Below are positions 1-64,000 of a stretch of 64,000 nt of DNA, in pieces (position 1 is the first letter of the stretch; every line of letters starts with the position of its first letter). The notes under the pieces were generated by a model. That model had not been told where the DNA came from, did not search any database, and saw nothing but the letters and a program-made list of their open reading frames with translations. The DNA is from a virus: the IMG/VR virus record IMGVR_UViG_3300042294_002093, positions 47,083 through 111,082 of that record; one strand, written 5' to 3'. The position numbers and the translations under genes are program-made.

Positions 1-65
1 GTTCCACGTCCTGAGTTCTTGTGCTGTTTAGCACCTATTCTTTTACTTTCACTCTTCTCCGTCAA
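1..65 (-). CDS. Resolvase-like protein, N-terminal fragment
   Basis: Partial gene running off the left edge. It opens with TTG at 63-65, preceded by a good ribosome binding site (AGGAGAGA on the minus strand), and reads through residues such as KRIGAKQHKNSGRG. A KNSGRG-type basic start is, from memory, typical of small phage Holliday-junction resolvase or recombination endonuclease genes; only 21 residues are visible, so this is tentative. The start lies inside the end of the upstream zinc-ribbon gene (17-nt overlap), making it the next gene in the recA-dnaE operon. A recombination nuclease would fit that position. Confidence 0.45.
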   Translation of the reverse strand, partial: MTEKSESKRIGAKQHKNSGRG

Positions 66-225
66 AATCTCTCCTCTTTCTTTTTCCAAGATAAACCGTT
101 GTTAAATGTTTTTGTTTGCACATCCAGGTAAGAGTTTTAGTTTCAGCGTAACATCTTAATGTTAAAACAACTTCTTTGCATGTATGGCATGGCCACTTTC
201 CTGGATAGACTGTGTAATTAGACAC
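49..225 (-). CDS. Small four-cysteine zinc-ribbon protein
   Basis: A 58-residue protein beginning with GTG at 223-225 and overlapping the recA stop by 8 nt. It contains C13-x2-C16, C25 and C36, a plausible zinc-binding set, followed by a very basic tail (GKRKRR). AAGG about 10 nt upstream may serve as ribosome binding site. The overlap with recA on one side and with the resolvase-like gene on the other indicates translational coupling. A small DNA- or protein-binding accessory factor is the likely role, but no specific function can be assigned. Confidence 0.6.
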   Translation of the reverse strand: MSNYTVYPGKWPCHTCKEVVLTLRCYAETKTLTWMCKQKHLTTVYLGKRKRRDFDGEE

Positions 226-1228
226 TTAGTCTTGCCTTAATAGATTCTTGTAAATCAAGATCTTCTCTTACACGATTGACAAATGCTTCTTTACCCTGAA
301 CCTTTGTACCATCAGGAAGTATATACCAAGCGCCTGTGCGTTCAACAATACCATTTAGTTCTGCGGTAGTAACTAAATCACCGATTGTGTCAAGACCAAT
401 GTTGTCACCTCTAAAATAAAAATCATATTCACCAGACTGGAATCCTGGAGAAGTTTTAGAAAACTGTAACTCCCAACGAATAGTTCTTCCAACCTTTTCT
501 TCAATAAGTTTATCCCCTACTTGAATCTTGCCTTTAATTGCTTGATTGTCTGATTCCGAACTAAATAGTTTAACAATGCAAGAGGAATAAAACTTAGTAG
601 CCTGACCACCAGAAGGCTGCTGACTAGTATACATAGCATTAATATTATTACGAGACTGGCTAATAAGCACAAGCAAAGTAGGCTTAACTTTATTATTAGC
701 ATAGTTAAGCATTTTCCATGCATTGCTAAAGTCACGAGACTCTGCTCCAATCTGTTTAGTATTTTCTAAAGGCTTCATTTCATCTGTATCTTTTTCAAAA
801 TAGATTGCAGGAAGCATTGATGTAATAGAGTCTACCACAATTAAGTCAACTCCTGCATTCATTAAGCCAACACCTACATCAACCATGTCACTAATAGTTC
901 TGGCTTGTGAGTAGATTAGTTTTTCTGGATCTACACCAAGAGTTCTAGCCCAGTCCTCTGAGTATGACATCTCTGAATCAATCCATGCACAAAGTTTTCC
1001 TTCTGCTTGTGCTAAAGCAATCATTTGAAGGCACATAGAAGACTTTGCAGAGGACTTTGAGCCCCATATAAGGACTTGTCTACCGTAAGGCAAACCACCT
1101 CCTAGGGCACGGTTTAAACCAAAACTAGGTGTAGGTTGATATTCATAATTAACGCCTACTCCGCTACCTAATTTCTTTCTCAACTTGGGATCAAGTTGTG
1201 CTAATGCTTCTTCTATACTAACCGACAT
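218..1228 (-). CDS. recA: RecA-type recombinase
   Basis: ATP-dependent strand-exchange protein, 336 residues, close to bacterial RecA core length. The fold is recognisable from the P-loop region (residues 56-63), an SE-containing helix after the second strand (DSEMSYSEDWA), Walker B VVDSITSM (about 131-138), and a loop-2 region with GGQATKFY. The P-loop reads GSKSSAKS, with Ala where the invariant Gly of GxxxxGK[ST] is expected. The start at 1228 was chosen because GGAGG sits 6 nt upstream; a longer reading to 1300 would overlap dnaE more. It overlaps dnaE by 11 nt. Likely role: recombination-dependent replication and repair of phage DNA. Confidence 0.93.
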   Translation of the reverse strand: MSVSIEEALAQLDPKLRKKLGSGVGVNYEYQPTPSFGLNRALGGGLPYGRQVLIWGSKSSAKSSMCLQMIALAQAEGKLCAWIDSEMSYSEDWARTLGVDPEKLIYSQARTISDMVDVGVGLMNAGVDLIVVDSITSMLPAIYFEKDTDEMKPLENTKQIGAESRDFSNAWKMLNYANNKVKPTLLVLISQSRNNINAMYTSQQPSGGQATKFYSSCIVKLFSSESDNQAIKGKIQVGDKLIEEKVGRTIRWELQFSKTSPGFQSGEYDFYFRGDNIGLDTIGDLVTTAELNGIVERTGAWYILPDGTKVQGKEAFVNRVREDLDLQESIKARLSV

Positions 1229-4200
1229 GTACATCCTCCAATGTGACTGTTCCGTCTTTTGTTTTTCCAAAATCAAACTTGTATGACTTTCCTTCTTCAA
1301 TATTCATATATGCCTTTGCAAATGATGTAGGAAATACAGTAATGGAGTGAAGGTCTCTCCTTGTATCAGCAAGCGTAAGAGATGCCATCTTCTTTCCTGT
1401 CTTTGTAATTCTTGGTTTAAAGGAGACTACAAACATTTCTTCATCTGTATATGGTAGTTGCTTATAACTTAAAAACTTTACAAGTGCATGAGATGATTCT
1501 TTTATCTCGTCTGAAGGTATGAAAGACACAATCCTATTATCATTACACAAGACCAAATAAGAACGACCTGTCTCAATAGTCGTATTTTCATCATCAAATA
1601 TACCGACACTGCCAGTTTTGTCCAAAATTTCAACTCGTGACCATCCTGTTCCTCGCTTAATTGATTTTACCATACCCATAAAAATGTATGATCCCTTTTC
1701 TTCAAAGTCAACAATGTCCTGAATAAATGCGTAATAGTGAGAAGGTATTGTAATGTTAAACTCTGGAAGGTTTAAGTACTCATATAGATTCTCTTTAATT
1801 TCCTGATCATTTCTAGGATTATCATTAAAGGTTGCAGCACCAGTTACTCTTAGTGCTTGCAGTGCACGACTGTTTACTCCGTTTCCTTTAGTAAATGTAA
1901 ATTCTTCAAGTTCTTTGTACGAATTGAATGGTCGTGCAGATATGTATCTTTCGCCAATCTTGTCAGATATGAACTTGATAGCACTGAGTCCAAACCTAAT
2001 ACCTTTACCCTCAATTTTAAAATCAATATCCGAATCGTTAATGTGAGGTAACTTAACGCTAATACCCATTCTTTTTGCTTCAATAAGATATTCAGTTCTT
2101 GCATCTTTGTCCTTTTCATTTTTTAATACTGAGTACATAAACTCAAGTGGGTAATAATATTTTAGCCATGCAGTCCAATAAGATAGTGTCGAATATGCTA
2201 CTGCGTGAGACTTGTTAAATGAATAACCTGCGTGAGCCTCAAAGTCATGCCATAAATCACGAGCAGCATTAGGAGTAATAAACTTAGATGCTCCCTCTAC
2301 AAACTTTTCTTTAAACTGATCAAACTCTTTAGCATCTTTTTTCTTTCCAATAATTTTCCTAACTTTATCTGCTTCTGACATTGACATACCGCCAAGGTGT
2401 ACGCATGCTTGCATAACTTGTTCCTGGTAAAGAATACAGCCGTAAGTGTCTTCCGTAAATTCTTTTAGGACTTGGTGTGTGTAAGATATGTTTTGACGAC
2501 CATGCTTACGATCAACATAGTCTTTTCCAATAGTATTCATTGCACCTGGACGAACAAGAGCATTTGATGCTGCAAGTTCATTTAGATTCTTTACACCCAT
2601 CTTAACAATAAGATTTGTATATGGTGCTGCTTCACACTGAAACACTCCTTTTGTATATCCGTCTGAGAGCATTTGATAAACATTTGTATCATCCATCTTT
2701 ATCTTAAGAAGATCTATTTTTTTGCCATCTCGTTCTTTAATTATATCAATTGTGTTCTTAAGAACTGATAAAGTTTTAAGACCCAAAGCATCAATCTTAA
2801 TTAAGCCAATTCTTTCTGCTTCTTCCATATCAACGCCAACCACAGGAATTCTTTCATCCGATCCAGGAGAAGATCTTGTTTCTAATGGTGCATATCTAAA
2901 GATTGGTTCTTTACTTGTTACTACACCTGCTGCGTGGATTCCTGTACCACGAATACGACCACGAAGTTGCTCTCCGTATATTTCTACTTCTGGATATTTT
3001 TCACGGAACTCTATTGTTGACTTTGAGGTACAGTAGTCGTCCCATGAGTCTACTGTTTTTAAAACCTTATTAACATCTGACAACGGAATATTAAGTACTC
3101 TTGAAACATCTCTAACAATTCCTTTACCTGTAAACTCAAGAAAGGTAGCAATAGATGCAACATGTCTGTACTGTCTAACAAGATAATCTTTTACTTCTTC
3201 ACGACGAGTGTCTTGAATATCTGTATCAATATCTGGAAAGTCGTTGCGGTCTGGATTAATAAAACGAAAAAACAAAAGATTGTGTTTAATGGGATCAATG
3301 TCTGTAATCTTTAGTGCATAACAAACAAGTGATCCAGCAGAAGAACCTCTCCCTGGTCCAACCATAATGTCTTCTTTTTTAGCCCAATTAATCATGTTAC
3401 TCACAACAAGAAAATATGGAGCAAACTTCTTGTCTTTAATAATCTGCAACTCTTCTTCAAGCCTATCAAGATACTCTTGATTATTTGATAAACCTCTTTC
3501 TGCAAGACCAGCAAGTGCTAACTCTTTTAACTCTTTATCTGGATTCTTGTATTGCGCTGGTAGTAAATCTAATCCTTCTTGGATTCCATAGTCCCCAATT
3601 TTTTCTGCAACCTCTAAAGTGTTTGAATAAATGTCTGGACGATCAATCCCCTGAGCCTCCATTGCAGACTTAATTTCTTCATATGAAAGTAAATGAATGT
3701 CAAACTTGTTAAATGTAATTTGTCGGTCTTCTCCATAAAGATAATCAAGTCTTTTCATCATGTCAGGCTTCTTCTTGGATTTTTCAAAAGTGTGTTCTTT
3801 ATCAATCTTTACATGTGTATTAAGAAGTAATTTAAATTCTTGAATTTCTTTTTGATCTGTATGGCTGTGATGACAGTCTGGTGTTACAACAACTTTTACG
3901 TTATACTCATCTGCCAAAGCAATTAATTGTTTGTTTATTTCTGCAGTATTGTGTGGCATTACCTCAACATAATAATCATTATTAAATACACGCTTAAACC
4001 ATGCAATATAATCTTTTGCTATAGCAAATTCGCTATTCTCAAGTGCCTTAACTAATACGCTGCTTGGGCATGCAGATGTTACGATAATTCCTTCAGAATA
4101 CTTTTCAAGTATTTCAAAGTCAAATCTTGGCTTTTTAAAGTATCCTTCTGTCCAAGATATTTCACTAATTTTATTTAAATTCTCTAAACCAATTTGATTC

Positions 4201-4493
4201 TTGGCGAGAAGAACTATATGGTTATAGACTAGATCTAGATCTCCGTCTCTTTCAGACTTATCTCTAGTGTCAAATCTATCTTTACACATATAGCCTTCTA
4301 CGCCAAGTATAGGCTTAATACCCTTTGCTTTTGCAATACGGTGCAGTTCCCTATGCCCAGATAAAGTACCGTGGTCAGTGATAGCAATTGCTGGCATCCC
4401 TAACTCAACTGCACGGTCAACGTATTCTTCTGGAGTAGCAATCCCGTCAAATAACGAGTAATGAGTATGTACGTGTAAGCCTACGTAAGACAT
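1218..4493 (-). CDS. dnaE: DNA polymerase III alpha subunit (DnaE-type replicase)
   Basis: Family C replicative polymerase, 1091 residues, near the size of bacterial DnaE. The N-terminal PHP domain keeps metal-site residues (LHVHTHYS at 6-13, ITDHGTLSG at 38-46), so it may still be a nuclease. The polymerase core has GPGRGSSAGSL (379-389), the catalytic PDIDTD (420-425) and a later IDALGLKTL strand carrying the third aspartate. A helix-hairpin-helix region and an OB-fold-like C-terminus follow. It starts right after the ssDNA-binding protein gene and runs into recA. A phage carrying its own DnaE rather than a family A or B polymerase is less common. Confidence 0.96.
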   Translation of the reverse strand: MSYVGLHVHTHYSLFDGIATPEEYVDRAVELGMPAIAITDHGTLSGHRELHRIAKAKGIKPILGVEGYMCKDRFDTRDKSERDGDLDLVYNHIVLLAKNQIGLENLNKISEISWTEGYFKKPRFDFEILEKYSEGIIVTSACPSSVLVKALENSEFAIAKDYIAWFKRVFNNDYYVEVMPHNTAEINKQLIALADEYNVKVVVTPDCHHSHTDQKEIQEFKLLLNTHVKIDKEHTFEKSKKKPDMMKRLDYLYGEDRQITFNKFDIHLLSYEEIKSAMEAQGIDRPDIYSNTLEVAEKIGDYGIQEGLDLLPAQYKNPDKELKELALAGLAERGLSNNQEYLDRLEEELQIIKDKKFAPYFLVVSNMINWAKKEDIMVGPGRGSSAGSLVCYALKITDIDPIKHNLLFFRFINPDRNDFPDIDTDIQDTRREEVKDYLVRQYRHVASIATFLEFTGKGIVRDVSRVLNIPLSDVNKVLKTVDSWDDYCTSKSTIEFREKYPEVEIYGEQLRGRIRGTGIHAAGVVTSKEPIFRYAPLETRSSPGSDERIPVVGVDMEEAERIGLIKIDALGLKTLSVLKNTIDIIKERDGKKIDLLKIKMDDTNVYQMLSDGYTKGVFQCEAAPYTNLIVKMGVKNLNELAASNALVRPGAMNTIGKDYVDRKHGRQNISYTHQVLKEFTEDTYGCILYQEQVMQACVHLGGMSMSEADKVRKIIGKKKDAKEFDQFKEKFVEGASKFITPNAARDLWHDFEAHAGYSFNKSHAVAYSTLSYWTAWLKYYYPLEFMYSVLKNEKDKDARTEYLIEAKRMGISVKLPHINDSDIDFKIEGKGIRFGLSAIKFISDKIGERYISARPFNSYKELEEFTFTKGNGVNSRALQALRVTGAATFNDNPRNDQEIKENLYEYLNLPEFNITIPSHYYAFIQDIVDFEEKGSYIFMGMVKSIKRGTGWSRVEILDKTGSVGIFDDENTTIETGRSYLVLCNDNRIVSFIPSDEIKESSHALVKFLSYKQLPYTDEEMFVVSFKPRITKTGKKMASLTLADTRRDLHSITVFPTSFAKAYMNIEEGKSYKFDFGKTKDGTVTLEDVHVG

Positions 4494-4496
4494 CTA

Positions 4497-5150
4497 CTAC
4501 CAGTCGATATTAGTGCTGGTAACAGATGGAGTGTCAAATCCAAAGTAGAATGCTTCTTGCTCTGGATATGGAACCTCACGAACAACCTTTTCTAGGTTGA
4601 AGAATTCAAAACCTTCCCATGCAAATGGTTCTGCATCTGGCTTTGAAGGTAGAAGTGTGTAATTGGTTTCAGTTCCCTGACCATTACGCTTTAACTTCCA
4701 CTCAAGATTTGAAATGCTACCTGTATCAAGTGCATATTCACGAATGTTATTAAATGCTGATTGTTTAGAAATTCCTTGGGACCAAACAGCAATGTATGGA
4801 TCTTCAAGTCCGTCATTCATTAGAACGTTGCAATAGAAACGCAAACGTGCTCTCCAACCTGACTTTGGTTCCTTACGTGCCATTTCGCATCCAAAACAAC
4901 GTCCCTCAGAGTCCTGAGTACATGCTGCCTTGCGCTTGTAATCCTTTGGATTTGTGTGTTCTGAAACTACTACAGAAAGACCACGAGTCTCTGAATAGTT
5001 TGCTGAGTCAACGTCTAGTTCTTCAACAAAACGAACCTTTGCTGATTGCCCATCCGCAAGTTTTACCCAGCGAACTTTTTGTCCTGTGCCTTCGTACTTT
5101 GGTTTTTCGAGCAGGGCATTGATATCTTTTAGTCCCTTAATTACGCTCAT
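4497..5150 (-). CDS. Single-stranded DNA-binding protein, T4 gp32-like
   Basis: A 217-residue protein with a putative zinc site H65, C77, C85 and C88. This spacing nearly matches the known zinc ligands of T4 gp32 (His64, Cys77, Cys87, Cys90). Aromatic and basic residues around the site (GWRARLRFYCNV) suit an OB fold binding ssDNA. The clearly acidic tail of gp32 is weak here; the protein ends in IDW. The gene lies directly upstream of dnaE and overlaps the halogenase stop by ATGA, so it sits within the replication operon. Likely role: coating unwound DNA and organising the replisome. Family assignment rests on the motif and context. Confidence 0.8.
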   Translation of the reverse strand: MSVIKGLKDINALLEKPKYEGTGQKVRWVKLADGQSAKVRFVEELDVDSANYSETRGLSVVVSEHTNPKDYKRKAACTQDSEGRCFGCEMARKEPKSGWRARLRFYCNVLMNDGLEDPYIAVWSQGISKQSAFNNIREYALDTGSISNLEWKLKRNGQGTETNYTLLPSKPDAEPFAWEGFEFFNLEKVVREVPYPEQEAFYFGFDTPSVTSTNIDW

Positions 5151-6673
5151 ACTTTTTCTCCTTCGTTTTTTATTTTATGTAGATATTCGTCAAACACTAT
5201 TGATGATTTTATAATCTCATCATTTTTTTGAACTATATCAGTATACATCAAAATTGACTCATTGTCAACTAAAGAATGTAATAGTTTATAATCATATAAC
5301 TCATTGCCTAAATATACGGCAAGCCATGATGGATAAGAAAACACACTATTTATGCTATTCCCAAAAACATCAGAAAATAAATTATTTTTCATATCTTTCA
5401 AAAACTTTTTTAATTTTGGTGGCATAGTGTTTTTTTGAATAAAATTTTCCCAAAAAACAGTATTAGTTTTATTTGTTATGTAATGCAAATATATAAAAGA
5501 ATGAACTTCTTCATTTATATTACAAAAAATATTATTAAAATCATTTTCTTTCTTTTTTGACCTATTATAGAAAATTTCTATAAAGTTTTTATCAGTAATA
5601 GTCTCTAGCATTTGAGATAGTATTGATAAGGAGGTAGCCTCTAGTGGTTCAAAAAAACCAGAAGAAAGTCCAAGAGCAAGACAATTATTTCTTAATGGCG
5701 TATAAAAATACCCACTATCAAATTTTATTTTTTTCTTTATATCTACATCATTACCAAATTTATTTTGTATTTCTTTAATAGCATCAGATTCAGAAATAAA
5801 AGAAGAGTCGTAGACATATCCACAACCATACCTATCTTGAACTGGAGCCTTCCATGCCCAGCCATAGTCCATTGCTATTGATTCTGTGTATAATTTAATT
5901 TTGTCTTCTTTTATCCAAAAGGCTATTGCTGAATCACATGGCAAACTATTTGACAAATCATTCCACTCAGAGTTAAACTTTTTTCCTATCAAAAGCCTAT
6001 TGGATCCAGTACAATCAATAACAAAATCACAATCAACTTTACTATTTGAAAAAATTAATTCTTTAATATCTCCATTTGTATCAAACACACAATCTTCAAA
6101 GTCATCATCAATTATTTTAATATTTCTTTCAATTGCAATAGATCTTAAGAACGACAACATTTTTTGTGCATCAAAATGTAATGAATGATGTGCTTTATTA
6201 AATTTATGATTATCAGATAGATATGAAAATGGATTTATTTTATTCAAATTTCCATCTTTTAAAACTGCATATGATGCAGCCTTGGAAAATTCTTTATGCA
6301 TTTCTACCTTAAAATCTAAATAATTTTTATATTTGTTTTTTGATAGTAAGTTTGTCTTTATAAAATTTTTAATAGATTTTTTAAAATTTATAGGATCATA
6401 AATATGAAGCCAGTAATATTTGTTATTGTTTGCCCATCCAGTAAACTTAATTCCATTTTTGACGGTAGCCTCGGCATTCATTAAAGATTTATCAATATCA
6501 ACATCTATTTTTTTTAATAAATAAAAGAAGTTTGGATTGGTGCCTTCCCCAACACCTATCGCACCAATCCTACTGCTATCAATAATAGTTACTTCAGCGT
6601 TTTTGATTGTTTTTTGTAAATAAAGTGCACTGACATACCCAGCGTTTCCCCCACCTACAACAACTATTTTCAC
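5147..6673 (-). CDS. Flavin-dependent tryptophan-halogenase-like enzyme
   Basis: A 508-residue flavoprotein. Hallmarks of FADH2-dependent halogenases are present: GGGNAG dinucleotide motif (7-12), EGTNPNF turn (43-49), the lysine expected to form the chloramine or guide hypohalous acid (K72 in VKNGIKFTGW), the family motif GWAWKAP (271-277; canonical GWxWxIP), and FEPLEATS (341-348) with the active-site glutamate E342. Known relatives include PrnA and the cyanophage enzyme VirX1; the substrate cannot be read from sequence. It starts with GTG (GAGG 8 nt upstream) and its stop overlaps the SSB start by ATGA, so it is expressed with replication genes. Neighbours: an AhpD-like protein upstream and SSB downstream. 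Confidence 0.92.
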   Translation of the reverse strand: MKIVVVGGGNAGYVSALYLQKTIKNAEVTIIDSSRIGAIGVGEGTNPNFFYLLKKIDVDIDKSLMNAEATVKNGIKFTGWANNNKYYWLHIYDPINFKKSIKNFIKTNLLSKNKYKNYLDFKVEMHKEFSKAASYAVLKDGNLNKINPFSYLSDNHKFNKAHHSLHFDAQKMLSFLRSIAIERNIKIIDDDFEDCVFDTNGDIKELIFSNSKVDCDFVIDCTGSNRLLIGKKFNSEWNDLSNSLPCDSAIAFWIKEDKIKLYTESIAMDYGWAWKAPVQDRYGCGYVYDSSFISESDAIKEIQNKFGNDVDIKKKIKFDSGYFYTPLRNNCLALGLSSGFFEPLEATSLSILSQMLETITDKNFIEIFYNRSKKKENDFNNIFCNINEEVHSFIYLHYITNKTNTVFWENFIQKNTMPPKLKKFLKDMKNNLFSDVFGNSINSVFSYPSWLAVYLGNELYDYKLLHSLVDNESILMYTDIVQKNDEIIKSSIVFDEYLHKIKNEGEKV

Positions 6674-6706
6674 AAAATTGCCTCACTAACTATTGTATTT
6701 AAAATT

Positions 6707-7234
6707 TTACTTAGCCATATTTCTTTGATCATATCCAAACTTATTTATCATTTCAACAGATGGCATCCAGGTATGAGAGTTTTCTTCTACTCCATGACCT
6801 TCTACAATTCTATTAAACATATTAAATGCTGCACAAACAACGATTGCTTCTTTTAACTGATCTTCAGAAAATCCAGCATTCAGAACTGCTTCAACATGTG
6901 TGCTATTTATGCTTGATGGTGAAGTAGTTAAAACTTTTACATAATCTAAAATAGTTTTTAATTTATTTTCTTCATAATTTCCGTCAATGGCATCTTCTAA
7001 CGCTTTTTCGTCTGCACCAATTGAAATTGCAAAAGCCTTATGTGATCCTGTACAAAACTTACAAGAGTTTAGTGATGATGTGAATGCTGCAATAAACTCT
7101 CTATCCTTTGGATCTAAAAACCCAGGCTCTCTTAGTATTTCTTGAGCAAAAGAAAGTAATGGCATAAACTTGTTTGGCTGTTGCATAAATACATCTGCTA
7201 TAGTTTGTCCGCTTGGAACTGATTGTAGTAACAT
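6707..7234 (-). CDS. AhpD/carboxymuconolactone decarboxylase-family protein
   Basis: A 175-residue all-helical CMD-like protein with the redox and proton-relay motif C58-x2-C61-x3-H65 (SCKFCTGSHKA), typical of AhpD-like peroxidases and related oxidoreductases. A second histidine-rich stretch (VEGHGVEENSH) lies near the C-terminus. Stop and start codons of the primase and this gene abut (TAA ATG), showing tight coupling. It directly precedes the halogenase in transcription order, so the two may act together, for instance by controlling peroxide or hypohalous acid, but that link is inference. The exact substrate is unknown. Confidence 0.85.
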   Translation of the reverse strand: MLLQSVPSGQTIADVFMQQPNKFMPLLSFAQEILREPGFLDPKDREFIAAFTSSLNSCKFCTGSHKAFAISIGADEKALEDAIDGNYEENKLKTILDYVKVLTTSPSSINSTHVEAVLNAGFSEDQLKEAIVVCAAFNMFNRIVEGHGVEENSHTWMPSVEMINKFGYDQRNMAK

Positions 7235-8182
7235 TTATTTTCCTATCATTAGTTGGATTGAATCTGAAAAGTTTGAATTTAATTTAGTAATTTCGGAATC
7301 GTCCATATCACCAATATCTTTATACTTGCTATCCAGATTTATTACAGAAACTCTTGAGCCAAGTTTTTCAATAATCTTTGTCTTCATATTTCCACCTGCT
7401 TCATCGTTGTCTGCAATAACTATTATATCATTAAAACATTTTTGAAGCAATTCTATCTGAGTGTTTGAAACATTAGATCCAAGAGTGGCAACTGAGGACA
7501 GTCCACACTGATCAAGTCTAATAGCATCAAAGGATGACTCAACCACATATACTCTGCTAGATGACTTAACCCTATTTAGATTAAAGAGTGTTTTTGATTT
7601 TGGTAATCCTGGAGTATTCTTAAATTCTTTTCCGTCAACAGATCTTCCAACAAATCCAATTGGCATTCCATCTGGACTGTGAACTGGAACAGTTACCATA
7701 TCTTGTTTTTCTGAATAACCAAGAGAGAATTTAGACCAAGAAATATTTGTTATTTTTCTGTAATTAAAATAATCTTTTGCCCTGTCTGAAGATAGCAAAT
7801 TGTTATGAAGCCTTTTTAAAATTAATTCATCAAATAGGGTGAACTCTGGTTTTTGATAAAGAGCCTTATTTATATCTTGCTCTAGGTTTCCTTCTTGCTC
7901 TTTGCTTTTGATAAATCTAATTGACTCAAAATATGTTCGTCCAGAAACATGCATTACAAACTCAACAAGACTAGCAACGTGATGGCAAGAAAAACAAAAA
8001 AATGTTCCGTTATACTTATCAATTTCACCAGCAGGTGTGCGATTATTATTATGAAATGGACAAAAAATTATGTAGTCAGAATCTATTTCTGATTCAACTG
8101 TGATACCTGAGCCTGTGACGACTCTTTTAATTTGTTCTTTAGTGTATAAATTGCTTTGCTTCCGTCTATTCCATTTATCCAT
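7235..8182 (-). CDS. DNA primase, short DnaG type (CHC2 zinc finger plus Toprim)
   Basis: Makes RNA primers for replication. The 315-residue protein has a CHC2 zinc finger (C41-P-F-H44 and C63-F-S-C66), then a linker and a Toprim domain with E215 (YVVESSFDA) and ADNDEAGG (257-264) carrying the metal-binding aspartates. It lacks the C-terminal helicase-binding domain of bacterial DnaG and is about half its length, resembling small phage primases. It lies between the AhpD-like gene and the helicase. Its first 100 nt overlap the 114-residue gene upstream. The ribosome binding site is weak (GGGAG about 12 nt upstream), so a slightly later start is possible. Confidence 0.92.
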   Translation of the reverse strand: MDKWNRRKQSNLYTKEQIKRVVTGSGITVESEIDSDYIIFCPFHNNNRTPAGEIDKYNGTFFCFSCHHVASLVEFVMHVSGRTYFESIRFIKSKEQEGNLEQDINKALYQKPEFTLFDELILKRLHNNLLSSDRAKDYFNYRKITNISWSKFSLGYSEKQDMVTVPVHSPDGMPIGFVGRSVDGKEFKNTPGLPKSKTLFNLNRVKSSSRVYVVESSFDAIRLDQCGLSSVATLGSNVSNTQIELLQKCFNDIIVIADNDEAGGNMKTKIIEKLGSRVSVINLDSKYKDIGDMDDSEITKLNSNFSDSIQLMIGK

Positions 8183-8427
8183 TCGCTTTGCTTTCTCCCT
8201 GTACGTATCCCATATATTGTTATTTCAAATTCAAAATATTTCTTTTTTTCATTATAGTCTATTGTAAAATCTATGTCAATATCAAGTCTAGGGACATATC
8301 CAGATAAACGCATTTCAGACTCAATAAGTCTGGTGTATTCGTTTTTAAGTCGGCCAATTGCTGACTCATCGTAGATTACTCCACTTAAATTGAACCTTTT
8401 TATAGGTTTGTGATGATAGTTCGCCAT
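8083..8427 (-). CDS. Hypothetical protein between helicase and primase
   Basis: A 114-residue protein of unknown function. The middle is rich in alternating hydrophobic and charged residues (RLDIDIDFTIDYNEKKKYFE), suggesting a beta sheet. It starts 7 nt below a TATAAT element with no visible ribosome binding site, as for other predicted leaderless genes here. The last 100 nt overlap the primase start in another frame, unusually long for this window; either the primase begins later or the overlap is real. Its position between dnaB and the primase suggests a replication accessory role. Confidence 0.7.
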   Translation of the reverse strand: MANYHHKPIKRFNLSGVIYDESAIGRLKNEYTRLIESEMRLSGYVPRLDIDIDFTIDYNEKKKYFEFEITIYGIRTGRKQSEWINGIDGSKAIYTLKNKLKESSQAQVSQLNQK

Positions 8428-8434
8428 GTAACAT

Positions 8435-8440
8435 ATTATA
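8435..8440 (-). promoter_or_regulatory. TATAAT -10 element, predicted leaderless start
   Basis: GGTATAAT on the minus strand lies 7 nt before the ATG at 8427, so transcription would begin at or next to the start codon. The preceding bases are AGG rather than TGn. The stop codon of dnaB (TAG) abuts it. Confidence 0.6.
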
Positions 8441-8441
8441 C

Positions 8442-9662
8442 CTACTTATCTTCAAAATCTTTATATCTGTAATATCCCTTGTCAAAATCAACCTGTACAA
8501 GAAAGTCTCCCATAAATCCATTACGATTCTTTCTAAAGGCACACTCAATAACATCGCTATTTTGTGCACGACCAAGTGCAATTACCCAGTCAGCATCATA
8601 TGCAATCTGTCTTGACCAAGAAGTTTGTCCTAGAGTAGGGACGCTTGTTAAATCATTTGCATCATCTGGTGTAGCAGAAGAGATAGCAATAATAGGAACT
8701 TCTTCACCAATAGCCATTAGTTTAAGTTCTCTTGAAAGGTTTTTCATTCGTACCGTTTCATTTTCTGATTTTTGATTTGGAGACATTAACTGAAGATAGT
8801 CAACAATAACAAAGTCTGGCTTATACTGGTCAATCTTTCCACGAAGAACTGATGGATTAATTTCTCCACCTTGATCATTTGAGATAATGTGAAACTCTGG
8901 CTTACCCTGTAGATGTTTAGCATGCCAAGCCTTAAGAGTGTCTAACTCTACATTTCCGTTACTTAATTTTCTGTGGGACCAAAGACCCTCACCCATAATA
9001 GTAAATACACGATTACGAACTTCTGTTTCTGACATTTCAAGTGAAATTATAAGAGGCGTCTTACCCTGTTTCCAGGCCTGTACAGCAAAGTAAAGAGCAA
9101 GCCAAGACTTTCCAATACCTGGATATGCAAGGAAGACTCCTAACTGTCCTGGCATAATTCCTGAAGGAAGATAGTTGTCAAATCCTGGTAGTCCAGTTTT
9201 AATACCAACATGGCCTGCAGCCTGTTGTACTTTAAGATTTTCAAAATAAGCAACTGCAGATTCTAGATCTGTTACATCAATGTCACGAATTGCAGACGTG
9301 TTCTTTTTTAATTCTGATGTTTGTGTAATTAGGTTATCTAATGCCTTGTTACCTTCGCCCTGCTGAACATCTCCAGCAGCAGATCTTAAAATATCTTTTA
9401 GGCTGTCAGTTAAATATTCTGTTTGCAATTCTTCAAGATGATGTTTTGTTGCTCCAACACCTTCTATTGGTTGGAAGTCTCTAAATTTATCTACAACAAG
9501 ATTGGTTGGTGGAACAGAACTGTTGTGCTCAAAATAATTTCTTATAAACTCCCAAACATCATTGTGAGTTCTAAGAAGGTTATCGATGTTTGCCTGAAGA
9601 AGTACATGCACCTGCTTATCATTTAGGACTGCTGAAATTACTTTTGCTTCTGCATTATTCAC
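8442..9662 (-). CDS. dnaB: Replicative DNA helicase, DnaB-like
   Basis: RecA-fold hexameric helicase, 406 residues. An N-terminal helical region (1-130) precedes the ATPase domain with Walker A YPGIGKS (180-186), a catalytic glutamate region (SLEMSETEV, about 207-215), Walker B FVIVDYLQLM (284-293) and a C-terminal stretch (FRKNRNGFMG) likely to include the arginine finger. It unwinds the fork and would pair with the primase two genes downstream and with the phage DnaE. The stop is followed at once by a promoter-like TATAAT. It overlaps the small upstream gene by 8 nt. Confidence 0.95.
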   Translation of the reverse strand: MNNAEAKVISAVLNDKQVHVLLQANIDNLLRTHNDVWEFIRNYFEHNSSVPPTNLVVDKFRDFQPIEGVGATKHHLEELQTEYLTDSLKDILRSAAGDVQQGEGNKALDNLITQTSELKKNTSAIRDIDVTDLESAVAYFENLKVQQAAGHVGIKTGLPGFDNYLPSGIMPGQLGVFLAYPGIGKSWLALYFAVQAWKQGKTPLIISLEMSETEVRNRVFTIMGEGLWSHRKLSNGNVELDTLKAWHAKHLQGKPEFHIISNDQGGEINPSVLRGKIDQYKPDFVIVDYLQLMSPNQKSENETVRMKNLSRELKLMAIGEEVPIIAISSATPDDANDLTSVPTLGQTSWSRQIAYDADWVIALGRAQNSDVIECAFRKNRNGFMGDFLVQVDFDKGYYRYKDFEDK

Positions 9663-9963
9663 TTAGCCACTCCTTTGCCATTCTTCTTCTTTCTGCTCTT
9701 TCTTTATTATCCTGATCTTTATCTAATTTTGCTTGTAATATTTTTTCCGCATTGTAAGCAAAGTAACTCCAAGAAGGAGACAAAGAAACGTTAAAGTAAT
9801 ACTCAAGAATATCATAGCACTGTCCTATTCCATATGACTCAATAAGAGCATCTGAAGCCCATTGTTCTACATTTAAATTTAATGATGGCTTTTTTTCATA
9901 CTTTGCAGTATGATGCTTGCTGTATCTTGAAAGCAAAGCCATTCGGTCTTTGCGTTCGGCCAT
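9655..9963 (-). CDS. Hypothetical protein, possible helicase-associated factor
   Basis: A 102-residue, mostly helical, charged protein (basic ends, KDQDNKERAERRRMAKEWL at the C-terminus). The family is not recognised. Its ATG shares a base with the upstream stop (TAATG) and its end overlaps dnaB by 8 nt, so it is made together with the helicase. A helicase loader or replisome adaptor would fit the position, but no motif proves it. Confidence 0.75.
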   Translation of the reverse strand: MAERKDRMALLSRYSKHHTAKYEKKPSLNLNVEQWASDALIESYGIGQCYDILEYYFNVSLSPSWSYFAYNAEKILQAKLDKDQDNKERAERRRMAKEWLSE

Positions 9964-10169
9964 TATTCGTTAATCTCAGCCTTTGCTTCGTTAATTTTTT
10001 CAGTTAGTCTGTTTTCAACAAACTGATAGACACGATCAAATGCTTGGTTTATATTTTCTCCATTTTTACGTGAATCAACAATTCCAAGATCAATTCTTAG
10101 TGATTGAAAGTTGCCAAGATTAAGTGTGTATCCCAATGTAACAGATACCTTTGTGTCTTCGTTTTCCAT
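9963..10169 (-). CDS. Hypothetical small protein
   Basis: A 68-residue protein starting at 10169, chosen because GAAGGG lies about 7 nt upstream and this removes an overlap with the gene before it. The frame is open further upstream, to 10220. The sequence is a beta-rich N-terminal half (KVSVTLGYTLNLGNFQSLRI) followed by a helical acidic-basic tail. TAATG coupling joins it to the next gene. Function unknown. Confidence 0.72.
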   Translation of the reverse strand: MENEDTKVSVTLGYTLNLGNFQSLRIDLGIVDSRKNGENINQAFDRVYQFVENRLTEKINEAKAEINE

Positions 10170-10182
10170 TTCATACCCTTCG

Positions 10183-10725
10183 TTAAATAGACTCATTCCA
10201 CACTGGAATAAACCTTCCATCTTCAGTTCTTCTATATGTAAGTATACCGTCTCCCATCCTGCGTGTCAACTCTTGCTGTGATGGTGTAATGTCGTTTGTT
10301 ATTAAATTATCTTTTCTTGGTCTACCAATATGGTATGAAGCAAGTATATCACGAATCTCTTTTACTTGTGATTCTGAGTAATATGACCTAACTCGAAATC
10401 CTCTTGCTCCACCCTTTTGTGATCCAGTTGGAAAAGGAATGACTCCTCGTTTCATTAATGATGGCATATATTTTTTATGACGATTAACTAAATCAGCAGT
10501 CTGGCCAACGGTGTATGCTCTTTCTCTTTTATTTTTAAAATCACTAACTAAACAACTTTCAATTCTATCTTGTGTAATGTTATAAACAGACATTATCCCA
10601 TTGGATCTATTTATATGATAAATTCTAACAAGATCTTTGTTGAGAAACCAAACCTTTTTATTCCCCTGTATTATAGGGGACTCATTGTAGCCTTCGCTCT
10701 CAATACTTCCTTTTTTAGTAGCCAT
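10183..10725 (-). CDS. MerR-like helix-turn-helix DNA-binding protein
   Basis: 180 residues from the ATG at 10725, which has GAGGG just upstream; an earlier start at 10785 would overlap the zinc-ribbon gene far more. The centre carries a MerR-type winged helix pattern: YTVGQTADLVNRHKKYMPSL, then a turn (RGVIPFP), and later RSYYSESQVKEIRDIL, like the helix after the wing in MerR proteins. No effector domain follows. Likely a transcriptional regulator or a small DNA-binding protein for replication or excision control; the target is unknown. Confidence 0.75.
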   Translation of the reverse strand: MATKKGSIESEGYNESPIIQGNKKVWFLNKDLVRIYHINRSNGIMSVYNITQDRIESCLVSDFKNKRERAYTVGQTADLVNRHKKYMPSLMKRGVIPFPTGSQKGGARGFRVRSYYSESQVKEIRDILASYHIGRPRKDNLITNDITPSQQELTRRMGDGILTYRRTEDGRFIPVWNESI

Positions 10726-10862
10726 TGTCCCTCTGCCGTTGCTGTAGGTGGATGAAAAAATCTTCGTGATCCGCAGTATATGCAATGAATTTCCAAATGA
10801 TCAATTTTACTGTACTGTCTGTCTATGAACATTTTCCGTGTACATTTTATACATTTTATCAT
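10671..10862 (-). CDS. Small zinc-ribbon protein
   Basis: 63 residues with two CxxC knuckles (C4-x2-C7 and C27-x2-C30; MIKCIKC and HCIYCG), the classic spacing of a zinc ribbon. The C-terminal third has no obvious fold and overlaps the MerR-like gene by 55 nt, so the functional part may be residues 1-40. It starts 2 nt below the stop of the preceding structural gene. Probably a nucleic-acid or protein-binding accessory factor. Confidence 0.6.
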   Translation of the reverse strand: MIKCIKCTRKMFIDRQYSKIDHLEIHCIYCGSRRFFHPPTATAEGQWLLKKEVLRAKATMSPL

Positions 10863-10864
10863 TC

Positions 10865-11308
10865 TTAATTTGGAATTCCAATTATAATAAGATTAACATC
10901 AACAGACATATCTCCAGTTGTTCCGAATCTAACAATTCCCTCAACTTTAGATGTTGTAACGGTTTTTAAAACTACTGAAACATTTTTACCAGCATCTGTG
11001 CCACCGATATTAATTGGTGTTGCAGTAGCAATTGGTGCATATTTAAAATCAGTTGGAAAATCATAAGAAAACGCAACTTCTGTTCCAGCATTTCGTGTAG
11101 AACTGTTTACAACGCTCACATATCCACCAATAATTCTAGCCTCAGAAGCCTTTACACTTTGTTTTCCAACCCCTGGTGTGTCTACTGTTACATACTTGTA
11201 TACTGCTGGAGATATTTGTGAAGATAAATCATTTATTGCTGTAGCCAACTGATAGATATAGGAAACATCTAGTGGTTGGCCTCGCTCTGGTAGTGGTAGT
11301 TTTGCCAT
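10865..11308 (-). CDS. Virion-associated protein (tail-tip or decoration)
   Basis: A 147-residue protein with an N-terminal helix (PLDVSYIYQLATAINDLSSQ) followed by a beta-rich domain with alternating hydrophobic residues to the end (VDVNLIIIGIPN). Such small helix-plus-beta proteins occur at the end of phage tail modules. It is the last structural gene in transcription order. It starts 9 nt below a TGGTATAAT element, so it may have its own promoter and a near-leaderless mRNA. Exact role unknown. Confidence 0.65.
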   Translation of the reverse strand: MAKLPLPERGQPLDVSYIYQLATAINDLSSQISPAVYKYVTVDTPGVGKQSVKASEARIIGGYVSVVNSSTRNAGTEVAFSYDFPTDFKYAPIATATPINIGGTDAGKNVSVVLKTVTTSKVEGIVRFGTTGDMSVDVNLIIIGIPN

Positions 11309-11317
11309 AATATATCT

Positions 11318-11323
11318 ATTATA
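11318..11323 (-). promoter_or_regulatory. Extended -10 promoter (TGGTATAAT)
   Basis: TGG TATAAT lies 9 nt before the ATG at 11308 and directly after the TGA stop of the upstream gene. No ribosome binding site is seen in the gap. Confidence 0.65.
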
Positions 11324-11326
11324 CCA

Positions 11327-11767
11327 TCAAACATTTTCCTGTGTTGACTCAAAAAGGGTTGAGCCTGTATATCTTTGTTTTGGAAATGTTGGTACTTGTA
11401 CAGCAATCTGTACCTTATTTGCACTAGATTTAATAACTGTAGAATAGGTTGTTGTAAAAACAGTAGAAACAAACTGCCATGGCTCATTATCCCATTTAAT
11501 ATAAACATCAAATTCAGATTTTGTACCAGCCTCTGGAACCCACACTGCGGTAACTACCTCGTTTGTCGAATCTATAGCAATTCTATAATCTATAACAGTT
11601 ACATCTGGAAGCGCAACGTTATACTTAATTGACCAGTGAGAACTTCTATTTTTATCTTCTGATACAACTCTAAATCTGAACGCATAGTCTTTATTTTCTC
11701 CAGATCTCTGTGGCAAAGAAGATTTTGGGATTATTACTTTTTTAATACCGTTATCTGGCAATGCCAT
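11327..11767 (-). CDS. Minor tail protein with Fn3-like beta fold
   Basis: A 146-residue beta-rich protein. A tryptophan in VVTAVWVPEAG and the spacing YRFRVVSEDKNRSSHWS...YIKWDNEPWQFVSTV resemble a fibronectin-III-type sandwich, a fold common in tail adhesins. It shares a base (TAATG) with the preceding tail gene and is followed by a promoter element. Likely at the tail tip and contacting the cell surface; domain call by pattern only. Confidence 0.6.
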   Translation of the reverse strand: MALPDNGIKKVIIPKSSLPQRSGENKDYAFRFRVVSEDKNRSSHWSIKYNVALPDVTVIDYRIAIDSTNEVVTAVWVPEAGTKSEFDVYIKWDNEPWQFVSTVFTTTYSTVIKSSANKVQIAVQVPTFPKQRYTGSTLFESTQENV

Positions 11768-12900
11768 TATTGAACATCCAAAGCAAACCTAAACTCAATA
11801 TAGTTTGTTGTGTTTGCTAATTTAATTATAGGCTGTGCTCCTATATTTTTAATAATAGAATAACCACTCATTCCATACAATGGATTTGCAGTGCTGTTGT
11901 TTTCTAATCTAATTGCATCAAGGCATATATAAAAATTATCTGTTACCGACCCACCATCTGTTACAGAAGCAAGAATTTTAACTACGTCAACTTGACTCCA
12001 TGTAAAACCAGAACTTTTGTACAGTTCCTGTAATTGTTTTGTTGCAACTACATATCTATTTGTACTAAAGTCATGCTGACCTACTCCCGTTCCATTATTT
12101 AAGTTTACTTCAAACCTTGCCCATTCTCCAGAATTATGAATGTCTGATGACGCAAACTCAACAATAATTTTTACATTGTCTGGAACAGCGGTAGACTCTC
12201 CATTTTTATTAATTACAGTAAATGCCAATTTAATTTCATCAGTTGGAGCATTTCTGTTAAAGTCTAATTCTGCTCCAGTTAAATGAAGGTGTTCAGATCC
12301 AGCATTAATAACAAGGCGATTATTAATATCAGTTGATATGTCTGACAAGTCTCCTCTAAGAACAACAATGTTATTAAAGAACCTACATCTTTCATATCTT
12401 AGATATCTATTTTGATTTGTAAAAATACGATTGTCAGCATTTGTTTGAAATACAGGACTTGTTGTATTTATAACGTTGTTTTGTAAATCTCCATCTAGTG
12501 GTTCGTATATAATTGGAATAGATGTTGCTGTAGTTGTAGTATGATATTCCCAGTTCTCATCTTGAGTAAATGCATAAATTGACTTACTGTCATATGCTCC
12601 TGTAGAAGTATTTGATCCCGCAGAAAATATACCAACCTCTGTTATTTCATATCTTTCTTCTGATGGAAGTTCTGCCGTAAAAACAAGTTTTGTTATATTA
12701 TCTTCAGAGACATAACCACGAGAAATAATTGGAACACGGAACATCTCAAAATTAAGTCTTTCCTTGTTAGAATAGTCACCAAGAACGCCATCTGATGCTA
12801 ATGGCTTTGCTCCGCAGCCAAGAGCAATATATGAGGCATAGGCTGGAGCCTGTCCTAGTAGGTATTTTGCTAAAATATTTTTTCCAGTATTAGTAATCAT
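11767..12900 (-). CDS. Minor tail protein
   Basis: A 377-residue protein with an N-terminal segment (MITNTGKNILAKYLLGQAP) and an early beta domain typical of phage tail proteins that begin with a short helix and then a GCGAKPL-type loop. The C-terminal half is beta-rich with aspartate-asparagine patches that could bind metal or sugar. It sits in an unbroken tail-gene run with the genes on both sides touching. Likely part of the distal tail or side fibres. Confidence 0.65.
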   Translation of the reverse strand: MITNTGKNILAKYLLGQAPAYASYIALGCGAKPLASDGVLGDYSNKERLNFEMFRVPIISRGYVSEDNITKLVFTAELPSEERYEITEVGIFSAGSNTSTGAYDSKSIYAFTQDENWEYHTTTTATSIPIIYEPLDGDLQNNVINTTSPVFQTNADNRIFTNQNRYLRYERCRFFNNIVVLRGDLSDISTDINNRLVINAGSEHLHLTGAELDFNRNAPTDEIKLAFTVINKNGESTAVPDNVKIIVEFASSDIHNSGEWARFEVNLNNGTGVGQHDFSTNRYVVATKQLQELYKSSGFTWSQVDVVKILASVTDGGSVTDNFYICLDAIRLENNSTANPLYGMSGYSIIKNIGAQPIIKLANTTNYIEFRFALDVQ

Positions 12901-13389
12901 TTAATTCACCTCATATATTGTATCATTAAATATATCCCCACCACTAAGTATTTGTACTTCTACCTGTTCATCTTTTTCTAAATTAACTACATTTATTATT
13001 AAATTTCCTGTATCTGAGTCAATATATGCTGTTTCATTATTTCCACCAGTTCCAACTGTAGGTATTTTTTTGTCTAGTTGTATTGGAAATTTTTTAAAAT
13101 AACTCTCTAGGGTATCCTGTAGCGAAATAATGTTTTGCGGATTGTATTGATAGTTTAATAATGTCAGGTTTTTGATTGGTTGATAAATAACATTTTGACC
13201 ACTGACAATATCTGATCTTGATATATTAATAATTTCTTGCCCACCTATGTCTTCAAAAACAAGATCAGTCATTATTTCTATTGGAAGTGACTCATCTGTT
13301 ATAACAAAAATATCTTTAGATGCTGCAAGAACACCGTCTGATGCAGTAGATGCATTAGGTCTTGGCAGATTTGGTGTTGCTTCAACCAT
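12901..13389 (-). CDS. Small tail protein of unknown function
   Basis: 162 residues from the ATG at 13389, chosen because GAGG lies 6 nt upstream; the frame also has a GTG at 13401. The region VFEDIGGQEIINISRSDIV followed by a longer beta-strand section suggests a compact structural protein. It lies between the 1439-aa tail protein and a minor tail protein. No enzyme motifs seen. Confidence 0.65.
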   Translation of the reverse strand: MVEATPNLPRPNASTASDGVLAASKDIFVITDESLPIEIMTDLVFEDIGGQEIINISRSDIVSGQNVIYQPIKNLTLLNYQYNPQNIISLQDTLESYFKKFPIQLDKKIPTVGTGGNNETAYIDSDTGNLIINVVNLEKDEQVEVQILSGGDIFNDTIYEVN

Positions 13390-13390
13390 T

Positions 13391-16300
13391 TTATACCTCA
13401 CTCAGATATATATTCATATCTGGACCTTCTGAGTTTTTTGCATACTCTATATTATATACTACAAACCTACTTGAAACACCAGAAACCTGATCAACTAAGT
13501 CATTATCTTGATAGTCAATAGTAACAATATCTCCTAGTTGTAAGGTTGGAGTTGCAAAAATTTTTAAGCCTACAGACCTTCTAGGTTTAATCACTTTATT
13601 AACAATCCATTCCATTAAACTATTAGCATCATCCTGTGTCTGAATATAAGGGGTTTCTAATGAAAAATCTTTTTTGCCGTATGTCATTCTACTAACTTTT
13701 ATATCTTTAAAGTCATTGTCGTACTTAGTTGGAGATTTAATTAAATTTGAACCTGAAATATCTGGATTTGAAAAATCACTATTTTTACTAAAATATTCAT
13801 CCATAGTTAACTCGTGCTGGGATTCTTGTGTAAATGTCACACCCTGAATTCTTAAATAATTTCCAGTTGTTTCGTCAAGGCTAATGGCAGTATCTGTTGA
13901 ATTAAAAATTAAAAACTCTGCTCCGTATGAACCTGCTCTAAATCCAGAAACAACATATCCCTTTATTTTATTAAATGTTGGTGAAAGTTTTGCATAAAGA
14001 GCAGGATATGCTTTATCATATCTGATATTAAAGTATGCTGCTTCTCTCATAATACAACCAAACTCTTCAAAGTACATATTATACTCTGGTGGTTGTGATG
14101 CGCTTATTCCTGATAGATAGGTTGACTGAACTATTCCACTCATGGCGTACTTTCTAAATGATTCATTTACATCAATTTCTTGGTCGCTAACTGCTGACAT
14201 TACTGGGGTATCTAGTGCAAAAGTTGTGTTTTGACTATAGTTATTAGTTAGTGCATAAAGGTTTTCAAACATACATCTTGCAGATCCACGAACAAACATA
14301 GCCATATTATTATAGATTGGAAGTGGAGATGTATCATCTACTGTAGACACTAACCTGTTGTTTATGTATAGATAAAATCGTCTTATGTTTCCAAGGTCTT
14401 GATATTCTACTGCTAGATCATATACTGTTGGATTTTCTTCTCCAACCATCCTTGACTGCCCCGTAAATTTTCCGTCATCAACAATAATATTTGTTAGTCC
14501 GCCCCACAACTTTACTGGAATAGCGTTTGATGTAACCGAATCTCTCATCACTTTGTAAAAAATTACATTGTCTAGATTTTCTGCAGAATTACTATAACTA
14601 TTAACATTGTTTTCAGTTAGTGCTAATATTTCAAAATAGTAGCCAACGTTAGTTGATGGGTTTAACATTACTGCTAGACCGCCAGAACCTGCGCTAATAT
14701 TAATATTTTGTTCTGGTGAATTACCAGTTACAACAAAGTATGTATCGCTGCCTATTGGAGTTTGGCCACGATTTTCATTATTTTCAATTTTACCAATAAT
14801 TCTCATTCGTGTTCCAAAATGTTTAAACTTATTTGTTAGTGGCTTGTGCACATAAGAAACAAAGTCAACACCACTCTGTGTTGTTGTAAAAGATGGACCA
14901 TTTAATATAAAAGCAGAAGACTGAATAGTTCCACTCTGTGTTGTTTTTAATTTATTAAGATCTGTCTCTGTTCCATAATATTGTGAAAGAAAGTTTTTGA
15001 TAATTCCAGTTCTAACAGATTGTTGTGCTAATGAGTTTGAAACGCCTGCTGCCTGTGTGTCTAAGGTAAATTCTTTTATTTTAGCATCAATAGATGACTG
15101 ATCTGCAAGACTAAACAATAGTTCTGATTTCATAGTGCAACCACGAACAGAATCGTTTGATGTCCAATAAGGATCTAACCCAGCATTGTGCGATACAACT
15201 TGTGTTCCAAACTGACCCCTACCATGTTTTGCGACTGGGCCATTTTTAAGTTTTGTAATACCATTAATATTTTGATAATTTGGAACAGAATAAATTCTTA
15301 CTAGGCCAGTTGGATATATTTTACCATTATGAGTTAATTTAGAAAAATAATTTTGATATTCAAGTACGTTGTTAATCCAAACATTGCCATATCCAGTTAT
15401 GCTATATTCTACTGCATCAAACTTAATAACTTCTCCATTTGAATAAAAGTATCCATTATATCTAGATAGCCAGTAAATTCCTTCTCCAAGATCCATCACG
15501 TTGTTAAGCAAAGTATTGTTTGCAACATATGGGACAGTGGTAGACAAATTTGAATTAAGAGGAATTGCTGCAAGAGTATAACTGGACTGATTGTTTGATT
15601 GATTATTAACCGATTTTGCATTTTGATCACCAGTTACCTCCCATAAAAGTACTGGCTTATAAATCCATGTTTTTTCTTGGTCTATAAGGCTTGCCTGTTT
15701 AAGCGATCCGTATGTTTTTTGTATGTACCTAGTCTTATAATTAATGCTACCGTCATTAAAAATATCATTATTTTGAGAAGAAACAGATATTATGTTTGCC
15801 AGTTTATTTTTACTTGCTTTGTTTTGTAACACTCCATCTTTGATAAAATCTTTAGATCCGTATAACTCAAAATCTGTAAGTCTTTCGTCTACAGTTGGAA
15901 GAATATAGTTTTTGCTCATCATAACAAAATTATTGTATTCATCAAAAAACATTGCTGTTTGAGTTGATACAGCAAGTTCATTTAAAACTTCTGCGACTGT
16001 TGTATCTGGAGATATGAAAAAGTATGGAATTATTGGATCAGGCTCTCCTGGTGTTCTCTTAAAAATGTAGTTAGAAAAACCAATAGAATCAAGAATCATA
16101 GCAACTGCATAACTAAGAGATGCACTGGTTGCAAGAGTTTGTGGAGCAGTTATTGATTCAAAATAAAAAAACATATCTCTCAATTTTAAAGATACCTGTC
16201 TATTTTCATTATCAACTTCAGGGAAACCTTCTGTGTACATTGTTTTAATTGGTACAAAATAGTCATTACCATTTACATTAATAATAATTTCATAAAATTT

Positions 16301-17710
16301 AATTTGAATATTTTTACTTATATAGTTTTTTACTATGCTTGAATTATTATTAATATTAAATGCTTGATCATAATCAAACAAATTTAGCGTACCGTTTGAT
16401 GCAAGTAATTGACCAACTGGAAGACCTGACAAGCCAAGATCAGATGCAGTCTTTGTAATTGAAAAGTCAACAGTTTTATCTGAAAGATCTACAACTAGTC
16501 TTGGAGATAACTCAATTAAGTCAAAAGTTGAGTCTGATTTTGTCATTGTTTCTACAACAACTCGAAGCCCTTCAATGTATTCAAATTCTCTGTAAACATT
16601 TTTACCATCAGTAGGACTTGAGTATATTATTGGTGATGTTAAATCTGTAACAAAATTTGTAAGTCTATCTACTGATTCATCTGCAACATCCCAACCATAA
16701 GTTGGTATAAAGGTTTCATATCTATTTTCAAACCATATATGATAAACACCAAGATCTAAGTCATTTTCCTTAATTAAATATGCATAACCATTAATGCTTT
16801 TTTCTGGAAGAAAGTTAGTAGATGAATACTCTTCTGATTTTATAAAAACATCTCTATATCTGTTTGGAACTATCAATCCATAAGATAACTCTAAGTAGCC
16901 ATCTTCTGAAATTAATGGTGTTCCATCTCTTCTTGTTGATGATGCATTGAATGATTTTATGTCTATCCAATTGTTATCTTTTAATGATTGGATCTTCCAC
17001 CTAACAGGAGTTCTTTTGTTAAAGTCCCCATAAAATGGATCTAAAAAAGATCCGCTTGACTTTGAGAATGGACCAAGGTCAACAGACCCAATATGTGTTT
17101 GCATTTTTACAATTACACGATTTGTAGGAACTTTGTTTTCATAAACAACAAAAGGGGCTGCATCTGAAATATAATGCTGACCGTTTATTACTTTGTTTGA
17201 TATTCCATACTCAATGCCCTCTTCTGTTCTATAAGATGTCCAATATTTAAAGTAGTCATCTTTATCTGGCATGTAATATCTTGGTCTATCTGCCATGTTA
17301 GTATTGGTATGATGTATGTATGAGTTTCTTAAATATTTAGCCTTATTAATACCAGATCTGGGTCTAAACTTAGAAAAACAACTTTCTAAGGAATAAAAAA
17401 GTTTTACCTTGTCTTTTTTTGGAGTTAAAGTAATTGGTTGATTTAAATCATCAACACCCCCGTCTAAACTAATGTCAGCATCTGTTGCACCATAATAAAA
17501 CTTAACAGCAGAAAACTCATTTTCGTTTATATCAAAACTATTAATTAAACTGTTATAAATAGATGTTGGTTCTGCTGGCCTATATCTATAGTTGCCAATC
17601 TTTTTAATATTATTGGGAATATTCATATTCCACTCAGCAATGACTGCTGATTGTGTTCTAATTACTGAAGAAGTTTCCAGGTGATTTTTTAATTCATCAT
17701 TCTGAAACAT
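13391..17710 (-). CDS. Large tail-tip/hub protein with lectin-like domain
   Basis: 1439 residues. The C-terminal region (LGDIVTIDYQDNDLV... YNIEYAKNSEGPDMNIYLSEV) resembles the end of tail-hub or Tal-like proteins, in which a beta strand and a conserved late D-x-V segment close a ring subunit. A region around residues 1000-1170 (GSGGLAVMLNPS, RFYLYINNRLVSTV) looks like a concanavalin/LamG beta sandwich that could bind glycans. It follows the 223-aa tail protein in transcription, as expected for the gene after tape measure and distal tail protein. Probably the central tail fibre or hub that recognises the host. Confidence 0.75.
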   Translation of the reverse strand: MFQNDELKNHLETSSVIRTQSAVIAEWNMNIPNNIKKIGNYRYRPAEPTSIYNSLINSFDINENEFSAVKFYYGATDADISLDGGVDDLNQPITLTPKKDKVKLFYSLESCFSKFRPRSGINKAKYLRNSYIHHTNTNMADRPRYYMPDKDDYFKYWTSYRTEEGIEYGISNKVINGQHYISDAAPFVVYENKVPTNRVIVKMQTHIGSVDLGPFSKSSGSFLDPFYGDFNKRTPVRWKIQSLKDNNWIDIKSFNASSTRRDGTPLISEDGYLELSYGLIVPNRYRDVFIKSEEYSSTNFLPEKSINGYAYLIKENDLDLGVYHIWFENRYETFIPTYGWDVADESVDRLTNFVTDLTSPIIYSSPTDGKNVYREFEYIEGLRVVVETMTKSDSTFDLIELSPRLVVDLSDKTVDFSITKTASDLGLSGLPVGQLLASNGTLNLFDYDQAFNINNNSSIVKNYISKNIQIKFYEIIINVNGNDYFVPIKTMYTEGFPEVDNENRQVSLKLRDMFFYFESITAPQTLATSASLSYAVAMILDSIGFSNYIFKRTPGEPDPIIPYFFISPDTTVAEVLNELAVSTQTAMFFDEYNNFVMMSKNYILPTVDERLTDFELYGSKDFIKDGVLQNKASKNKLANIISVSSQNNDIFNDGSINYKTRYIQKTYGSLKQASLIDQEKTWIYKPVLLWEVTGDQNAKSVNNQSNNQSSYTLAAIPLNSNLSTTVPYVANNTLLNNVMDLGEGIYWLSRYNGYFYSNGEVIKFDAVEYSITGYGNVWINNVLEYQNYFSKLTHNGKIYPTGLVRIYSVPNYQNINGITKLKNGPVAKHGRGQFGTQVVSHNAGLDPYWTSNDSVRGCTMKSELLFSLADQSSIDAKIKEFTLDTQAAGVSNSLAQQSVRTGIIKNFLSQYYGTETDLNKLKTTQSGTIQSSAFILNGPSFTTTQSGVDFVSYVHKPLTNKFKHFGTRMRIIGKIENNENRGQTPIGSDTYFVVTGNSPEQNINISAGSGGLAVMLNPSTNVGYYFEILALTENNVNSYSNSAENLDNVIFYKVMRDSVTSNAIPVKLWGGLTNIIVDDGKFTGQSRMVGEENPTVYDLAVEYQDLGNIRRFYLYINNRLVSTVDDTSPLPIYNNMAMFVRGSARCMFENLYALTNNYSQNTTFALDTPVMSAVSDQEIDVNESFRKYAMSGIVQSTYLSGISASQPPEYNMYFEEFGCIMREAAYFNIRYDKAYPALYAKLSPTFNKIKGYVVSGFRAGSYGAEFLIFNSTDTAISLDETTGNYLRIQGVTFTQESQHELTMDEYFSKNSDFSNPDISGSNLIKSPTKYDNDFKDIKVSRMTYGKKDFSLETPYIQTQDDANSLMEWIVNKVIKPRRSVGLKIFATPTLQLGDIVTIDYQDNDLVDQVSGVSSRFVVYNIEYAKNSEGPDMNIYLSEV

Positions 17711-17711
17711 A

Positions 17712-18383
17712 CTACGCTTCTTCCAGTGTTACTGAGACATTCCAAAAATCATAGTTTGATTTTCCACGCTTAACAACAGTATATTGAAATGAAGAGAAGA
17801 ACATTTCAATTACTTGATTGTATTGTGACAAATGACCGTATGCTGCATCATTCTTTCCAAAATTAGAATACTTATCATATGCAAGATAAACCCAGAATGA
17901 ACCTTTATGGTTTTCATACCAGTCAAGCATTTCGACTCCGCCTGCGCCTCCGTCAGAAGTATACTGACTATCTGCGCCTGTAGGTTTTCCATAAGAGTCA
18001 TTGTAATTAGATAAACCATTTGATGAATTAAAGTCTGGTGATAAAGCATATGCTCGTGATGGCAACATGTTCCAAGATGTAGAAATTGTTAGTTTATCAG
18101 CAATATGATAAGACCTCATCCTTCCATTAATCATTCTTTCACGTTTTTCAATTCTATCTTGGTCTATGGCTATTTCTGATCTATTATCATCAGATAATAT
18201 TAAAAATTGGTTTAATGATTCATTATCTACTTGTGTTCCTATCTCTGCACCTATTTCATAGCCATTTGGTACATAAACACCATTAACCAATGTGCCAGAG
18301 TTTTCTGACCAGAGCATTGCTTGTGGTCTTCCATATTTCTTTCTACCCGCCATATATGGAACAGCATTAGGATTTGTGGCCAT
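17712..18383 (-). CDS. Distal tail protein (Dit-like, tentative)
   Basis: 223 residues, immediately after the tape measure gene (TAATG overlap), the usual place of the distal tail ring protein. The N-terminal half (YGRPQAMLWSENSGTLVNG) and the C-terminal beta-rich end (WNVSVTLEEA) suit a ring-forming beta fold. A glycine-serine loop (YTSDGGAGGVEM) lies in the middle. The role is inferred from position and size, not from a defined motif. Confidence 0.6.
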   Translation of the reverse strand: MATNPNAVPYMAGRKKYGRPQAMLWSENSGTLVNGVYVPNGYEIGAEIGTQVDNESLNQFLILSDDNRSEIAIDQDRIEKRERMINGRMRSYHIADKLTISTSWNMLPSRAYALSPDFNSSNGLSNYNDSYGKPTGADSQYTSDGGAGGVEMLDWYENHKGSFWVYLAYDKYSNFGKNDAAYGHLSQYNQVIEMFFSSFQYTVVKRGKSNYDFWNVSVTLEEA

Positions 18384-21300
18384 TAAAATCTATTCCCCTT
18401 TAATCTCATATTGTCTACCTGCTTAATCTTAGCCATTACTGTGTTTGCAATATCACTTGCATTAGCGTCTGATTTAACATTTACTACTAACTCATAATTA
18501 TACACTGAAGATGATTTGTCTGATCCAGAATTAATTGCTTTCATTCTGTCTACTCCGTAAGAGTCTACAGCATACTTGCTCATAACAAATTCTCCTGGAG
18601 TTAACATTGCTGGAACAGTATCCGTTCCTCTTGCAAATCCTCCTGCTGTAAAGTAATTAGGAACAATACCACCTTTTGCTCTATATAATGCAGAAGATGG
18701 TATTTTTATAACTTGTCCTGGTCTAATTAAATTTGGATTTGAAATTTGTGGATTAGCCTTAATAACATCTGCAAGTTTTACTCCCGCAGTTGCTGCAATT
18801 CCGCTTAGGGTATTACCAGATTTAACCGTTACACTTGAACTTGCTTGTCCAAATGGTGTGCCAGTTGTTTTTGCAGACCCTGCAGCCCCAGTAGCCGCTG
18901 TACCTGCTTGTGGTGGTGTATCTGTTTTAGTAACTGGTGCTGTAATACTCTGTTGCTGTGCTGTAACACTTGCTGGAACTCCTGCAGCATACGCTTGAAT
19001 CTTTGATAAAATTGACGTCCACATCTTATCAATTGCTGCTGCAGATGCTAAGAGCCCACCAAATGCTGTATCTAAATTCTTTGATGCAAGTGCAGATGCA
19101 TCAATCTTTGCAAATGTTAAATCCCATTCTCCACGAGTTTGTCCCATTACTTTTAATGAGGAAACTTGTTTATCTATTTGAGTTTGTAAAACAGTGTTTT
19201 GATATGTTAGTGCATCTATGTTTGTTTGAATTGGACGAATCTTGGTATTTTCAATATTATAAATTTCATCTTCTTTTGTTTTAATTTTAGCAAGTTCTAC
19301 ATTTTGAAGTTGTTGCAAGTTATAAATTTCATCTTGCTTCTTTTGAATGTCTGCAATTATTTTAAGCCTTGCTGGATCATTTTCCATTGCATAAAGTTTT
19401 TGAGCATTTTGATATTGTTTTTCTTGAATTTGAATTTGTGTCAAACCAGACTGTGGCCCCTTTAGATTTCCTAAAGCATTTTGCCTTGCTTGTTCAATAA
19501 CATCAATTTGCGATGTAGCATATTGATCAGCATTTGCCTGTCTCATTTCCTGTGCAGCCTTTGCTGCTGCAGCAATATCACCTTGAGTTAGTGCATCAGC
19601 AAGACCAAGTTGTCTACCTTGTTGAGCAATTATTTGATCATTAATTGCCTTTACCTCATTGAGGTTTTTTACTTGTTCGTCATAAGATTTATTAACAGCA
19701 TCTGCTTGATGAGAAATAACAGCAAGATCATTTCCATAAATTATATTTTCATCCTGAATTGTTTTTATTGCCCGATTTCCAAATATTGGACTTGTGTCAA
19801 GTTGTCTATCTAATGATTCTATTTCAGTTTGAAGGGCCCCTATTGGTCTTGTATATGCGATTTCAATGTTTCTTTGGGCATCAGATATTGACTGATTAAT
19901 ACCATCAATTTGTTTTTGGAATGGAAGTAGTTCTGTCTGGTAATCTGCAATCTTTTGATTATTTGCGTCTAATTGTTGTCCAAGTGGGCCAGTTGTAATT
20001 AGTGCTTCTTGTACAGAAAACATTTCATTTACTAGTTGTCTGCCTTCTTCTGCTGCCCCTGCAAAATCTCCCATTGCAAGTTTTACACGAATATCAATTG
20101 ATTTCTTTTCTGCTATTGAATCAATGTAATCTTTTATATCTCCTGCTTCAATTTTTCCATCTTTAAGATCTTTAATTAATTCCTTTGCAATATCAGGATC
20201 TGACAAGGCCTCATTAATTTGATCAGCACTGTATCCCGCTTCCTTCATAGATTTTGCTAGTCCTGGAGCATTTTTTGAAATAGCAAAATCTGAGTTTGAT
20301 TGCCTTGCTTTTGTTAGTGCGTTAAGTCTTGATGTTTCGTCAGATGCTGCCTGAATATCTGCAATAAATTTTTTCATTTCTTCAGAACCATTTTTGCCAA
20401 GTGCACCTGATGCAATACCTGCTGCTACTGCAGAATCTTCTACAGTTTTTAGTGCATCGGATGTGCTCATTCCAGAAGCAATAAGAATTTTAAATGCTTC
20501 ATCTTGATTTTTTGTTGTTTCTAAAACTTCTTTTTGTGCAACATTGAATTCTCCAATTACTGCTTCACGGTATGTTTGCATAACAGCCTGGCCTTCTTTT
20601 GTTAATCCAGTAATGTTTGCTTTTGTTTTTGGTTTATTATTTTCATAAGTAAACATATTTTTGCCCTTTGGCAATGATGCAAACTTATTAAAATCATCTG
20701 CATTCATTCCAGAAATCATATCTCTAAATTCTTTTGGAACACCAAGTTTAACCATTTTTTGTTGTAAGCCATCAAATAAAGAAAACATTTTTGAAGCATC
20801 TTTTTGGGCTTGTTTTCCGCTAAATGCTGCAATCATAGATTTTAGTGGGGCTGTTGCATCGAAGGCTGCATTACGAACATTTTTAATTCTCATTGCAAGT
20901 GAGTCTAGGAAGGCTAATGGATCAGTCTTTTTTGAACCATCAGAAGGAGTATCTTGAGATTTACCAACTTTTGCAGATTCAATATCTTGCTTTGTTGCCT
21001 GCATAGTTTCTTCGGCTGCAATTCTTCCTTTTTCAGCATTAATTTGTGCTTGTGTAATTTTTCTTGCTCTTGGGTTTCTGGCCTTTATGCTTGCAAGTGC
21101 CGACTCATCATCAATCGTTTTGTAAAGAGTTATGTATTCTTGTATAACTGTCTTTTTAGTTTCATCTGGCAGATTTCCCCATTTATCCCAAACTGCAAGA
21201 AGTGCTGTCATATCTTGTGTTGATGAGTTTCCATCTGTATTTATAAGAGCAATTGCTTCTTTTGTAATTGGATTTGGCATACCTTCGACTTCTTCAAGTT

Positions 21301-24300
21301 TTGTCTGCAATGCTTGCAGTTGTGCCATAGCGTCTTTTTGTTCAAAGAATGCCTCAATATTAATTTCTTTACCAGCCATCTTTTGCATAAGAGCAATTGT
21401 TGACATTAACTTGTCTGCTTCTTTTGGATTTGTTGAAGAAATTTTTGTAAGTATTGCTTTTACAACTTTTTTATTTTTTATTCCACCAAGCGAGTTTACC
21501 AGTTCAGAAACTTTTCCTGGATCCTGTAATTTTGCTGTTATGTTAATAAATTTATTTAGTTCTGCTTCATCTCCAGAAAACATATCTAATAATGTGGTTG
21601 CTGTTGCAGGAGGCATTTGTCCAGATGCAACTATTGTATTTATCTTAACCTCTAGTTCTTTGCTCTTTAGATCTGCAGTGGACTTCAGTAATGGATCAAC
21701 AAACGCTTCTTGGGCTGTACCCTTATATTTTGTTCTTACCTGATCTTTAAGAGAATCAAAGAATGCATTTTCTACATTACTTTTTTCTTGTGCAATCCTA
21801 AATGCAGCAATTTGATCTTTAAGTATTTCACTGTTTGCTTTTCTTAAAGTCTGAACGCTTACTTCTCTTTTATTTTCTAAAGCAACAATCTGATCATCTA
21901 TTAATTTTCTTTTTGCAGCGTCTGTAGTTGCCGCTTTTTGAGTTTCAAGTATCTTTAGTTCTTTATCATATTGAACATTTAGTGAATCAATTTGTGCTTG
22001 ATTAAATTCTAGGTTTTGTGCACCGTATGCAGCCACCTGTCCTGCCATCTTTTTTGCATTATCATTTGCAGTAAAATCTGTAAACTCATCAGTTGGATTT
22101 GCCATTTCTTTTTTAAACATAGATCCAATTTGTTTAGAAAGACCTCTTTGCTCTTCAACTAGTCTTACTCTTATTTCTAATGGATTTTTTAGTAAGTCTT
22201 CTCCAGATGGACCTATAAGATCTAACAACTGACCACTTATTTGAGAAGTAAGTGTTTGATTGTTTAAGTTAATTCCAATTTGTTTTGCAACACTATGCGC
22301 TTGTTCTGCTGTCATTATTCCATCTGAAACGTAAGCAGAAAGTTGTAGTGCCATTTGTTTGGCAGCAATATCTGTTCCAGATTTCATGCTTTCTGTAAAT
22401 CCAGACATTACACCTTTTCCAGTTTCGCTTTCTAAGAATGTAGAACCAAACTGTTGCTTTCCTCTTTCAAACCCAGTTGTGTATCTGTCTGATACTGAGG
22501 TTGAACGTCTACGTGCATATATTTCTGAAGCACCAACCTTACCAGTAAGTTCTCCAATAGACTTCATTCTTTCACTTGTTCCCGAAGTTGAATCAACTAA
22601 TTTTGATTGTGCTTCTGCTGCTTTTTTGGCAGATTTGTCAAGCATCCAGAAAGATCCAACCAAAGCCACTACAGCCGTTCCTGCAGCAATATATGGGTTT
22701 GTTAGCATTGGAGCCATACCAGCCAGTGCAGAGGCCCCAAATAGGCCACCAGTGACCTTAGAGTCTGCTCCCATCATCATTGCACCCATTGCAACACCAC
22801 CAAGGGCTGCAGATGTTCCTCCAGAGTATCTTCCAACCTTTTCTTGACGAGCCATTCGTCTTTGTGCTCGTTCTTGCTTTGCTATAGCCCTAGAATTTAC
22901 AACTCTTTCAGAATCAATTTTTGCCTGCTCACGCATTGTTTGTTTTTGTATTAGAGCGTTTGCTTTTTCTGTTTCTGCAACTACAAGCCTTCTTCTGTAT
23001 TGAGATAGCGCTTGCTCTATCTCTCTTGCTGACAAGTTGTTTCTTAGTTTTAATAAACGTGCCTGCTCTTGCATAGCATTTGTAATTCTTCCTTGTGCAT
23101 TCTTGCTTAGTGGAGACTCAGTTCCAAGTCCCTGGAATCTTGGGTCACCAAGATCACGCCTTGCAGCAAAGGCTGTTGCCTGAGATCTTGTTGCTGTTGG
23201 CTGCCCACCAGTTTTATTAGTGTCTGGAGTTCTTGTTTCTGTTCCTTTGCCAGTTACTCTACCAGTTGCAACAGCAGAAGTGTTTTGTCCAGTGTAAGGG
23301 ATAAATCTACCAGTCTTTGAATCAAAGTAATACTCAGACTTTCTAACTGTTTCGAGTCCGCCTCTTACTGGTCTACCTTGATTATCAAGAACAGATGTAT
23401 TCATAAACATCTTATTTTCATTCATCTTTTTAAACCAATTAGAATCTGAAATTCTATCAGACATTATGTTATCTGTAAGTCTTGCATTGATATATGCACT
23501 AGGGGACTTGCTTAAAAACGACAAGCCTTTTGCTTTAGATGGATTGACTGTTATTAAATCTCTTGCTTTTATTTCAAGTTCTGCAAGAGCCTTTACATGT
23601 TTTTGATTTTGTGGATCAAATGGATGATTTCCCTGTTTAATAATTGATTGAATTGCAGACTGGAGATTTTTGTTTTGTGTAGCATCAATTGCAAGCGGGT
23701 TTCCACTTTTATTATTCCATTCTAATATTTTTTCAAATCTAGATTTATTTCCTGGGTCATTTGTTTTAACAAATTCATTTACAACTCTGTAATCTGGACC
23801 TATTTGACCAAGAGAATATTTTTCATTTTTTGATGCTGGTCTTGATTTTCCTGATTGTGCATCTTCTAAACTATCATATACTTTTACTGCTTGAGCATGG
23901 GACGCATCAAGTTTAAACATTTTATCAACCGATTCCATTGCAGTTTTTCTTGTTAATGGAGAGTTAGACTTTAAATCTTTTGCTAATTGTGTGTCATTTC
24001 CTGATCCGTCTTTCATGTTAGCAAGGAAATCTGTATACTTTCTAATTGTTTTATCTGACTTAATGCCAGCAGGGTTTGATGCTGCTACTTTTATTTCATC
24101 CCAAACTTTTTTAGCCTTTGGGTTATTAGCAGCAATATCTCCAGCACGTTTTGACTGACCACCAGATGTAACGTTATTTAAAAATTTACTAATATTAAAT
24201 AGGTTTGATCTTGCATATTTACCAGTTTGTGGATCAGGTGCAATTCCAAATCTGTAATTAAATCTTTCTTGCATTCGCTCAAGGTTGACTCCATTTGTTC

Positions 24301-26743
24301 CACCCATGTTTGTCCAGAATGTTTTGCTGCTTGGATCATAAATCATCTTTTCCATTAAACTTTGTCTAAATGCTGGACCTGCTGACTTCTTCCATCGTCC
24401 TTTAAGTTGTGGGGCTAGGTTTGAAGATTTTATTTGATCATCTGCCCAATCAAAGAACTTTTGCATTTCAACTTGTGACTGACTCTTTGCTACTGGAGAT
24501 AGTTCTGGAATAGAACCTGCCATATATCCAGGAGTCTTTCCAGCCATCATTGCATGTAAGAAATCAATATTTTTTGCGGTTACATCTGCTGGTATAACTG
24601 CTTCTCCTGGAGCAAGAAATGCTGCCTGTACATCTCCCGCACCTTTTGGACCAGGTACTTGCAATACTCCTTTTGCATATCTTTTAACTGGTCTACCTTG
24701 TCCACCAGGTAATTTTGAAACTGCTGCAGCAGCGCCTGGTGATGCAAATAGTCCAGGAGAAGATGCTGCAAGGGCTCTGGCTTGTGATCCTGCATTTGCA
24801 TATGAGTTTGCTAATTTTTGAAGTGCAATGCTTTCAACATTAAATACCTGAATAAGTTTTGAATGTGCACCATGTAACGCATTAGATGATGATAAATTTT
24901 CAATTTCTTGCTGTGTTAAATAATCAAAGCCACCACCAAGAACTTTATTTTGACCATTTAGTTTTGCCATTCCACCTCTAATTAATGCAAATAACTTAAT
25001 TAAATTTGCAAGACCGTTTGCAAGCAAACCAAATGTCATCAAGAATATTGGACCAATTCCAGCAACGACTGCTGTAAGAATTGTTACAAACTTTTTAGTT
25101 CCATCAGATAAGTTATTAAACTTTTCAAATAGTTTACCAATAAATTCAACAACTGGTGTTAATGCTTGTAAGAATTGTTTTCCTATTGGCATAATAGTTT
25201 GTTTAAATTGTTCTACTGCTGCTTGAAACTTAACTCCAACTGAATCTTCAATCTTTCCCATTTCTCGCTCAGAAATAATGGCTAACTCTTCAAGTGAAGC
25301 ACCAGATAGTTGAAGGGCTCTTGAGGCTTGGCTTCCTTCTTTTACTACGTTTTGAAATAATGTTGATATTCTTGAAAACTGGAACTTACCAAACAATTGC
25401 TCAATTGCTCTTGCACGGTTTAATGGGTCTAACTCATCTAGGGCTCTTGCCATTCCTACTACGGTTCCTTTTAGATCTCCAGCATTTCCTTCTACAATAC
25501 CCTTGATATTTATGCCCATTGCTGCAAGCATTTCAGATGTTTTCTTTGTTGGGTTAATCATAGATGCAAGACCAGACTTTAATGCGTTAGCACCTTCTGA
25601 TGCATTAATTCCGCCTTCTTTCATAGCAGTCATAAAAAAGGCAAGGTCTTCTACATCTCCACCAAGTTGTCTTACAACTGGTGCTGCTTTAGGAATTGCA
25701 ATTGTTAAATCTTCAATAGAAAGAACAGTCTGGTTTTCAACTGCGTTAAGGAAATCAATTTTCTTTGCAAGATCTTCTGTTGATAGACCAAATGCATTCT
25801 GCAAAGAAATAGTTGTTTCTAGTGCTTGCTGTTGTTCAACTTGACCAAGAACTGCCAACTTGCTTGCTTCTCTTACTTGAGCATTAAGTGCTGCTCCTTG
25901 AAAGCCTGCTGCAGCAGCGGTTGCTGCCATTTCCATTGTATCTGTTACGTTAATACCAAACTTTGTATACTCGTTTGCAATTTTTTTAATATTTTCAACT
26001 GCTATATCTGTTGTTTCATTATCAGTAAAGGCATCTCCATATACACGTTGGAACTTTACTGTTGCTGCTTCCATTTCTTTAAATGCTCTTGCAGCATATG
26101 AAGCAAGCATTCCTAGAGGGATTGTAAGTCCAACCATTAACTGGCGACCAGCCCACTGAGTGTTTTTACCAAAGTTTAAAAGTTGTGTTGATCCTTGTTT
26201 AAGCAACTGATTTAGGAATTGCTGTCTTTGTGCAGCATACTGAATCCTTGTTCCAAGTTCGGTAAATTGGCCGTTTGCCATCATTAAAGTTTTTGGCATA
26301 ATTCTTATTGCATCCGCAAAACCACCATTTGCTTTTTGCAATTGAACGTATTGTGCCTGTAAGGCCTTTACTCTGTCTCTACGTGCACGGTTAATAATTT
26401 CTCGTTCTTGAGCAAACATGTTGGTTAGTGATTTTGTGTTTGCCGTGGCAGCAGCAGCCGTGTACCTAAAGTACTGGCCCATGCTTAACTTATTTTTTTC
26501 AAGAGCAGACGTAAATGATTGAGTACTTGTTGCTACTTTTGCTTGAGATGCAGCAAACTTTCCAGTTGCATTAACTGACTGGATAAGTTGTGCATTAAGA
26601 CCTTTTTGTGCATTTGTTGCTGCAAGGTTTCCCTGGGCAAGCGTTTGATGAAACTTGCTTAAACCAGCCTGAAGTGTTCTTAGTTGTGCTAAGGCGTCAG
26701 CCGTATTAAAATTTATGCCTATATTAGCATTTACGTCTGACAA
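18383..26743 (-). CDS. Tape measure protein
   Basis: 2786 residues, fixing tail length and assisting DNA passage. Features: long helical Ala/Gln-rich N-terminus; a TP901-type core around 300-480 (PKAAPVVRQLGGDVEDLAFFM, EGGINASEGANALKSGL); a hydrophobic segment around 580-610; long charged coiled-coil stretches; repeated APGEAVIP/TPGEFVMS-type segments; and a LysM-like motif (VKSGNTLSGIAATAGV) near 2680 that may bind peptidoglycan. It appears to start with TTG at 26743, 11 nt after GGAGG. An ATG at 26750 with a better-placed binding site opens only an 8-codon frame. At about 0.15 nm per residue the predicted tail is roughly 420 nm. Confidence 0.95.
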   Translation of the reverse strand: MSDVNANIGINFNTADALAQLRTLQAGLSKFHQTLAQGNLAATNAQKGLNAQLIQSVNATGKFAASQAKVATSTQSFTSALEKNKLSMGQYFRYTAAAATANTKSLTNMFAQEREIINRARRDRVKALQAQYVQLQKANGGFADAIRIMPKTLMMANGQFTELGTRIQYAAQRQQFLNQLLKQGSTQLLNFGKNTQWAGRQLMVGLTIPLGMLASYAARAFKEMEAATVKFQRVYGDAFTDNETTDIAVENIKKIANEYTKFGINVTDTMEMAATAAAAGFQGAALNAQVREASKLAVLGQVEQQQALETTISLQNAFGLSTEDLAKKIDFLNAVENQTVLSIEDLTIAIPKAAPVVRQLGGDVEDLAFFMTAMKEGGINASEGANALKSGLASMINPTKKTSEMLAAMGINIKGIVEGNAGDLKGTVVGMARALDELDPLNRARAIEQLFGKFQFSRISTLFQNVVKEGSQASRALQLSGASLEELAIISEREMGKIEDSVGVKFQAAVEQFKQTIMPIGKQFLQALTPVVEFIGKLFEKFNNLSDGTKKFVTILTAVVAGIGPIFLMTFGLLANGLANLIKLFALIRGGMAKLNGQNKVLGGGFDYLTQQEIENLSSSNALHGAHSKLIQVFNVESIALQKLANSYANAGSQARALAASSPGLFASPGAAAAVSKLPGGQGRPVKRYAKGVLQVPGPKGAGDVQAAFLAPGEAVIPADVTAKNIDFLHAMMAGKTPGYMAGSIPELSPVAKSQSQVEMQKFFDWADDQIKSSNLAPQLKGRWKKSAGPAFRQSLMEKMIYDPSSKTFWTNMGGTNGVNLERMQERFNYRFGIAPDPQTGKYARSNLFNISKFLNNVTSGGQSKRAGDIAANNPKAKKVWDEIKVAASNPAGIKSDKTIRKYTDFLANMKDGSGNDTQLAKDLKSNSPLTRKTAMESVDKMFKLDASHAQAVKVYDSLEDAQSGKSRPASKNEKYSLGQIGPDYRVVNEFVKTNDPGNKSRFEKILEWNNKSGNPLAIDATQNKNLQSAIQSIIKQGNHPFDPQNQKHVKALAELEIKARDLITVNPSKAKGLSFLSKSPSAYINARLTDNIMSDRISDSNWFKKMNENKMFMNTSVLDNQGRPVRGGLETVRKSEYYFDSKTGRFIPYTGQNTSAVATGRVTGKGTETRTPDTNKTGGQPTATRSQATAFAARRDLGDPRFQGLGTESPLSKNAQGRITNAMQEQARLLKLRNNLSAREIEQALSQYRRRLVVAETEKANALIQKQTMREQAKIDSERVVNSRAIAKQERAQRRMARQEKVGRYSGGTSAALGGVAMGAMMMGADSKVTGGLFGASALAGMAPMLTNPYIAAGTAVVALVGSFWMLDKSAKKAAEAQSKLVDSTSGTSERMKSIGELTGKVGASEIYARRRSTSVSDRYTTGFERGKQQFGSTFLESETGKGVMSGFTESMKSGTDIAAKQMALQLSAYVSDGIMTAEQAHSVAKQIGINLNNQTLTSQISGQLLDLIGPSGEDLLKNPLEIRVRLVEEQRGLSKQIGSMFKKEMANPTDEFTDFTANDNAKKMAGQVAAYGAQNLEFNQAQIDSLNVQYDKELKILETQKAATTDAAKRKLIDDQIVALENKREVSVQTLRKANSEILKDQIAAFRIAQEKSNVENAFFDSLKDQVRTKYKGTAQEAFVDPLLKSTADLKSKELEVKINTIVASGQMPPATATTLLDMFSGDEAELNKFINITAKLQDPGKVSELVNSLGGIKNKKVVKAILTKISSTNPKEADKLMSTIALMQKMAGKEINIEAFFEQKDAMAQLQALQTKLEEVEGMPNPITKEAIALINTDGNSSTQDMTALLAVWDKWGNLPDETKKTVIQEYITLYKTIDDESALASIKARNPRARKITQAQINAEKGRIAAEETMQATKQDIESAKVGKSQDTPSDGSKKTDPLAFLDSLAMRIKNVRNAAFDATAPLKSMIAAFSGKQAQKDASKMFSLFDGLQQKMVKLGVPKEFRDMISGMNADDFNKFASLPKGKNMFTYENNKPKTKANITGLTKEGQAVMQTYREAVIGEFNVAQKEVLETTKNQDEAFKILIASGMSTSDALKTVEDSAVAAGIASGALGKNGSEEMKKFIADIQAASDETSRLNALTKARQSNSDFAISKNAPGLAKSMKEAGYSADQINEALSDPDIAKELIKDLKDGKIEAGDIKDYIDSIAEKKSIDIRVKLAMGDFAGAAEEGRQLVNEMFSVQEALITTGPLGQQLDANNQKIADYQTELLPFQKQIDGINQSISDAQRNIEIAYTRPIGALQTEIESLDRQLDTSPIFGNRAIKTIQDENIIYGNDLAVISHQADAVNKSYDEQVKNLNEVKAINDQIIAQQGRQLGLADALTQGDIAAAAKAAQEMRQANADQYATSQIDVIEQARQNALGNLKGPQSGLTQIQIQEKQYQNAQKLYAMENDPARLKIIADIQKKQDEIYNLQQLQNVELAKIKTKEDEIYNIENTKIRPIQTNIDALTYQNTVLQTQIDKQVSSLKVMGQTRGEWDLTFAKIDASALASKNLDTAFGGLLASAAAIDKMWTSILSKIQAYAAGVPASVTAQQQSITAPVTKTDTPPQAGTAATGAAGSAKTTGTPFGQASSSVTVKSGNTLSGIAATAGVKLADVIKANPQISNPNLIRPGQVIKIPSSALYRAKGGIVPNYFTAGGFARGTDTVPAMLTPGEFVMSKYAVDSYGVDRMKAINSGSDKSSSVYNYELVVNVKSDANASDIANTVMAKIKQVDNMRLKGNRF

Positions 26744-26767
26744 TTTTCATAACACCTCCCCTAAAAA

Positions 26768-27091
26768 CTACTTGCTGATTGTTGCAATAAGATTATTGTT
26801 TGTAGCAACATCGCTTCCTGATGCGGCCTCAATGATCTCGTATACTGTTGGAAGGTCTAGAAGGTCTTCTAGTGATTCCTTATTTTCTGAAAGTTCTGGT
26901 TTGTATTGTTTCATTGCGATTTGTACGCAGTCAAGTAATACGTCCATTGACTTGTCGTTATCATCTGCAACAAGTGCTAGATCGCTAAATCGTTTTACAA
27001 ATGGACGAAGTAGTGAAATCTTTAGTGGTTGAACCTGTAATGTGGTTCCGTCTACTAGTGTAACTGTCTTTCTATTTGCTTTTTCAGCCAT
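26768..27091 (-). CDS. Tail assembly chaperone, short paralogue (gpG-like)
   Basis: 107 residues with strong GGGGGA binding site. The whole protein aligns by eye with the N-terminal half of its upstream neighbour: VTLVDGTTLQVQPLKISLLRPF against LTLIDGTELFITPLKIKYLRQF, and a shared MKQYKPELS/MKQYYPKIS. Position just before the tape measure gene is that of lambda G and GT. It lacks the C-terminal extension of the neighbour, so it looks like the free G-type chaperone. It appears to have its own promoter (TGATATAAT at 27116). Confidence 0.85.
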   Translation of the reverse strand: MAEKANRKTVTLVDGTTLQVQPLKISLLRPFVKRFSDLALVADDNDKSMDVLLDCVQIAMKQYKPELSENKESLEDLLDLPTVYEIIEAASGSDVATNNNLIATISK

Positions 27092-27115
27092 TATTCCCCC
27101 TGGTTTAGTTAGTTC

Positions 27116-27121
27116 ATTATA
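27116..27121 (-). promoter_or_regulatory. Extended -10 promoter for short tail chaperone
   Basis: TGA TATAAT on the minus strand, about 25 nt before the ATG at 27091, leaving room for a leader with GGGGGA. It would let the short chaperone be made independently of its longer paralogue. Confidence 0.6.
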
Positions 27122-27141
27122 TCACAAACTAGTCTATTAAA

Positions 27142-27825
27142 CTAGCCAATTTTTTCATAGGTTAGACCCATACCAATTCCAAAACCTTTATTTGCAGCGT
27201 TTTGTCCTTGTAATGCAAGTATATCATTAGGATTTTGAGTTGCTCCTTTGCTATATACCCTTGCTTTCATGGCCTCCCACTCATCTTGTTTTCCAGATTG
27301 TTTATCTAGATCTACACCTTGCATTGCTGCAAGAAATTTTTTTTCTGCGTAATCTAACTCTCTTTTAACAGATAGAGTTGACGTTATTTCTGGCATAGAC
27401 ATAGATTCTTCTAGTTCTTCATAGTCTTTCCAAATACCAAGCAAAAACGCTTCTGACTCAAGTTTTGCTAAGTCTAGTGTTTCCCAAGTTGATCCACTAT
27501 CCGTTGCTTGTTTTTTTACTGGCTCTTTAGATTTTTCATTTACCTTAATTCCTGCTGCAATATCTAAAAGGTGATAAATATCTTTTAATGTAAAATTGTC
27601 TTCAACTAATTCTTTTGATAATGAAATTTTTGGATAATATTGTTTCATGCATATTCGGGCACACTCAACTAAAGCATCAATTGCTTCATCATCATTTTTT
27701 GCTAATTTTACATACTCAAAAGCAACCATAAACTGTCTTAGATATTTTATTTTTAATGGTGTAATAAATAACTCTGTACCATCTATAAGAGTTAAATAAT
27801 CACTTTGATATACTTCTGTAGCCAT
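27142..27825 (-). CDS. Tail assembly chaperone, long paralogue (gpGT-like)
   Basis: 227 residues. Residues 1-105 match the 107-aa chaperone downstream; residues 110-227 form an extra domain with a coiled region (ESEAFLLGIWKDYEELEESM) and a glycine-rich tail. In lambda-like phages the T domain is added by a programmed -1 frameshift from G. Here the long form is a single continuous gene and the short form a separate gene. Predicted leaderless: TATACT sits 6 nt before the ATG. It probably bridges tail tube and tape measure during assembly. Confidence 0.85.
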   Translation of the reverse strand: MATEVYQSDYLTLIDGTELFITPLKIKYLRQFMVAFEYVKLAKNDDEAIDALVECARICMKQYYPKISLSKELVEDNFTLKDIYHLLDIAAGIKVNEKSKEPVKKQATDSGSTWETLDLAKLESEAFLLGIWKDYEELEESMSMPEITSTLSVKRELDYAEKKFLAAMQGVDLDKQSGKQDEWEAMKARVYSKGATQNPNDILALQGQNAANKGFGIGMGLTYEKIG

Positions 27826-27831
27826 TTATAT

Positions 27832-27837
27832 AGTATA
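27832..27837 (-). promoter_or_regulatory. Extended -10 promoter (TGGTATACT)
   Basis: TGG TATACT lies 6 nt before the ATG at 27825, just below a strong terminator, so the chaperone-tape measure block begins a new transcription unit. Confidence 0.65.
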
Positions 27838-27847
27838 CCAAACAGAA

Positions 27848-27873
27848 AGGCCCAACCCCGAAGGATTGAGCCT
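27848..27873 (-). terminator. Intrinsic terminator with UUCG loop
   Basis: An 11-bp stem (two G-U pairs) closed by a UUCG tetraloop, then TTTCTGTTT on the minus strand. It ends the tail-tube transcript. Confidence 0.85.
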
Positions 27874-27891
27874 CTCATATATTAAGTTGTA

Positions 27892-28509
27892 TTACGCTGG
27901 TACGTAAGTACGATCTACAATCTTTCCGTATGATGCGTTATCATTTGGAAGAAGGCGGAATGATACTTCGAACATTGTTGCTTCGTCTCTCTTTGCTGCT
28001 ACTGTAACATTTTCAATTGAAAGTGCACGGTATGCAGTATAGATACGCTCAACAGTAATGGAAGCGTCTCCAGTTCCTGGACCAACTGCTACTAAACCAC
28101 GCTCAACTGGGACATCTCCGATGTCGCCTGCTGAAAGGTTAAGTGTTGGGTTTGATGCAACTGTTTCTAGATCATCTTCTTTTCCTGCTAATGAAAACAG
28201 GAGATTCTCTAGTGTTGCTTCTGCGAATGTAGTATTTAGGTTTACCTGCATGCCTTGCTTAAATAACTTAGCAACGTCAAGTACCTGGTCTACTGCTACC
28301 TCGCCGAAATCTGGTTGGAATTGAATTTCCAAACCATTCATTGTATATCCAACATTACGGAAGTCTGCGCTATCTGCAAGGGTATCCTTGTATGAGTCGC
28401 CTGTTACGTATGCTGGCATGTCTGCGTCTGCAAGTGCGCCATCTTCATATGTGAAGAGTGCTGCTGCTCCAACGATAATATCGTTTGAACTACCACGTGT
28501 ATATGCCAT
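27892..28509 (-). CDS. Major tail (tube) protein
   Basis: 205 residues from the ATG at 28509 (GAGGTG 6 nt upstream; a GTG three codons earlier is less likely). Beta-rich sequence with an N-terminal YTRGSSNDIIVGAAALFTYE, a mid region (FGEVAVDQVLDVAKLF) and a C-terminal strand pair typical of the tail-tube fold. Its place between the neck genes and the tail chaperones, and its own promoter and terminator, fit a highly expressed tube subunit. Confidence 0.88.
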   Translation of the reverse strand: MAYTRGSSNDIIVGAAALFTYEDGALADADMPAYVTGDSYKDTLADSADFRNVGYTMNGLEIQFQPDFGEVAVDQVLDVAKLFKQGMQVNLNTTFAEATLENLLFSLAGKEDDLETVASNPTLNLSAGDIGDVPVERGLVAVGPGTGDASITVERIYTAYRALSIENVTVAAKRDEATMFEVSFRLLPNDNASYGKIVDRTYVPA

Positions 28510-28562
28510 ATATTTCACCTCTTTTTTCTTTATAGATTAAAGGGCTTGTTTCCTCATCTGTA

Positions 28563-28568
28563 ATTATA
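28563..28568 (-). promoter_or_regulatory. Promoter for major tail protein
   Basis: TTGTATAAT on the minus strand with roughly 47 nt of leader before the ATG at 28509. This leader, unlike those of the leaderless genes, carries a strong ribosome binding site. Confidence 0.55.
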
Positions 28569-28576
28569 CAACCCTT

Positions 28577-29119
28577 TTATACAATACTTGTGTCTTGGTG
28601 ATACTGAAAATCAATGATTATCTTGTTACCGCCATAGGTACGGGCTGTACCAAAGTCAATAATATCCCTGACCTCTTCAAGTTGATAAACTCTAAATCTG
28701 TGAAAAAAGAACTTGCAATCCATCCCGTCAATTGGACCATTTTCTTTTGCCCATTTATTAATTTCTTCGGCTGTCTCATCTTCACGATCCATCAAGCGAA
28801 ATACTGCTTCTTGAACACGAATCATTTGCTCTGTGACACCCTCTGCTGTTGCGTAAAAATAATAAAGAAGTTGCTCTTGCTTTATGTGTGGAAAAGATGA
28901 CCTACGCATACGAACAAGTCTATCCCATGTTGCCATAACACCAGCATACGAATATCTTTCATCATTTACTACAATCCATTGTTCGGTTAACTCGTCTATA
29001 GATGTTGGCCTAGAAGGAAAAAATGGCATTGGAACTTCTGCTAATTCAATAATTTTTTCCTGAAGATATTTATTAATCCATAAAACTGGAGTATTAAATG
29101 TTGATGTTGATTCTGCCAT
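28577..29119 (-). CDS. Tail terminator / neck protein
   Basis: 180 residues. It lies just before the major tail protein and after the HK97 gp10-like protein, the normal slot of the tail terminator. The sequence starts with a helix (VLWINKYLQEKIIELAEV) and ends with a beta strand (NKIIIDFQYHQD), as in terminators that cap the tail tube. The assignment is by synteny and general pattern. Confidence 0.65.
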   Translation of the reverse strand: MAESTSTFNTPVLWINKYLQEKIIELAEVPMPFFPSRPTSIDELTEQWIVVNDERYSYAGVMATWDRLVRMRRSSFPHIKQEQLLYYFYATAEGVTEQMIRVQEAVFRLMDREDETAEEINKWAKENGPIDGMDCKFFFHRFRVYQLEEVRDIIDFGTARTYGGNKIIIDFQYHQDTSIV

Positions 29120-29790
29120 TATGATACAGCCCCTGCATTTGCTACCCAGTCATGACCGATCTTTCTGCCAAGACTTCTTCCACCTCTTTTACTTGCTTTA
29201 ATATTTTTCTTAAACACTTGTGGTCTCTTAAAGTGATCTTGTAATCCACTTGATCTTAAAAATGATTGCTTGAAATATATTCCAAAAAACTCATCTATAA
29301 CTTTTTCAAACTGGCCCTTAGTCTGTCCTCCAGGACTATCAACTACGACACCATCTTTAGAATAAAACTCTTCACCATTTATTTCAAACCTAAGTGCATT
29401 AGCCTTTTTAGGAAGAATAGTTACAGAAACACCCTTTTCCATTATTGTTGCTTTATCATAAAATGGCACATTAGATCCATCTTTAATAGACGATGACTGC
29501 TTTAATGATGTGCTAAATGTTATTCCAAGATTGTTTATTTTATAATCTATGTCAAATAATCTTGCTTTTGGGCTTCCTGACTTACCCCATTCATATATAT
29601 GATGAAGTAGTTCTGGTGTTACTCTTGCATTTACATCAACATACTGTGAAGCAAGTTCTACAATTTCTGGTCCAAGTCTTTCATAAAGTTTGCGCTTACC
29701 TGTTTGAACTCCTTCAAGAAATCCATAAGAATATTTAATAATATTGTCCATGTCTTTAATAAATGCCTTGTCGTCAAATTTTACTCTCAT
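29119..29790 (-). CDS. Neck protein, HK97 gp10-like
   Basis: 223 residues. The N-terminal helices (FIKDMDNIIKYSYGFLEGVQ, KLYERLGPEIVELASQYVD) and central beta region (ALRFEINGEEFYSKDGVVVDSP) resemble the HK97 gp10 family of head-tail neck proteins. A lysine-arginine rich end (KRPQVFKKNIKASKRGGRSL) may contact DNA. Starts and stops overlap neighbours by a few bases. Confidence 0.7.
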   Translation of the reverse strand: MRVKFDDKAFIKDMDNIIKYSYGFLEGVQTGKRKLYERLGPEIVELASQYVDVNARVTPELLHHIYEWGKSGSPKARLFDIDYKINNLGITFSTSLKQSSSIKDGSNVPFYDKATIMEKGVSVTILPKKANALRFEINGEEFYSKDGVVVDSPGGQTKGQFEKVIDEFFGIYFKQSFLRSSGLQDHFKRPQVFKKNIKASKRGGRSLGRKIGHDWVANAGAVS

Positions 29791-30233
29791 ACATCTACCG
29801 CCTGATTTTCAGATCTACGTACCACTAAATTGTAATACTCAATGCCACCAAAGGGTCCTACAAATGGTTCTTGTGTTGCAACTTCAAAGATTGTAGATTT
29901 TCCTGCTCGTGGTCCTGCTGTTTCTGTATAAATATAATTACAATTTTTATCACGAACGTTTGTTAAAATAATGTTAGTTATTGAATGAGGAGCATCTAAA
30001 CTTGAAATTCTTATGTCTGTTTTTACTCTACCAATAAGAGTTGTTTTTTGTGTAATATTTACATTTGGCTTTACTTCTTCATTCCCTGCTGTTCCTGCAG
30101 CATTAAAATTAGCAGCAATAGTTTTATCTAAAATCCATGTTTTTTTAACATTTCCATATGTGCCTTGCTCAACATTTGGATAATAAATGTCCGCTTGCAT
30201 TGGAAATATAAAATCTGGCTCTTCGCATATCAT
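29787..30233 (-). CDS. Head-tail stopper-like protein
   Basis: 148 residues, beta-rich, located between the adaptor and the gp10-like protein, the usual order adaptor-stopper-gp10-terminator. It starts by sharing bases with the adaptor stop (TAATG) and ends in an overlap with the next gene. No enzymatic motif. Role inferred from gene order. Confidence 0.62.
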   Translation of the reverse strand: MICEEPDFIFPMQADIYYPNVEQGTYGNVKKTWILDKTIAANFNAAGTAGNEEVKPNVNITQKTTLIGRVKTDIRISSLDAPHSITNIILTNVRDKNCNYIYTETAGPRAGKSTIFEVATQEPFVGPFGGIEYYNLVVRRSENQAVDV

Positions 30234-31150
30234 TAAATTATCCCTGGCTTTACAATGGTCTTAACATATTTTTCTAGTATTTTATCTACCAAGAAATTGC
30301 CAGTACCGTCAAACATTGTTTTGTCAAACTGAATTTTAAATTGATCAGTGTTGTAGGCCGTTACATATCTTTTGTAGTAATCTAACTTTCCACACTTTAA
30401 GTCTTCTATTAAAAGTTTTTGTGCATACTCAATGTCTGCTGGAACTGTAATATACCCATAGTCAACAACAAATGTGTAGTCGTATCCTTGAGGAAAGCCA
30501 ACACCCTCATATCCATAGTATCCAAGATCTCCTCTTCCTATTGGAAGGTTTGGGGCAGTTGATTCGTATCTGTTCATTTGTCCAGCATAAACTTTTTGAA
30601 TTGCAGTTTTATCTGCTGTAATTACATACTCATATTTATTTGTATCTGGGGTCGATCTGTCATAAACTAGTTCGTTATTCTCATATACTTTAAATACTCT
30701 GTAAACTTTTTCCCATAGTGGGAAGTAATCTGAACCATTTCCAGTTCCAACTACTGTTACTTTTTTATTATAAAATCCTTCTGGTACAAATGTGTCAATT
30801 ATTGATCTTGCAACTAATTCTAATGTTGTGTATTCAGCAATCTCAGATGCAGTTGTTCCTAATGTATTTGGATCTACGTATGGCCTGATTAGTTCATAAA
30901 ACTCTTCGTAGATTAAAACTTCTGTATTGCTAACAATTTTAAAAAGTTCTACTCTATAATTATTGTCATATCTTCCAGGAAGAGAAATTTCTAAATTATC
31001 TCCTGTAGATGAATCTAAAAACTCTATATCTTGTACTGAAAGATCCGCCATATCTGTAACTCTTGCATAGATGTCTACATCGTTATACCCTGATGGTACA
31101 ACAAAGTTTACTGCAATTGTTTCATATGGCGGAACTCTCAATATTTCCAT
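30233..31150 (-). CDS. Head-tail adaptor with N-terminal beta domain
   Basis: 305 residues, longer than usual adaptors. The N-terminal ~100 residues are beta-rich (VNFVVPSGYNDVDIYARVTD), resembling a decoration or Ig-like domain. The C-terminal half is helical with an adaptor-like end (AQKLLIEDLKCGKLDYYKRY and a final KTIVKPGII). It follows the capsid genes and precedes the stopper, as expected for an adaptor ring on the portal. The extra N-terminal domain could decorate the neck. Confidence 0.65.
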   Translation of the reverse strand: MEILRVPPYETIAVNFVVPSGYNDVDIYARVTDMADLSVQDIEFLDSSTGDNLEISLPGRYDNNYRVELFKIVSNTEVLIYEEFYELIRPYVDPNTLGTTASEIAEYTTLELVARSIIDTFVPEGFYNKKVTVVGTGNGSDYFPLWEKVYRVFKVYENNELVYDRSTPDTNKYEYVITADKTAIQKVYAGQMNRYESTAPNLPIGRGDLGYYGYEGVGFPQGYDYTFVVDYGYITVPADIEYAQKLLIEDLKCGKLDYYKRYVTAYNTDQFKIQFDKTMFDGTGNFLVDKILEKYVKTIVKPGII

Positions 31151-31153
31151 GAA

Positions 31154-31585
31154 TTACTTCCCGAATTCCTTAGCGACCTCTTCTGGGGTTGCTATGCGAA
31201 TGTGTGAACGAGTAAGCCATTTTTCTGCTGCATTTTTTTCAACTATATTATAGCCACGGTAAACCTTGCCTACTTCTGACCATGTAACATTTTTTGTTGA
31301 GTGAATTGCTACTTTTTCTTTAACTTCAGTAGCCTTTGCACTCTTCTTTTTTGGGGATGCCTTTGGTGCTGTTGTTGCTCCAATAACTCCCTCTTCTACT
31401 GCGCCAAGTGCCTGAACTTCTTCAGGTGCCTCATATGCAGGTGCCTCAACTACTGCTTGAACTTCTTCTGCAATTGGAGTTTCTACAATAGGTTCTGCAA
31501 CTGGCTCTTCAACAACTGGTGTTTCAAAAACTGGTGCTTCATATATTGTTTCTTCTACAATTGGATTTTCATTAATGTTTTCCAT
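31154..31585 (-). CDS. Acidic Pro/Glu/Val-rich capsid-region protein
   Basis: 143 residues in three parts: an acidic low-complexity half (EAPVFETPVVEEPVAEP and more), a short basic hinge (SPKKKSAKATEVKEK), and a compact C-terminal domain (YRGYNIVEKNAAEKWLTR). The gene follows the major capsid gene and a terminator. It could be a capsid accessory or decoration protein with a flexible arm, but no family is recognised. Confidence 0.6.
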   Translation of the reverse strand: MENINENPIVEETIYEAPVFETPVVEEPVAEPIVETPIAEEVQAVVEAPAYEAPEEVQALGAVEEGVIGATTAPKASPKKKSAKATEVKEKVAIHSTKNVTWSEVGKVYRGYNIVEKNAAEKWLTRSHIRIATPEEVAKEFGK

Positions 31586-31625
31586 AATTCCTCCTTGTTA
31601 GTATTATATCATTATAAGTAATAAA

Positions 31626-31655
31626 GGGGAGTAAGAGCGTTAACTCCTACTCCCC
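31626..31655 (-). terminator. Terminator after major capsid gene
   Basis: A 12-bp stem (one G-U pair; GGGGAGTAGGAG with CTCTTACTCCCC) and a 6-nt loop, then TTTATTACTT on the minus strand. The short T run suggests partial termination, which would keep capsid mRNA in excess over downstream genes. Confidence 0.75.
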
Positions 31656-31676
31656 CTAATTTTTACTTTTTACAGA

Positions 31677-32825
31677 TTATGCATCTTCTGCAGCGTCTGC
31701 CCATGAGACAGCATCTTGTTCTTCCCATTGAATACCGAAGCGAACAAAGACTGTATATTCTACAGTGTCTTTCTTTGGCTTGTATTCACGGTTAACAGTG
31801 ATATCTCTTTGGAATCCCCATACACGGTTCTGAGGGAATGTCAAGTCGACATATCCTGCAGGGTAGTATGGAACTTCCTGAACGTCAATTCCTAGAACAC
31901 GTGTTGTACGTGCTCCACCGAATGTCTGTCCAGCGCCATCAAGGTATGCTTGACGGTTTGCAGCAGTACCTGCTGGACGGTTAGCAAATGCTTCTGCTAC
32001 TGCGTCTGCAAGTGTACCGTTGTTCTTGATGATTCCTTGGAATGCATCTGTACCTGCGTAGAACTTAAGGTTTGACTTAAGTGCACGGTACTTACGTGGC
32101 ATTGCAAGAATGATCTTCTGCATTGCGTCTGTTGACCATGTGTTATCTGCAACTGTTACAACTGCTTCATTTGCAAATCCATCAGTCTTAACACGGTTTA
32201 CGAAACCTTCCATAATTGAAAGGAATGCGTCTGATCCTGTACCTGTTCCGTTGATTGCAAGGTCTTCGATATCATTACCGAAAGCGTTTGTCATCAAGCG
32301 AACGATGTGATCTTCTAATTGTGCACCTTCGATGTTATCTTCTAGTGCTTCTGCAGATACTTCCCAGTCAAGACGAATTTTCTTTGTAGTCAATTCAACC
32401 TTTGAGAATGATGCACCTGCGTTTGTGTAGTCGCCAACTGCTTGCGCTGCTGCACGAATTACACGCTCTCCAACGTTTACCTTTTCGAGTTCCATTGTAT
32501 TGGCTCTCATAGTAACACGACGGCCATCTTGGGCGAGAATGGTAGCATCCCACACGTAGTCAATAAAACGACGTGCTTGCTCTGGACGTAGGATACCTGA
32601 TCCAGCCTCACCTGAAGGATTTACTGCGTTTGGTCCAGATACTGATCCTGCTAGTGCTGTTGGGATATTACCCAATACACCACCATCAGTATAATTACCT
32701 GGTACGTTTGAACCTGCATCTGAACCTGAAGCAAATGCTCCTTGTCCTTGATACAAACCTGGTGTGGTTCCGCCTAGGTTACCTGAAGTACCTGGCTGGT
32801 TCTTTTCTATAATTTGTTCCGACAT
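31677..32825 (-). CDS. Major capsid protein, HK97 fold
   Basis: 382 residues. A long Gly/Asn-rich N-terminal arm (1-80) leads to an HK97-like core: an N-arm/E-loop region (VGERVIRAAAQAVGDYT) with the following KIRLDWEVSAEALED, a helix with DHIVRLMTNAFGNDIEDLAING, and P-domain beta strands near the C-terminus (YTVFVRFGIQWEEQDAVSW). A near-perfect ribosome binding site (AGGAGGTG) 6 nt upstream is the strongest seen in the window, fitting the most abundant protein. It follows the protease/scaffold gene. Confidence 0.92.
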   Translation of the reverse strand: MSEQIIEKNQPGTSGNLGGTTPGLYQGQGAFASGSDAGSNVPGNYTDGGVLGNIPTALAGSVSGPNAVNPSGEAGSGILRPEQARRFIDYVWDATILAQDGRRVTMRANTMELEKVNVGERVIRAAAQAVGDYTNAGASFSKVELTTKKIRLDWEVSAEALEDNIEGAQLEDHIVRLMTNAFGNDIEDLAINGTGTGSDAFLSIMEGFVNRVKTDGFANEAVVTVADNTWSTDAMQKIILAMPRKYRALKSNLKFYAGTDAFQGIIKNNGTLADAVAEAFANRPAGTAANRQAYLDGAGQTFGGARTTRVLGIDVQEVPYYPAGYVDLTFPQNRVWGFQRDITVNREYKPKKDTVEYTVFVRFGIQWEEQDAVSWADAAEDA

Positions 32826-32830
32826 ATTGT

Positions 32831-32838
32831 CACCTCCT
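32831..32838 (-). promoter_or_regulatory. Consensus ribosome binding site of major capsid gene
   Basis: AGGAGGTG, an 8-base match to anti-Shine-Dalgarno, 5-6 nt before the capsid ATG. Many other genes in the window have weak or no site, so this one marks high expression. Confidence 0.85.
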
Positions 32839-32848
32839 GTGATTTTTT

Positions 32849-34135
32849 CTAAATGAATAGATCGGCTGTTTTGAGGAAACTACCGCCCCATAGGGATTTT
32901 TCAACCGTTTCAGGCTGATTCTGTACTATCTCGCCGAGATCGCCAGACTTTCGGAAAGCAGTGTCTTGCTCTACAAGTTCCACACGCTTACCAAATTCGT
33001 TAAATGTATTTGTTGCTGCTGCAATATCTTTTGCAACTGCCTCAAATGATTGTCTTGCTGTTTCAACATCTACCTTTGAAGACTTAAGCATTTCTACTTC
33101 TGCCTGCAAAGAGTTGACCTTTGAAACTAGATCGCTAAAGGCTGATTCTAGGGTATTCTTGATTTCTTCAACTGAATTAACAGTTGTTTCATCTGATTTA
33201 GATACCTCTATTGTTTCTTCAACTACATCAACTGCAGGAGTCTCTTCAGACTTTGCAACTTCTTCTGTAGGTGTTTCAACAATGGCATCAACCTCTGGAG
33301 CGACCTCTGACTTTGTTACTTCTACTGCTGCTTCTGTTTCGATAACTTCTGCAACTGCTTCTGTGTTTTTTGTCATAGGTTTTTCCTCCTTGTTAATCTT
33401 AGAAGTATTAATGCCTTTAGCACTATCAACTAAGAATTTTATCATTGTTACTTTTTCGTTATCTGTTTTTTCAACGAAACCTATATTTGCCATTTGTTCA
33501 CCAGTGGTTGGACTTACCTCTGATTCATTTTCTGAAACCATTACAATACCTGATTCCTTATCATAAAAAACATTTTCTAAAATTGTTTCATCACCTTTAA
33601 TAATATTTACTCCATCAACCTTTTCAACAGATACAATGTTTGCAAACTGATTTGCTGGGGAATCTACAAGACTCAACTCAACTAAATCATATTGCTTAAT
33701 AATTCTAATTTGTTTGTCTAACTTTTCATCATAACCATCGTCCCACTTATTCATTTTTCCACCAATAGAAAAACCAGCAAGGGTTCCATCTAGAACTTTT
33801 TCCCAAGTATCTTGGGCACCTTTTGAAACATAAGCAGATACAAATACTCCATTATAAAACTTCTTTGATTCTGGATCAAAATATTTTTCTGCTTTAAAGT
33901 TTACCATCTTGCCTACTGCTAATGGCTGATGCATTTCTCTAATGTTGCCACGAAATTTTGCAAACGCTTCCATTGATGCTTCTGCTGTTACAATGTCATC
34001 TTGCTTATCAACATTGTCTAAAGATGCAAATCCAGATACGATTCTACGCTCTTTGTCTACCTTACTAAAAGGCATTGACAAACGAAGATTGTCCCCATCT
34101 GAATTCCAATGGGCTTTGGATATATTAATCACCAT
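32849..34135 (-). CDS. Prohead protease fused to scaffold-like domain
   Basis: 428 residues. Residues 1-180 look like the XkdF-type (S78-like) capsid maturation protease: GFASLDNVDKQDDIV, likely catalytic His69 (REMHQP) and Ser123 (GFSIGGK), then DLVELSLVDSPANQFA. The rest is an acidic low-complexity region (TEAVAEVIETEAAVEV) and a coiled coil (SLQAEVEMLKSSKVDVETAR), as in scaffold proteins. Protease and scaffold would thus be made as one chain and cut during head maturation. It lies between portal and capsid genes, as expected. Confidence 0.88.
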   Translation of the reverse strand: MVINISKAHWNSDGDNLRLSMPFSKVDKERRIVSGFASLDNVDKQDDIVTAEASMEAFAKFRGNIREMHQPLAVGKMVNFKAEKYFDPESKKFYNGVFVSAYVSKGAQDTWEKVLDGTLAGFSIGGKMNKWDDGYDEKLDKQIRIIKQYDLVELSLVDSPANQFANIVSVEKVDGVNIIKGDETILENVFYDKESGIVMVSENESEVSPTTGEQMANIGFVEKTDNEKVTMIKFLVDSAKGINTSKINKEEKPMTKNTEAVAEVIETEAAVEVTKSEVAPEVDAIVETPTEEVAKSEETPAVDVVEETIEVSKSDETTVNSVEEIKNTLESAFSDLVSKVNSLQAEVEMLKSSKVDVETARQSFEAVAKDIAAATNTFNEFGKRVELVEQDTAFRKSGDLGEIVQNQPETVEKSLWGGSFLKTADLFI

Positions 34136-34164
34136 TATATTATATACCCGTTTTTAGTAATATA

Positions 34165-35775
34165 TTACAAATCGGACAATTCGACCATGTCGTCAAATTT
34201 TCTACCTTCGCCTTTTGGATTTCTTCCACTTACAGTGGCTACTCCATCGGATTGGTTATTAGTTCTTTCAGTATCTCGTGCTCTATTTGCATTATCATTT
34301 GCTGTATCTTGAGGCTTTGGATCAAAAGGCTCATTACCACCTTCTATCTGTGGCAGACCAAGAAGTTCTCTACCCTCATTGGGCATCATAACCTGTGTCT
34401 TTACAAGTCTTTCAATAATTTGTGACTGAGCAATTTCATCAGTAAGAGTTAACTCATTAAACTTAAATTCAAGAATATCTGTCTTTTCTTTTATGATCTT
34501 ATTGATCATTTTTTCAAGATTTCTTTGTGCTGGTCTAGCAACTTGCTCTTTGAATGTACGATCTTGAGAAAGCGCAGCAGCGATTGCAGACGAATCAGAT
34601 CCACCAATTTTAGAAAGTGGTACCTGGTGTGCAACAAGAATGTCGTCACGATTTTGTTTTCTATATTCTTTAAATGATGCCTCTTGCACACCATTTTCAA
34701 CTGGATCCATTTTAAACTCTACCTTGTTAGTGTCAGAGTCTCCTGGCAATGGAATATAAAGAGTTCTGTGGTTTTGGCCTTTAAGTCCTGTCTGCAAAAA
34801 TCTAAACATTTTGTCTTCTGCTTCTGCAGATAACTTGGCGCCCTTAAGAGTTACAACATATCTTGGTGTTGCTTTGTTTTGGAAATAATCAATATTATAT
34901 TGTGATGCAAGTTGATCTCCATGCAATGACCCAATTGCAGACATTATGTCTGGCACTCCATAAAAAGTATTTAGTGGAGAGTATTCTTTAAAATGAATAA
35001 TCTCATTTGGTCTTGGATCTGTTCCAAGTGGGTTTGAATTATTTGCTCCAAAATTACGAAAGTAAACAACTTTGTTTGCAATTACTTGAACAAAGCCATC
35101 ACGAAGTCTGCGTACTCTCATAGTCGTTGATGGAATATGACCAACATAACCAATCTCTCCACGAGTAGTTCTTCCAATTTCAAGGTAACCATTTCCTGTT
35201 GATTGAAGGTCAGTAAAAACTTTTTCCATTGTTGTAGTAAAAGAATCTTCATCATTTAAAGATTCAAGCCAATCAGTTATTTCAATTTTTGCTCTTTCAA
35301 TTCTTTTTCTTGCATTTTCAGAAGTCTTTGGTTCAGATGCTTCCAACTTAAGCATAGTTCTTTTTGAAATTTTAAACTCATAACCAAGACCAACAATGTT
35401 TTCAACCTTTGCATCAATTGCAGCATGGTTTGCAAACGAAGTATCATAAAAACTTGCAAGTTCATATAAATTCCATGGTGGAGTAATAACATCAAATAAT
35501 CCATACGCATTTCTGTAAACAGTTCCTGAATTAATTTCTTTAGATCTTGCTCCGTTTATTCCAACGCTTTCTGCTCTTGAACTATTAAGATATGTTTGTG
35601 ATGCTTCTGCTTTTACTAGTCTAGAAGTTCTTCTTTTAAAGTTATTGTCTAAACCCTGTAAATCTTTAACAATATCCCATGTTTGATTAAATGGATCTTG
35701 TTTTGTAAAAGTATCATCTTCTGGCAAAAGATTGTCAGTTTTTGCTCTTATAATAAAATCTTTGTCTTCACTCAT
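34165..35775 (-). CDS. Portal protein
   Basis: 536 residues, dodecameric channel for DNA at the capsid vertex. The sequence matches PBSX/HK97-like portals by pattern: YGVPDIMSAIGSLHGDQLASQ, a following KATPRYVVTLKGAKLS segment, and a crown region with LVKTQVMMPNEGRELLGLP near the C-terminus. The C-terminal tail is Asn/Asp/Arg rich. It starts by sharing a base with the 134-aa gene stop (TAATG-type coupling) and is followed by the protease. No terminase gene lies upstream. Confidence 0.92.
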   Translation of the reverse strand: MSEDKDFIIRAKTDNLLPEDDTFTKQDPFNQTWDIVKDLQGLDNNFKRRTSRLVKAEASQTYLNSSRAESVGINGARSKEINSGTVYRNAYGLFDVITPPWNLYELASFYDTSFANHAAIDAKVENIVGLGYEFKISKRTMLKLEASEPKTSENARKRIERAKIEITDWLESLNDEDSFTTTMEKVFTDLQSTGNGYLEIGRTTRGEIGYVGHIPSTTMRVRRLRDGFVQVIANKVVYFRNFGANNSNPLGTDPRPNEIIHFKEYSPLNTFYGVPDIMSAIGSLHGDQLASQYNIDYFQNKATPRYVVTLKGAKLSAEAEDKMFRFLQTGLKGQNHRTLYIPLPGDSDTNKVEFKMDPVENGVQEASFKEYRKQNRDDILVAHQVPLSKIGGSDSSAIAAALSQDRTFKEQVARPAQRNLEKMINKIIKEKTDILEFKFNELTLTDEIAQSQIIERLVKTQVMMPNEGRELLGLPQIEGGNEPFDPKPQDTANDNANRARDTERTNNQSDGVATVSGRNPKGEGRKFDDMVELSDL

Positions 35776-36179
35776 TAGTCGTCATTTCCATATTTTGCAA
35801 TAGTGTCTTTGGCTGCCTGAACTGCACCAAGATCATTCATTGAAGGAATTAATCCTTCTGATAGCCTTTGTTTTTGCTCAGAGTATTCTTCTTCTGAGAT
35901 TCTCGTTAGTCCTGGAACAAATACGCAAGTTCCATCTCCTTCATCCCCGTAATATTTAGCAGCATCTTTAAGTTTAGATATCTGCATAATGTCACCCTTC
36001 ATTGATTCAATGTTAAGAACAGAGCCATTACCATCTGTAAACCATTTTCCGTTAGCCTTTTTGTATACATAAAGACCCCACTCGTAATTTTTTTCAATAA
36101 CTTTTACACGGGATTCTCCTACTTGCCCTTTCATTCGTGGCAATGCTTTACGCTTTTTCTTTGTATCTTGGTTATTCAT
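35775..36179 (-). CDS. Hypothetical protein upstream of portal
   Basis: 134 residues with a basic N-terminus (TKKKRKALPRMKGQ) and a small beta domain (YEWGLYVYKKANGKWFTDGNG). TATACT in an extended -10 context (TGG) lies 7 nt before its ATG, so it may begin the head operon with a leaderless mRNA. It occupies a spot where terminase genes usually sit but shows no ATPase or nuclease motif. Confidence 0.7.
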   Translation of the reverse strand: MNNQDTKKKRKALPRMKGQVGESRVKVIEKNYEWGLYVYKKANGKWFTDGNGSVLNIESMKGDIMQISKLKDAAKYYGDEGDGTCVFVPGLTRISEEEYSEQKQRLSEGLIPSMNDLGAVQAAKDTIAKYGNDD

Positions 36180-36186
36180 GTCAACA

Positions 36187-36192
36187 AGTATA
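36187..36192 (-). promoter_or_regulatory. Extended -10 promoter (TGGTATACT) of head operon
   Basis: TGG TATACT, 7 nt before the ATG at 36179, placed just after the stop of the 1232-aa gene. No ribosome binding site in between. Confidence 0.65.
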
Positions 36193-36197
36193 CCATA

Positions 36198-39100
36198 TTA
36201 GATGGCATTTTCGGTTGATGACTGCCAAGATATTTCTGTATCAAAAGAATATTGGTAATTATTTAACCTAAAAAGCCTTGTATCATCAATTATAAACTTG
36301 TTTGTTCCAGCGTAACTCTTATAAATATCTCCTGGATTTACTCCATAATAAGAGGTTGTTGATAAGATTAAAACCCCTTGCCAAATATATGCTGGATTCC
36401 AGTATTCCCAATCTAAGGTTAAAGGACCGTTAAATTTTATTTTAAACCATGGTCGCACTGTAATATTTTGGACTTCTTGCAGATTTGTTGACTTATAATG
36501 GGAAACTAGATTAACTAAGATTGGGCCAGTTATCTTAATTGATCCAACATAATTTGAAAAATCTAATAGGCTTGAAAACGAAATACCTAACATTCCCCAT
36601 TCACGTACTGTAATATTTGGTTCTTTAACAATATTTCCATTCCAATAAAAGCCAATACCATCTTCAATTTGACCAGTGTTTGCATTTACTGCATAGATTT
36701 TTGCTCTCTTTCCTTCTGGATGATTTGCAACTATAAATATTTTTAGTCTATTGCCTTTACTTTCTATTTCAAAAATTTGTGTTGGAGCAAAAGGAAAAAA
36801 ATCTTGATCGTATCTAATTGCTGCTTGCATAGCCATTACCTTATAATTGCTAGACTGATTTGAATTAATTGGAATTGCTAATCCACGGTCTATAAGCGGA
36901 TCATAGGTTCCCTTTATTTGTAATCCAGAATTTTTTGTTAAGTAAAGGTACGGAGATGTACCTTTATAAATTGTGTATGGATTGACTCCTTTATAATCAT
37001 AGTAAATTCCAGATTTCCTGTATGGATAAACAGGAACACCAAATCTAGTTCCAATAGGATTAGCAGAAGAATCATTGTATGCTTGAGAAGCAAGTTGTAA
37101 ACTTCTAATATTAATGGGCTTATTTAATATTCCAAGAACTTTAAAGTTTAAGTGAAGAACAACATACAGGTCATTAAAATCTATTCCAGTTGGAGGATAA
37201 ATTAACATTCCATCAACTACTTCATATTTTGTATTAATCCAATTACCTACTGGATTTACGATACCGTTTTTAGGTGCAAGTTCTGTTGTTGTAAAAAATG
37301 ACTCTGCGTTAGTAGATGTATTTTCAAGGTATTGAAATGTTACATAGGATTTTACAAGAGAATTTGAGGTATCGTACTTATAACTTTTTGTAGATTTATT
37401 TGCAAGGTCCTGGTAGTCGTTATATCCTGTATATAGTTGATTATCTAAAGAGTCATAACCTCTTTGAATTGGGCTTTGATATTCTGCTTGTAATTCTTGA
37501 TAACTCCATCCTAATTCAGATGAAGTTTCTTGCTCTGTATATTTTGATGGAGATGGATAGTTTATATTAAATTGAAGAAAATCTAAGTCATATTGTTCAT
37601 TGCCTTTGGCATCTAATACATACTGAGCAAAATGTCTAAGAGCAACCTTATCTTCCCAATATCCGTCTATATCTATATCTAAAGCAAATGTTTCAAAATA
37701 TTTTTTTGGGCTTAGTGTATAACTTGCAATATGGTTAATCAATTTAACAGAAGAATATTGAGCAGGTGGTCCCCCATCTAAAACGTAGTTCCAAAAATCT
37801 GGACTTGCTCCCTGATACTCACCAGCATCATAATCAATATATTGTCCAAATTTATCAAACACATCTTCAAATTGTACTGGCACACCAGATTCATTAAACA
37901 ATTCTGCTATATAAAGATAGTTTCTTTCTGTAGAAAATCCAACTTTATATATGTTTCCAGTAAATGTTTTATTCAACTCTTTGCTTCCACCAACATATAA
38001 TTTTAACGATGCACGATTTCCAAAAAATAAACTAGCACTACTTCCATAATTTTCTGTAAATTTAGAAATATCAAGTCCTACTGTAAATTCTTCTCCAATT
38101 CTTGCTGTAGTTGTTTTATATATAACCTCTTCTAATGTATTAAATTTTAACTTATACTCAATCTCTAGATTTGGCTTTAACTCAATAGAGAAACTATTAT
38201 TTGTTGATTCGTCTTCTATTTTAAAAAAAGTTTGATTTGATGTTGGAGTAGATAATATTTTAAACACGCCGTAAAAACATTTAATTTCATTGTTAGTCAC
38301 ATTTAACTTATCAAAAAGTATATATCCGTTTGTGTCATTCCAGGAAGCAGACGGTCTCATTTTTACATAAAGGTTATTTTCGTTTGGCAAAAGATATGAA
38401 TCATTATAAAAATCTTGGCTAGTTTTATTGCTAAAAAATAATTCTGGTAAATAATAGTCTGGGCATGATAAATAGTTTGATGAAGTATTAAGGTTATCTA
38501 TAGAAGCGTCTGACCATTTAACTAGATCTGGATAAGAATAATTTTTTGTATAATCAGCAAAAGCATAATCAATAAACATAGATGTCCCGCTGTAAGATGC
38601 ATTAATGTTTTCTGGAACTTCTACTCCTTGGCCATAAACAAATCTTCTTTTTGCTACCAATGCTGGAACTTGATAAGGATATATTGCAACGCAATCAATT
38701 TCTATTGGATATACATCCTCATACGCATAAAATCCTATCCAATCTTGATTTTTACCATCTTCGTCATACTTTTCTGGAAAAGATAGTTCATCTGTTATAA
38801 AATTTAAAGATATTACCTGTTCTCCATTTATTAATAAACTTGCAGAATTATTAGTTATTCTTATGTGCATAAGCATTGGCCTTGTCCATTCTCCAACATA
38901 ATGAGAAGAATAGTTTTTACCAATCTTTAATGTTATAAAAGGACCGTCAACATATATTCCGTCGTTAGATTTAATTGGACCACAAATTCTTTTTTTGGTT
39001 GGTGAATCTGAGTTTATCCTCATCCACATTTCTAGGGTATACTCTTTAAACTTTCCATCCTCATTTAAAAAACCAAAGCCAGGAAGAATTAATGATGGAG

Positions 39101-39896
39101 AATTTCCATTTTCGACAAGAATTGTTGTGTTACCTGACCCATAAACAAGAGGTATTCCAGAATTTTTTGCTACTAACGCATTGTTTGAAATGAAGTAGTA
39201 GCCAGGAGTTTGTTTTAGTCCATAAGACTTGGCCTCTATAACAGATGTTGCTGTTAGCGGTATTGATGTTGGTAAAGATATTTTTGATATGCCAAGTGAT
39301 GAAGAATGAAACTCTTCTGACCATTGACCAACACTAACCCCATTAAACAAAAAAGCATAATCATCTGTAGATGATGCATTGCCAAGATATCTTATTTTTA
39401 ACACAACTCTAAAGGTTGTATTTTCATCTGGTATATCAAATGTTTCAGATACAAACATCCAATTATTAGAGACAGATGTGTTGTAGTTTTTTAATTTTTG
39501 AATATTTGTTCCTGTTGTTGTGTCATAATATTCGTATCCAATTTCAATGCTAGAAATATAAGAACTAATTGAATAAATGTATGCTCCTACAGAAAATGTT
39601 GACATGTAAGAATTTAATTCTGAAAAATTTACTAGGTCATTGCTTATGCATACAATCTCACCAAAATCTTCTGTAGTTAAATTACCTAGAATTTTTGTAA
39701 CAGAACTATTGGTAAATGGTTCATCTATAGCCTCTGTAAAATTGCTTGCCGTTCCACCAGAAATATCCCAAGAATATACGGATCTTTGTTCCTCAGATAT
39801 AAGAGAGATATAGTCTGCTTTATCATCTAGCGCCCACAATACAGTTGGGTGCTCTGCAAACACCTTTTCTGCATATAAATTTGATGGACTAGACAT
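36198..39896 (-). CDS. Very large LamG-like structural protein
   Basis: 1232 residues of mostly beta structure. A lectin/LamG-like beta sandwich is visible around residues 285-370 (YTLEMWMRINSDSPTKKR, MLMHIRITNNSASLLINGEQ), and a second near 530-640 (GLDISKFTENYGSSASLF). The protein resembles the 1439-aa tail-tip protein in style. It opens with an ATG (GGAG 6 nt upstream) below an extended -10 promoter. Its position upstream of portal, away from the tail genes, is unusual; it may be a head or neck fibre or a tail protein displaced by recombination. Confidence 0.7.
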   Translation of the reverse strand: MSSPSNLYAEKVFAEHPTVLWALDDKADYISLISEEQRSVYSWDISGGTASNFTEAIDEPFTNSSVTKILGNLTTEDFGEIVCISNDLVNFSELNSYMSTFSVGAYIYSISSYISSIEIGYEYYDTTTGTNIQKLKNYNTSVSNNWMFVSETFDIPDENTTFRVVLKIRYLGNASSTDDYAFLFNGVSVGQWSEEFHSSSLGISKISLPTSIPLTATSVIEAKSYGLKQTPGYYFISNNALVAKNSGIPLVYGSGNTTILVENGNSPSLILPGFGFLNEDGKFKEYTLEMWMRINSDSPTKKRICGPIKSNDGIYVDGPFITLKIGKNYSSHYVGEWTRPMLMHIRITNNSASLLINGEQVISLNFITDELSFPEKYDEDGKNQDWIGFYAYEDVYPIEIDCVAIYPYQVPALVAKRRFVYGQGVEVPENINASYSGTSMFIDYAFADYTKNYSYPDLVKWSDASIDNLNTSSNYLSCPDYYLPELFFSNKTSQDFYNDSYLLPNENNLYVKMRPSASWNDTNGYILFDKLNVTNNEIKCFYGVFKILSTPTSNQTFFKIEDESTNNSFSIELKPNLEIEYKLKFNTLEEVIYKTTTARIGEEFTVGLDISKFTENYGSSASLFFGNRASLKLYVGGSKELNKTFTGNIYKVGFSTERNYLYIAELFNESGVPVQFEDVFDKFGQYIDYDAGEYQGASPDFWNYVLDGGPPAQYSSVKLINHIASYTLSPKKYFETFALDIDIDGYWEDKVALRHFAQYVLDAKGNEQYDLDFLQFNINYPSPSKYTEQETSSELGWSYQELQAEYQSPIQRGYDSLDNQLYTGYNDYQDLANKSTKSYKYDTSNSLVKSYVTFQYLENTSTNAESFFTTTELAPKNGIVNPVGNWINTKYEVVDGMLIYPPTGIDFNDLYVVLHLNFKVLGILNKPINIRSLQLASQAYNDSSANPIGTRFGVPVYPYRKSGIYYDYKGVNPYTIYKGTSPYLYLTKNSGLQIKGTYDPLIDRGLAIPINSNQSSNYKVMAMQAAIRYDQDFFPFAPTQIFEIESKGNRLKIFIVANHPEGKRAKIYAVNANTGQIEDGIGFYWNGNIVKEPNITVREWGMLGISFSSLLDFSNYVGSIKITGPILVNLVSHYKSTNLQEVQNITVRPWFKIKFNGPLTLDWEYWNPAYIWQGVLILSTTSYYGVNPGDIYKSYAGTNKFIIDDTRLFRLNNYQYSFDTEISWQSSTENAI

Positions 39897-39913
39897 TTTT
39901 CTCCTATTTCCCT

Positions 39914-39919
39914 ATTATA
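39914..39919 (-). promoter_or_regulatory. Extended -10 promoter (TGCTATAAT) of structural block
   Basis: TGC TATAAT about 18 nt before the ATG at 39896, followed by AGGAGA. It separates the structural genes from the cobalamin operon. Confidence 0.65.
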
Positions 39920-39931
39920 GCAGGGTAAAAA

Positions 39932-40426
39932 TTAATTTCTGGGAATCCATAACTTTTCATTGCCTTTGTTGTGATATCTTGCCATTACGAACAGTAAATC
40001 TGAGAGCCTGTTTAAATACTTTGCAATATTTATATTTAAACCTTCTACCTTCCAAACCTCACGCTCTGCCCTTCTCACAATTGTTCTTGCATTATGAAGT
40101 GGGCCAGTAGGTAGAACAAAAGAATGCAGTGGCTCTAGGTATTCGTTATAGTCATCAATTATATTTTCTAAATAGGTAACTCTATCTTCTGATATTGTTA
40201 TTGTTGGGGCACCAGAGAGTTCTGCACCAAGATCAAACAAGTCACTCTGTATTCTATCTATAATATCGTTATGAAAATCAGTTGCCATTCCTATGGCAGA
40301 GTTTGCTTCATCTACCGACCCAATTGCCTCAATCAAATCACTTCCCTTGTGTATTCTTTCATTGGTGGCAGTTGATGTCTGACCGTCATCACCAGTTTTC
40401 GTATAAATGCGAGTTAGATGTACCAT
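39932..40426 (-). CDS. Corrinoid adenosyltransferase, PduO type
   Basis: Transfers the 5'-deoxyadenosyl group of ATP to cob(I)alamin, making adenosylcobalamin. The 164 residues carry the PduO signatures: IYTKTGDDGQTS near the N-terminus (ATP-binding loop), IEAIGSVDEANSAIG, FVLPTGPLHNARTIVRRAER (the conserved arginine helix) and the C-terminal YLNRLSDLLFVMAR. Start at 40426 was chosen because ATG shares a base with the preceding stop (TAATG) and matches the family N-terminus; the frame runs further upstream. It is the last gene of an operon with class II ribonucleotide reductase, which uses its product. Confidence 0.95.
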   Translation of the reverse strand: MVHLTRIYTKTGDDGQTSTATNERIHKGSDLIEAIGSVDEANSAIGMATDFHNDIIDRIQSDLFDLGAELSGAPTITISEDRVTYLENIIDDYNEYLEPLHSFVLPTGPLHNARTIVRRAEREVWKVEGLNINIAKYLNRLSDLLFVMARYHNKGNEKLWIPRN

Positions 40427-40560
40427 TAGTGTCCTGTCAAAGAACGCCAAATATCTATTGTTTTAATATTGGCTATATGCAAACAAAGCAAGGTCAGTGC
40501 AAACTGAACAATTATTTTATAAGAAGATTTTTGATCTACGTGTTTATCTAATAGTTTCAT
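40426..40560 (-). CDS. 44-residue single-pass membrane protein
   Basis: Read directly from the sequence: 44 residues, ATG at 40560 overlapping the upstream stop by ATGA, and TAA sharing a base with the adenosyltransferase ATG (TAATG). A short charged N-terminus (MKLLDKHVDQKSSYK) precedes one hydrophobic segment (IIVQFALTLLCLHIA, about 16-30), then a polar end. Being exactly coupled on both sides strongly supports translation. A small partner of a vitamin transporter or of the exported protein is conceivable; there is no homology basis for that. Confidence 0.75.
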   Translation of the reverse strand: MKLLDKHVDQKSSYKIIVQFALTLLCLHIANIKTIDIWRSLTGH

Positions 40561-41009
40561 GGGAATACTACTTTTCCATTATTAGCCCAAACCAAACCTA
40601 TTGAATCTCCTGGACTTAAAAGTTGTTGATCTATTGCAAGTTGTCCCCAACCCCACTCACTTTTAGGGAAAGGAATTAATTTATTTTCTTTAATAATGAT
40701 TGCCCAGTATGCTTTTTCTGATGGCATTGATTCACAAGATTCTGTCTTTTCGTTTGGCAAATTATTAACTCTACAAACAACGGCCAAGCCATACTTTTTA
40801 GTGCCTTCTATTTCAAGATTAGCCCTTTTTAAAACATCTAGCCCTGTCATTTTGGCATCTGTATCTATACACTTAGTTATTTTTGTGCCTTTGTCTAATA
40901 CGTTATAATCAATATACAAATTGACACAGCCTTCTTCTTTATTTATAGAAGATAAACCAAAAAAAACTAATACAAATATTATTGCAGATAGGAATACTTT
41001 TTTAATCAT
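40557..41009 (-). CDS. Exported DUF4430 / transcobalamin-C-domain-like protein
   Basis: 150 residues. A signal peptide or anchor (VFLSAIIFVLVFFGLSS, 5-21) without a lipobox is followed by a small domain with four cysteines (C28, C47, C79, C92) suited to disulphides outside the membrane. The domain pattern TGLDVLKRANLEIEGTKKYG, then AVVCRVNNLP, AYWAIII, SEWGWG and a final PGDSIGLVW agrees with the DUF4430 fold, related to the corrinoid-capturing C-domain of transcobalamin and found in secreted actinobacterial proteins. Overlaps the nrdJ stop by ATGA. Inferred role: capture of cobalamin at the cell surface. Confidence 0.82.
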   Translation of the reverse strand: MIKKVFLSAIIFVLVFFGLSSINKEEGCVNLYIDYNVLDKGTKITKCIDTDAKMTGLDVLKRANLEIEGTKKYGLAVVCRVNNLPNEKTESCESMPSEKAYWAIIIKENKLIPFPKSEWGWGQLAIDQQLLSPGDSIGLVWANNGKVVFP

Positions 41010-43042
41010 GTTTGCTTAACCTTTATTTCACAATAATCGGTAGTGCAATACATTTCCCCTTGAGCCTCAAGATTATCTACACCGTCGTAAATTGCGCTAA
41101 AGTCAATATGCTTTAATTTGCCAATATATGACTCATATTTATCTTCAGTAATCTGAGTATATGGTTGTTGAGGATAGACAGTATTTCCCATTGGTAAAAA
41201 TGATACTGCCTTTAGTTGTCCCTCATACATATGAAGTGCTGGAACAACATGCTTTGATTCTGTTTCTTTATCAAAAGATAATGTTACAGAAACTCCATTA
41301 TCAGACCAATATTTTTGAGCAGTTGCAGCAAGTGCAATTTTTTCAAATAAAGTTACATCTTTTTCAGATCGTGGATGACCTGACTTAATTGGGAAGTAAA
41401 CTACTGATGTGTTTGCGGATACTACGTCATCTTCAATTGTGTACCCCGCTGCTTTGAATAAATGTATCATTGGATCTGTATTTCCAAATCTAACTGCACG
41501 AAGAAAGAAGTTTCCTCCAGGTCCCCAGTGAACTCCAGGAGTTGCACCAGAAAGAATTGAAACTGATCCTGATGGCTTAACTGTTGTTACACGAATTGAT
41601 TCACGAACACATAACCATTCTGAATATTTGTGATCATAATGACGGATTTTATTGTATCCTTCGTCCATCCACTCACGAACAATTGGCAAACCTTTTTGGT
41701 CTGCAAATGACGCAATACCTGTTAGCGATGTACCAATACGACGATTGCGTTGCATGATGCCGTTTGTTTGTGGCCAATGTGTTGGAACAAGTGTTACTGT
41801 CTTTCCATACAAGTATGCAAACTTAAGGGTACGCAAGAAGTCCTCCTTAGATTCATGACGATTTAAATGCACTTCTACAAGTGTACATAGTTCGTATGAT
41901 TCTAATGGCTGCTCCGCACATGGGTTAAATCCCATCACACGATAATCTTTACCGTCTGGCGCATCCTTTAGTCTTCCATAATTACGAGCAACATCAAGCC
42001 AGATAAAACCTGGTTCTCCGTTTTCTGTAACTAAGTTTACATAGTCTTCATACTTTGTTCCTACTTCTGCTGAAATAGAATTATTAGACATCCAAGCCCA
42101 ACCTGGATTCTCTGGATCAAATGAATTACGCTCTGGAAACATCTCTGAATTCTTTAAATTCATGAATGTTTCATCGCCTGCAGTACCCAAAGCAAGTGTT
42201 GCTGATCTACGAACATTGCCCGACACAACGCATGTGCCAATAAGGTTTACCAAGTCTACAATAGCACGAGAGTCTAGTGTTTCTCCGCCTCTGGAGCCGA
42301 TTACACGGTCTATCTGATCGTGCAACTTAACAAGAGGTGCAGGTCCTGATGCAACGCCTCCAAAGCCTTTAATCGGTGCTCCAAGAGGTCTGATCAAATC
42401 ATAATTAAATTTCTGAATGCTTTGATTTGCTCTAAGGTATGAATTGATTAGAAGTCTAACTGACTCTACCCATCCTTCACGAGTGTCTGGAATTTCAAAT
42501 ATCTCTTCTGGCTCTGTTGGGGTATAGATTGAGAAATTCTTATCCTGTCCTACTGTATCAAATCCCACGCCAATGCCAAGCATAAGAGCATCCATAACCC
42601 AAGCAAATAGGGCTCCTGGATCATTCTTGTCAAGATCCTTAGTAGATACCATTGCACAGTTTTGCAGTGCTGCTGAGTTTTTCTTTTCCATAGTCATAGG
42701 AGTTCCAAATGCCCACATGCCTCGTCCTGGTGGTGTCCACTTTAGTTCAAACATTCTTTGAAATGCTTCTTGTGCAGACTTCTGTGCCTTATAGTCATTC
42801 CAAGGTAAACGATTTTCTTTAGCATGATTCTTTTGTACTGAATACATACCCTCAATTACACGACGACAAACTTCGTGCCAACGCTCTTTAGTTCCATCTT
42901 CTTTCATACGAGAATATGTACGAATAAAAGTAATTTCTCCAAGTGAATTTTCTGCTGCATCTTTAAAACCAAAAGGGCTTTCTTGCGTTTTGTATTTTTC
43001 TATAAATTCTTCTGGAAGTTTAAAACTAAAAAAATCTGACAT
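41006..43042 (-). CDS. nrdJ: Class II (adenosylcobalamin-dependent) ribonucleotide reductase, monomeric
   Basis: Converts ribonucleotides to deoxynucleotides, probably triphosphates, with adenosylcobalamin as radical source. 678 residues, a little shorter than the Lactobacillus enzyme. Seen: first redox cysteine C129 (LQNCAMVST), motif CVVSGNVRRSATLALG (271-286), the thiyl-radical site NPCAEQPL with C375 and E377, second redox cysteine C386 (ELCTLVEV), and the C-terminal shuttle pair C666/C671 (YCTTDYC), with the spacing of the monomeric class. It heads the cobalamin operon and has a promoter 35 nt upstream. There is no cobalamin riboswitch in the short leader. Confidence 0.96.
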   Translation of the reverse strand: MSDFFSFKLPEEFIEKYKTQESPFGFKDAAENSLGEITFIRTYSRMKEDGTKERWHEVCRRVIEGMYSVQKNHAKENRLPWNDYKAQKSAQEAFQRMFELKWTPPGRGMWAFGTPMTMEKKNSAALQNCAMVSTKDLDKNDPGALFAWVMDALMLGIGVGFDTVGQDKNFSIYTPTEPEEIFEIPDTREGWVESVRLLINSYLRANQSIQKFNYDLIRPLGAPIKGFGGVASGPAPLVKLHDQIDRVIGSRGGETLDSRAIVDLVNLIGTCVVSGNVRRSATLALGTAGDETFMNLKNSEMFPERNSFDPENPGWAWMSNNSISAEVGTKYEDYVNLVTENGEPGFIWLDVARNYGRLKDAPDGKDYRVMGFNPCAEQPLESYELCTLVEVHLNRHESKEDFLRTLKFAYLYGKTVTLVPTHWPQTNGIMQRNRRIGTSLTGIASFADQKGLPIVREWMDEGYNKIRHYDHKYSEWLCVRESIRVTTVKPSGSVSILSGATPGVHWGPGGNFFLRAVRFGNTDPMIHLFKAAGYTIEDDVVSANTSVVYFPIKSGHPRSEKDVTLFEKIALAATAQKYWSDNGVSVTLSFDKETESKHVVPALHMYEGQLKAVSFLPMGNTVYPQQPYTQITEDKYESYIGKLKHIDFSAIYDGVDNLEAQGEMYCTTDYCEIKVKQT

Positions 43043-43076
43043 TTGTATCGTCCTTTCAAAAACGGATTAAGTGTTA

Positions 43077-43082
43077 ATTATA
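43077..43082 (-). promoter_or_regulatory. Extended -10 promoter (TGCTATAAT) of cobalamin operon
   Basis: TGC TATAAT with a poor -35 (TTTTGT, 17 nt upstream). Transcription would start near 43070, leaving about 28 nt to the nrdJ ATG, with AAGGA as ribosome binding site. It lies directly beyond a terminator. Confidence 0.65.
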
Positions 43083-43100
43083 GCAGAGTTTTATAAAAAA

Positions 43101-43135
43101 CAAAACTCTACCTAAAGTTATAGTATAGAGTTTTG
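43101..43135 (-). terminator. Intrinsic terminator before cobalamin operon
   Basis: Perfect 10-bp inverted repeat (CAAAACTCTA with TAGAGTTTTG), 15-nt loop, followed by TTTTTT on the minus strand. It insulates the operon from the 249-aa gene upstream. A third partial copy (AAAACTCT) lies next to the promoter and could pair alternatively. Confidence 0.85.
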
Positions 43136-43143
43136 CAAAAAAA

Positions 43144-43890
43144 TTATCTATATGTTTTTTTCTTCCAAAAAAACTTTTTATATCCAGAATTAAAAACAGT
43201 TCTAACAAGAATACTTGCTTTTCTAAGATTTTCATTTCCTTTTTCTGTTTCAATAATTTCTGATTCAAAGTTTGTTCGTTTAAATGGAATTGCTTGAATT
43301 AATGGTGTTCCTTTTGCAATGAAACCTTTAAAATCTTTTTTAACTAAAAATGAAAAAAGACCATTAGATGGATAGCCATCTGTATCAATTACCGCAGATA
43401 TTGCATAAAGAGGACTTAGATCATGATGTTGTGGTTGAATGAATAGTGTGCTAAATCCTGGATCTGTTTCAACAACCCACATAAGGTTTACTCTAAATAA
43501 ATATTCTATGTACTGGTCCTTGTCAAATGGATATCCATCAACCTGTTTAATATCATGACTTCCAATAATCATTTTAGATCCAATCTGGCCTAAAGATTTC
43601 ATGGCTTGTGGTATATCAAACACTTGCTTTCCTTCTGTTGTGTCTATATAGATATCAAATGGTGCCTTTATTATATAACCACTTGATAGAATATCAAGAA
43701 ATGCGACACATCTTTTTACGGTTATGTTTTGATTTCCATTATTAGGAGTACTGTCAGAGTTATAGAACCCCTCAATTTTTTTATACCAGGATGGTATATC
43801 TTTTATTGCTGGAGAAGGTGTTGGAAATACATCCTTCATTCTGGGGCTAGTATTGATAAATTTTATTTTAGATGGCTTGTTTTTTGACAT
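43144..43890 (-). CDS. Uncharacterised phage protein
   Basis: 248 residues from the ATG at 43890, which has TATAAT 5 nt upstream and no ribosome binding site. The N-terminal pattern (SPRMKDVFPTPSPAIKDIPSWYKK) and the later GTPLIQAIPFKR occur, as I recall, in an uncharacterised family seen in marine phages. Histidines (QPQHHDLSPL) and a beta-rich core hint at an enzyme or metal protein, but I cannot name a function. It lies between the Fn3-Hint gene and the cobalamin operon, with its own terminator. Confidence 0.78.
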   Translation of the reverse strand: MSKNKPSKIKFINTSPRMKDVFPTPSPAIKDIPSWYKKIEGFYNSDSTPNNGNQNITVKRCVAFLDILSSGYIIKAPFDIYIDTTEGKQVFDIPQAMKSLGQIGSKMIIGSHDIKQVDGYPFDKDQYIEYLFRVNLMWVVETDPGFSTLFIQPQHHDLSPLYAISAVIDTDGYPSNGLFSFLVKKDFKGFIAKGTPLIQAIPFKRTNFESEIIETEKGNENLRKASILVRTVFNSGYKKFFWKKKTYR

Positions 43891-43895
43891 AACCA

Positions 43896-43901
43896 ATTAT
43901 A
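43896..43901 (-). promoter_or_regulatory. Extended -10 promoter (TGCTATAAT), leaderless start
   Basis: TGC TATAAT only 5 nt before the ATG at 43890; the transcript would begin on the start codon. It follows the TAA stop of the Fn3-Hint gene directly. Confidence 0.65.
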
Positions 43902-43904
43902 GCA

Positions 43905-45053
43905 TTAGTTATCTCGACGGTCAAACACAAGCATGTTCTCAGTAAAGAAGTTATCATACGGTTCACAGTTAATAGATATTTTCTTATTTCTAGAGACAAT
44001 TTGTTCTACTGTTGTGATTTGAACAAATCCAGCATCTGAATGAGAGTATCTCTCATATGTGTTATCTACTTCTGCAGCGCTTAAAAACTTTACTAATCCA
44101 TCTTTTTTAGTTAGGATATAGTGTGTTCCAACAAAGAGATCTCCATCTATATAAATAAATGTATCAGATTCTCCTTCTTCAAGTGTAATTACTGTTGTTT
44201 CTACTAGCATATCATTTGAAAGTGATAAGTCCTGAGCAGACCAAGATAGCCAAGAAGTGTTGTCTTCGTTTGGAATATTAAGAGCCATTAATTTATCTCC
44301 TACTACTAACTCTCCAACAGCCTTATATCCTGATGGTGTTAAAACCTTTGTGTTGATTTCAATTGAATCAAACCATGCTCCAAAAGCACCGAAGGCTCCA
44401 AAAGCACCGAAGGCACCAAAGGCACCGAAAGCACCAAATGGTGCAAACGAGAATGTTGTAGTTACGTTGTTTGATGCAGTAGAGGTTCCAGATTGACCAT
44501 TTGCATTGTCTGCTCTAACAGTATATGTTTGTGCAGTTCCTTGCTCTTGTCCAACGTCAACAGATGTTGATGCTGTATTTCCAGATTTTCCGTCTGATGA
44601 TTGCCAGTAATAATTAGTTATTGCACTACCACCATTTGCTGGAGCAGACCATGTAACACGATCAGTACCTGCTGATGGAGAAGATGCTGATGGTGCTGAT
44701 GGTGTTGCTGGCACTGTTGTTGCAGTAATGCTATTAGACGCAGCAGATGCTGGCGAGTTTCCAACTGCATTTGTTGCTACAACTGTAAATGTGTATGCTG
44801 TATTTGATTGTAAACCAGTTACAGATAATGGAGATGATGCTCCTGAAGCAGTATACGATCCTGGAGAGGATGTTACTGTGTAAGAAGTAGCAGCAGGTGA
44901 ATTTTCTGGCAAAGAAAACGTTACGTCAGCCCGTCCATTATTGAATGCACGACCTGAAGGTACGTTTGTTGCAGTTACTGACGTTGGTGCCTTTGGCTCC
45001 AAAAAGTCATTTGCTTGTTGGGAATGTCTTCCTGCTTTTTTACCTGCTGCCAT
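43905..45053 (-). CDS. Fn3-Hint protein: two fibronectin-III domains, GAF-repeat linker, C-terminal Hint domain
   Basis: 382 residues: basic N-terminus; two Fn3 domains (about 21-113 and 116-200, e.g. SNTAYTFTVVATNAVGNSP); a linker of six GAF repeats ending in GAW (207-227); then a Hint/intein-type domain. Hint marks: S230 where Cys1 is usual (SIEINTKVLTPSGYKAVGEL), VGDKLMAL, H311 in the block-B position (GTHYILT), and a block-G-like NFFTENMLV. The terminal HN needed for splicing is replaced by FD, and the protein ends five residues later. It therefore resembles Hedgehog-type autoprocessing proteins rather than a splicing intein. Probably virion-exposed; good RBS (AAGGAGA). Confidence 0.85.
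   Translation of the reverse strand: MAAGKKAGRHSQQANDFLEPKAPTSVTATNVPSGRAFNNGRADVTFSLPENSPAATSYTVTSSPGSYTASGASSPLSVTGLQSNTAYTFTVVATNAVGNSPASAASNSITATTVPATPSAPSASSPSAGTDRVTWSAPANGGSAITNYYWQSSDGKSGNTASTSVDVGQEQGTAQTYTVRADNANGQSGTSTASNNVTTTFSFAPFGAFGAFGAFGAFGAFGAFGAWFDSIEINTKVLTPSGYKAVGELVVGDKLMALNIPNEDNTSWLSWSAQDLSLSNDMLVETTVITLEEGESDTFIYIDGDLFVGTHYILTKKDGLVKFLSAAEVDNTYERYSHSDAGFVQITTVEQIVSRNKKISINCEPYDNFFTENMLVFDRRDN
44373..44438 (-). repeat. 9-bp tandem repeat coding GAF units
   Basis: Seven in-frame 9-bp units (GGTGCTTTC-like, with third-base variation) encode the GAF linker of the Fn3-Hint protein. Copy-number change would alter linker length by three residues without a frameshift. Confidence 0.85.
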
Positions 45054-45086
45054 TTTTAATCTCCTTTTTAACTATTTAAATTTTTA

Positions 45087-46646
45087 TTACGCCATCAAGT
45101 CGCCGTAGACAACCCATGTGTTTTCTGCTCTTTTGAAAAGAGTTGCAGATGACCATTGAGTTCTCAACTTTAGACCTGGTGTTGCATTTACTGTAACTCC
45201 TGCTGCTCCAGCAATTGTTACCTGTCCTGTTCCAGTTTGAAGAATATCTAGTGATGTTCCAACTGGATATGCTACTGCTGAGTTTAGCGGAATTGTAATT
45301 GTTGTTGCTGATGATTTTGCAACTTCAATTAATGAGTCTCTTTCAGTTAATGCTGAAAGTGTATAAGAGTCTGTCTTTGCAATAATAGGTGTACGTGATA
45401 CAACACCTTCTTTTGTCTGTGTACCGTCTGTAAAGACAACTCCTGCTGCTACCAAGTTGTTTAGTTCAAGGTTATCAAGTGATCCTTGAGCAAAGTTAAC
45501 TGTAGTTGTAGGCTCTGATGTTACACCCTTAAAGAGTTTCCATTCATCATCAGATGCGTCTCTTACAAGACCTGCATGCTTTGCTGCACCATCATTGTAA
45601 GCAACTACAAGACCAAGGTCTACTGTATTTGCTGGATTTTCGTGAGCAAGTTGAACTATGTTATCTTCAATTACGATACTTGTTGCTGATGCTGAGAAGT
45701 TAGTACCGTTAACTGTAAAGTCTCCGTCTACTACAAGGTTTCCGTCAACTTCTACGTTACCTGTAAATATTGCTCCTGCAAGTGAAGCCTTTGCATCAAG
45801 TGCTGTTTGTGTAGCAGTTGAAACTGGCTTATTTGCATCTGAAGTATTGTCAACATTTGCAAGGCCTACTGAAGACTTTGTAAGTGCTGCTACTGCAGTT
45901 GAAATCTTTGTATCTGCTGCTGTTCCTGCTTCTGTAATTGCCTCAGACTTTGCTGTTGCAACTGTTGTTGCTGTTGCAAGAACTGTTGTATCTGCAATAC
46001 CGTGAACATTTGCTGTAAGGGCATTGTGATTGGATACTGATGTACTAATTGCTGAAGCAGTTGCTGCTGTTGTTGCCAATGCTGCTGTGTCTGCAATTCC
46101 ATGTACGTTTGTTGTCGCTGAGTTGTGTGTGCTAATTCCTGAATCAACATAGCCCTTTGTTGTTGGATTAGAATCTATTGTTGGGGCTGGAACAAGCACA
46201 TTTGAAATTGTGTTGCCAGACATATTTATTGATCCAGTCATAGTTCCACCACCAAGAGCAAGTTTTCCTGATAAAGCACTAACTATTGTTGATGCAAATG
46301 TTCCATCATCGTTAATTGCTGCTGCTAATTCATTTAAAGTGTTTAGGGCATCTGGTGCTCCATCAATTAGGTTTCCTAATTGTGCTACAGGAATCTTTCC
46401 TGATGAGTCAAGTGATGCTACACCATTTGCTTGTCCCTTTGTGTCTACTGGAACATAATCATCAAGTGATCCACCAAGGTCTTCTAAGTTTTTAAAATAT
46501 GACAGATCTTCCCAGTGGTTGACTCCATCACCAATTTTAAATTGTCCAGTATCGGATTCAAAACCAATTTCTCCTGCTGCTAGAATTGGATCTGCTGATG
46601 TCCATTGTGCTGCAGTACCTCTGCGCTGTTGCATTCTTGTTGCCAT
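45087..46646 (-). CDS. Tail fibre protein
   Basis: 519 residues. The N-terminus (MQQRRGTAAQWTSADPILAAGE, GQFKIGDGVNHWEDLSYF) is the familiar phage-fibre attachment module. The middle has repeats such as NVHGIADT twice and a TLNELAAAINDD segment also found in the neighbouring 686-aa fibre. The C-terminal ~100 residues (SLIEVAKSSATTITIPLNS to VVYGDLMA) match the end of the 209-aa protein at 56849. Likely a trimeric, receptor-facing fibre. It has a promoter at 46688 and a ribosome binding site GGAG. Confidence 0.85.
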   Translation of the reverse strand: MATRMQQRRGTAAQWTSADPILAAGEIGFESDTGQFKIGDGVNHWEDLSYFKNLEDLGGSLDDYVPVDTKGQANGVASLDSSGKIPVAQLGNLIDGAPDALNTLNELAAAINDDGTFASTIVSALSGKLALGGGTMTGSINMSGNTISNVLVPAPTIDSNPTTKGYVDSGISTHNSATTNVHGIADTAALATTAATASAISTSVSNHNALTANVHGIADTTVLATATTVATAKSEAITEAGTAADTKISTAVAALTKSSVGLANVDNTSDANKPVSTATQTALDAKASLAGAIFTGNVEVDGNLVVDGDFTVNGTNFSASATSIVIEDNIVQLAHENPANTVDLGLVVAYNDGAAKHAGLVRDASDDEWKLFKGVTSEPTTTVNFAQGSLDNLELNNLVAAGVVFTDGTQTKEGVVSRTPIIAKTDSYTLSALTERDSLIEVAKSSATTITIPLNSAVAYPVGTSLDILQTGTGQVTIAGAAGVTVNATPGLKLRTQWSSATLFKRAENTWVVYGDLMA

Positions 46647-46687
46647 ATTTTATTTCTCCTTATGGGGGCTGCCCAATTACTTATCTT

Positions 46688-46693
46688 ATTATA
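46688..46693 (-). promoter_or_regulatory. Extended -10 promoter (TGTTATAAT) of fibre gene
   Basis: TGT TATAAT about 40 nt before the fibre ATG. The leader holds a C/G-rich stretch (GGGCAGCCCCC) and a good ribosome binding site. Confidence 0.6.
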
Positions 46694-46702
46694 ACATCAT
46701 TT

Positions 46703-47158
46703 TTAATTGAAGTTATCTATTGCAAATCCACCATCCCATGTTACTATCCATGAATTGGTATTGTAGTTTCCAGCGTCAACTGGTGTACTACTTGCATCAT
46801 TATAATAACCAGCATCTTGATATTGGCTAACTATTAAACCAGTTCCATCGATTGCTGTATCGTGAATGTGCTGTGGAATATCTTGTATATCATTAAATGT
46901 TGTCAGTGTATGCCATGTTCCGCCTACATAAAAAGCAAGTCTGTTGGTAACAGTGTCAATATACAATTGACCATTTACTGCTGATTCTGGTGCTGAAGTT
47001 TCTGTAGCAACTAATATTTCTTTTTCATCTACATATTGTTTTGTTGCTGCATGTGTGTTTTGAGTAGGAGCGGCTACTGTTACAGTACCACCGAATATAC
47101 CGCCGTTTGCTACGGCTAGTCCATTCTTGACCTTAAAGTCTTTGTTATCTGTTGCCAT
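46703..47158 (-). CDS. Short tail-fibre-like protein
   Basis: 151 residues. The N-terminus (ATDNKDFKVKNGLAVANG) is nearly the same as that of the 686-aa fibre (ATVNKNFKVKNGLVVEG), so both probably attach to the same partner. The middle has a tail-fibre pattern (NTHAATKQYVDEKEILVA) and a beta-rich end. GGAG lies 7 nt before the ATG. It could form a branch of the fibre. Confidence 0.75.
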   Translation of the reverse strand: MATDNKDFKVKNGLAVANGGIFGGTVTVAAPTQNTHAATKQYVDEKEILVATETSAPESAVNGQLYIDTVTNRLAFYVGGTWHTLTTFNDIQDIPQHIHDTAIDGTGLIVSQYQDAGYYNDASSTPVDAGNYNTNSWIVTWDGGFAIDNFN

Positions 47159-47192
47159 TTATTGCTCCTTTTTCAAACTATTTTATTTTTTA

Positions 47193-49253
47193 CTACTTAA
47201 TCAATGTTCCCATAACAGTAATAACTGAAGTGTTGTTTAGGGTTGTTACCTTTAGTTCAACATTACTTCCTGATATTGCTGCAGAAACTGTTGATAGTGC
47301 AACATTTGTTGACACAATTCCGTACTCTGTGATTGCAATGTTATCTGAAGTGTCAAGTGTCAAAAGTACCTTTGACATTTCAGTATTTGCTCCAGCGCCA
47401 ACTCTTACAAGGAATTCTGCTGAACGGAAATCAGCCTTATCCCATGAATAGGCTGTCTGAACTCCTGCTGTTGGTACTGATAGTGTTGCTGCAACTTGCT
47501 TAGCAACTGAATTAATATTTAATGCTGTAAATGGTGTTGTGCCATTTTCTTGTGCTGTGTTGGCTGCTGCTGCAGTTGCTTCTGCTGCTGTTTGGGCTGC
47601 GTCAGCCTCTGCTTTAGCAAATGCTGTAGTAGCAACCTGAGTTGTATTTGTATCTGCTGCTGCGGTTGGGGCTGTAGGTACGCCAGTCAGTGCTGGTGAT
47701 TCTAACGGAGCCTTTGTTCCAACAAGAGTTGTAAGGTTTGTGATTGTATCTGGTGAATCACCAAGTGCTAAAGCCAACTCATTAAGAGTGTCTAGAAGTG
47801 CTGGTGCTCCATCTACAAGACCTGATACTGCTGTACTAATTGCTGTATTACGATTTGAAACCTCTGTTGAGATTGCAGATGAAATAGCATTGTTACGATC
47901 TGTAACTTCTGTTGCAATTTTTCCATCTGTGTAACTGTTTGCTGCTGATGCTGCATTGTTTGCCTTAGTAGTTGCATCTGCTGCTGCTGTTGAAACTGAT
48001 GCTGCATCTCCTGATATTCTAAGTGCTGCTTCTGCTGCTACCTTGTCAGTAGCGTCTGTTGCTGCTGCAGATTGTGCTGCTGATGCTGCACCTAATACAT
48101 CGTATGATGCTGCTGTTGCAGATATTGCACGAGCATTTGTAAAGTAAAGATTTGAACCTTCTGCTAAGTCAGATGTTGTAGAATCTGCTACACCGTTTTC
48201 TGCGGTAATAGTAAGTCCTGAACCTGTTCCTGTAATTGTAATGTTAGTCTTTGTTGCACCAACCAAAAGGTCTGCTGCTGAAGACTTAGCACGAGCATCT
48301 GTGAAATACTGTGCTGTTCCTTCTGCTACATCAGATGTTGTAAGTGCATCTGCGTGTGCAATTGCTGCAGCCTGTGCTGCGTTAGCCTTTGAAGTAGCGT
48401 CTGCTGAAGCAGTTGATACTGCAGCGTTAGCCTTTGAAGTAGCGTCTGCTGAAGCGGTTGCCTCTGCTGCTGCTTGTGCAGCGTCTGCCTCTGCCTTAGC
48501 AAATGCTGTAGTTGCAATCTGAGTTGTATTTGTATCTGCTGCTGCAGTAGGTGCAGTTGGAACACCAGTCAATTCTGGTGAAGCAAGTGGGGCTTTTGTT
48601 CCAAGTGCTGTTGTAATAGTTGTTGTGTAATTAGCATCGTCATTAATTGCTGCTGCTAATTCATTTAATGTATTAAGAAGGTCTGGTGCACCGTCTACTA
48701 ATGTACTTACTGCAGTTGAAATTGCTGTATTACGGTTTGAAACCTCTGTGCTAATTGCAGAACTAAGTGCTGATGCTGCTGTAGCCTCTGCTGCTGCTTG
48801 TGCAGCGTTAGCCTTTGAAGTAGCGTCGGCTGCTGCAGTTGCTTCTGCTGCAGTCTTGGCTGCATTTGCTTTGCTTGTTGCGTCTGCTGAAGCAGTTGCT
48901 TCTGCTGCTGCTTGGGCTGCGTTTGCCTTGCTTGTTGCATCTGCTGCTGCTGCAGAGATAGCCTCTGATTTAGCGGTTGCAGCCTTTGTTGTTGCATCTG
49001 CTGCTGCTGCAGATTGTGCTGCTGCTGCAGCACCTGATACATCAAATACGCCTGACTTAATATTTAGTTCGCCAGAAATAACTTCCATCTGTGTTGATTC
49101 AACGGAGGTAACAAGTGTTTCTCCACCAATTAAATCAATGATGTATTGATCTGACGCTGTTTCTACAAGTACGTTGTTTCCATTGACGGTTGCTGTTGAA
49201 CCTTCAACGACAAGGCCATTTTTTACCTTGAAATTTTTATTTACTGTTGCCAT
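47193..49253 (-). CDS. Alanine-rich tail fibre with internal duplication
   Basis: 686 residues. After the FKVKNGL head comes a long Ala/Thr/Ser coiled region of near repeats (ADATSKANAAQAAAEAT) likely to form a trimeric helical shaft. A unit spanning SNRNTAISTAVS, DGAP, TLNELA and GVPTAPTAAADTNTTQ occurs twice, separated by a beta region with FTDARAKSS / FTNARAISA. The C-terminal ~100 residues match the 148-aa protein at 49267. Ribosome binding site GGAG. Host-range determinant by inference. Confidence 0.85.
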   Translation of the reverse strand: MATVNKNFKVKNGLVVEGSTATVNGNNVLVETASDQYIIDLIGGETLVTSVESTQMEVISGELNIKSGVFDVSGAAAAAQSAAAADATTKAATAKSEAISAAAADATSKANAAQAAAEATASADATSKANAAKTAAEATAAADATSKANAAQAAAEATAASALSSAISTEVSNRNTAISTAVSTLVDGAPDLLNTLNELAAAINDDANYTTTITTALGTKAPLASPELTGVPTAPTAAADTNTTQIATTAFAKAEADAAQAAAEATASADATSKANAAVSTASADATSKANAAQAAAIAHADALTTSDVAEGTAQYFTDARAKSSAADLLVGATKTNITITGTGSGLTITAENGVADSTTSDLAEGSNLYFTNARAISATAASYDVLGAASAAQSAAATDATDKVAAEAALRISGDAASVSTAAADATTKANNAASAANSYTDGKIATEVTDRNNAISSAISTEVSNRNTAISTAVSGLVDGAPALLDTLNELALALGDSPDTITNLTTLVGTKAPLESPALTGVPTAPTAAADTNTTQVATTAFAKAEADAAQTAAEATAAAANTAQENGTTPFTALNINSVAKQVAATLSVPTAGVQTAYSWDKADFRSAEFLVRVGAGANTEMSKVLLTLDTSDNIAITEYGIVSTNVALSTVSAAISGSNVELKVTTLNNTSVITVMGTLIK
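47619..47879 (-). repeat. Internal fibre duplication, copy 2
   Basis: Second copy of a segment of about 260 bp also present at 48500-48762; the two are closely similar at DNA level and encode the same shaft-plus-GVPTAPTAAADTNTTQ unit. Confidence 0.7.
48500..48762 (-). repeat. Internal fibre duplication, copy 1
   Basis: First copy of the duplicated fibre segment (see 47619-47879). Surrounding Ala-rich sequence contains many shorter repeats of GCWGCW type codons, which could favour slippage or recombination. Confidence 0.7.
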
Positions 49254-49266
49254 TTTTTATATCTCC

Positions 49267-49713
49267 TTAAGCCTTTAATCCAATTCGTGCATAACGAACT
49301 GTTATAGGTGTAATACCGCTTACTGGAGTGACTGTTAAGGCCACGGTATTTCCAGTGCGGGAGACATTAATGGTGCCAATATTCCCATCATTGTCGATAG
49401 TTCCATATTCGGTAACATTTAGATTTGTACCGTCAATAAGAATTGTTAATTCTGTTGCATAAAATTTGTTTTGCCCTGCAGTGGTTTTTGATATTGAAAC
49501 AATATACTTAACCATGCGCCATGCTGTTGCATCAAAGTCATCAATAACAGTTACGTTCTCAATTCCGTTGATTGTGACTTCATTATTACCTGCAGAACCT
49601 AAGTCTGTTGACTGAGCGGTTGCGGTATCGATTAAATCTTCGTAATTTTCTTGAGTTGGTCTATCACCTGTTTGAAATAGACTTTTAACTCCTGCGATTG
49701 ATATTCTGGCCAT
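49267..49713 (-). CDS. Small tail-fibre-related protein
   Basis: 148 residues. The N-terminal helix (SIAGVKSLFQTGDRPTQENYED) is followed by a beta domain with LTILIDGTNLNVTEYG; this aligns by eye with the C-terminus of the 686-aa fibre (VLLTLDTSDNIAITEYG). It may be a fibre tip or chaperone that shares a trimerisation fold. TATAAT 6 nt before the ATG predicts a leaderless mRNA. Confidence 0.75.
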   Translation of the reverse strand: MARISIAGVKSLFQTGDRPTQENYEDLIDTATAQSTDLGSAGNNEVTINGIENVTVIDDFDATAWRMVKYIVSISKTTAGQNKFYATELTILIDGTNLNVTEYGTIDNDGNIGTINVSRTGNTVALTVTPVSGITPITVRYARIGLKA

Positions 49714-49719
49714 GTGGTA

Positions 49720-49725
49720 ATTATA
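49720..49725 (-). promoter_or_regulatory. Extended -10 promoter (TGTTATAAT), leaderless start
   Basis: TGT TATAAT 6 nt before the ATG at 49713; no ribosome binding site. Confidence 0.65.
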
Positions 49726-49746
49726 ACACCCATTTTAATAAATATC

Positions 49747-49971
49747 TTACAAAATATAGTTGCTGTATCCAATAACTTGTAAAGGAATTCCTGGAGTATT
49801 TCCAAGACCAATAGCCACAATTTGAATTGCTGAAAACTTAACTCTAAAAGGAAGTATGTCTGTAACTAAGGTGTTTCTTGTAAAATTTTCTATTTGAACT
49901 TCAGGATAATCTATTGGAAATATTTTTTCAGTCTTACCTTTTATGTTGTCAAGTATTACTGATGTTGCCAT
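49747..49971 (-). CDS. Small structural protein
   Basis: 74 residues, beta-rich (EVQIENFTRNTLVTDILPFR, FSAIQIVAIG). It shares a base with the upstream stop (TAATG). The family is not recognised; its place between fibre genes suggests a baseplate or fibre accessory. Confidence 0.65.
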   Translation of the reverse strand: MATSVILDNIKGKTEKIFPIDYPEVQIENFTRNTLVTDILPFRVKFSAIQIVAIGLGNTPGIPLQVIGYSNYIL

Positions 49972-50381
49972 TAGTCTGTTACATCTTCAAGAATCTTCAT
50001 GCTGCCCTGGCAAACTGTCCAAACTCTTGATGGATCGCTAACCTGAATATCAAAGATGTCTCCTGTCTGCAAGACATTAGATTCTTCTGCTGTAAGCCAA
50101 ACTGTAAATTCTCCAACAAGATCATCTTCGTCTGCTCTTGGATTTAGCGCCATTATGGTCACAGCATCGTCTGTAATAATTCCAGGGGTTGAATTTGGTC
50201 TTTTAATTTTCATAGCAATGTCCCATTCAGATCCAGCACCTTTTAAAATCAAAGGCTCCTTAGCATCATCAGTTACGTAAACCTTAAAACCAGAAGTATC
50301 TCCACGGACAACAGTCCAAACAACTGTAGGAGGTTTGTTTCCTATGTCGTATGATGTTTGAGATCCTCTTAGAGTTGCCAT
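49971..50381 (-). CDS. Baseplate-like Ig-fold protein (BppU-N type, paralogue 1)
   Basis: 136 residues. The pattern VWTVVRGDTSGFKVYVTDDA, a middle DLVGEFTVWLTAEESNVLQTGDIFDIQV, and the end RVWTVCQGSMKILEDVTD suggest the N-terminal domain of phage baseplate upper proteins. Two relatives lie at 58602 and 60965 with RGDT/KGDT in the same place. Likely holds fibres on the tail tip. TATAAT lies 6 nt before the ATG. Confidence 0.72.
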   Translation of the reverse strand: MATLRGSQTSYDIGNKPPTVVWTVVRGDTSGFKVYVTDDAKEPLILKGAGSEWDIAMKIKRPNSTPGIITDDAVTIMALNPRADEDDLVGEFTVWLTAEESNVLQTGDIFDIQVSDPSRVWTVCQGSMKILEDVTD

Positions 50382-50387
50382 TGTAAA

Positions 50388-50393
50388 ATTATA
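50388..50393 (-). promoter_or_regulatory. Extended -10 promoter (TGGTATAAT), leaderless start
   Basis: TGG TATAAT 6 nt before the ATG at 50381, just after the stop of the 176-aa gene. Confidence 0.7.
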
Positions 50394-50399
50394 CCACGC

Positions 50400-50930
50400 T
50401 TAAGACATTCCGTCTTTAAGTGCTTGCCAAGTTCCGTTACCTTTTGCTTGAACAATTAAAATTCCATTAGCCCCAGTTGCTGCAACAACTCCAACAGCGG
50501 TGGCATTTCCAGTAGCAGGTCTAGTTCCAGTAAGGCCACCAGATACTCCAACATAAACTGGACTGCCATTTACATAACTACCAGAACTCAAGTTAATATT
50601 TTCCATAACCCCAGCAACTACAACTATTCCTTCAGCATTGTTTGCAAGTGGTTGTTTTAATAAACCTAAAATTGGACCAACTGTTGATTGTGTGGCATAG
50701 GATATTTCTGGCTTTGTTGAATATCCAGTTATATATACAGGGTGTCCTGCGCTTAATGATTGACCGCTTTTATTTATCACACCCAACTGAAATGCTGATA
50801 TTCCCAGTGGTGGCAGCACAATTTTTAGTCTATCAGCAAGTGCCTCAATATCCTTGTGAACATTTACTGGATCGTCTAGTACTGGAAATGGTAAATTAAA
50901 TATACCGTCATTTGTATTGCCTGATGCCAT
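50400..50930 (-). CDS. Tail protein with capsid/fibre-accessory pattern
   Basis: 176 residues from the ATG at 50930 (an earlier ATG at 50954 lies upstream of the -10 element and is unlikely). Pattern: LPPLGISAFQLGVINKSGQS, AGHPVYITGYSTKPEIS, EGIVVVAGVMENINLSSGSY, GILIVQAKGNG. Such GxxVYVxG-rich beta repeats are common in phage trimeric adhesin or spike-like proteins. Exact role unknown. Confidence 0.7.
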   Translation of the reverse strand: MASGNTNDGIFNLPFPVLDDPVNVHKDIEALADRLKIVLPPLGISAFQLGVINKSGQSLSAGHPVYITGYSTKPEISYATQSTVGPILGLLKQPLANNAEGIVVVAGVMENINLSSGSYVNGSPVYVGVSGGLTGTRPATGNATAVGVVAATGANGILIVQAKGNGTWQALKDGMS

Positions 50931-50939
50931 AGTAATTTT

Positions 50940-50945
50940 ATTATA
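50940..50945 (-). promoter_or_regulatory. Extended -10 promoter (TGGTATAAT)
   Basis: TGG TATAAT 9 nt before the ATG at 50930, part of a region where plus- and minus-strand promoters diverge. Confidence 0.65.
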
Positions 50946-50958
50946 CCATGTCATAAAG

Positions 50959-50987
50959 TTGCTTTTTAAAAAATCTCATGATATACT
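50959..50987 (+). promoter_or_regulatory. Plus-strand promoter for lytic enzyme
   Basis: TTGCTT, 17-nt spacer, TATACT preceded by TGA (extended -10). This is the clearest two-part promoter of the middle of the window and drives the only late-region gene on the plus strand. Confidence 0.75.
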
Positions 50988-50994
50988 TGGTAGT

Positions 50995-51012
50995 AACACC
51001 TATCAAGGTGTT
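50995..51012 (+). promoter_or_regulatory. 5'-end stem-loop in lytic-enzyme leader
   Basis: AACACC-TATCAA-GGTGTT, a 6-bp hairpin expected at the very first bases of the transcript, followed by ATTGTTTT and then AAGGAGGA. It may protect the mRNA from decay or act as a weak attenuator. Confidence 0.5.
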
Positions 51013-51034
51013 ATTGTTTTCTAAGGAGGAAACT

Positions 51035-51595
51035 ATGATTAAATTTATCGAAAGAAACAAAGAGATCATTAGCACACTCAGTATCGTATTGTTATTAGCG
51101 GTTATTTCTAACGCTAATGCTTCTTCAGATTTTGATACTAAGAACAACCTTAGCCTGAAACAGGCTCAGACATCGGAAACTACCTCGAAAGAGGTTTTTT
51201 TGGTTTCTAAGGCAAAAAAACTAGAGAGTTTTGAAAACAAGGTTTCTCTTACTGACTTAGAACTAAAGGAACTGCTTTCACTAGTAGGTTTTAAGGGTAA
51301 AGACCTTGTTGTTGCTTGGGCAGTTGCCAAAAAAGAGTCTAATGGACGACCATTGGCTTTTAACGGCAATCATAAGACTGGTGACTCATCTTATGGCATG
51401 TTTCAAATTAATATGATTGATTCCCTTGGTCCAGACCGTAGAGAAAAGTTTGATCTTGACTCTAATGCTGAACTATTCAATCCCGTAAAAAATGCAGAAA
51501 TTGCATATTATATGACAAAGGGTGGAGATGATTGGTCTTCTTGGAAAGGCATAACTCCAAAGACCCAAATGTGGATGAATAAATTTCCTAAGTAG
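51035..51595 (+). CDS. Exported lysozyme/transglycosylase-like lytic enzyme
   Basis: 186 residues on the plus strand; ATG at 51035 with AGGAGGA 5-7 nt upstream. An N-terminal signal peptide (TLSIVLLLAVISNANA, cleavage after ANA) is followed by a coiled linker and a lysozyme-like SLT domain: WAVAKKESNGRP with likely catalytic E101, GDSSYGMFQINM, and NPVKNAEIAYYM. It probably cuts peptidoglycan glycan strands. As an exported enzyme it may leave through the Sec system instead of a holin pore. Flanked by a promoter and a strong terminator, so it is an independent unit. Confidence 0.85.
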   Translation: MIKFIERNKEIISTLSIVLLLAVISNANASSDFDTKNNLSLKQAQTSETTSKEVFLVSKAKKLESFENKVSLTDLELKELLSLVGFKGKDLVVAWAVAKKESNGRPLAFNGNHKTGDSSYGMFQINMIDSLGPDRREKFDLDSNAELFNPVKNAEIAYYMTKGGDDWSSWKGITPKTQMWMNKFPK

Positions 51596-51607
51596 TAAAA
51601 TAAATTA

Positions 51608-51635
51608 GGACCCCTCTTAGGAGGGGTTCTTTTTT
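51608..51635 (+). terminator. Terminator between convergent genes
   Basis: GGACCCCTC...GAGGGGTTC hairpin, 4-nt loop, then TTTTTT on the plus strand. It ends the lytic-enzyme mRNA. The minus-strand epimerase gene stops inside its loop, so it may act on both. Confidence 0.9.
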
Positions 51636-52609
51636 ATTTCTTGAAGTATCCAGTTATAAGTTTTTTCAATTCCCTCTTTTAATGTCATAGAATAATCCCA
51701 ACCTAACTTTTCTTTAACTAGGTCATTGTTAGAATTTCTACCTCTAACCCCCAGCGGTCCTTTGATATGTATTTTTCTTAAGACCTTACCCTGAATACTA
51801 CAAGCAATATCAACTAATTGATTAATAGTAACCATCTCTTCAGAGCCAATATTTACTGGACCAGTAAAATCTGATTGCATAAGTCTTTTTGTTGCCTCTA
51901 TGCATTCATCTATGTATAGGAATGAGCGGGTTTGTTCTCCGTCCCCCCAAATTTCTACAGAATCTTTTGCTTGTATAACTTTACGACATATTGCAGCAGG
52001 GGCCTTTTCTTTTCCACCATTCCAAGTTCCTTCTGGGCCATAAATATTATGATATCTGGCAATGGCTACAGGAATTTTATTGTTTCTATTAAAGGCTAAA
52101 AACATTCTTTCGCTAAACAGTTTTTCCCAACCATACTCACTGTCAGGATCTGCAGGGTATGCATCAGACTCTTTAAGGCCAGGATTATTTACATCTAACT
52201 GCTTATAGTCAGGATACATGCAAGCAGAACTTGAATAAAATATTTTGGTTTTATTAATATCGTGTTTTGCGTTTAATCTTGATTGAGCCCTTAAAAGATT
52301 AAGATTTATAAGTGCAGAATTTTCCATAATTTGAGAATCATTTATGCCAGTAAAAATATATCCTGCTCCACCCATATCTGCAGCAAATTGATAAATTTCA
52401 TCAAATGCTATTGTGCCCACGGGATGTATAACGCTTTCAATATTTTCATAGACAGATAAATCTTTTTTAATAAATTCATCTGCTTTTGTTTTTGAAAAAT
52501 CTGGAAACTTTAAATCAACACCACGAACCCAATATCCTTCAGATTTAAGCCTATTAACCATATGGCTACCTATAAAACCACCTGCACCTAAAACTAATGC
52601 TGTTTTCAT
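51617..52609 (-). CDS. GDP-mannose 3,5-epimerase-like nucleotide-sugar epimerase
   Basis: 330 residues of the extended SDR family. NAD-binding GAGGFIGS (8-15), SSSACMYP with an active-site cysteine, YGWEK (YxxxK), AADMGGAGYI and the long block RYHNIYGPEGTWNGGKEKAP are nearly those of plant GDP-mannose 3,5-epimerase, which makes GDP-L-galactose and GDP-L-gulose from GDP-mannose. The later WGDGEQTRSFLYIDECIEA also fits. GAGG before the ATG. It is the last gene of a sugar-modification cassette and probably supplies a sugar donor to the glycosyltransferase two genes upstream. Confidence 0.9.
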   Translation of the reverse strand: MKTALVLGAGGFIGSHMVNRLKSEGYWVRGVDLKFPDFSKTKADEFIKKDLSVYENIESVIHPVGTIAFDEIYQFAADMGGAGYIFTGINDSQIMENSALINLNLLRAQSRLNAKHDINKTKIFYSSSACMYPDYKQLDVNNPGLKESDAYPADPDSEYGWEKLFSERMFLAFNRNNKIPVAIARYHNIYGPEGTWNGGKEKAPAAICRKVIQAKDSVEIWGDGEQTRSFLYIDECIEATKRLMQSDFTGPVNIGSEEMVTINQLVDIACSIQGKVLRKIHIKGPLGVRGRNSNNDLVKEKLGWDYSMTLKEGIEKTYNWILQEIKKNPS

Positions 52610-52651
52610 TACTTCCTCACAATTATGTTAAATAAAGTATATGGCAATATT

Positions 52652-53599
52652 TTAAACTAAACCAGATATTTGTTTTTCCCAAAACTCAGAAACATGTAGA
52701 TGTCTATGTAGTCCAGGATGGGGCCAATGTGCTCCAGGACCTTTTAGCCGTCCATAGTTATAGGGTATTTTATGATAGTCATATGCATGGTCAAATATCT
52801 CTGGATACTGATCTTTATATTCTTTATGGCATCCCTGCCAATTTATCATTTCAAAATGAGGAGGTAGTCCAGATATATCTTTTGGGTTACACCCAAATTC
52901 AAATGCTTTAGGAAATTGTGTTTTTGTTGTGTCTGTAACATAATGCCTAAAGTTGGTCTTTAGAAATTGCTCATCTTCCTCTGTTAGTCTGTTTGACCAG
53001 GTAGTCCAAATTAATTTAATATCATTAGATTCACAAAAAGCCTCTAGCATTTTAATATGATCTAAATTTTGATAATAGACCCACTCATATGGCAAAATTT
53101 CTTCATAGTCCCAGGGTGCTGTTGCTTTTGTTGTTTTATTTTTATGATTAATGTACCACATATGCATTGAATTAGCATCTTGACTAATAAAATAAAATCT
53201 TTCAAAGTTAGCAAAGTGTGCAAGAACAACTTTTGGTTTATATTGATATTGATGAATCATTCCAAAAAAACTTGAAACTAAAAGATTGGCAGATGCTCCA
53301 GAATAAGATATGTTTCCAATAGGTTTATTAATTTTATCTGAAAGAATATTAGACCATCTAAGATTTTCTGGCATTCCCTGTCCCATAGTCAATGAGCATC
53401 CTAAAACCACAACCTCTGGATTTGTAGAAAATTCTATAGACCTTAATCCATCACTATTCCATACATAATTATATTCTGGTCTTTCTATTTCTGAATGTGA
53501 TGCCAATACTGCATTAGTAACAGAATAATTTGTATTGGGGTATTTTCTATTGATTCCACAATAAGGAATAACTCTTGGATTAAATATATCAAATAGCAT
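52652..53599 (-). CDS. SGNH/GDSL-like hydrolase
   Basis: 315 residues. Block I VVVLGCSLTMGQG places the nucleophile Ser69; a downstream ISYSGASANLLV could hold the oxyanion glycine/asparagine; a late GPGAHWPHPGLHRHLH could supply the catalytic histidine. SGNH hydrolases deacylate or deacetylate sugars and lipids. Within the cassette it may trim acyl groups on a cell-surface or virion glycan. AAGGTGGG lies about 13 nt before the ATG. Substrate unknown. Confidence 0.78.
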   Translation of the reverse strand: MLFDIFNPRVIPYCGINRKYPNTNYSVTNAVLASHSEIERPEYNYVWNSDGLRSIEFSTNPEVVVLGCSLTMGQGMPENLRWSNILSDKINKPIGNISYSGASANLLVSSFFGMIHQYQYKPKVVLAHFANFERFYFISQDANSMHMWYINHKNKTTKATAPWDYEEILPYEWVYYQNLDHIKMLEAFCESNDIKLIWTTWSNRLTEEDEQFLKTNFRHYVTDTTKTQFPKAFEFGCNPKDISGLPPHFEMINWQGCHKEYKDQYPEIFDHAYDYHKIPYNYGRLKGPGAHWPHPGLHRHLHVSEFWEKQISGLV

Positions 53600-53669
53600 T
53601 AGTATGTGTACCCACCTTTTTTAATTTTTCTATATTTTTTCCACATAATAAATTTATAAACAATTCTTT

Positions 53670-54701
53670 TTAGCATTTTGATTCTGCCCACTCTCTCCAC
53701 CACATTTTTCTTCCGTTATCAAGTTCATGGTTATTCCAAGAATATGGTTGTCCTGTTGCTTTTTGGGGATTGTCAAAAAAGTCCCAGGTTTCATTTCCTT
53801 TTTGATTTCTATTTCTATGTATATAGGCAGTGTATGTGCTTCCTGATGTACCAACAAAATTTGTAGCATTATGCATTACTAGATTACAAATAAGACCAAA
53901 CACGACTTCGTCTTGAAATGGTAAAGACATAAACTCATTTCTAAAATTATTTACAATGTACTCATCTAGCAATATAAACCTGTGCTTGTTGTCTTGAATC
54001 ATTTTGTGTCCTGGCTGACATGTTGTTACAACTATTGGAAGATTGTTTTGTGCAAACTTATCTAGCCATAACTCAAACATTTCTTGCTTTGTTTCAAACA
54101 TTTTAACATGATCTGAAAGCCTTAAATGCATTCCTTGAAAATGTCCTATTGAGTGATATATTTTATTTGCTAAATCAAAGTATTCTTTTTTAAATTTAAC
54201 TGAAGATATTGCTTTGTTAAGACTGTTGCTTCTTTTGTAAAAAAATCTTGAATACCACCCTAGAGTTAGTTTTAGGTGAAGTATCTTGTCTAGTGGAAGT
54301 CTTTTTCTTCCCTCTGCAAAATACTTTTCATCATCAGAAAAATCTTGATGACTACTATAATAAAAATTATTTAAAATATCCTCAATAACTATTTCTTCTT
54401 GCTTAAAACTATCTATTTTTTCATTAATAAAAATCAAGTTTGAATCAAAATCCATAAGATCTAGCAAATGAGGATACTGGTCTGGATTTGTAAAACCCTC
54501 TCTTTGCTTATTATGAAATCTACTAGGAGTATAAATTGGAATATTGTCAGTATTATAAAGTTTTTTATCTGCAGTATATTGTGTATAGTGAATTATTGCT
54601 GGCACATTTAACTCATGAGATAATCCAGTTGCTAATTCAAGACTCATTACCTGATTTATTAAGCCTGTAGGATTATATAGTTGAAAAAATAACTTATTCA
54701 T
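53670..54701 (-). CDS. O-fucosyltransferase-like glycosyltransferase
   Basis: 343 residues. The pattern PTGLINQVMSLELATGLSHE, MHLRLSDHV (about 192-200) and NFVGTSGSTYTAYIHR (about 288-303) matches GDP-fucose-dependent O-fucosyltransferases, where an arginine and a serine/threonine loop hold the GDP sugar. The neighbouring epimerase would make GDP-L-galactose, a close relative of GDP-L-fucose, making it a likely donor. The acceptor, perhaps a fibre protein or host surface polymer, cannot be told. Abuts the oxygenase-like gene. Confidence 0.72.
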   Translation of the reverse strand: MNKLFFQLYNPTGLINQVMSLELATGLSHELNVPAIIHYTQYTADKKLYNTDNIPIYTPSRFHNKQREGFTNPDQYPHLLDLMDFDSNLIFINEKIDSFKQEEIVIEDILNNFYYSSHQDFSDDEKYFAEGRKRLPLDKILHLKLTLGWYSRFFYKRSNSLNKAISSVKFKKEYFDLANKIYHSIGHFQGMHLRLSDHVKMFETKQEMFELWLDKFAQNNLPIVVTTCQPGHKMIQDNKHRFILLDEYIVNNFRNEFMSLPFQDEVVFGLICNLVMHNATNFVGTSGSTYTAYIHRNRNQKGNETWDFFDNPQKATGQPYSWNNHELDNGRKMWWREWAESKC

Positions 54702-55292
54702 TTACATAGTTTCTATTTTTGGCTTTTCTTTAGTATTTCTTTTTCTAATGTCTGTGTATAAATATTGAGGACCATGTTTAAAAAACCAATGATCTGGCTC
54801 TGTATAAAAAAAGAATGCATTGGCAACCAAATTAGTTTTTGGATTTGGAAAATCTTCTCTCCAATGTTGTTGATCATTGCCATATGATATAACTGCATCA
54901 TTTTCTTCTGCTTCAAACTTTATACCCTCAACATAAAAATCCCAAGGTGTTTTATGAAAAATCGTGTAGTTTATATGATATGTACAAGCGTTGTCGTCTT
55001 TGTGTTTCCAAAGTTTTGCTTTATCCCCTTCATAAATACTTAGCACACACCATGATGGCAATAAAGTTTCTGATTCAAATTCTTCTCTTGCCAAAGGTAA
55101 TAACATTTCATGAAACTTTCTAAGTGGCTCTATATTTGTACCGTGAGTATTGTCCCAAATTGTCCATTGGTGTCTACCAAACGATTCATCATAAGTACTC
55201 TTGTCTGTTGACCATAAGTTCATTGCTAGATTTTGCAACTCTAAATGTTCTGCTGGTGGAAATACTGTTTTTAATAAATAAGGAGTTTTCAT
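54702..55292 (-). CDS. 2-oxoglutarate/Fe(II)-oxygenase-like protein
   Basis: 196 residues. A probable iron triad H97-x-D99 (LWKHKDDN) with H143 (NDQQHWRED) and a following basic residue (K152) fits the double-stranded beta-helix of prolyl-hydroxylase-type oxygenases. Such proteins occur in many marine phages. Position next to the glycosyltransferase suggests that it hydroxylates the acceptor protein or sugar; that is inference. The stop/start spacing with the next gene is zero to one base. Confidence 0.7.
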   Translation of the reverse strand: MKTPYLLKTVFPPAEHLELQNLAMNLWSTDKSTYDESFGRHQWTIWDNTHGTNIEPLRKFHEMLLPLAREEFESETLLPSWCVLSIYEGDKAKLWKHKDDNACTYHINYTIFHKTPWDFYVEGIKFEAEENDAVISYGNDQQHWREDFPNPKTNLVANAFFFYTEPDHWFFKHGPQYLYTDIRKRNTKEKPKIETM

Positions 55293-55293
55293 T

Positions 55294-55542
55294 TTACCAC
55301 TTACCTAATGGACATACTGCTTTTTCTAGTTTTGTTTTTAAATGCATTAGACATCCACACTTTTTGCACTGTTTTGTTAGTTTAATAAGTTCTGGACAAG
55401 CCTTACATATAGAGTATCTGTCTGTTGCTTTTTTTTCTTCTGCCCATTCTGCATTAGGATTTGCAAGATCCCAAGGTCTTGTTTCTCCAAGATTTTTTTT
55501 CCATTTTTGATACGGGGATAAGTTTTCTTCTAACACTCCCAA
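55294..55542 (-). CDS. Cysteine-rich zinc-binding phage protein
   Basis: 82 residues with six cysteines: ICKACPELI, QCKKCGCLM and AVCPLGKW. The arrangement C-x2-C, C-x2-C-x-C and CPxGKW is, from memory, widespread in phages of aquatic bacteria as an uncharacterised family (possibly DUF6171). It presumably binds zinc. Its role is unknown, although it is often found close to structural or sugar genes. Confidence 0.75.
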   Translation of the reverse strand: MGVLEENLSPYQKWKKNLGETRPWDLANPNAEWAEEKKATDRYSICKACPELIKLTKQCKKCGCLMHLKTKLEKAVCPLGKW

Positions 55543-55545
55543 CTC

Positions 55546-55938
55546 CTAAACTATTTCAAAAGTTATTTCAGGATTACTACTTAATGCAGCAATAAGCATA
55601 TCATTAGTGGCCACTCCTACGCAATATCCTATACCGCCATAATAAACATTATTAACAATAAAAGCAATAGATTCACAACCGTCTACACAAAGATCTAATG
55701 GATTACATGCAGGTTTGTGTTCTTCGCCTTCTGGGGCAATAAAAGATGATCCGTCCCAAACACTTTTTCTTGCTGGGAAATAATTCAAATGGGTTATATT
55801 TAAAGCGGTTGGATTATTTGAAAGTGCATAACATTTATCATCTAGTAAAGGATCAATAGAATTTCCATTAGGATGTACTTCAATAGATAAAAAATTTATT
55901 TTATCCCCGTCTATATTAGCAAAAAAATCTTTTCTCAT
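55546..55938 (-). CDS. Hypothetical protein
   Basis: 130 residues, unknown. Alternating short beta stretches and cysteines (CNPLDLCVDGCE) suggest a compact domain, perhaps disulphide- or metal-bound. TATACT lies 7 nt before the ATG, again without a ribosome binding site. Confidence 0.68.
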   Translation of the reverse strand: MRKDFFANIDGDKINFLSIEVHPNGNSIDPLLDDKCYALSNNPTALNITHLNYFPARKSVWDGSSFIAPEGEEHKPACNPLDLCVDGCESIAFIVNNVYYGGIGYCVGVATNDMLIAALSSNPEITFEIV

Positions 55939-55945
55939 AGTAATT

Positions 55946-55951
55946 AGTATA
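55946..55951 (-). promoter_or_regulatory. -10 element (AGGTATACT), leaderless start
   Basis: TATACT 7 nt before the ATG at 55938, directly after the TAG stop of the PASTA-like gene. The extended TGn bases are AGG here. Confidence 0.55.
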
Positions 55952-55959
55952 CCTTATCC

Positions 55960-56841
55960 CTAGTCATTACATCCAAGGAATACTCCACAACTATTGTAAA
56001 TGCTTGCATAACCACCGCACCGTGGCTCACCATAAACATAGTAGTAGCCATCGCAATTTGCTACTGGAGTAGGTGTAGGTACTGGAGTAGGTGTAGGTAC
56101 TGGAGTAGGTGTAGGTGCTGGTGTTGGTACTGGTGTAGGCGCTACTGGAGTAGGTGCTGGAGTAGGTGCTACATATCCACAGGATGCAGAATTAGTTTCT
56201 ATAAGTCTTGGTGGGCAACTAATTTGATATGTTGTGTCATATCTATTTTGATATAAATCATATCCTATACAACTGGTTGCGTCGTCATCTACACAATTTG
56301 GTGCTACTGGAGTAGGTGCTGGAGTTGGCGCTGGTGTTGGTACTGGTGTAGGCGCTACTGGTGTTGGTGCAGGAATTCCGCAGAAACTTCTTCCTAGATA
56401 AATATCTGGGCATCCAGGTGTCCAAGATGTTTGATAAGAATCTCCATATCCTTGAGCATCAACATTTAAACAATATGTAGGAGCATCAAGGTAGTCACAT
56501 GCTACTGGTGTAGGAGTTGGTACTGGTGTAGGAGTTGGTACTGGTGTAGGTGTGGGTGCTGGTGTTGGTACTGGTGTTGGTGCTACTGGAGTAACACTAT
56601 AAACGTAATACTCAAAATCTAAAACTGATTCATAATTTAATAAACTGTTTGTATCAATTCTACCTTTAACTTTATTATTGTTAGAGGGTGTTGCACCAGA
56701 ACTATTACCTAATGGAGTTTCATTACCTAAATTAAATCCAGCATTTGTAATTGCAACTCTAGCGTCATTGATAGATAAACCCTCTAGGTCTGGTATTCTT
56801 CCCATACCTTTTGAAGAAGACCATAGGCCAAAATTTAACAT
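55960..56841 (-). CDS. PASTA-like protein with Pro-Thr linkers and cysteine knots
   Basis: 293 residues. Residues 14-55 form a PASTA-like domain (IPDLEGLSINDARVAITNAGF), known to contact peptidoglycan in bacterial kinases and PBPs. Then come three PTP-rich linkers (PTPVPTPAPTPTPVPTPTPV type) separated by cysteine-bearing modules (CDYLDAPTYC, SCIGYDLYQNRY, CDGYYYVYGEPRC). It looks like an extended, virion-bound cell-wall adhesin. The linkers are coded by 18-bp DNA repeats that may change in number. Weak ribosome binding site. Confidence 0.78.
   Translation of the reverse strand: MLNFGLWSSSKGMGRIPDLEGLSINDARVAITNAGFNLGNETPLGNSSGATPSNNNKVKGRIDTNSLLNYESVLDFEYYVYSVTPVAPTPVPTPAPTPTPVPTPTPVPTPTPVACDYLDAPTYCLNVDAQGYGDSYQTSWTPGCPDIYLGRSFCGIPAPTPVAPTPVPTPAPTPAPTPVAPNCVDDDATSCIGYDLYQNRYDTTYQISCPPRLIETNSASCGYVAPTPAPTPVAPTPVPTPAPTPTPVPTPTPVPTPTPVANCDGYYYVYGEPRCGGYASIYNSCGVFLGCND
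56061..56170 (-). repeat. Pro-Thr linker repeat tract 1
   Basis: Tandem GGTGTAGGTACTGGAGTA-like units (plus-strand reading) encoding PTPVPTPT. Nearly identical adjacent units suggest length variability. Confidence 0.85.
56302..56370 (-). repeat. Pro-Thr linker repeat tract 2
   Basis: Shorter tract of the same GGTGYTGGWGTT-type units, encoding PTPAPTPVAPTPVP. Confidence 0.8.
56501..56590 (-). repeat. Pro-Thr linker repeat tract 3
   Basis: Third tract (GGTGTAGGAGTTGGTACT units). The three tracts are similar enough for recombination among them. Confidence 0.85.
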
Positions 56842-56848
56842 TTTGAAC

Positions 56849-57478
56849 CTACGCCGTCAAATCGCCAATAAGAATCCAGGTATTGGTATCTATTTTTGAA
56901 ATTACTGCACCTGAGTATTGGGCTGCAATCTTTTTATTTGAATTTTTGCTATTAAGAATAACTCCAACTGCTCCTGCAACACTAACATTTCCAGAGCCAT
57001 TTCTAAGTATTTCAATTTTTTGACCAATAACAAATGGAGTTGTACTATTTGTTGGTATTGTAATTACTACATCAGTTAAAGATGTAACAGATATAGTTTT
57101 TCCAGCATCTGCTTTTGCAATTGTATAATCTGCTGTTTTTGCAAGAAAATCAACTGAGTCATTAATAAATCTCCATTCACCATTATAATAATATTGAAGT
57201 TGATTAATAACTGTTCCAGAATCTTCTTGTCTAACAAAACATACAATGCCATTTATTGGTGATGAAATAGCAGCATTTCTTGCCGTTGGATTTTGATAAT
57301 TATTTATTCCTGCTTTTGCATTTACAACGGTATCAAAAGTTACAACAGAGTTAAATTCTTGATCTGCATTCCAAGTGTACTCAGCATTAGTATTTACTGC
57401 TCCACCTATAGCATACCAAGTATCATTTGTTTCGTTATATATATATGCTACTTTTCCATCTGAATTAATTGTTGCCAT
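56849..57478 (-). CDS. Tail-fibre-like protein with shared C-terminal module
   Basis: 209 residues. N-terminal fibre-like segment (NSDGKVAYIYNETNDTWYAIGG), an Ala/Asn middle, and a C-terminal module (TIAKADAGKTISVTSLTDVV to WILIGDLTA) that aligns with the end of the 519-aa fibre at 45087 (ends VVYGDLMA). The ATG lies inside the preceding 41-aa gene's last codons. Likely another fibre or tip component. Confidence 0.75.
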   Translation of the reverse strand: MATINSDGKVAYIYNETNDTWYAIGGAVNTNAEYTWNADQEFNSVVTFDTVVNAKAGINNYQNPTARNAAISSPINGIVCFVRQEDSGTVINQLQYYYNGEWRFINDSVDFLAKTADYTIAKADAGKTISVTSLTDVVITIPTNSTTPFVIGQKIEILRNGSGNVSVAGAVGVILNSKNSNKKIAAQYSGAVISKIDTNTWILIGDLTA

Positions 57479-57590
57479 CTGATGTTATCCCCAATGCTCT
57501 TAATTCTGCTTCTGTAATTCCAGTTGATAAAACTAATTTTGCAATGCCGCTTTCACGAAGTTGTTCTTCTGTTGTTTTTGCTTTAGGCAT
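57465..57590 (-). CDS. 41-residue protein, TAATG-coupled
   Basis: Read directly: ATG at 57590 shares a base with the TAA of the upstream gene; 41 residues (PKAKTTEEQLRESGIAKLVL, then STGITEAELRALGITSDGNN), overlapping the next gene start by 14 nt. It looks like two short helices around a GI turn. The tight coupling supports translation. Function unknown; perhaps a small connector or chaperone. Confidence 0.6.
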   Translation of the reverse strand: MPKAKTTEEQLRESGIAKLVLSTGITEAELRALGITSDGNN

Positions 57591-58018
57591 TATGCACCAA
57601 TCTCTCTCCAGGCAGAACCTGACCAAACATACATTTTTAAATATGGAGATGAGTCAGAATCAACCCATAGCGCACCTGTTGTTGGATTTTCAGGTTCTGA
57701 TGTTTGATATGATGCTATAGCGTATCGAATATCTGTTGTTATTGATGCAGTTGAGTCTACCCAAATATAACCATTATCTATTCCTGTTGGCATAGATGAT
57801 AAAACCGCAGAACCAATACCGTTTGTTTCAATTGAATCTATTCGTGTATCTAATGCCTTAATATGGCCAACAACTGAGTTTGGAATAATTTCAGATTCGG
57901 TTGTAATATCATTAGATGTTCCGTAATGATATAACTTTAGGGCTGCTTGGATATCTGCAGCATCCTCATAGCCTGGTATTTTTGTTGGATAAATTGATCC
58001 GATATTTTCAGAAGCCAT
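57590..58018 (-). CDS. Minor tail protein (fibre connector)
   Basis: 142 residues. ENIGSIYPTKIPGYEDAADIQAALK is a start seen, in my memory, in tail proteins of actinobacterial and aquatic phages; GALWVDSDSSPYLKMYVWSGSAWREIGA is a short repeat-like end also present in fibre proteins. Leaderless prediction: TATAAT 7 nt before the ATG. Confidence 0.72.
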   Translation of the reverse strand: MASENIGSIYPTKIPGYEDAADIQAALKLYHYGTSNDITTESEIIPNSVVGHIKALDTRIDSIETNGIGSAVLSSMPTGIDNGYIWVDSTASITTDIRYAIASYQTSEPENPTTGALWVDSDSSPYLKMYVWSGSAWREIGA

Positions 58019-58025
58019 ACTTTAG

Positions 58026-58031
58026 ATTATA
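58026..58031 (-). promoter_or_regulatory. Extended -10 promoter fused to stop codon
   Basis: GTG GTA TAA AT: the last codons and TAA stop of the 191-aa gene form the TGGTATAAT element 7 nt before the ATG at 58018. Confidence 0.7.
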
Positions 58032-58602
58032 CCACAGTAATAAATAAATGTACTGCTTTAATAGTACTTAGATTAGTCCAATTGGTACCGTCAAATTCTG
58101 TGGCTTTTATTGTAACTGGCAAAGAGAGGGTTCCATTTACCGACACAATTTCTCCAACAGATATAGATGAGGCCAAAGGGCTATCGTTGAGTACGCTATA
58201 TTGAATGTTAAAGTCAGATGCTGATGCAGTCCCTACAAACTCGGCAGGAAGGATTTCAGATACTGGAATATTTTTTGACCAAACACCATTTATAAAACTT
58301 GTAGTAGTGTAGTTTTTGCTATAAATATTTGAAACTAATTTAAAGAGTTTTACCCATGTGTTTGTTCCTAATACATTTTGAAACTGATAAACATATTGGT
58401 ATTCATCATCTGAACTTAATATATTAATGTATAAATCAAAAAGTTGTGATCCTGGAGTAAATAATGTTGTTGGTTTTCCAAGATTTACAAATATTTGACT
58501 TCCTCTATCACCTTTTGGGCCAAAATCAATCTCTAAATTTAAAGCAGAAGGACCACCTAAAACAGTTAAATCTTCAGTTGTTAAAAGAACGTCTACTGCC
58601 AT
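58027..58602 (-). CDS. Tail protein with short collagen-like turn
   Basis: 191 residues. Residues near 28-34 read GPKGDRG, a short collagen-like piece; the rest is beta-rich (IFVNLGKPTTLFTPGSQLFD, YQYVYQFQNVLG). It shares bases with the 58602 gene (TAATG) and its stop is part of the next promoter. Probably a fibre/baseplate component. Confidence 0.7.
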   Translation of the reverse strand: MAVDVLLTTEDLTVLGGPSALNLEIDFGPKGDRGSQIFVNLGKPTTLFTPGSQLFDLYINILSSDDEYQYVYQFQNVLGTNTWVKLFKLVSNIYSKNYTTTSFINGVWSKNIPVSEILPAEFVGTASASDFNIQYSVLNDSPLASSISVGEIVSVNGTLSLPVTIKATEFDGTNWTNLSTIKAVHLFITVV

Positions 58603-58979
58603 TAAACTGTTGCTCCAGCAATGTGATCCGTAACTGTTACTGATCCAGTTAATAATGTATATACGTAATTATACGGCGATGCTGTTTTTGTTATTTCTAC
58701 GTCATAAACATATTGTGTTGCAGCGTTCATTGTTACAGAATCGTTAGGTCTAATTGTGCATGTTACATAATTTCCATAAACTCCGCTTGTTATTACTGCA
58801 AGACATTCAATTTTTCCAGAAACTCCAGAAGATCCACGGGATGTAGAAATAGTAAACTTTGCAGTTTCACCATAACCAGTTAAATCAAAAGATCCTCCAA
58901 GTGAGTCCTTTGGGTAAATACGAAACTCATAGGTGTCGCCCTTATAATAGTTAATATTTAATGTACCTGGAAATGCCAT
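58602..58979 (-). CDS. Baseplate-like Ig-fold protein (BppU-N type, paralogue 2)
   Basis: 125 residues: LNINYYKGDTYEFRIYPKDS and YDVEITKTASPYNYVYTLLT resemble the N-terminal domain of baseplate upper proteins, with KGDT where the relatives at 49971 and 60965 have RGDT. It lies in front of the collagen-like protein gene's partner. TATAAT 6 nt before the ATG. Confidence 0.7.
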   Translation of the reverse strand: MAFPGTLNINYYKGDTYEFRIYPKDSLGGSFDLTGYGETAKFTISTSRGSSGVSGKIECLAVITSGVYGNYVTCTIRPNDSVTMNAATQYVYDVEITKTASPYNYVYTLLTGSVTVTDHIAGATV

Positions 58980-58985
58980 AGTTTT

Positions 58986-58991
58986 ATTATA
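58986..58991 (-). promoter_or_regulatory. Extended -10 promoter fused to stop codon
   Basis: TGGTATAAT formed by the last codons (GTG GTA TAA) of the collagen-like gene; 6 nt before the ATG at 58979. Confidence 0.7.
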
Positions 58992-59706
58992 CCACGCTGA
59001 CGTATATAGATTTCATAACTACTGATGCATCATAGTCTGTTCTAATTTGAGGAACTGCTCCATTACCCCAAATTTTTTGATTTTCTATAAAAATTTGTTG
59101 AGTAACAGTTATTGGGTAAGTATGTTGATATTTCATAGATCCTATAAATTGAGAAATATCCAAATCACTGTTTGGTGAATATGTTCTTATCCATGCCTCT
59201 GTATTGCTACTATATGTTGTTAATTCAAAACTATAAGTTATAAATACCTGAGCGCCTTCTTTTAATCCTTTAAAATTAAATGCTCTTGCGTGATTATTCC
59301 ATAGTGATGTGCAGTTTTCTGGTAGGTATTTTTCGTTTGACATGTTTTCAGATAATACATAGGTTGTTACCCATCCATCATCTCCTTTTGAAATTCCAAG
59401 GCCAAAAGATTGTTCTATTCCATTATGATAAGAAGCCCATCCTGGTTTTTGCCCAGATGGAGATAAAGAACTTTTTCCATTTGCTCCTGAAGGTCCACGA
59501 TCTCCTTTTGGTCCAGGTGGTCCTTGTTCACCGTCTTTACCATTTCTTCCAGCAGGTCCTTGAGGGCCTGGGGGCCCTTCTGGGCCAGGAACTGGCAAGA
59601 ATGATGATGAAGTATTGCCTTTATCAGAATAACCGCTTTGTTGAACTTGTGCAGCGTAGGAAGATTTGTTTGTGCCTGGGAAATCCATTGATTTAGAAGT
59701 AGCCAT
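58987..59706 (-). CDS. Collagen-like tail protein
   Basis: 239 residues. Residues 41-78 are an unbroken run of G-x-y triplets (GPEGPPGPQGPAGRNGKDGE onward), predicting a trimeric collagen-like rod. A globular beta domain follows (FELTTYSSNTEAWIRTYS and SVVMKSIYVSVV). Such proteins act as flexible spacers in tail fibres. Last residues SVV read into the next promoter. GATAAT lies 6 nt before the ATG. Confidence 0.85.
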   Translation of the reverse strand: MATSKSMDFPGTNKSSYAAQVQQSGYSDKGNTSSSFLPVPGPEGPPGPQGPAGRNGKDGEQGPPGPKGDRGPSGANGKSSLSPSGQKPGWASYHNGIEQSFGLGISKGDDGWVTTYVLSENMSNEKYLPENCTSLWNNHARAFNFKGLKEGAQVFITYSFELTTYSSNTEAWIRTYSPNSDLDISQFIGSMKYQHTYPITVTQQIFIENQKIWGNGAVPQIRTDYDASVVMKSIYVSVV

Positions 59707-59712
59707 ATCGTA

Positions 59713-59718
59713 ATTATC
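59713..59718 (-). promoter_or_regulatory. -10 element (GATAAT), weak
   Basis: GAGATAAT, a weaker version of the recurrent element, 6 nt before the ATG at 59706. Confidence 0.45.
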
Positions 59719-59727
59719 TCACGATAT

Positions 59728-60591
59728 TTAGTTAATTATGTATGTACCAGAAATGTGAAAATTGTCTGCAACATTTAGTGTTACTGGACTATTGTGATCA
59801 AAATCTTCATCTTGTCCTGCAGAGTTTGTAAATGTTAAACCCATTTGAGATTGACCTGCATAAACATGTCCACCAATTGCATATTGACGTCCAGTTGAAA
59901 TATCATGTAAGCAACCCGCTTTAAACTGGTATCCATATTTTGAAGGGAATGGAAGATCAACATAATATTGTCCAGTACCAAAGTTAGTAATGTTATTCAT
60001 ATCTACTTGAATTTGAAAGTGTACCATTGGACCTGTTATTACATAACTACCGCTAAATAATGGATCGCCATTAAATGTTGGTTGAGTTCCAAGAGTTCCA
60101 CCATTAACTGTAAATGATGTTTCAGTTACTGAAGTAGCATCTTCACCATCTACGCCTTTAGGAAGGAATATACTCCACTCTGCACTATTTCCAACTGGAT
60201 CACCCAATCCACCACTTGATGTTGCAATGTATAGATTATTATCGCTTCCCTTTACAACAGCAAGGTTTGCAATGTATCCGTTACCAGAAACATAGTTACC
60301 TAAATAAACAAGTCCTGCAGAACCATTTGTTCCATCTGCACCTTTTGCTGCAAGTAAATTCCAAAATCCTGGTGAAGGAGTATCTCCAACATTTCCGCCA
60401 TTTGCACCAACACGATACCAAAGTTGTCCGTCATAAGTTGCAAGATCTCCAACGGCATATGATGCACCACCATTGTATTCTCCAGTATAATTCCAAAGGG
60501 CATCTGCTCCGTCAGATCCTGCTTGTCCTGCTGGACCCTGTGGTCCTGATGTTCCTTCTCCACTACCGCCTGCTGTAGTAAAACGTGCCAT
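59728..60591 (-). CDS. Tail protein with collagen-like arm and CBM5/12-like sugar-binding repeats
   Basis: 287 residues. A Gly-rich collagen-like arm (GPQGPAGQAGSDGADA) is followed by two small repeats with aromatic residues: LWNYTGEYNGGASYAVGDLA and GLVYLGNYVSGNGYIANLAV, each with a later LWYRV/LYIATSS and a W. This is the pattern of chitin/carbohydrate-binding modules 5/12. A C-terminal beta domain ends in FHISGTYIIN. Likely contacts surface polysaccharides. Confidence 0.78.
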   Translation of the reverse strand: MARFTTAGGSGEGTSGPQGPAGQAGSDGADALWNYTGEYNGGASYAVGDLATYDGQLWYRVGANGGNVGDTPSPGFWNLLAAKGADGTNGSAGLVYLGNYVSGNGYIANLAVVKGSDNNLYIATSSGGLGDPVGNSAEWSIFLPKGVDGEDATSVTETSFTVNGGTLGTQPTFNGDPLFSGSYVITGPMVHFQIQVDMNNITNFGTGQYYVDLPFPSKYGYQFKAGCLHDISTGRQYAIGGHVYAGQSQMGLTFTNSAGQDEDFDHNSPVTLNVADNFHISGTYIIN

Positions 60592-60593
60592 AA

Positions 60594-60866
60594 TTACTCA
60601 AGTCCCGTTTTTAATAATGCAACTTTAGAATTGTTTATGTCTGTAATTGCGTATATTGCATCTAGTCCAGGTAATTCAACAGACCATGCTGAGCCAGGAG
60701 CAAGTCGATATCCGTAATCAGATGCTGTTACTCCTTCTCCTCCAAGAAATACGTATGCAGAAGAATCTACATTTTGAATTGTGATATCCATTCCAGAGTG
60801 AAGTCCGTTTGGAGTTAAACGTGTAGCAGAAGTGTTACTAAGAGTTGTAAGAGAATGAGTTGTCAT
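60594..60866 (-). CDS. Small virion-like beta protein
   Basis: 90 residues, beta-rich (SGMDITIQNVDSSAYVFLGG, YGYRLAPGSAWSVELPGLDA). The pattern of an ITIQN strand with a GGxGVTxxxYG loop is, from memory, common in phage structural proteins. It is adjacent to the CBM-like protein and has TATAAT 6 nt before its ATG. Confidence 0.7.
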   Translation of the reverse strand: MTTHSLTTLSNTSATRLTPNGLHSGMDITIQNVDSSAYVFLGGEGVTASDYGYRLAPGSAWSVELPGLDAIYAITDINNSKVALLKTGLE

Positions 60867-60872
60867 ATCTCG

Positions 60873-60878
60873 ATTATA
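60873..60878 (-). promoter_or_regulatory. Extended -10 promoter (TGATATAAT) fused to stop codon
   Basis: The TGA stop of the 28-aa gene provides the TGA of TGATATAAT; 6 nt before the ATG at 60866. Confidence 0.7.
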
Positions 60879-60965
60879 TCACTTGTTTATTTTAAATATT
60901 TTATTTTTGATTTTAATAACTGGTGGCAACTCAGGTCTAGGAGTTGTAACTTTTATTACTGCCAT
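60879..60965 (-). CDS. 28-residue Pro/Lys-rich peptide
   Basis: Read directly: ATG at 60965 shares a base with the TAA of the upstream gene (TAATG); 28 residues, VIKVTTPRPELPPVIKIKN followed by a basic tail. Its stop forms part of the next promoter. It could be a connector arm or leader peptide. Function unknown. Confidence 0.55.
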   Translation of the reverse strand: MAVIKVTTPRPELPPVIKIKNKIFKINK

Positions 60966-61345
60966 TATAGGCTACCTGTAATATCACCAAGAACTGAAAT
61001 AGTTCCAATCAAAGGTGTCCAAACTGTATCTTCATCAATAGTTACCTGTAAATCAAATGTTAATTCTGTTACAACTGATTTATAGCCAGTACCCCATAAT
61101 TCAGTAATAGATGCTGGAGCCATAATATCTACATATCCTTCTCCTGCCGTAACTTCCAGGGAATCAAGAGCATCAGACTGAGGATCATAAGAAGTAGCCT
61201 CAAAAGTCCAGTCAGATATATCAAAATATGTTACTTCATCATCTTGTAAAAATTCAACACGAAGCGGAGAAGTATCTCCTCTAACAACGCTCCATTTAAT
61301 ACGAGCAGGGTCTGCTCCAAATACTTCAGGTCCACATATGTTCAT
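60965..61345 (-). CDS. Baseplate-like Ig-fold protein (BppU-N type, paralogue 3)
   Basis: 126 residues: IKWSVVRGDTSPLRVEFLQD, then FDISDWTFEATSYD and a final TLIGTISVLGDITGSL; the arrangement matches the 136-aa protein at 49971 (VVRGDTS, WTVCQGSMKILEDVTD). First gene of the adhesin block in transcription order, under a TGGTATAAT promoter 10 nt upstream. Confidence 0.72.
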   Translation of the reverse strand: MNICGPEVFGADPARIKWSVVRGDTSPLRVEFLQDDEVTYFDISDWTFEATSYDPQSDALDSLEVTAGEGYVDIMAPASITELWGTGYKSVVTELTFDLQVTIDEDTVWTPLIGTISVLGDITGSL

Positions 61346-61355
61346 AATATCTTTG

Positions 61356-61361
61356 ATTATA
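61356..61361 (-). promoter_or_regulatory. Extended -10 promoter (TGGTATAAT)
   Basis: TGG TATAAT, 10 nt before the ATG at 61345; the gap (CAAAGATATT) has no ribosome binding site. Confidence 0.65.
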
Positions 61362-61365
61362 CCAT

Positions 61366-61422
61366 AAAAATAAAAAAAGCACTCAGGATAGGTGGGTATG
61401 AAGAGACTATCCTAAGTACTTT
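61366..61422 (-). ncRNA. Candidate hairpin small RNA / terminator
   Basis: A 15-bp stem (two G-U pairs; arms 61377-61391 and 61407-61421) with a 15-nt loop rich in C and U, ending in TTTTTTTATTTTT on the minus strand. An extended -10 (TGATATAAT, 61429-61434) would start transcription at about 61422, exactly at the hairpin, giving a near 57-nt RNA. It may also simply end the holin transcript. Confidence 0.5.
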
Positions 61423-61428
61423 TATAAA

Positions 61429-61434
61429 ATTATA
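61429..61434 (-). promoter_or_regulatory. Extended -10 promoter (TGATATAAT) before hairpin
   Basis: TGA TATAAT placed so that the transcript begins at the terminator hairpin; there is no reading frame below it. Confidence 0.5.
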
Positions 61435-61646
61435 TCATATAGGTATAATTCAGACATATTTAATCAGGTTATAAAAAGTTTACCAAATTGTAACAATAGG
61501 AAATGTCCATTTTGTACTATTAAGTCATAGATTGTCAGAGTTAGGGATAGTGTATACTTAAATATATATAAGAAAAAAGAACTATCTTTAAAGTTTAATA
61601 TTTATATATCTTATATATTATATATATAGCAAATAGGCAAATTAGG
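61435..61646. other. AT-rich non-coding stretch
   Basis: Together with the hairpin and promoter this makes about 300 nt without a gene. The 212 nt here are almost wholly A and T, with runs such as ATATATAAG and TTATATATTATATATATAG, and a TATACT on the plus strand near 61553. No reading frame, tRNA or long repeat was seen. An origin or a regulator-binding region is possible. Confidence 0.5.
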
Positions 61647-61934
61647 TTAATTGGATTTTTTAGCAATATACTCTAATAATACATCATACATATGATCAAG
61701 TTTATTCTTTTGCTCGACACTTAATTTGCGGTCTAATTCTTGTTGCGATTTAATTGACTTAATTTCGTCTCGCATTGAAGTTCCGCCGTTAGTTTTAGTT
61801 TCGGAGCGAATATCGCAAACCATTTCGTGTATAGGCTTAATCTGGATTTTAATGTACCAACGAATAGCCCCAACTATAATTGCTCCAATTGAAAGCAAAG
61901 TAAGAATAAATTGTGCCCAGTCGGCTGTAGTCAT
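61647..61934 (-). CDS. Holin-like small membrane protein
   Basis: 95 residues with one hydrophobic segment (5-30, WAQFILTLLSIGAIIVGAIR) followed by a charged, coiled C-terminal part (DEIKSIKSQQELDRKLSVEQ). This is the pattern of single-span phage holins or holin-like proteins. TATAAT lies 7 nt before the ATG. It is about 10 kb from the lytic enzyme, which has its own signal peptide and may not need a holin. Confidence 0.72.
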   Translation of the reverse strand: MTTADWAQFILTLLSIGAIIVGAIRWYIKIQIKPIHEMVCDIRSETKTNGGTSMRDEIKSIKSQQELDRKLSVEQKNKLDHMYDVLLEYIAKKSN

Positions 61935-61941
61935 AAATATT

Positions 61942-61947
61942 ATTATA
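61942..61947 (-). promoter_or_regulatory. -10 element (ATGTATAAT), leaderless start
   Basis: TATAAT 7 nt before the ATG at 61934; TG is directly next to the hexamer instead of TGn. Confidence 0.55.
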
Positions 61948-62036
61948 CATAGCGTTTTTTATTTTTTGAAACGGTATTTAGTTCGTCGGCGAAATAGAAG
62001 TTATCCAAACCACTATATGCTCTAGTATGACAAACA

Positions 62037-62066
62037 TTGACAGATATGAGCAAGTTATGGTATTAT
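62037..62066 (+). promoter_or_regulatory. Plus-strand promoter (TTGACA-18-TATTAT)
   Basis: A consensus -35 TTGACA, 18-nt spacer, and TGGTATTAT (extended -10). It drives the small plus-strand gene at 62114. A 12-bp palindrome AGACATATGTCT lies just below, near the predicted start of transcription, and could be an operator. Confidence 0.75.
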
Positions 62067-62113
62067 AGACATATGTCTGCAAAGACAATTCTTATAAGAA
62101 AATGGTGAGTGAT

Positions 62114-62299
62114 ATGGATAAAGAACAAGTAGTAGAACTAATGACAGAAACAATTATAAATTTAAATATTGGTTTGGCTAAACAAAAAGAAATGACTCAA
62201 GATGAAATTGATCAAATGGCAGAGATATCTAGACCTCAGTTTAGAGTAGTTAATGGTATTTTGTATGATGTGCTAAAAGAAAATGGGGCTCTTGCTTAA
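62114..62299 (+). CDS. Small acidic protein, plus strand
   Basis: 61 residues from the ATG at 62114 (GGTGAG 5 nt upstream; an ATG at 62102 is an alternative). Two helices (KEQVVELMTETIINLNIGLA, EMTQDEIDQMAEISR), mostly acidic. No family is recognised. It converges on the minus-strand gene at 62296 with a 4-nt overlap of stops. An early regulatory or anti-host role is possible from position and promoter. Confidence 0.68.
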   Translation: MDKEQVVELMTETIINLNIGLAKQKEMTQDEIDQMAEISRPQFRVVNGILYDVLKENGALA

Positions 62300-62496
62300 T
62301 TGCAATTACACTGGTTACAACATTGATCTTTAAAGATTTTTAGTGCTAGACCGTCGTTTTCTACATCAGGTGAGATTGGTCTACCCAAATCTTCCCAAAA
62401 TTTTTCTCTACCAATTGCATCTTTTTCAGATATAGGTTTTGATTCAAATTGGAAATCATCATCCCAAGCATTTTCAAAATTGTCTAATATTCCCAT
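62296..62496 (-). CDS. Small acidic protein ending in Cys-rich tail
   Basis: 66 residues from the ATG at 62496 (one base after the stop of the zinc-ribbon gene). Acidic N-terminal half with aromatic residues (LDNFENAWDDDFQFE) and a C-terminal CCNQCNCN motif that could bind metal. Convergent with the plus-strand gene. Function unknown. Confidence 0.6.
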   Translation of the reverse strand: MGILDNFENAWDDDFQFESKPISEKDAIGREKFWEDLGRPISPDVENDGLALKIFKDQCCNQCNCN

Positions 62497-62497
62497 A

Positions 62498-62638
62498 TTA
62501 ATCACAAGATGAGCAGTAGTTATCTGCTCTCATATTTTCTTGTGTTACCCATATTACTTTACCGCAATGGTAACAAGACCTCATAGAGTATTTTTTTTCT
62601 CTACGGTCTTTTCGAATTTCTAGTCCTAGTAAGTGCAT
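62498..62638 (-). CDS. 46-residue zinc-ribbon protein
   Basis: Read directly: ATG at 62638; basic N-terminus (LEIRKDRREKKYSMR), then CYHCGK and CSSC, the two knuckles of a small zinc ribbon. The stop is one base before the next ATG. A strong promoter (TTGACA-17-TAGAAT) ends 6 nt before its ATG, suggesting a near-leaderless mRNA. Confidence 0.65.
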   Translation of the reverse strand: MHLLGLEIRKDRREKKYSMRSCYHCGKVIWVTQENMRADNYCSSCD

Positions 62639-62644
62639 ATATAT

Positions 62645-62673
62645 ATTCTAGCATACTTGATCTACCCTGTCAA
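62645..62673 (-). promoter_or_regulatory. Minus-strand promoter (TTGACA-17-TAGAAT)
   Basis: Full -35 with a 17-nt spacer to TAGAAT, 6 nt before the ATG at 62638. It overlaps a plus-strand promoter, so the two should compete. Confidence 0.78.
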
Positions 62674-62685
62674 ATAGTGTATACT
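62657..62685 (+). promoter_or_regulatory. Plus-strand promoter (TTGATC-17-TATACT)
   Basis: Near-consensus -35 and -10 with a 17-nt spacer, about 23 nt before the ATG at 62709. It overlaps the divergent minus-strand promoter across nearly the whole length. Confidence 0.75.
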
Positions 62686-62708
62686 AGAAAAACTAGATTG
62701 GGGAAAAT

Positions 62709-63098
62709 ATGTTATTTCACAAGCACCTGCTGATCAATGCCAAAGTTGAGAAGCCTATAAACAGTGAAGAAGAGGCAACAACCTTCTTAAAGGACTTAGT
62801 TGAGCGTATTGATATGAAAATTATTAAAGGTCCTTTTGCCTCTTATGTTGACAAACCAGGCAATAGGGGACTCACTGCTATTGTAATGATTGAGACTAGC
62901 CATATAGCGTTTCATATATGGGATGAAGAGGATCCAGGTTTAGTACAGTTTGATTTATATACCTGCGGAAAATTGGATCTTGCTGAAGTACTTCTTGCTC
63001 TTGGAGAAACCTTTAATATAATAAACCTTGACTATCAGTTATTTGATAGAGAGAATGGTTTTGTTTTAGAAGATAGTGGATCATTTCCTAAAATCTGA
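62709..63098 (+). CDS. speD: S-adenosylmethionine-decarboxylase-like pyruvoyl enzyme
   Basis: 129 residues. AdoMetDC class 1b marks: self-cleavage Ser64 (SHIAFHIWDEE), His69 and Cys86 (FDLYTCGKLD), matching the Ser63/His68/Cys83 triad of the Thermotoga enzyme in order and near position. The residue before the pyruvoyl serine is Thr rather than the usual Glu. The known reaction makes decarboxylated SAM for spermidine synthesis; some homologues have changed to arginine or ornithine decarboxylases. GGGGA lies 8 nt before the ATG. It is a stand-alone plus-strand gene in the window. Confidence 0.88.
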   Translation: MLFHKHLLINAKVEKPINSEEEATTFLKDLVERIDMKIIKGPFASYVDKPGNRGLTAIVMIETSHIAFHIWDEEDPGLVQFDLYTCGKLDLAEVLLALGETFNIINLDYQLFDRENGFVLEDSGSFPKI

Positions 63099-63182
63099 AA
63101 AATTTCATTTTTGTAAAATCTGAATATTTTTACCAGATGTATGATACGTAATCTGTGAGATAAAAAACAAAAAATATAGTGA

Positions 63183-63200
63183 GCACATATTTCTACGTGC
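63183..63200 (-). terminator. Terminator with GAAA loop
   Basis: A 7-bp stem (one G-U pair) with a GAAA tetraloop, then TCACTATATTTTTTG on the minus strand, ending the small-gene operon. Confidence 0.6.
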
Positions 63201-63214
63201 CTACTACTACCTTG

Positions 63215-63409
63215 TTACACTACTACGGGCTTTGCTTTACCCTGTATCCACCCACTATGTATACCAACTAGTGGCGCATCAATGTTTACCGCTGTGCCGA
63301 TAGGTAATGCGTTAGAGTATTGGTCAATAAACTCTAGTATTTTTTCCTTGCTTGTAAATGGCATCTCTGCCACCGAGCCGTTAACTGTTGTTAGTTTTAC
63401 TTTTATCAT
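63215..63409 (-). CDS. Hypothetical small protein
   Basis: 64 residues, IKVKLTTVNGSVAEMPFTSK then EFIDQYSNALPIGTAVNI, suggesting a compact beta-alpha fold. Last gene of a five-gene run of tiny genes; ribosome binding site AAAAGAGAAA. Family unknown. Confidence 0.65.
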   Translation of the reverse strand: MIKVKLTTVNGSVAEMPFTSKEKILEFIDQYSNALPIGTAVNIDAPLVGIHSGWIQGKAKPVVV

Positions 63410-63524
63410 TGTTTCTCTTTTCTTTTAATTCTTGTGGATAGTGATTTCTGTTGTACCCTGCGATTGTGCCCACCTTATCTATGTGAGCCTTTCGCTTGAG
63501 TTGCTCTGCGCTACTGCTTGCCAT
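63381..63524 (-). CDS. 47-residue basic protein
   Basis: Read directly: ATG at 63524 directly follows the stop of the upstream gene; 47 residues, basic (SAEQLKRKAHIDKVG, QELKEKRNNDKSK). It overlaps the next gene by 29 nt. Function unknown; the weakest of the run. Confidence 0.45.
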   Translation of the reverse strand: MASSSAEQLKRKAHIDKVGTIAGYNRNHYPQELKEKRNNDKSKTNNS

Positions 63525-63671
63525 CTATCTATCTTTTCTAATTAACTTAATAGAATAAATAAAGGAAATAGTGCCAACTATCAACCATGTAGGTATCTCT
63601 ATCGCTACACCATTTGGGTATAGGTTGTTAATATAGAAAGAGATGTAATCTAAATCTGCGTAGAACTCCAT
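63525..63671 (-). CDS. 48-residue single-span membrane protein
   Basis: Read directly: ATG at 63671 immediately after the upstream stop; a polar N-terminus and one hydrophobic segment (IPTWLIVGTISFIYSIKLI), then RKDR. Charge distribution suggests the C-terminus in the cytoplasm. A small phage membrane protein of unknown role. Confidence 0.6.
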   Translation of the reverse strand: MEFYADLDYISFYINNLYPNGVAIEIPTWLIVGTISFIYSIKLIRKDR

Positions 63672-63764
63672 TTATTCTGTGTCCTCTCCGAACATTTCTA
63701 CTAACGCTTTGTTAGCATTTTGTAAAGCCTCTATGGCTTCGTTAATCTTATCTAGGTTAGTCAT
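63672..63764 (-). CDS. 30-residue peptide
   Basis: Read directly: ATG at 63764, AGGA 8 nt upstream, two bases after the stop of the gene before it. One amphipathic helix (NLDKINEAIEALQNANKALV) with an acidic end. Function unknown. Confidence 0.5.
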   Translation of the reverse strand: MTNLDKINEAIEALQNANKALVEMFGEDTE

Positions 63765-63766
63765 GG

Positions 63767-63982
63767 TTAGTTTCCTACCTTCGTGTTATTCATAACCCAA
63801 CGGCTTTCGTTAGGTGATAGATAGCGGTGTGATACCACACCTTGCTTAGTAGCAAGCATTTCTAAGTATGCCTTTCGGCTAATGTAGTTTCCTACTGTAT
63901 TGCGAAAGACCATAGGGCTTCCTGTATTAGATGAAGCCATAACATGGTTAGGCTCTAATGTTATTGTATTTAGTGTAGTCAT
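63767..63982 (-). CDS. Hypothetical small protein
   Basis: 71 residues with a plausible beta-alpha pattern (TLNTITLEPNHVMASSNTGS, RKAYLEMLATKQGVVSHRYL). First visible gene of the run of tiny genes; AAAGGTAG precedes the ATG. Its promoter lies outside the window. Family unknown. Confidence 0.65.
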   Translation of the reverse strand: MTTLNTITLEPNHVMASSNTGSPMVFRNTVGNYISRKAYLEMLATKQGVVSHRYLSPNESRWVMNNTKVGN

Positions 63983-64000
63983 TTTAACTACCTTTCTTTT

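Follow-up and report, generated by a model that had tools for sequence, protein, structure and literature searches.

A four-gene phage operon that probably serves the acquisition, activation and use of vitamin B12

It has been supposed that viruses carrying a B12-dependent class II ribonucleotide reductase (RNR) may enhance the uptake of the vitamin (PMC10547690, excerpt), and cobaviruses require hosts that make cobalamin (PMC6775973, excerpt). The excerpts of these two papers, on virioplankton with RTPR-type enzymes and on cobaviruses, do not mention phage genes for acquisition, and a look for B12 terms in PMC10202952 and PMC6802176 found none. Among freshwater bacteria, acI strains do not synthesize B12 and possess ECF modules headed by a riboswitch (PMC5301498, excerpt), and acI-B is a predicted adenosylcobalamin auxotroph (PMC5574706, excerpt). 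In animals the vitamin is carried by transcobalamin, intrinsic factor and haptocorrin, which share a C-terminal beta domain of the SLBB type. In human transcobalamin the beta domain has been crystallized on its own with cobalamin, and separating the domains makes their hold on cobalamin weaker than that of the intact protein (PMC5599065, excerpt). The transcobalamin-type clade of SLBB domains is characterized by a beta-hairpin insert behind the helix and by two conserved glycines, one past strand 2 and one before strand 3 (PMC1796856, excerpt).

The operon described here lies in a window of 64,000 nucleotides of viral DNA (IMG/VR record IMGVR_UViG_3300042294_002093). Like the RTPR virioplankton and the cobaviruses, the phage carries a B12-dependent class II RNR, and it has a candidate acquisition module attached to it. 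The four genes, in the order nrdJ, tcb, m44, pduO, all lie on the minus strand and occupy window positions 39932–43042:

nrdJ, 41006..43042, minus strand: 678 aa, RTPR-like class II ribonucleotide reductase, adenosylcobalamin-dependent (Pfam, PHROGs, NCBIfam, invariant cysteines)
tcb, 40557..41009, minus strand: 150 aa, hydrophobic N terminus, predicted transcobalamin-beta-domain (SLBB beta-grasp) fold (AlphaFold2, Foldseek, VIA-align, alignments)
m44, 40426..40560, minus strand: 44 aa, small protein, probably single-pass membrane, with C-terminal WRSLTGH
pduO, 39932..40426, minus strand: 164 aa from an ATG start, PduO-type cob(I)alamin adenosyltransferase (PF01923, TIGR00636)
stretch upstream of nrdJ, 43043..43143, minus strand: no riboswitch match in Rfam, promoter-like sites at chance level

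Read from the letters, the junctions are ATGA (nrdJ/tcb), ATGA (tcb/m44) and TAATG (m44/pduO). Both these overlaps and the coordinates agree with an earlier reading made from the sequence only; for pduO, the list of open reading frames gives a longer version that starts with the TTG at 40450. The same sequence-only reading placed the operon under one promoter, a claim that is unsupported because promoter-like sites in 39800–43300 occur at the level of chance (12 found versus 12.3 expected). A search of the whole window for riboswitches gave no Rfam match at the gathering threshold. The host is probably a freshwater actinobacterium; the pointers are a WhiB gene (match 1.3e-11) and the closest cellular relatives of the phage pduO, which are mostly actinobacterial.

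By their family matches the two enzymes are those named from the sequence, a class II reductase with its catalytic and shuttle cysteines and a PduO-type adenosyltransferase. NrdJ matches RNR_Alpha (6.1e-32) and the RNR-II insertion domain (PF21995; 1.3e-14, 54.8 bits, above the cut-off of 27) in Pfam, as well as phrog_367 (3.5e-141). We file it as RTPR-like only, since its score of 336.9 bits against the NCBIfam RTPR equivalog is below the cut-off of 340.05. The RTPR-type residues C129, N373-P-C375-A-E377, C386 and C666/C671 are invariant in eight aligned NrdJ proteins. The radical, redox and C-terminal cysteines of a class II RNR are all there (C129, C375, C386, C666, C671), with roles that we presume from those in the L. 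leichmannii enzyme. The product of pduO is classed as a PduO-type adenosyltransferase by the cut-offs of both Pfam (Cob_adeno_trans, PF01923; 2.3e-46, 158.4 bits, cut-off 24) and NCBIfam (TIGR00636; 149.4 bits, cut-off 108.45). Relatives of the window's PduO turned up in 15 phage records, with identities of up to 42.9%, and PduO is already encoded in all 20 host genomes tested.

For tcb, a likeness to DUF4430 and to the C-terminal domain of transcobalamin had been proposed, of which the predicted fold stands and the DUF4430 family assignment does not. The closest predicted fold is that of the beta domain of transcobalamin and intrinsic factor. Comparison of the AlphaFold2 model (pLDDT 81.5) with PDB structures by VIA-align yielded Z scores of 10.2–11.4 for transcobalamin, haptocorrin, intrinsic factor and 3u7z, compared with 6.2 for the next fold; rows under rank 15 (Z ≤ 6.2) were taken to reflect a common arrangement. 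The beta domains of the three animal carriers align over 94–99 residues with Z 10.4–11.4 and 11–21% identity. The structure 3u7z (RUMGNA_00854 of Ruminococcus gnavus, a "putative metal binding protein"), which we take to be a DUF4430-type protein, is ranked first by Foldseek with probability 1.00 and aligns over 95 residues with Z 10.2 and 19% identity. Ranks 1–17 of the Foldseek search of the PDB are 3u7z, transcobalamin and haptocorrin, and the top 13 obtained with an earlier, poorer model (pLDDT 63.9) were likewise 3u7z and transcobalamin.

The predicted secondary structure of tcb (E28-34, E43-49, H56-62, E67-70, E74-81, E100-107, E136-143) has the extra strands past the helix that the animal carriers also have, and the beta-hairpin insert of the transcobalamin-type clade is present in the model. 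The invariant glycines are G69, G74, G120, G134 and G138 (alignment A3), none of them directly past strand 2. With its 150 aa, tcb is a single domain without the alpha/alpha toroid domain of the animal transcobalamins. Unlike the transcobalamin beta domain, it has four invariant cysteines (28, 47, 79 and 92; alignments A3 and A8), occurs in bacteria and phages, and is followed by a gene for a membrane-like protein of 44–56 aa. Membership in the DUF4430 profile family was sought in three ways and dropped, as only the fold agrees. PF14478 did not match the window's tcb or 28 relatives up to E 5, and 15 phage records searched for DUF4430 up to E 1 had none, compared with matches in 3 of 14 control genomes. 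A search of PDB sequences with hmmsearch gave two chance matches only (E 0.26), and tblastn of tcb against 50,697 phage records gave nothing up to E 1.

The strongest evidence comes from cellular genomes, where tcb-m44 loci are headed by a riboswitch and exchange places with an ECF transporter operon. An earlier scan of genome contigs with tcb had found no cellular relative; an order-wide profile search did. Of the 201 genomes of the order Nanopelagicales (the order being assigned by one reference genome), 10 have tcb on the chromosome. In all nine fetched loci a cobalamin riboswitch precedes tcb, these being the sole Rfam matches in 138,822 bases, and an m44-like ORF follows 8 bases behind. 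The two genes that flank tcb-m44 in these nine loci also enclose, in four of four tcb-less genomes, a riboswitch and the SCO2322-ECF T-A-S operon. The locus thus has its chromosomal place and its riboswitch clan in common with the riboswitch-headed ECF operon of acI actinobacteria, and, unlike that operon, lacks an ATPase and a multi-pass membrane component. The sequence-only reading would have been contradicted if homologous operons had no connection with B12; the cellular homologues stand behind cobalamin riboswitches at a locus that other genomes use for an ECF transporter operon, and the viral loci collected by tcb alone carry pduO wherever the sequence allows. In a tree that comes with a warning of long branches that meet, the ten cellular rows group as a single clade (98/98). 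The phage pair is related to the bacterial gene pair of some Nanopelagicales. In one genome available as a single contig of 1.24 Mb, RF01482 matches once, in front of tcb. A search of that genome for an ECF T component found none at E 0.1, which is weak evidence because the profile gives low scores even to the T component known from this locus.

Because of the riboswitch in front and the location shared with the ECF operon of tcb-less genomes, tcb-m44 is best understood as a pair for acquiring B12 that takes the transporter's place. We consider the operon a module by which the phage acquires, activates and uses B12, with a probability of about 0.8. Its direct basis is the content of the operon, the predicted fold, conservation and co-occurrence of the genes, the riboswitch and the locus exchange, which support and extend the earlier proposal of a path from vitamin capture to dNTP synthesis. 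From these we infer ligand binding, transport, a role for m44 and a benefit to the phage, as follows. On the actinobacterial host, tcb, either fixed to the cell surface or released from it, would bind scarce corrinoid via its transcobalamin-beta-type domain and, with m44 as partner, promote its entry into the cell. The phage PduO would turn the imported corrinoid into adenosylcobalamin, and NrdJ would use it to provide dNTPs for phage DNA. Phages would have combined tcb-m44 with nrdJ and pduO and left the riboswitch behind; the phage copies examined have none, so the B12 level of the host would not shut them off. It is also possible, although here we remain tentative and the odds are against it, that tcb-m44 is an undescribed minimal B12 uptake system, composed of a transcobalamin-beta-like binder at the surface and a single-pass partner with His or Cys at or beside its C terminus, which replaced the ECF B12 transporter in one freshwater actinobacterial lineage and was captured by phages for their own reductase.

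Phages with B12-dependent reductases are widespread, and the operon represents a concrete candidate gene set for securing the vitamin in hosts that do not make it, by which a phage may supply its own B12-dependent enzyme. The virus has also pointed to an undescribed candidate B12-acquisition pair in very common freshwater bacteria, and the predicted fold places a transcobalamin-type domain, known from animal B12 transport, in a riboswitch-controlled bacterial setting.

The pair could instead belong to the B12 economy in a way other than uptake, by storing or protecting corrinoid at the surface or by handling cobalt or some further compound linked to B12. Among SLBB-related domains there are others whose ligands are different molecules or metals (PMC1796856, PMC1949818, excerpts), and cobalamin riboswitches control other genes too. 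One tcb-bearing genome (G052) has a second, sub-threshold riboswitch match before nrdHIEF-like genes, so a riboswitch alone does not prove uptake. We nevertheless regard such a role as unlikely, given that tcb-m44 has the same two neighbours as the transporter operon has in related genomes and that the best fold matches, besides 3u7z, are B12 carriers.

A role of m44 as a partner in acquisition has to be weighed against two others: m44 may be a leader for translational coupling, or a small gene of no relevance to tcb. The protein is only marginally hydrophobic (best Kyte–Doolittle mean over 19 aa, 1.62), and it has no family match in Pfam (E ≤ 1) or NCBIfam (E ≤ 0.1) and only PHROG 17667 at E 0.064. 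In viral loci selected by tcb, its TAATG overlap with pduO and an AGGA- or GGGA-like ribosome site in its last codons would suit a leader, and in three loci (L008, L022, L023) an ATA replaces the ATG or GTG of the others, so m44 may be broken there. Support from the m44 HMM for cellular homologues is weak (E 0.007–0.06 in six of nine ORFs); position, size and an end motif, WR(F/Y/L)WGGH(Y), WGAC or WAAC, weakly suggest homology. Conservation argues for a protein. All 37 m44 genes found behind tcb in the tcb-selected loci, 27 of them distinct, end in IWRSLTGH. Over the final seven codons, which always encode WRSLTGH, there are 2, 0 and 5 variable sites at codon positions 1, 2 and 3, respectively. 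A pattern for the motif that left out the TAATG overlap found 15 stretches, all with m44-like proteins and 12 of them visibly behind tcb or nrdJ. Together with the m44-like ORF in nine of nine cellular loci, this leaves little probability for a leader or an unrelated gene.

Co-occurrence also favours reading the operon as a B12 module. The set with its exported-looking protein is not confined to this phage, as the proposed search of viral genomes showed that it occurs in many uncultured viral contigs; since it recurs there, the operon is more than a chance arrangement. We collected 38 viral loci by tcb alone, some of them near-identical. In all 37 with downstream sequence, tcb is followed by m44 and then pduO, and nrdJ is visible in 34 loci. 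Among the best 80 nrdJ loci, seven have tcb, m44 and pduO, one has m44 only, 65 with room have none of the three, and seven are short, so nrdJ phages usually do without the module. In nrdJ-selected loci, pduO is present in seven of seven with tcb and, within 3 kb, in none of 66 with room and without tcb. In whole records, pduO was found in 8 of 9 with tcb compared to 0 of 18 long nrdJ records without tcb (p = 4e-6 by Fisher's exact test, uncorrected for relatedness; four of the nine came from a pattern favouring adjacent pduO).

Exclusion factors are often small proteins that are exported or sit in the membrane, and in Gram-negative bacteria B12 receptors double as phage receptors. The pair could be a surface-modification or superinfection-exclusion device, a membrane-anchored receptor blocker that neighbours nrdJ and pduO by chance, and its absence from most nrdJ loci examined would agree with that. 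We judge this very unlikely in view of the cellular pair behind a cobalamin riboswitch at the transporter locus, the pduO carried by tcb-selected loci wherever the sequence allows, and two loci (L056, L066) where the set accompanies an RNR just 27% identical to that of the window. That the four are ordinary auxiliary metabolic genes hitchhiking in a variable region without joint function, as their minority presence among nrdJ loci and their variable order and content might suggest, is very improbable given that many phages preserve the overlaps of stop and start codons, the constant company of tcb with m44 and pduO in the 37 loci, and three records in which partners lie elsewhere (pduO ~21 kb from tcb in G009 and G010, the RNR ~18 kb away in G006).

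A few observations, like the PduO already present in the host genomes, weigh against the acquisition module. In four loci (L061, L070, L131, L213; L070, met through a motif pattern, has WRSFTGH) nrdJ is followed by m44, with tcb and pduO absent nearby. Two of the ten genomes with tcb (G052, G221) have the B12-binding domain at sub-threshold scores only. A literature search on SCO2322 found no publication. The idea that SCO2322 and tcb are full circular permutations of each other was tested and remains a lead, as the match is confined to one half. There hhalign aligns the C-terminal half of SCO2322 with tcb's N-terminal half at a score of 30.8, while 100 column shuffles reached 25.3 at most.

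The four genes stand on the minus strand with junctions ATGA, ATGA and TAATG, as the sequence-only reading had placed them, in a window that forms the final 64 kb of a viral record of 111,082 bases. The nrdJ product carries RNR_Alpha and an RTPR-type insertion domain (Pfam) and scores 336.9 bits with the NCBIfam RTPR model, under its cut-off of 340.05. The cysteines claimed for it (C129, C375, C386, C666 and C671) are indeed invariant in eight aligned phage proteins, as is the NPCAE motif, and the PduO-type identity of the adenosyltransferase is borne out by scores above both the Pfam and NCBIfam cut-offs. No significant match was found in Pfam, PHROGs or NCBIfam for the exported-looking protein tcb (150 aa) or the membrane-like protein m44 (44 aa). 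Upstream of nrdJ, at 43144–43896, is a phrog_7084 protein of unknown function, with relatives near the module (tcb, m44 and pduO beside nrdJ) in phage loci L003 and L033 and, inverted, in L036.

A scan with tcb alone returned 38 viral loci, some near-identical. nrdJ was seen beside tcb in 34; three others have no upstream sequence, and in L036 nrdJ is not adjacent. In all 37 loci with downstream sequence, tcb is followed by m44 and then pduO. These 37 m44 genes (27 distinct) all end in IWRSLTGH, and their last seven codons have 2, 0 and 5 varying sites at the three codon positions. The start codon is ATG in 32, GTG in 2 and ATA in 3 (L008, L022 and L023), and judging by sequence m44 may be broken in these last three, the rest of the gene being intact. 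A scan for the m44–TAATG junction, which is blind to tcb and nrdJ and favours an adjacent gene start, gave 84 stretches, many of them contigs already in the tcb-alone scan. Among the 80 examined, 56 contain tcb, nrdJ and pduO, 22 end before one of these becomes visible, and two (L061 and L070) have neither tcb nor pduO. By eye, a speD-like gene (S-adenosylmethionine decarboxylase-like; L061:7060–7464) directly follows m44 in pduO's place; similar genes were seen by eye at 62709–63098 of the window and in L135. A second m44 scan, with the TAATG overlap excluded, yielded 15 stretches, every one with an m44-like protein: the order is nrdJ-tcb-m44 with pduO not adjacent in nine, pduO-tcb-m44 in two and nrdJ-m44 in one (L131), and three end short upstream. 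In L056 and L066 the set is present with a reductase just 27% identical to the window's nrdJ.

Taken from the side of nrdJ, the module looks different: it is an add-on to the reductase. Among the matches listed for nrdJ, the best 80 loci divide as follows: seven have all three partners, one has m44 only, 65 have no partner, all with room for one, and seven more are too short. We compared nine whole records with tcb (the window's own and eight picked for diversity) with 18 nrdJ-bearing records without it, the longest (47 kb or more) of 72 loci without any partner. tcb was found in 9/9 versus 0/18 and PF01923 in 8/9 versus 0/18; the association of pduO with tcb has p = 4e-6 by Fisher's exact test, uncorrected for relatedness or for junction-pattern selection, four of the nine records having come from that pattern, which favours an adjacent pduO. 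G008, the one tcb record that lacks pduO, has a length of 52 kb. In G009 and G010 pduO is ~21 kb from tcb, and in G006 the RNR is ~18 kb from it; the class II insertion domain occurs in 8/8 tcb records besides the window's own. In L141–L151 nrdJ is 97% identical to the window's and the other three genes are absent beside it, so that the module has been gained or lost among close relatives.

The likening of tcb to DUF4430 and transcobalamin stood in part: the DUF4430 profile gave no match, but the predicted fold is nearest to the transcobalamin type. AlphaFold2 models reached a pLDDT of 63.9 from 29 close relatives and 81.5 from 25 more diverse ones. In the structure comparison that had been proposed, Foldseek ranks 1–17 are all structures of transcobalamin, haptocorrin or 3u7z, a Ruminococcus gnavus "putative metal binding protein". 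VIA-align gave Z of 11.4 to 10.2 over 94–99 residues for transcobalamin, intrinsic factor, haptocorrin and 3u7z, and 6.2 for the next-best fold. In the model the helix is followed by an additional hairpin, and this order of strands fits the transcobalamin-type SLBB clade in the available text of PMC1796856. Cysteines 28, 47, 79 and 92 are invariant in two alignments (25 sequences of A3, 15 of A8, cellular ones included), and the N terminus is hydrophobic, as would suit an extracytoplasmic protein. A one-domain corrinoid binder is plausible by analogy, since the human transcobalamin beta domain alone was crystallised with cobalamin, with affinity below that of the whole protein (PMC5599065, available portion); structure 5np4, linked to that separate domain, is among the Foldseek matches.

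The phage carries a WhiB gene. Of the best 80 cellular pduO relatives among the matches listed (45–52% identity), most have actinobacterial labels, including Candidatus Planktophila and Nanopelagicaceae, and many come from lakes; a few have other labels. The host is likely one of the Nanopelagicales (acI). No class II match was found in six such genomes by profile or phage nrdJ, the nrdJ search having no positive control. PduO is present in 20/20 host-order genomes tested, and a B12-binding domain is above cut-off in 18/20, with sub-threshold matches in G052 and G221, both containing tcb. A tcb profile found homologues in ten of 201 genomes sampled from the order to which a Planktophila genome (G033) belongs (E 9e-48 to 3e-42). 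Nine loci were examined, the tenth being on a 5-kb contig. In all nine, an ORF of 53–56 codons starts 8 bases behind tcb. After a WR pair it ends in WGGH or WGGHY (6/9) or WGAC or WAAC (3/9), compared with WRSLTGH in the phages; because the m44 HMM matches weakly (E 0.007 to 0.06, in 6/9), homology to m44 rests on position, size and end motif. A cobalamin riboswitch precedes tcb in 9/9 (RF01482 in eight, RF00174 in one), with no further Rfam match across the 138,822 bases of these loci, and the flanking genes are of identical kind throughout (aldo/keto reductase and gcvT, by eye).

Between the same two flanking genes, four genomes without tcb have a riboswitch followed by an operon for a protein of the SCO2322 family, a CbiQ-like T component, a double ATPase and the S component of an ECF transporter; SCO2322 adjoins the T component in six further tcb-less genomes. 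The one T component scanned falls slightly under the PF02361 cut-off. This profile has at least one match in 10/10 tcb-less genomes, and among ten with tcb it has no match at E 0.1 in four, sub-threshold matches in two and strong ones in four; its absence is weak evidence, since it scores this locus's T component weakly. In the available text of PMC5574706, acI-B is predicted to depend on an outside supply of adenosylcobalamin (auxotrophy), and a putative cobalamin transporter is reported for acI-A. The C-terminal half of the SCO2322-family protein (L349:2676–3275 and relatives) matches the N-terminal half of tcb (hhalign E 1.6e-4); the likeness of its N-terminal half to the C-terminal half of tcb is by eye only. 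Judging by sequence, the family may be a circularly permuted form of the tcb domain. G052 has another cobalamin riboswitch match, below threshold, upstream of nrdH, nrdI, nrdE and nrdF-like genes (by eye, class Ib RNR; L353:4296–8299), which suggests that B12 controls which reductase this host uses.

Rfam found no riboswitch in the window; in 13 module-bearing phage loci it found none either, the single match there being one tRNA. The ten cellular tcb proteins form one clade with support 98/98 in a tree of 64 (long branches flagged), so the phage copies are no recent copy from the sampled hosts. The m44 protein may link tcb with a permease or may work by itself, and its terminal His or Cys suggests, as a guess, a metal ligand. 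Phage class II reductases are known; what seems new is the acquisition part of an auxiliary metabolic operon. No description of the set of nrdJ, tcb, m44 and pduO was found in titles and abstract openings of open-licence literature, among the matches listed. In the portions of these papers available, enhanced B12 uptake by such viruses is supposed (PMC10547690), cobaviruses need B12-making hosts (PMC6775973), and host cobalamin genes rise during Listeria phage infection (PMC12282133).

Other genes were noticed by eye. One protein of the window, at 43905–45053, combines fibronectin-like repeats with a GAF-type repeat and, at its C terminus, a Hint-like (intein or hedgehog) stretch. The window also has an ORF like flavin-dependent tryptophan halogenase at 5147–6673, adjoined by a small AhpD-like ORF at 6707–7234. 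Several 2-oxoglutarate/Fe(II) oxygenase-like ORFs occur in L138 to L140 (G000:12157–46835).
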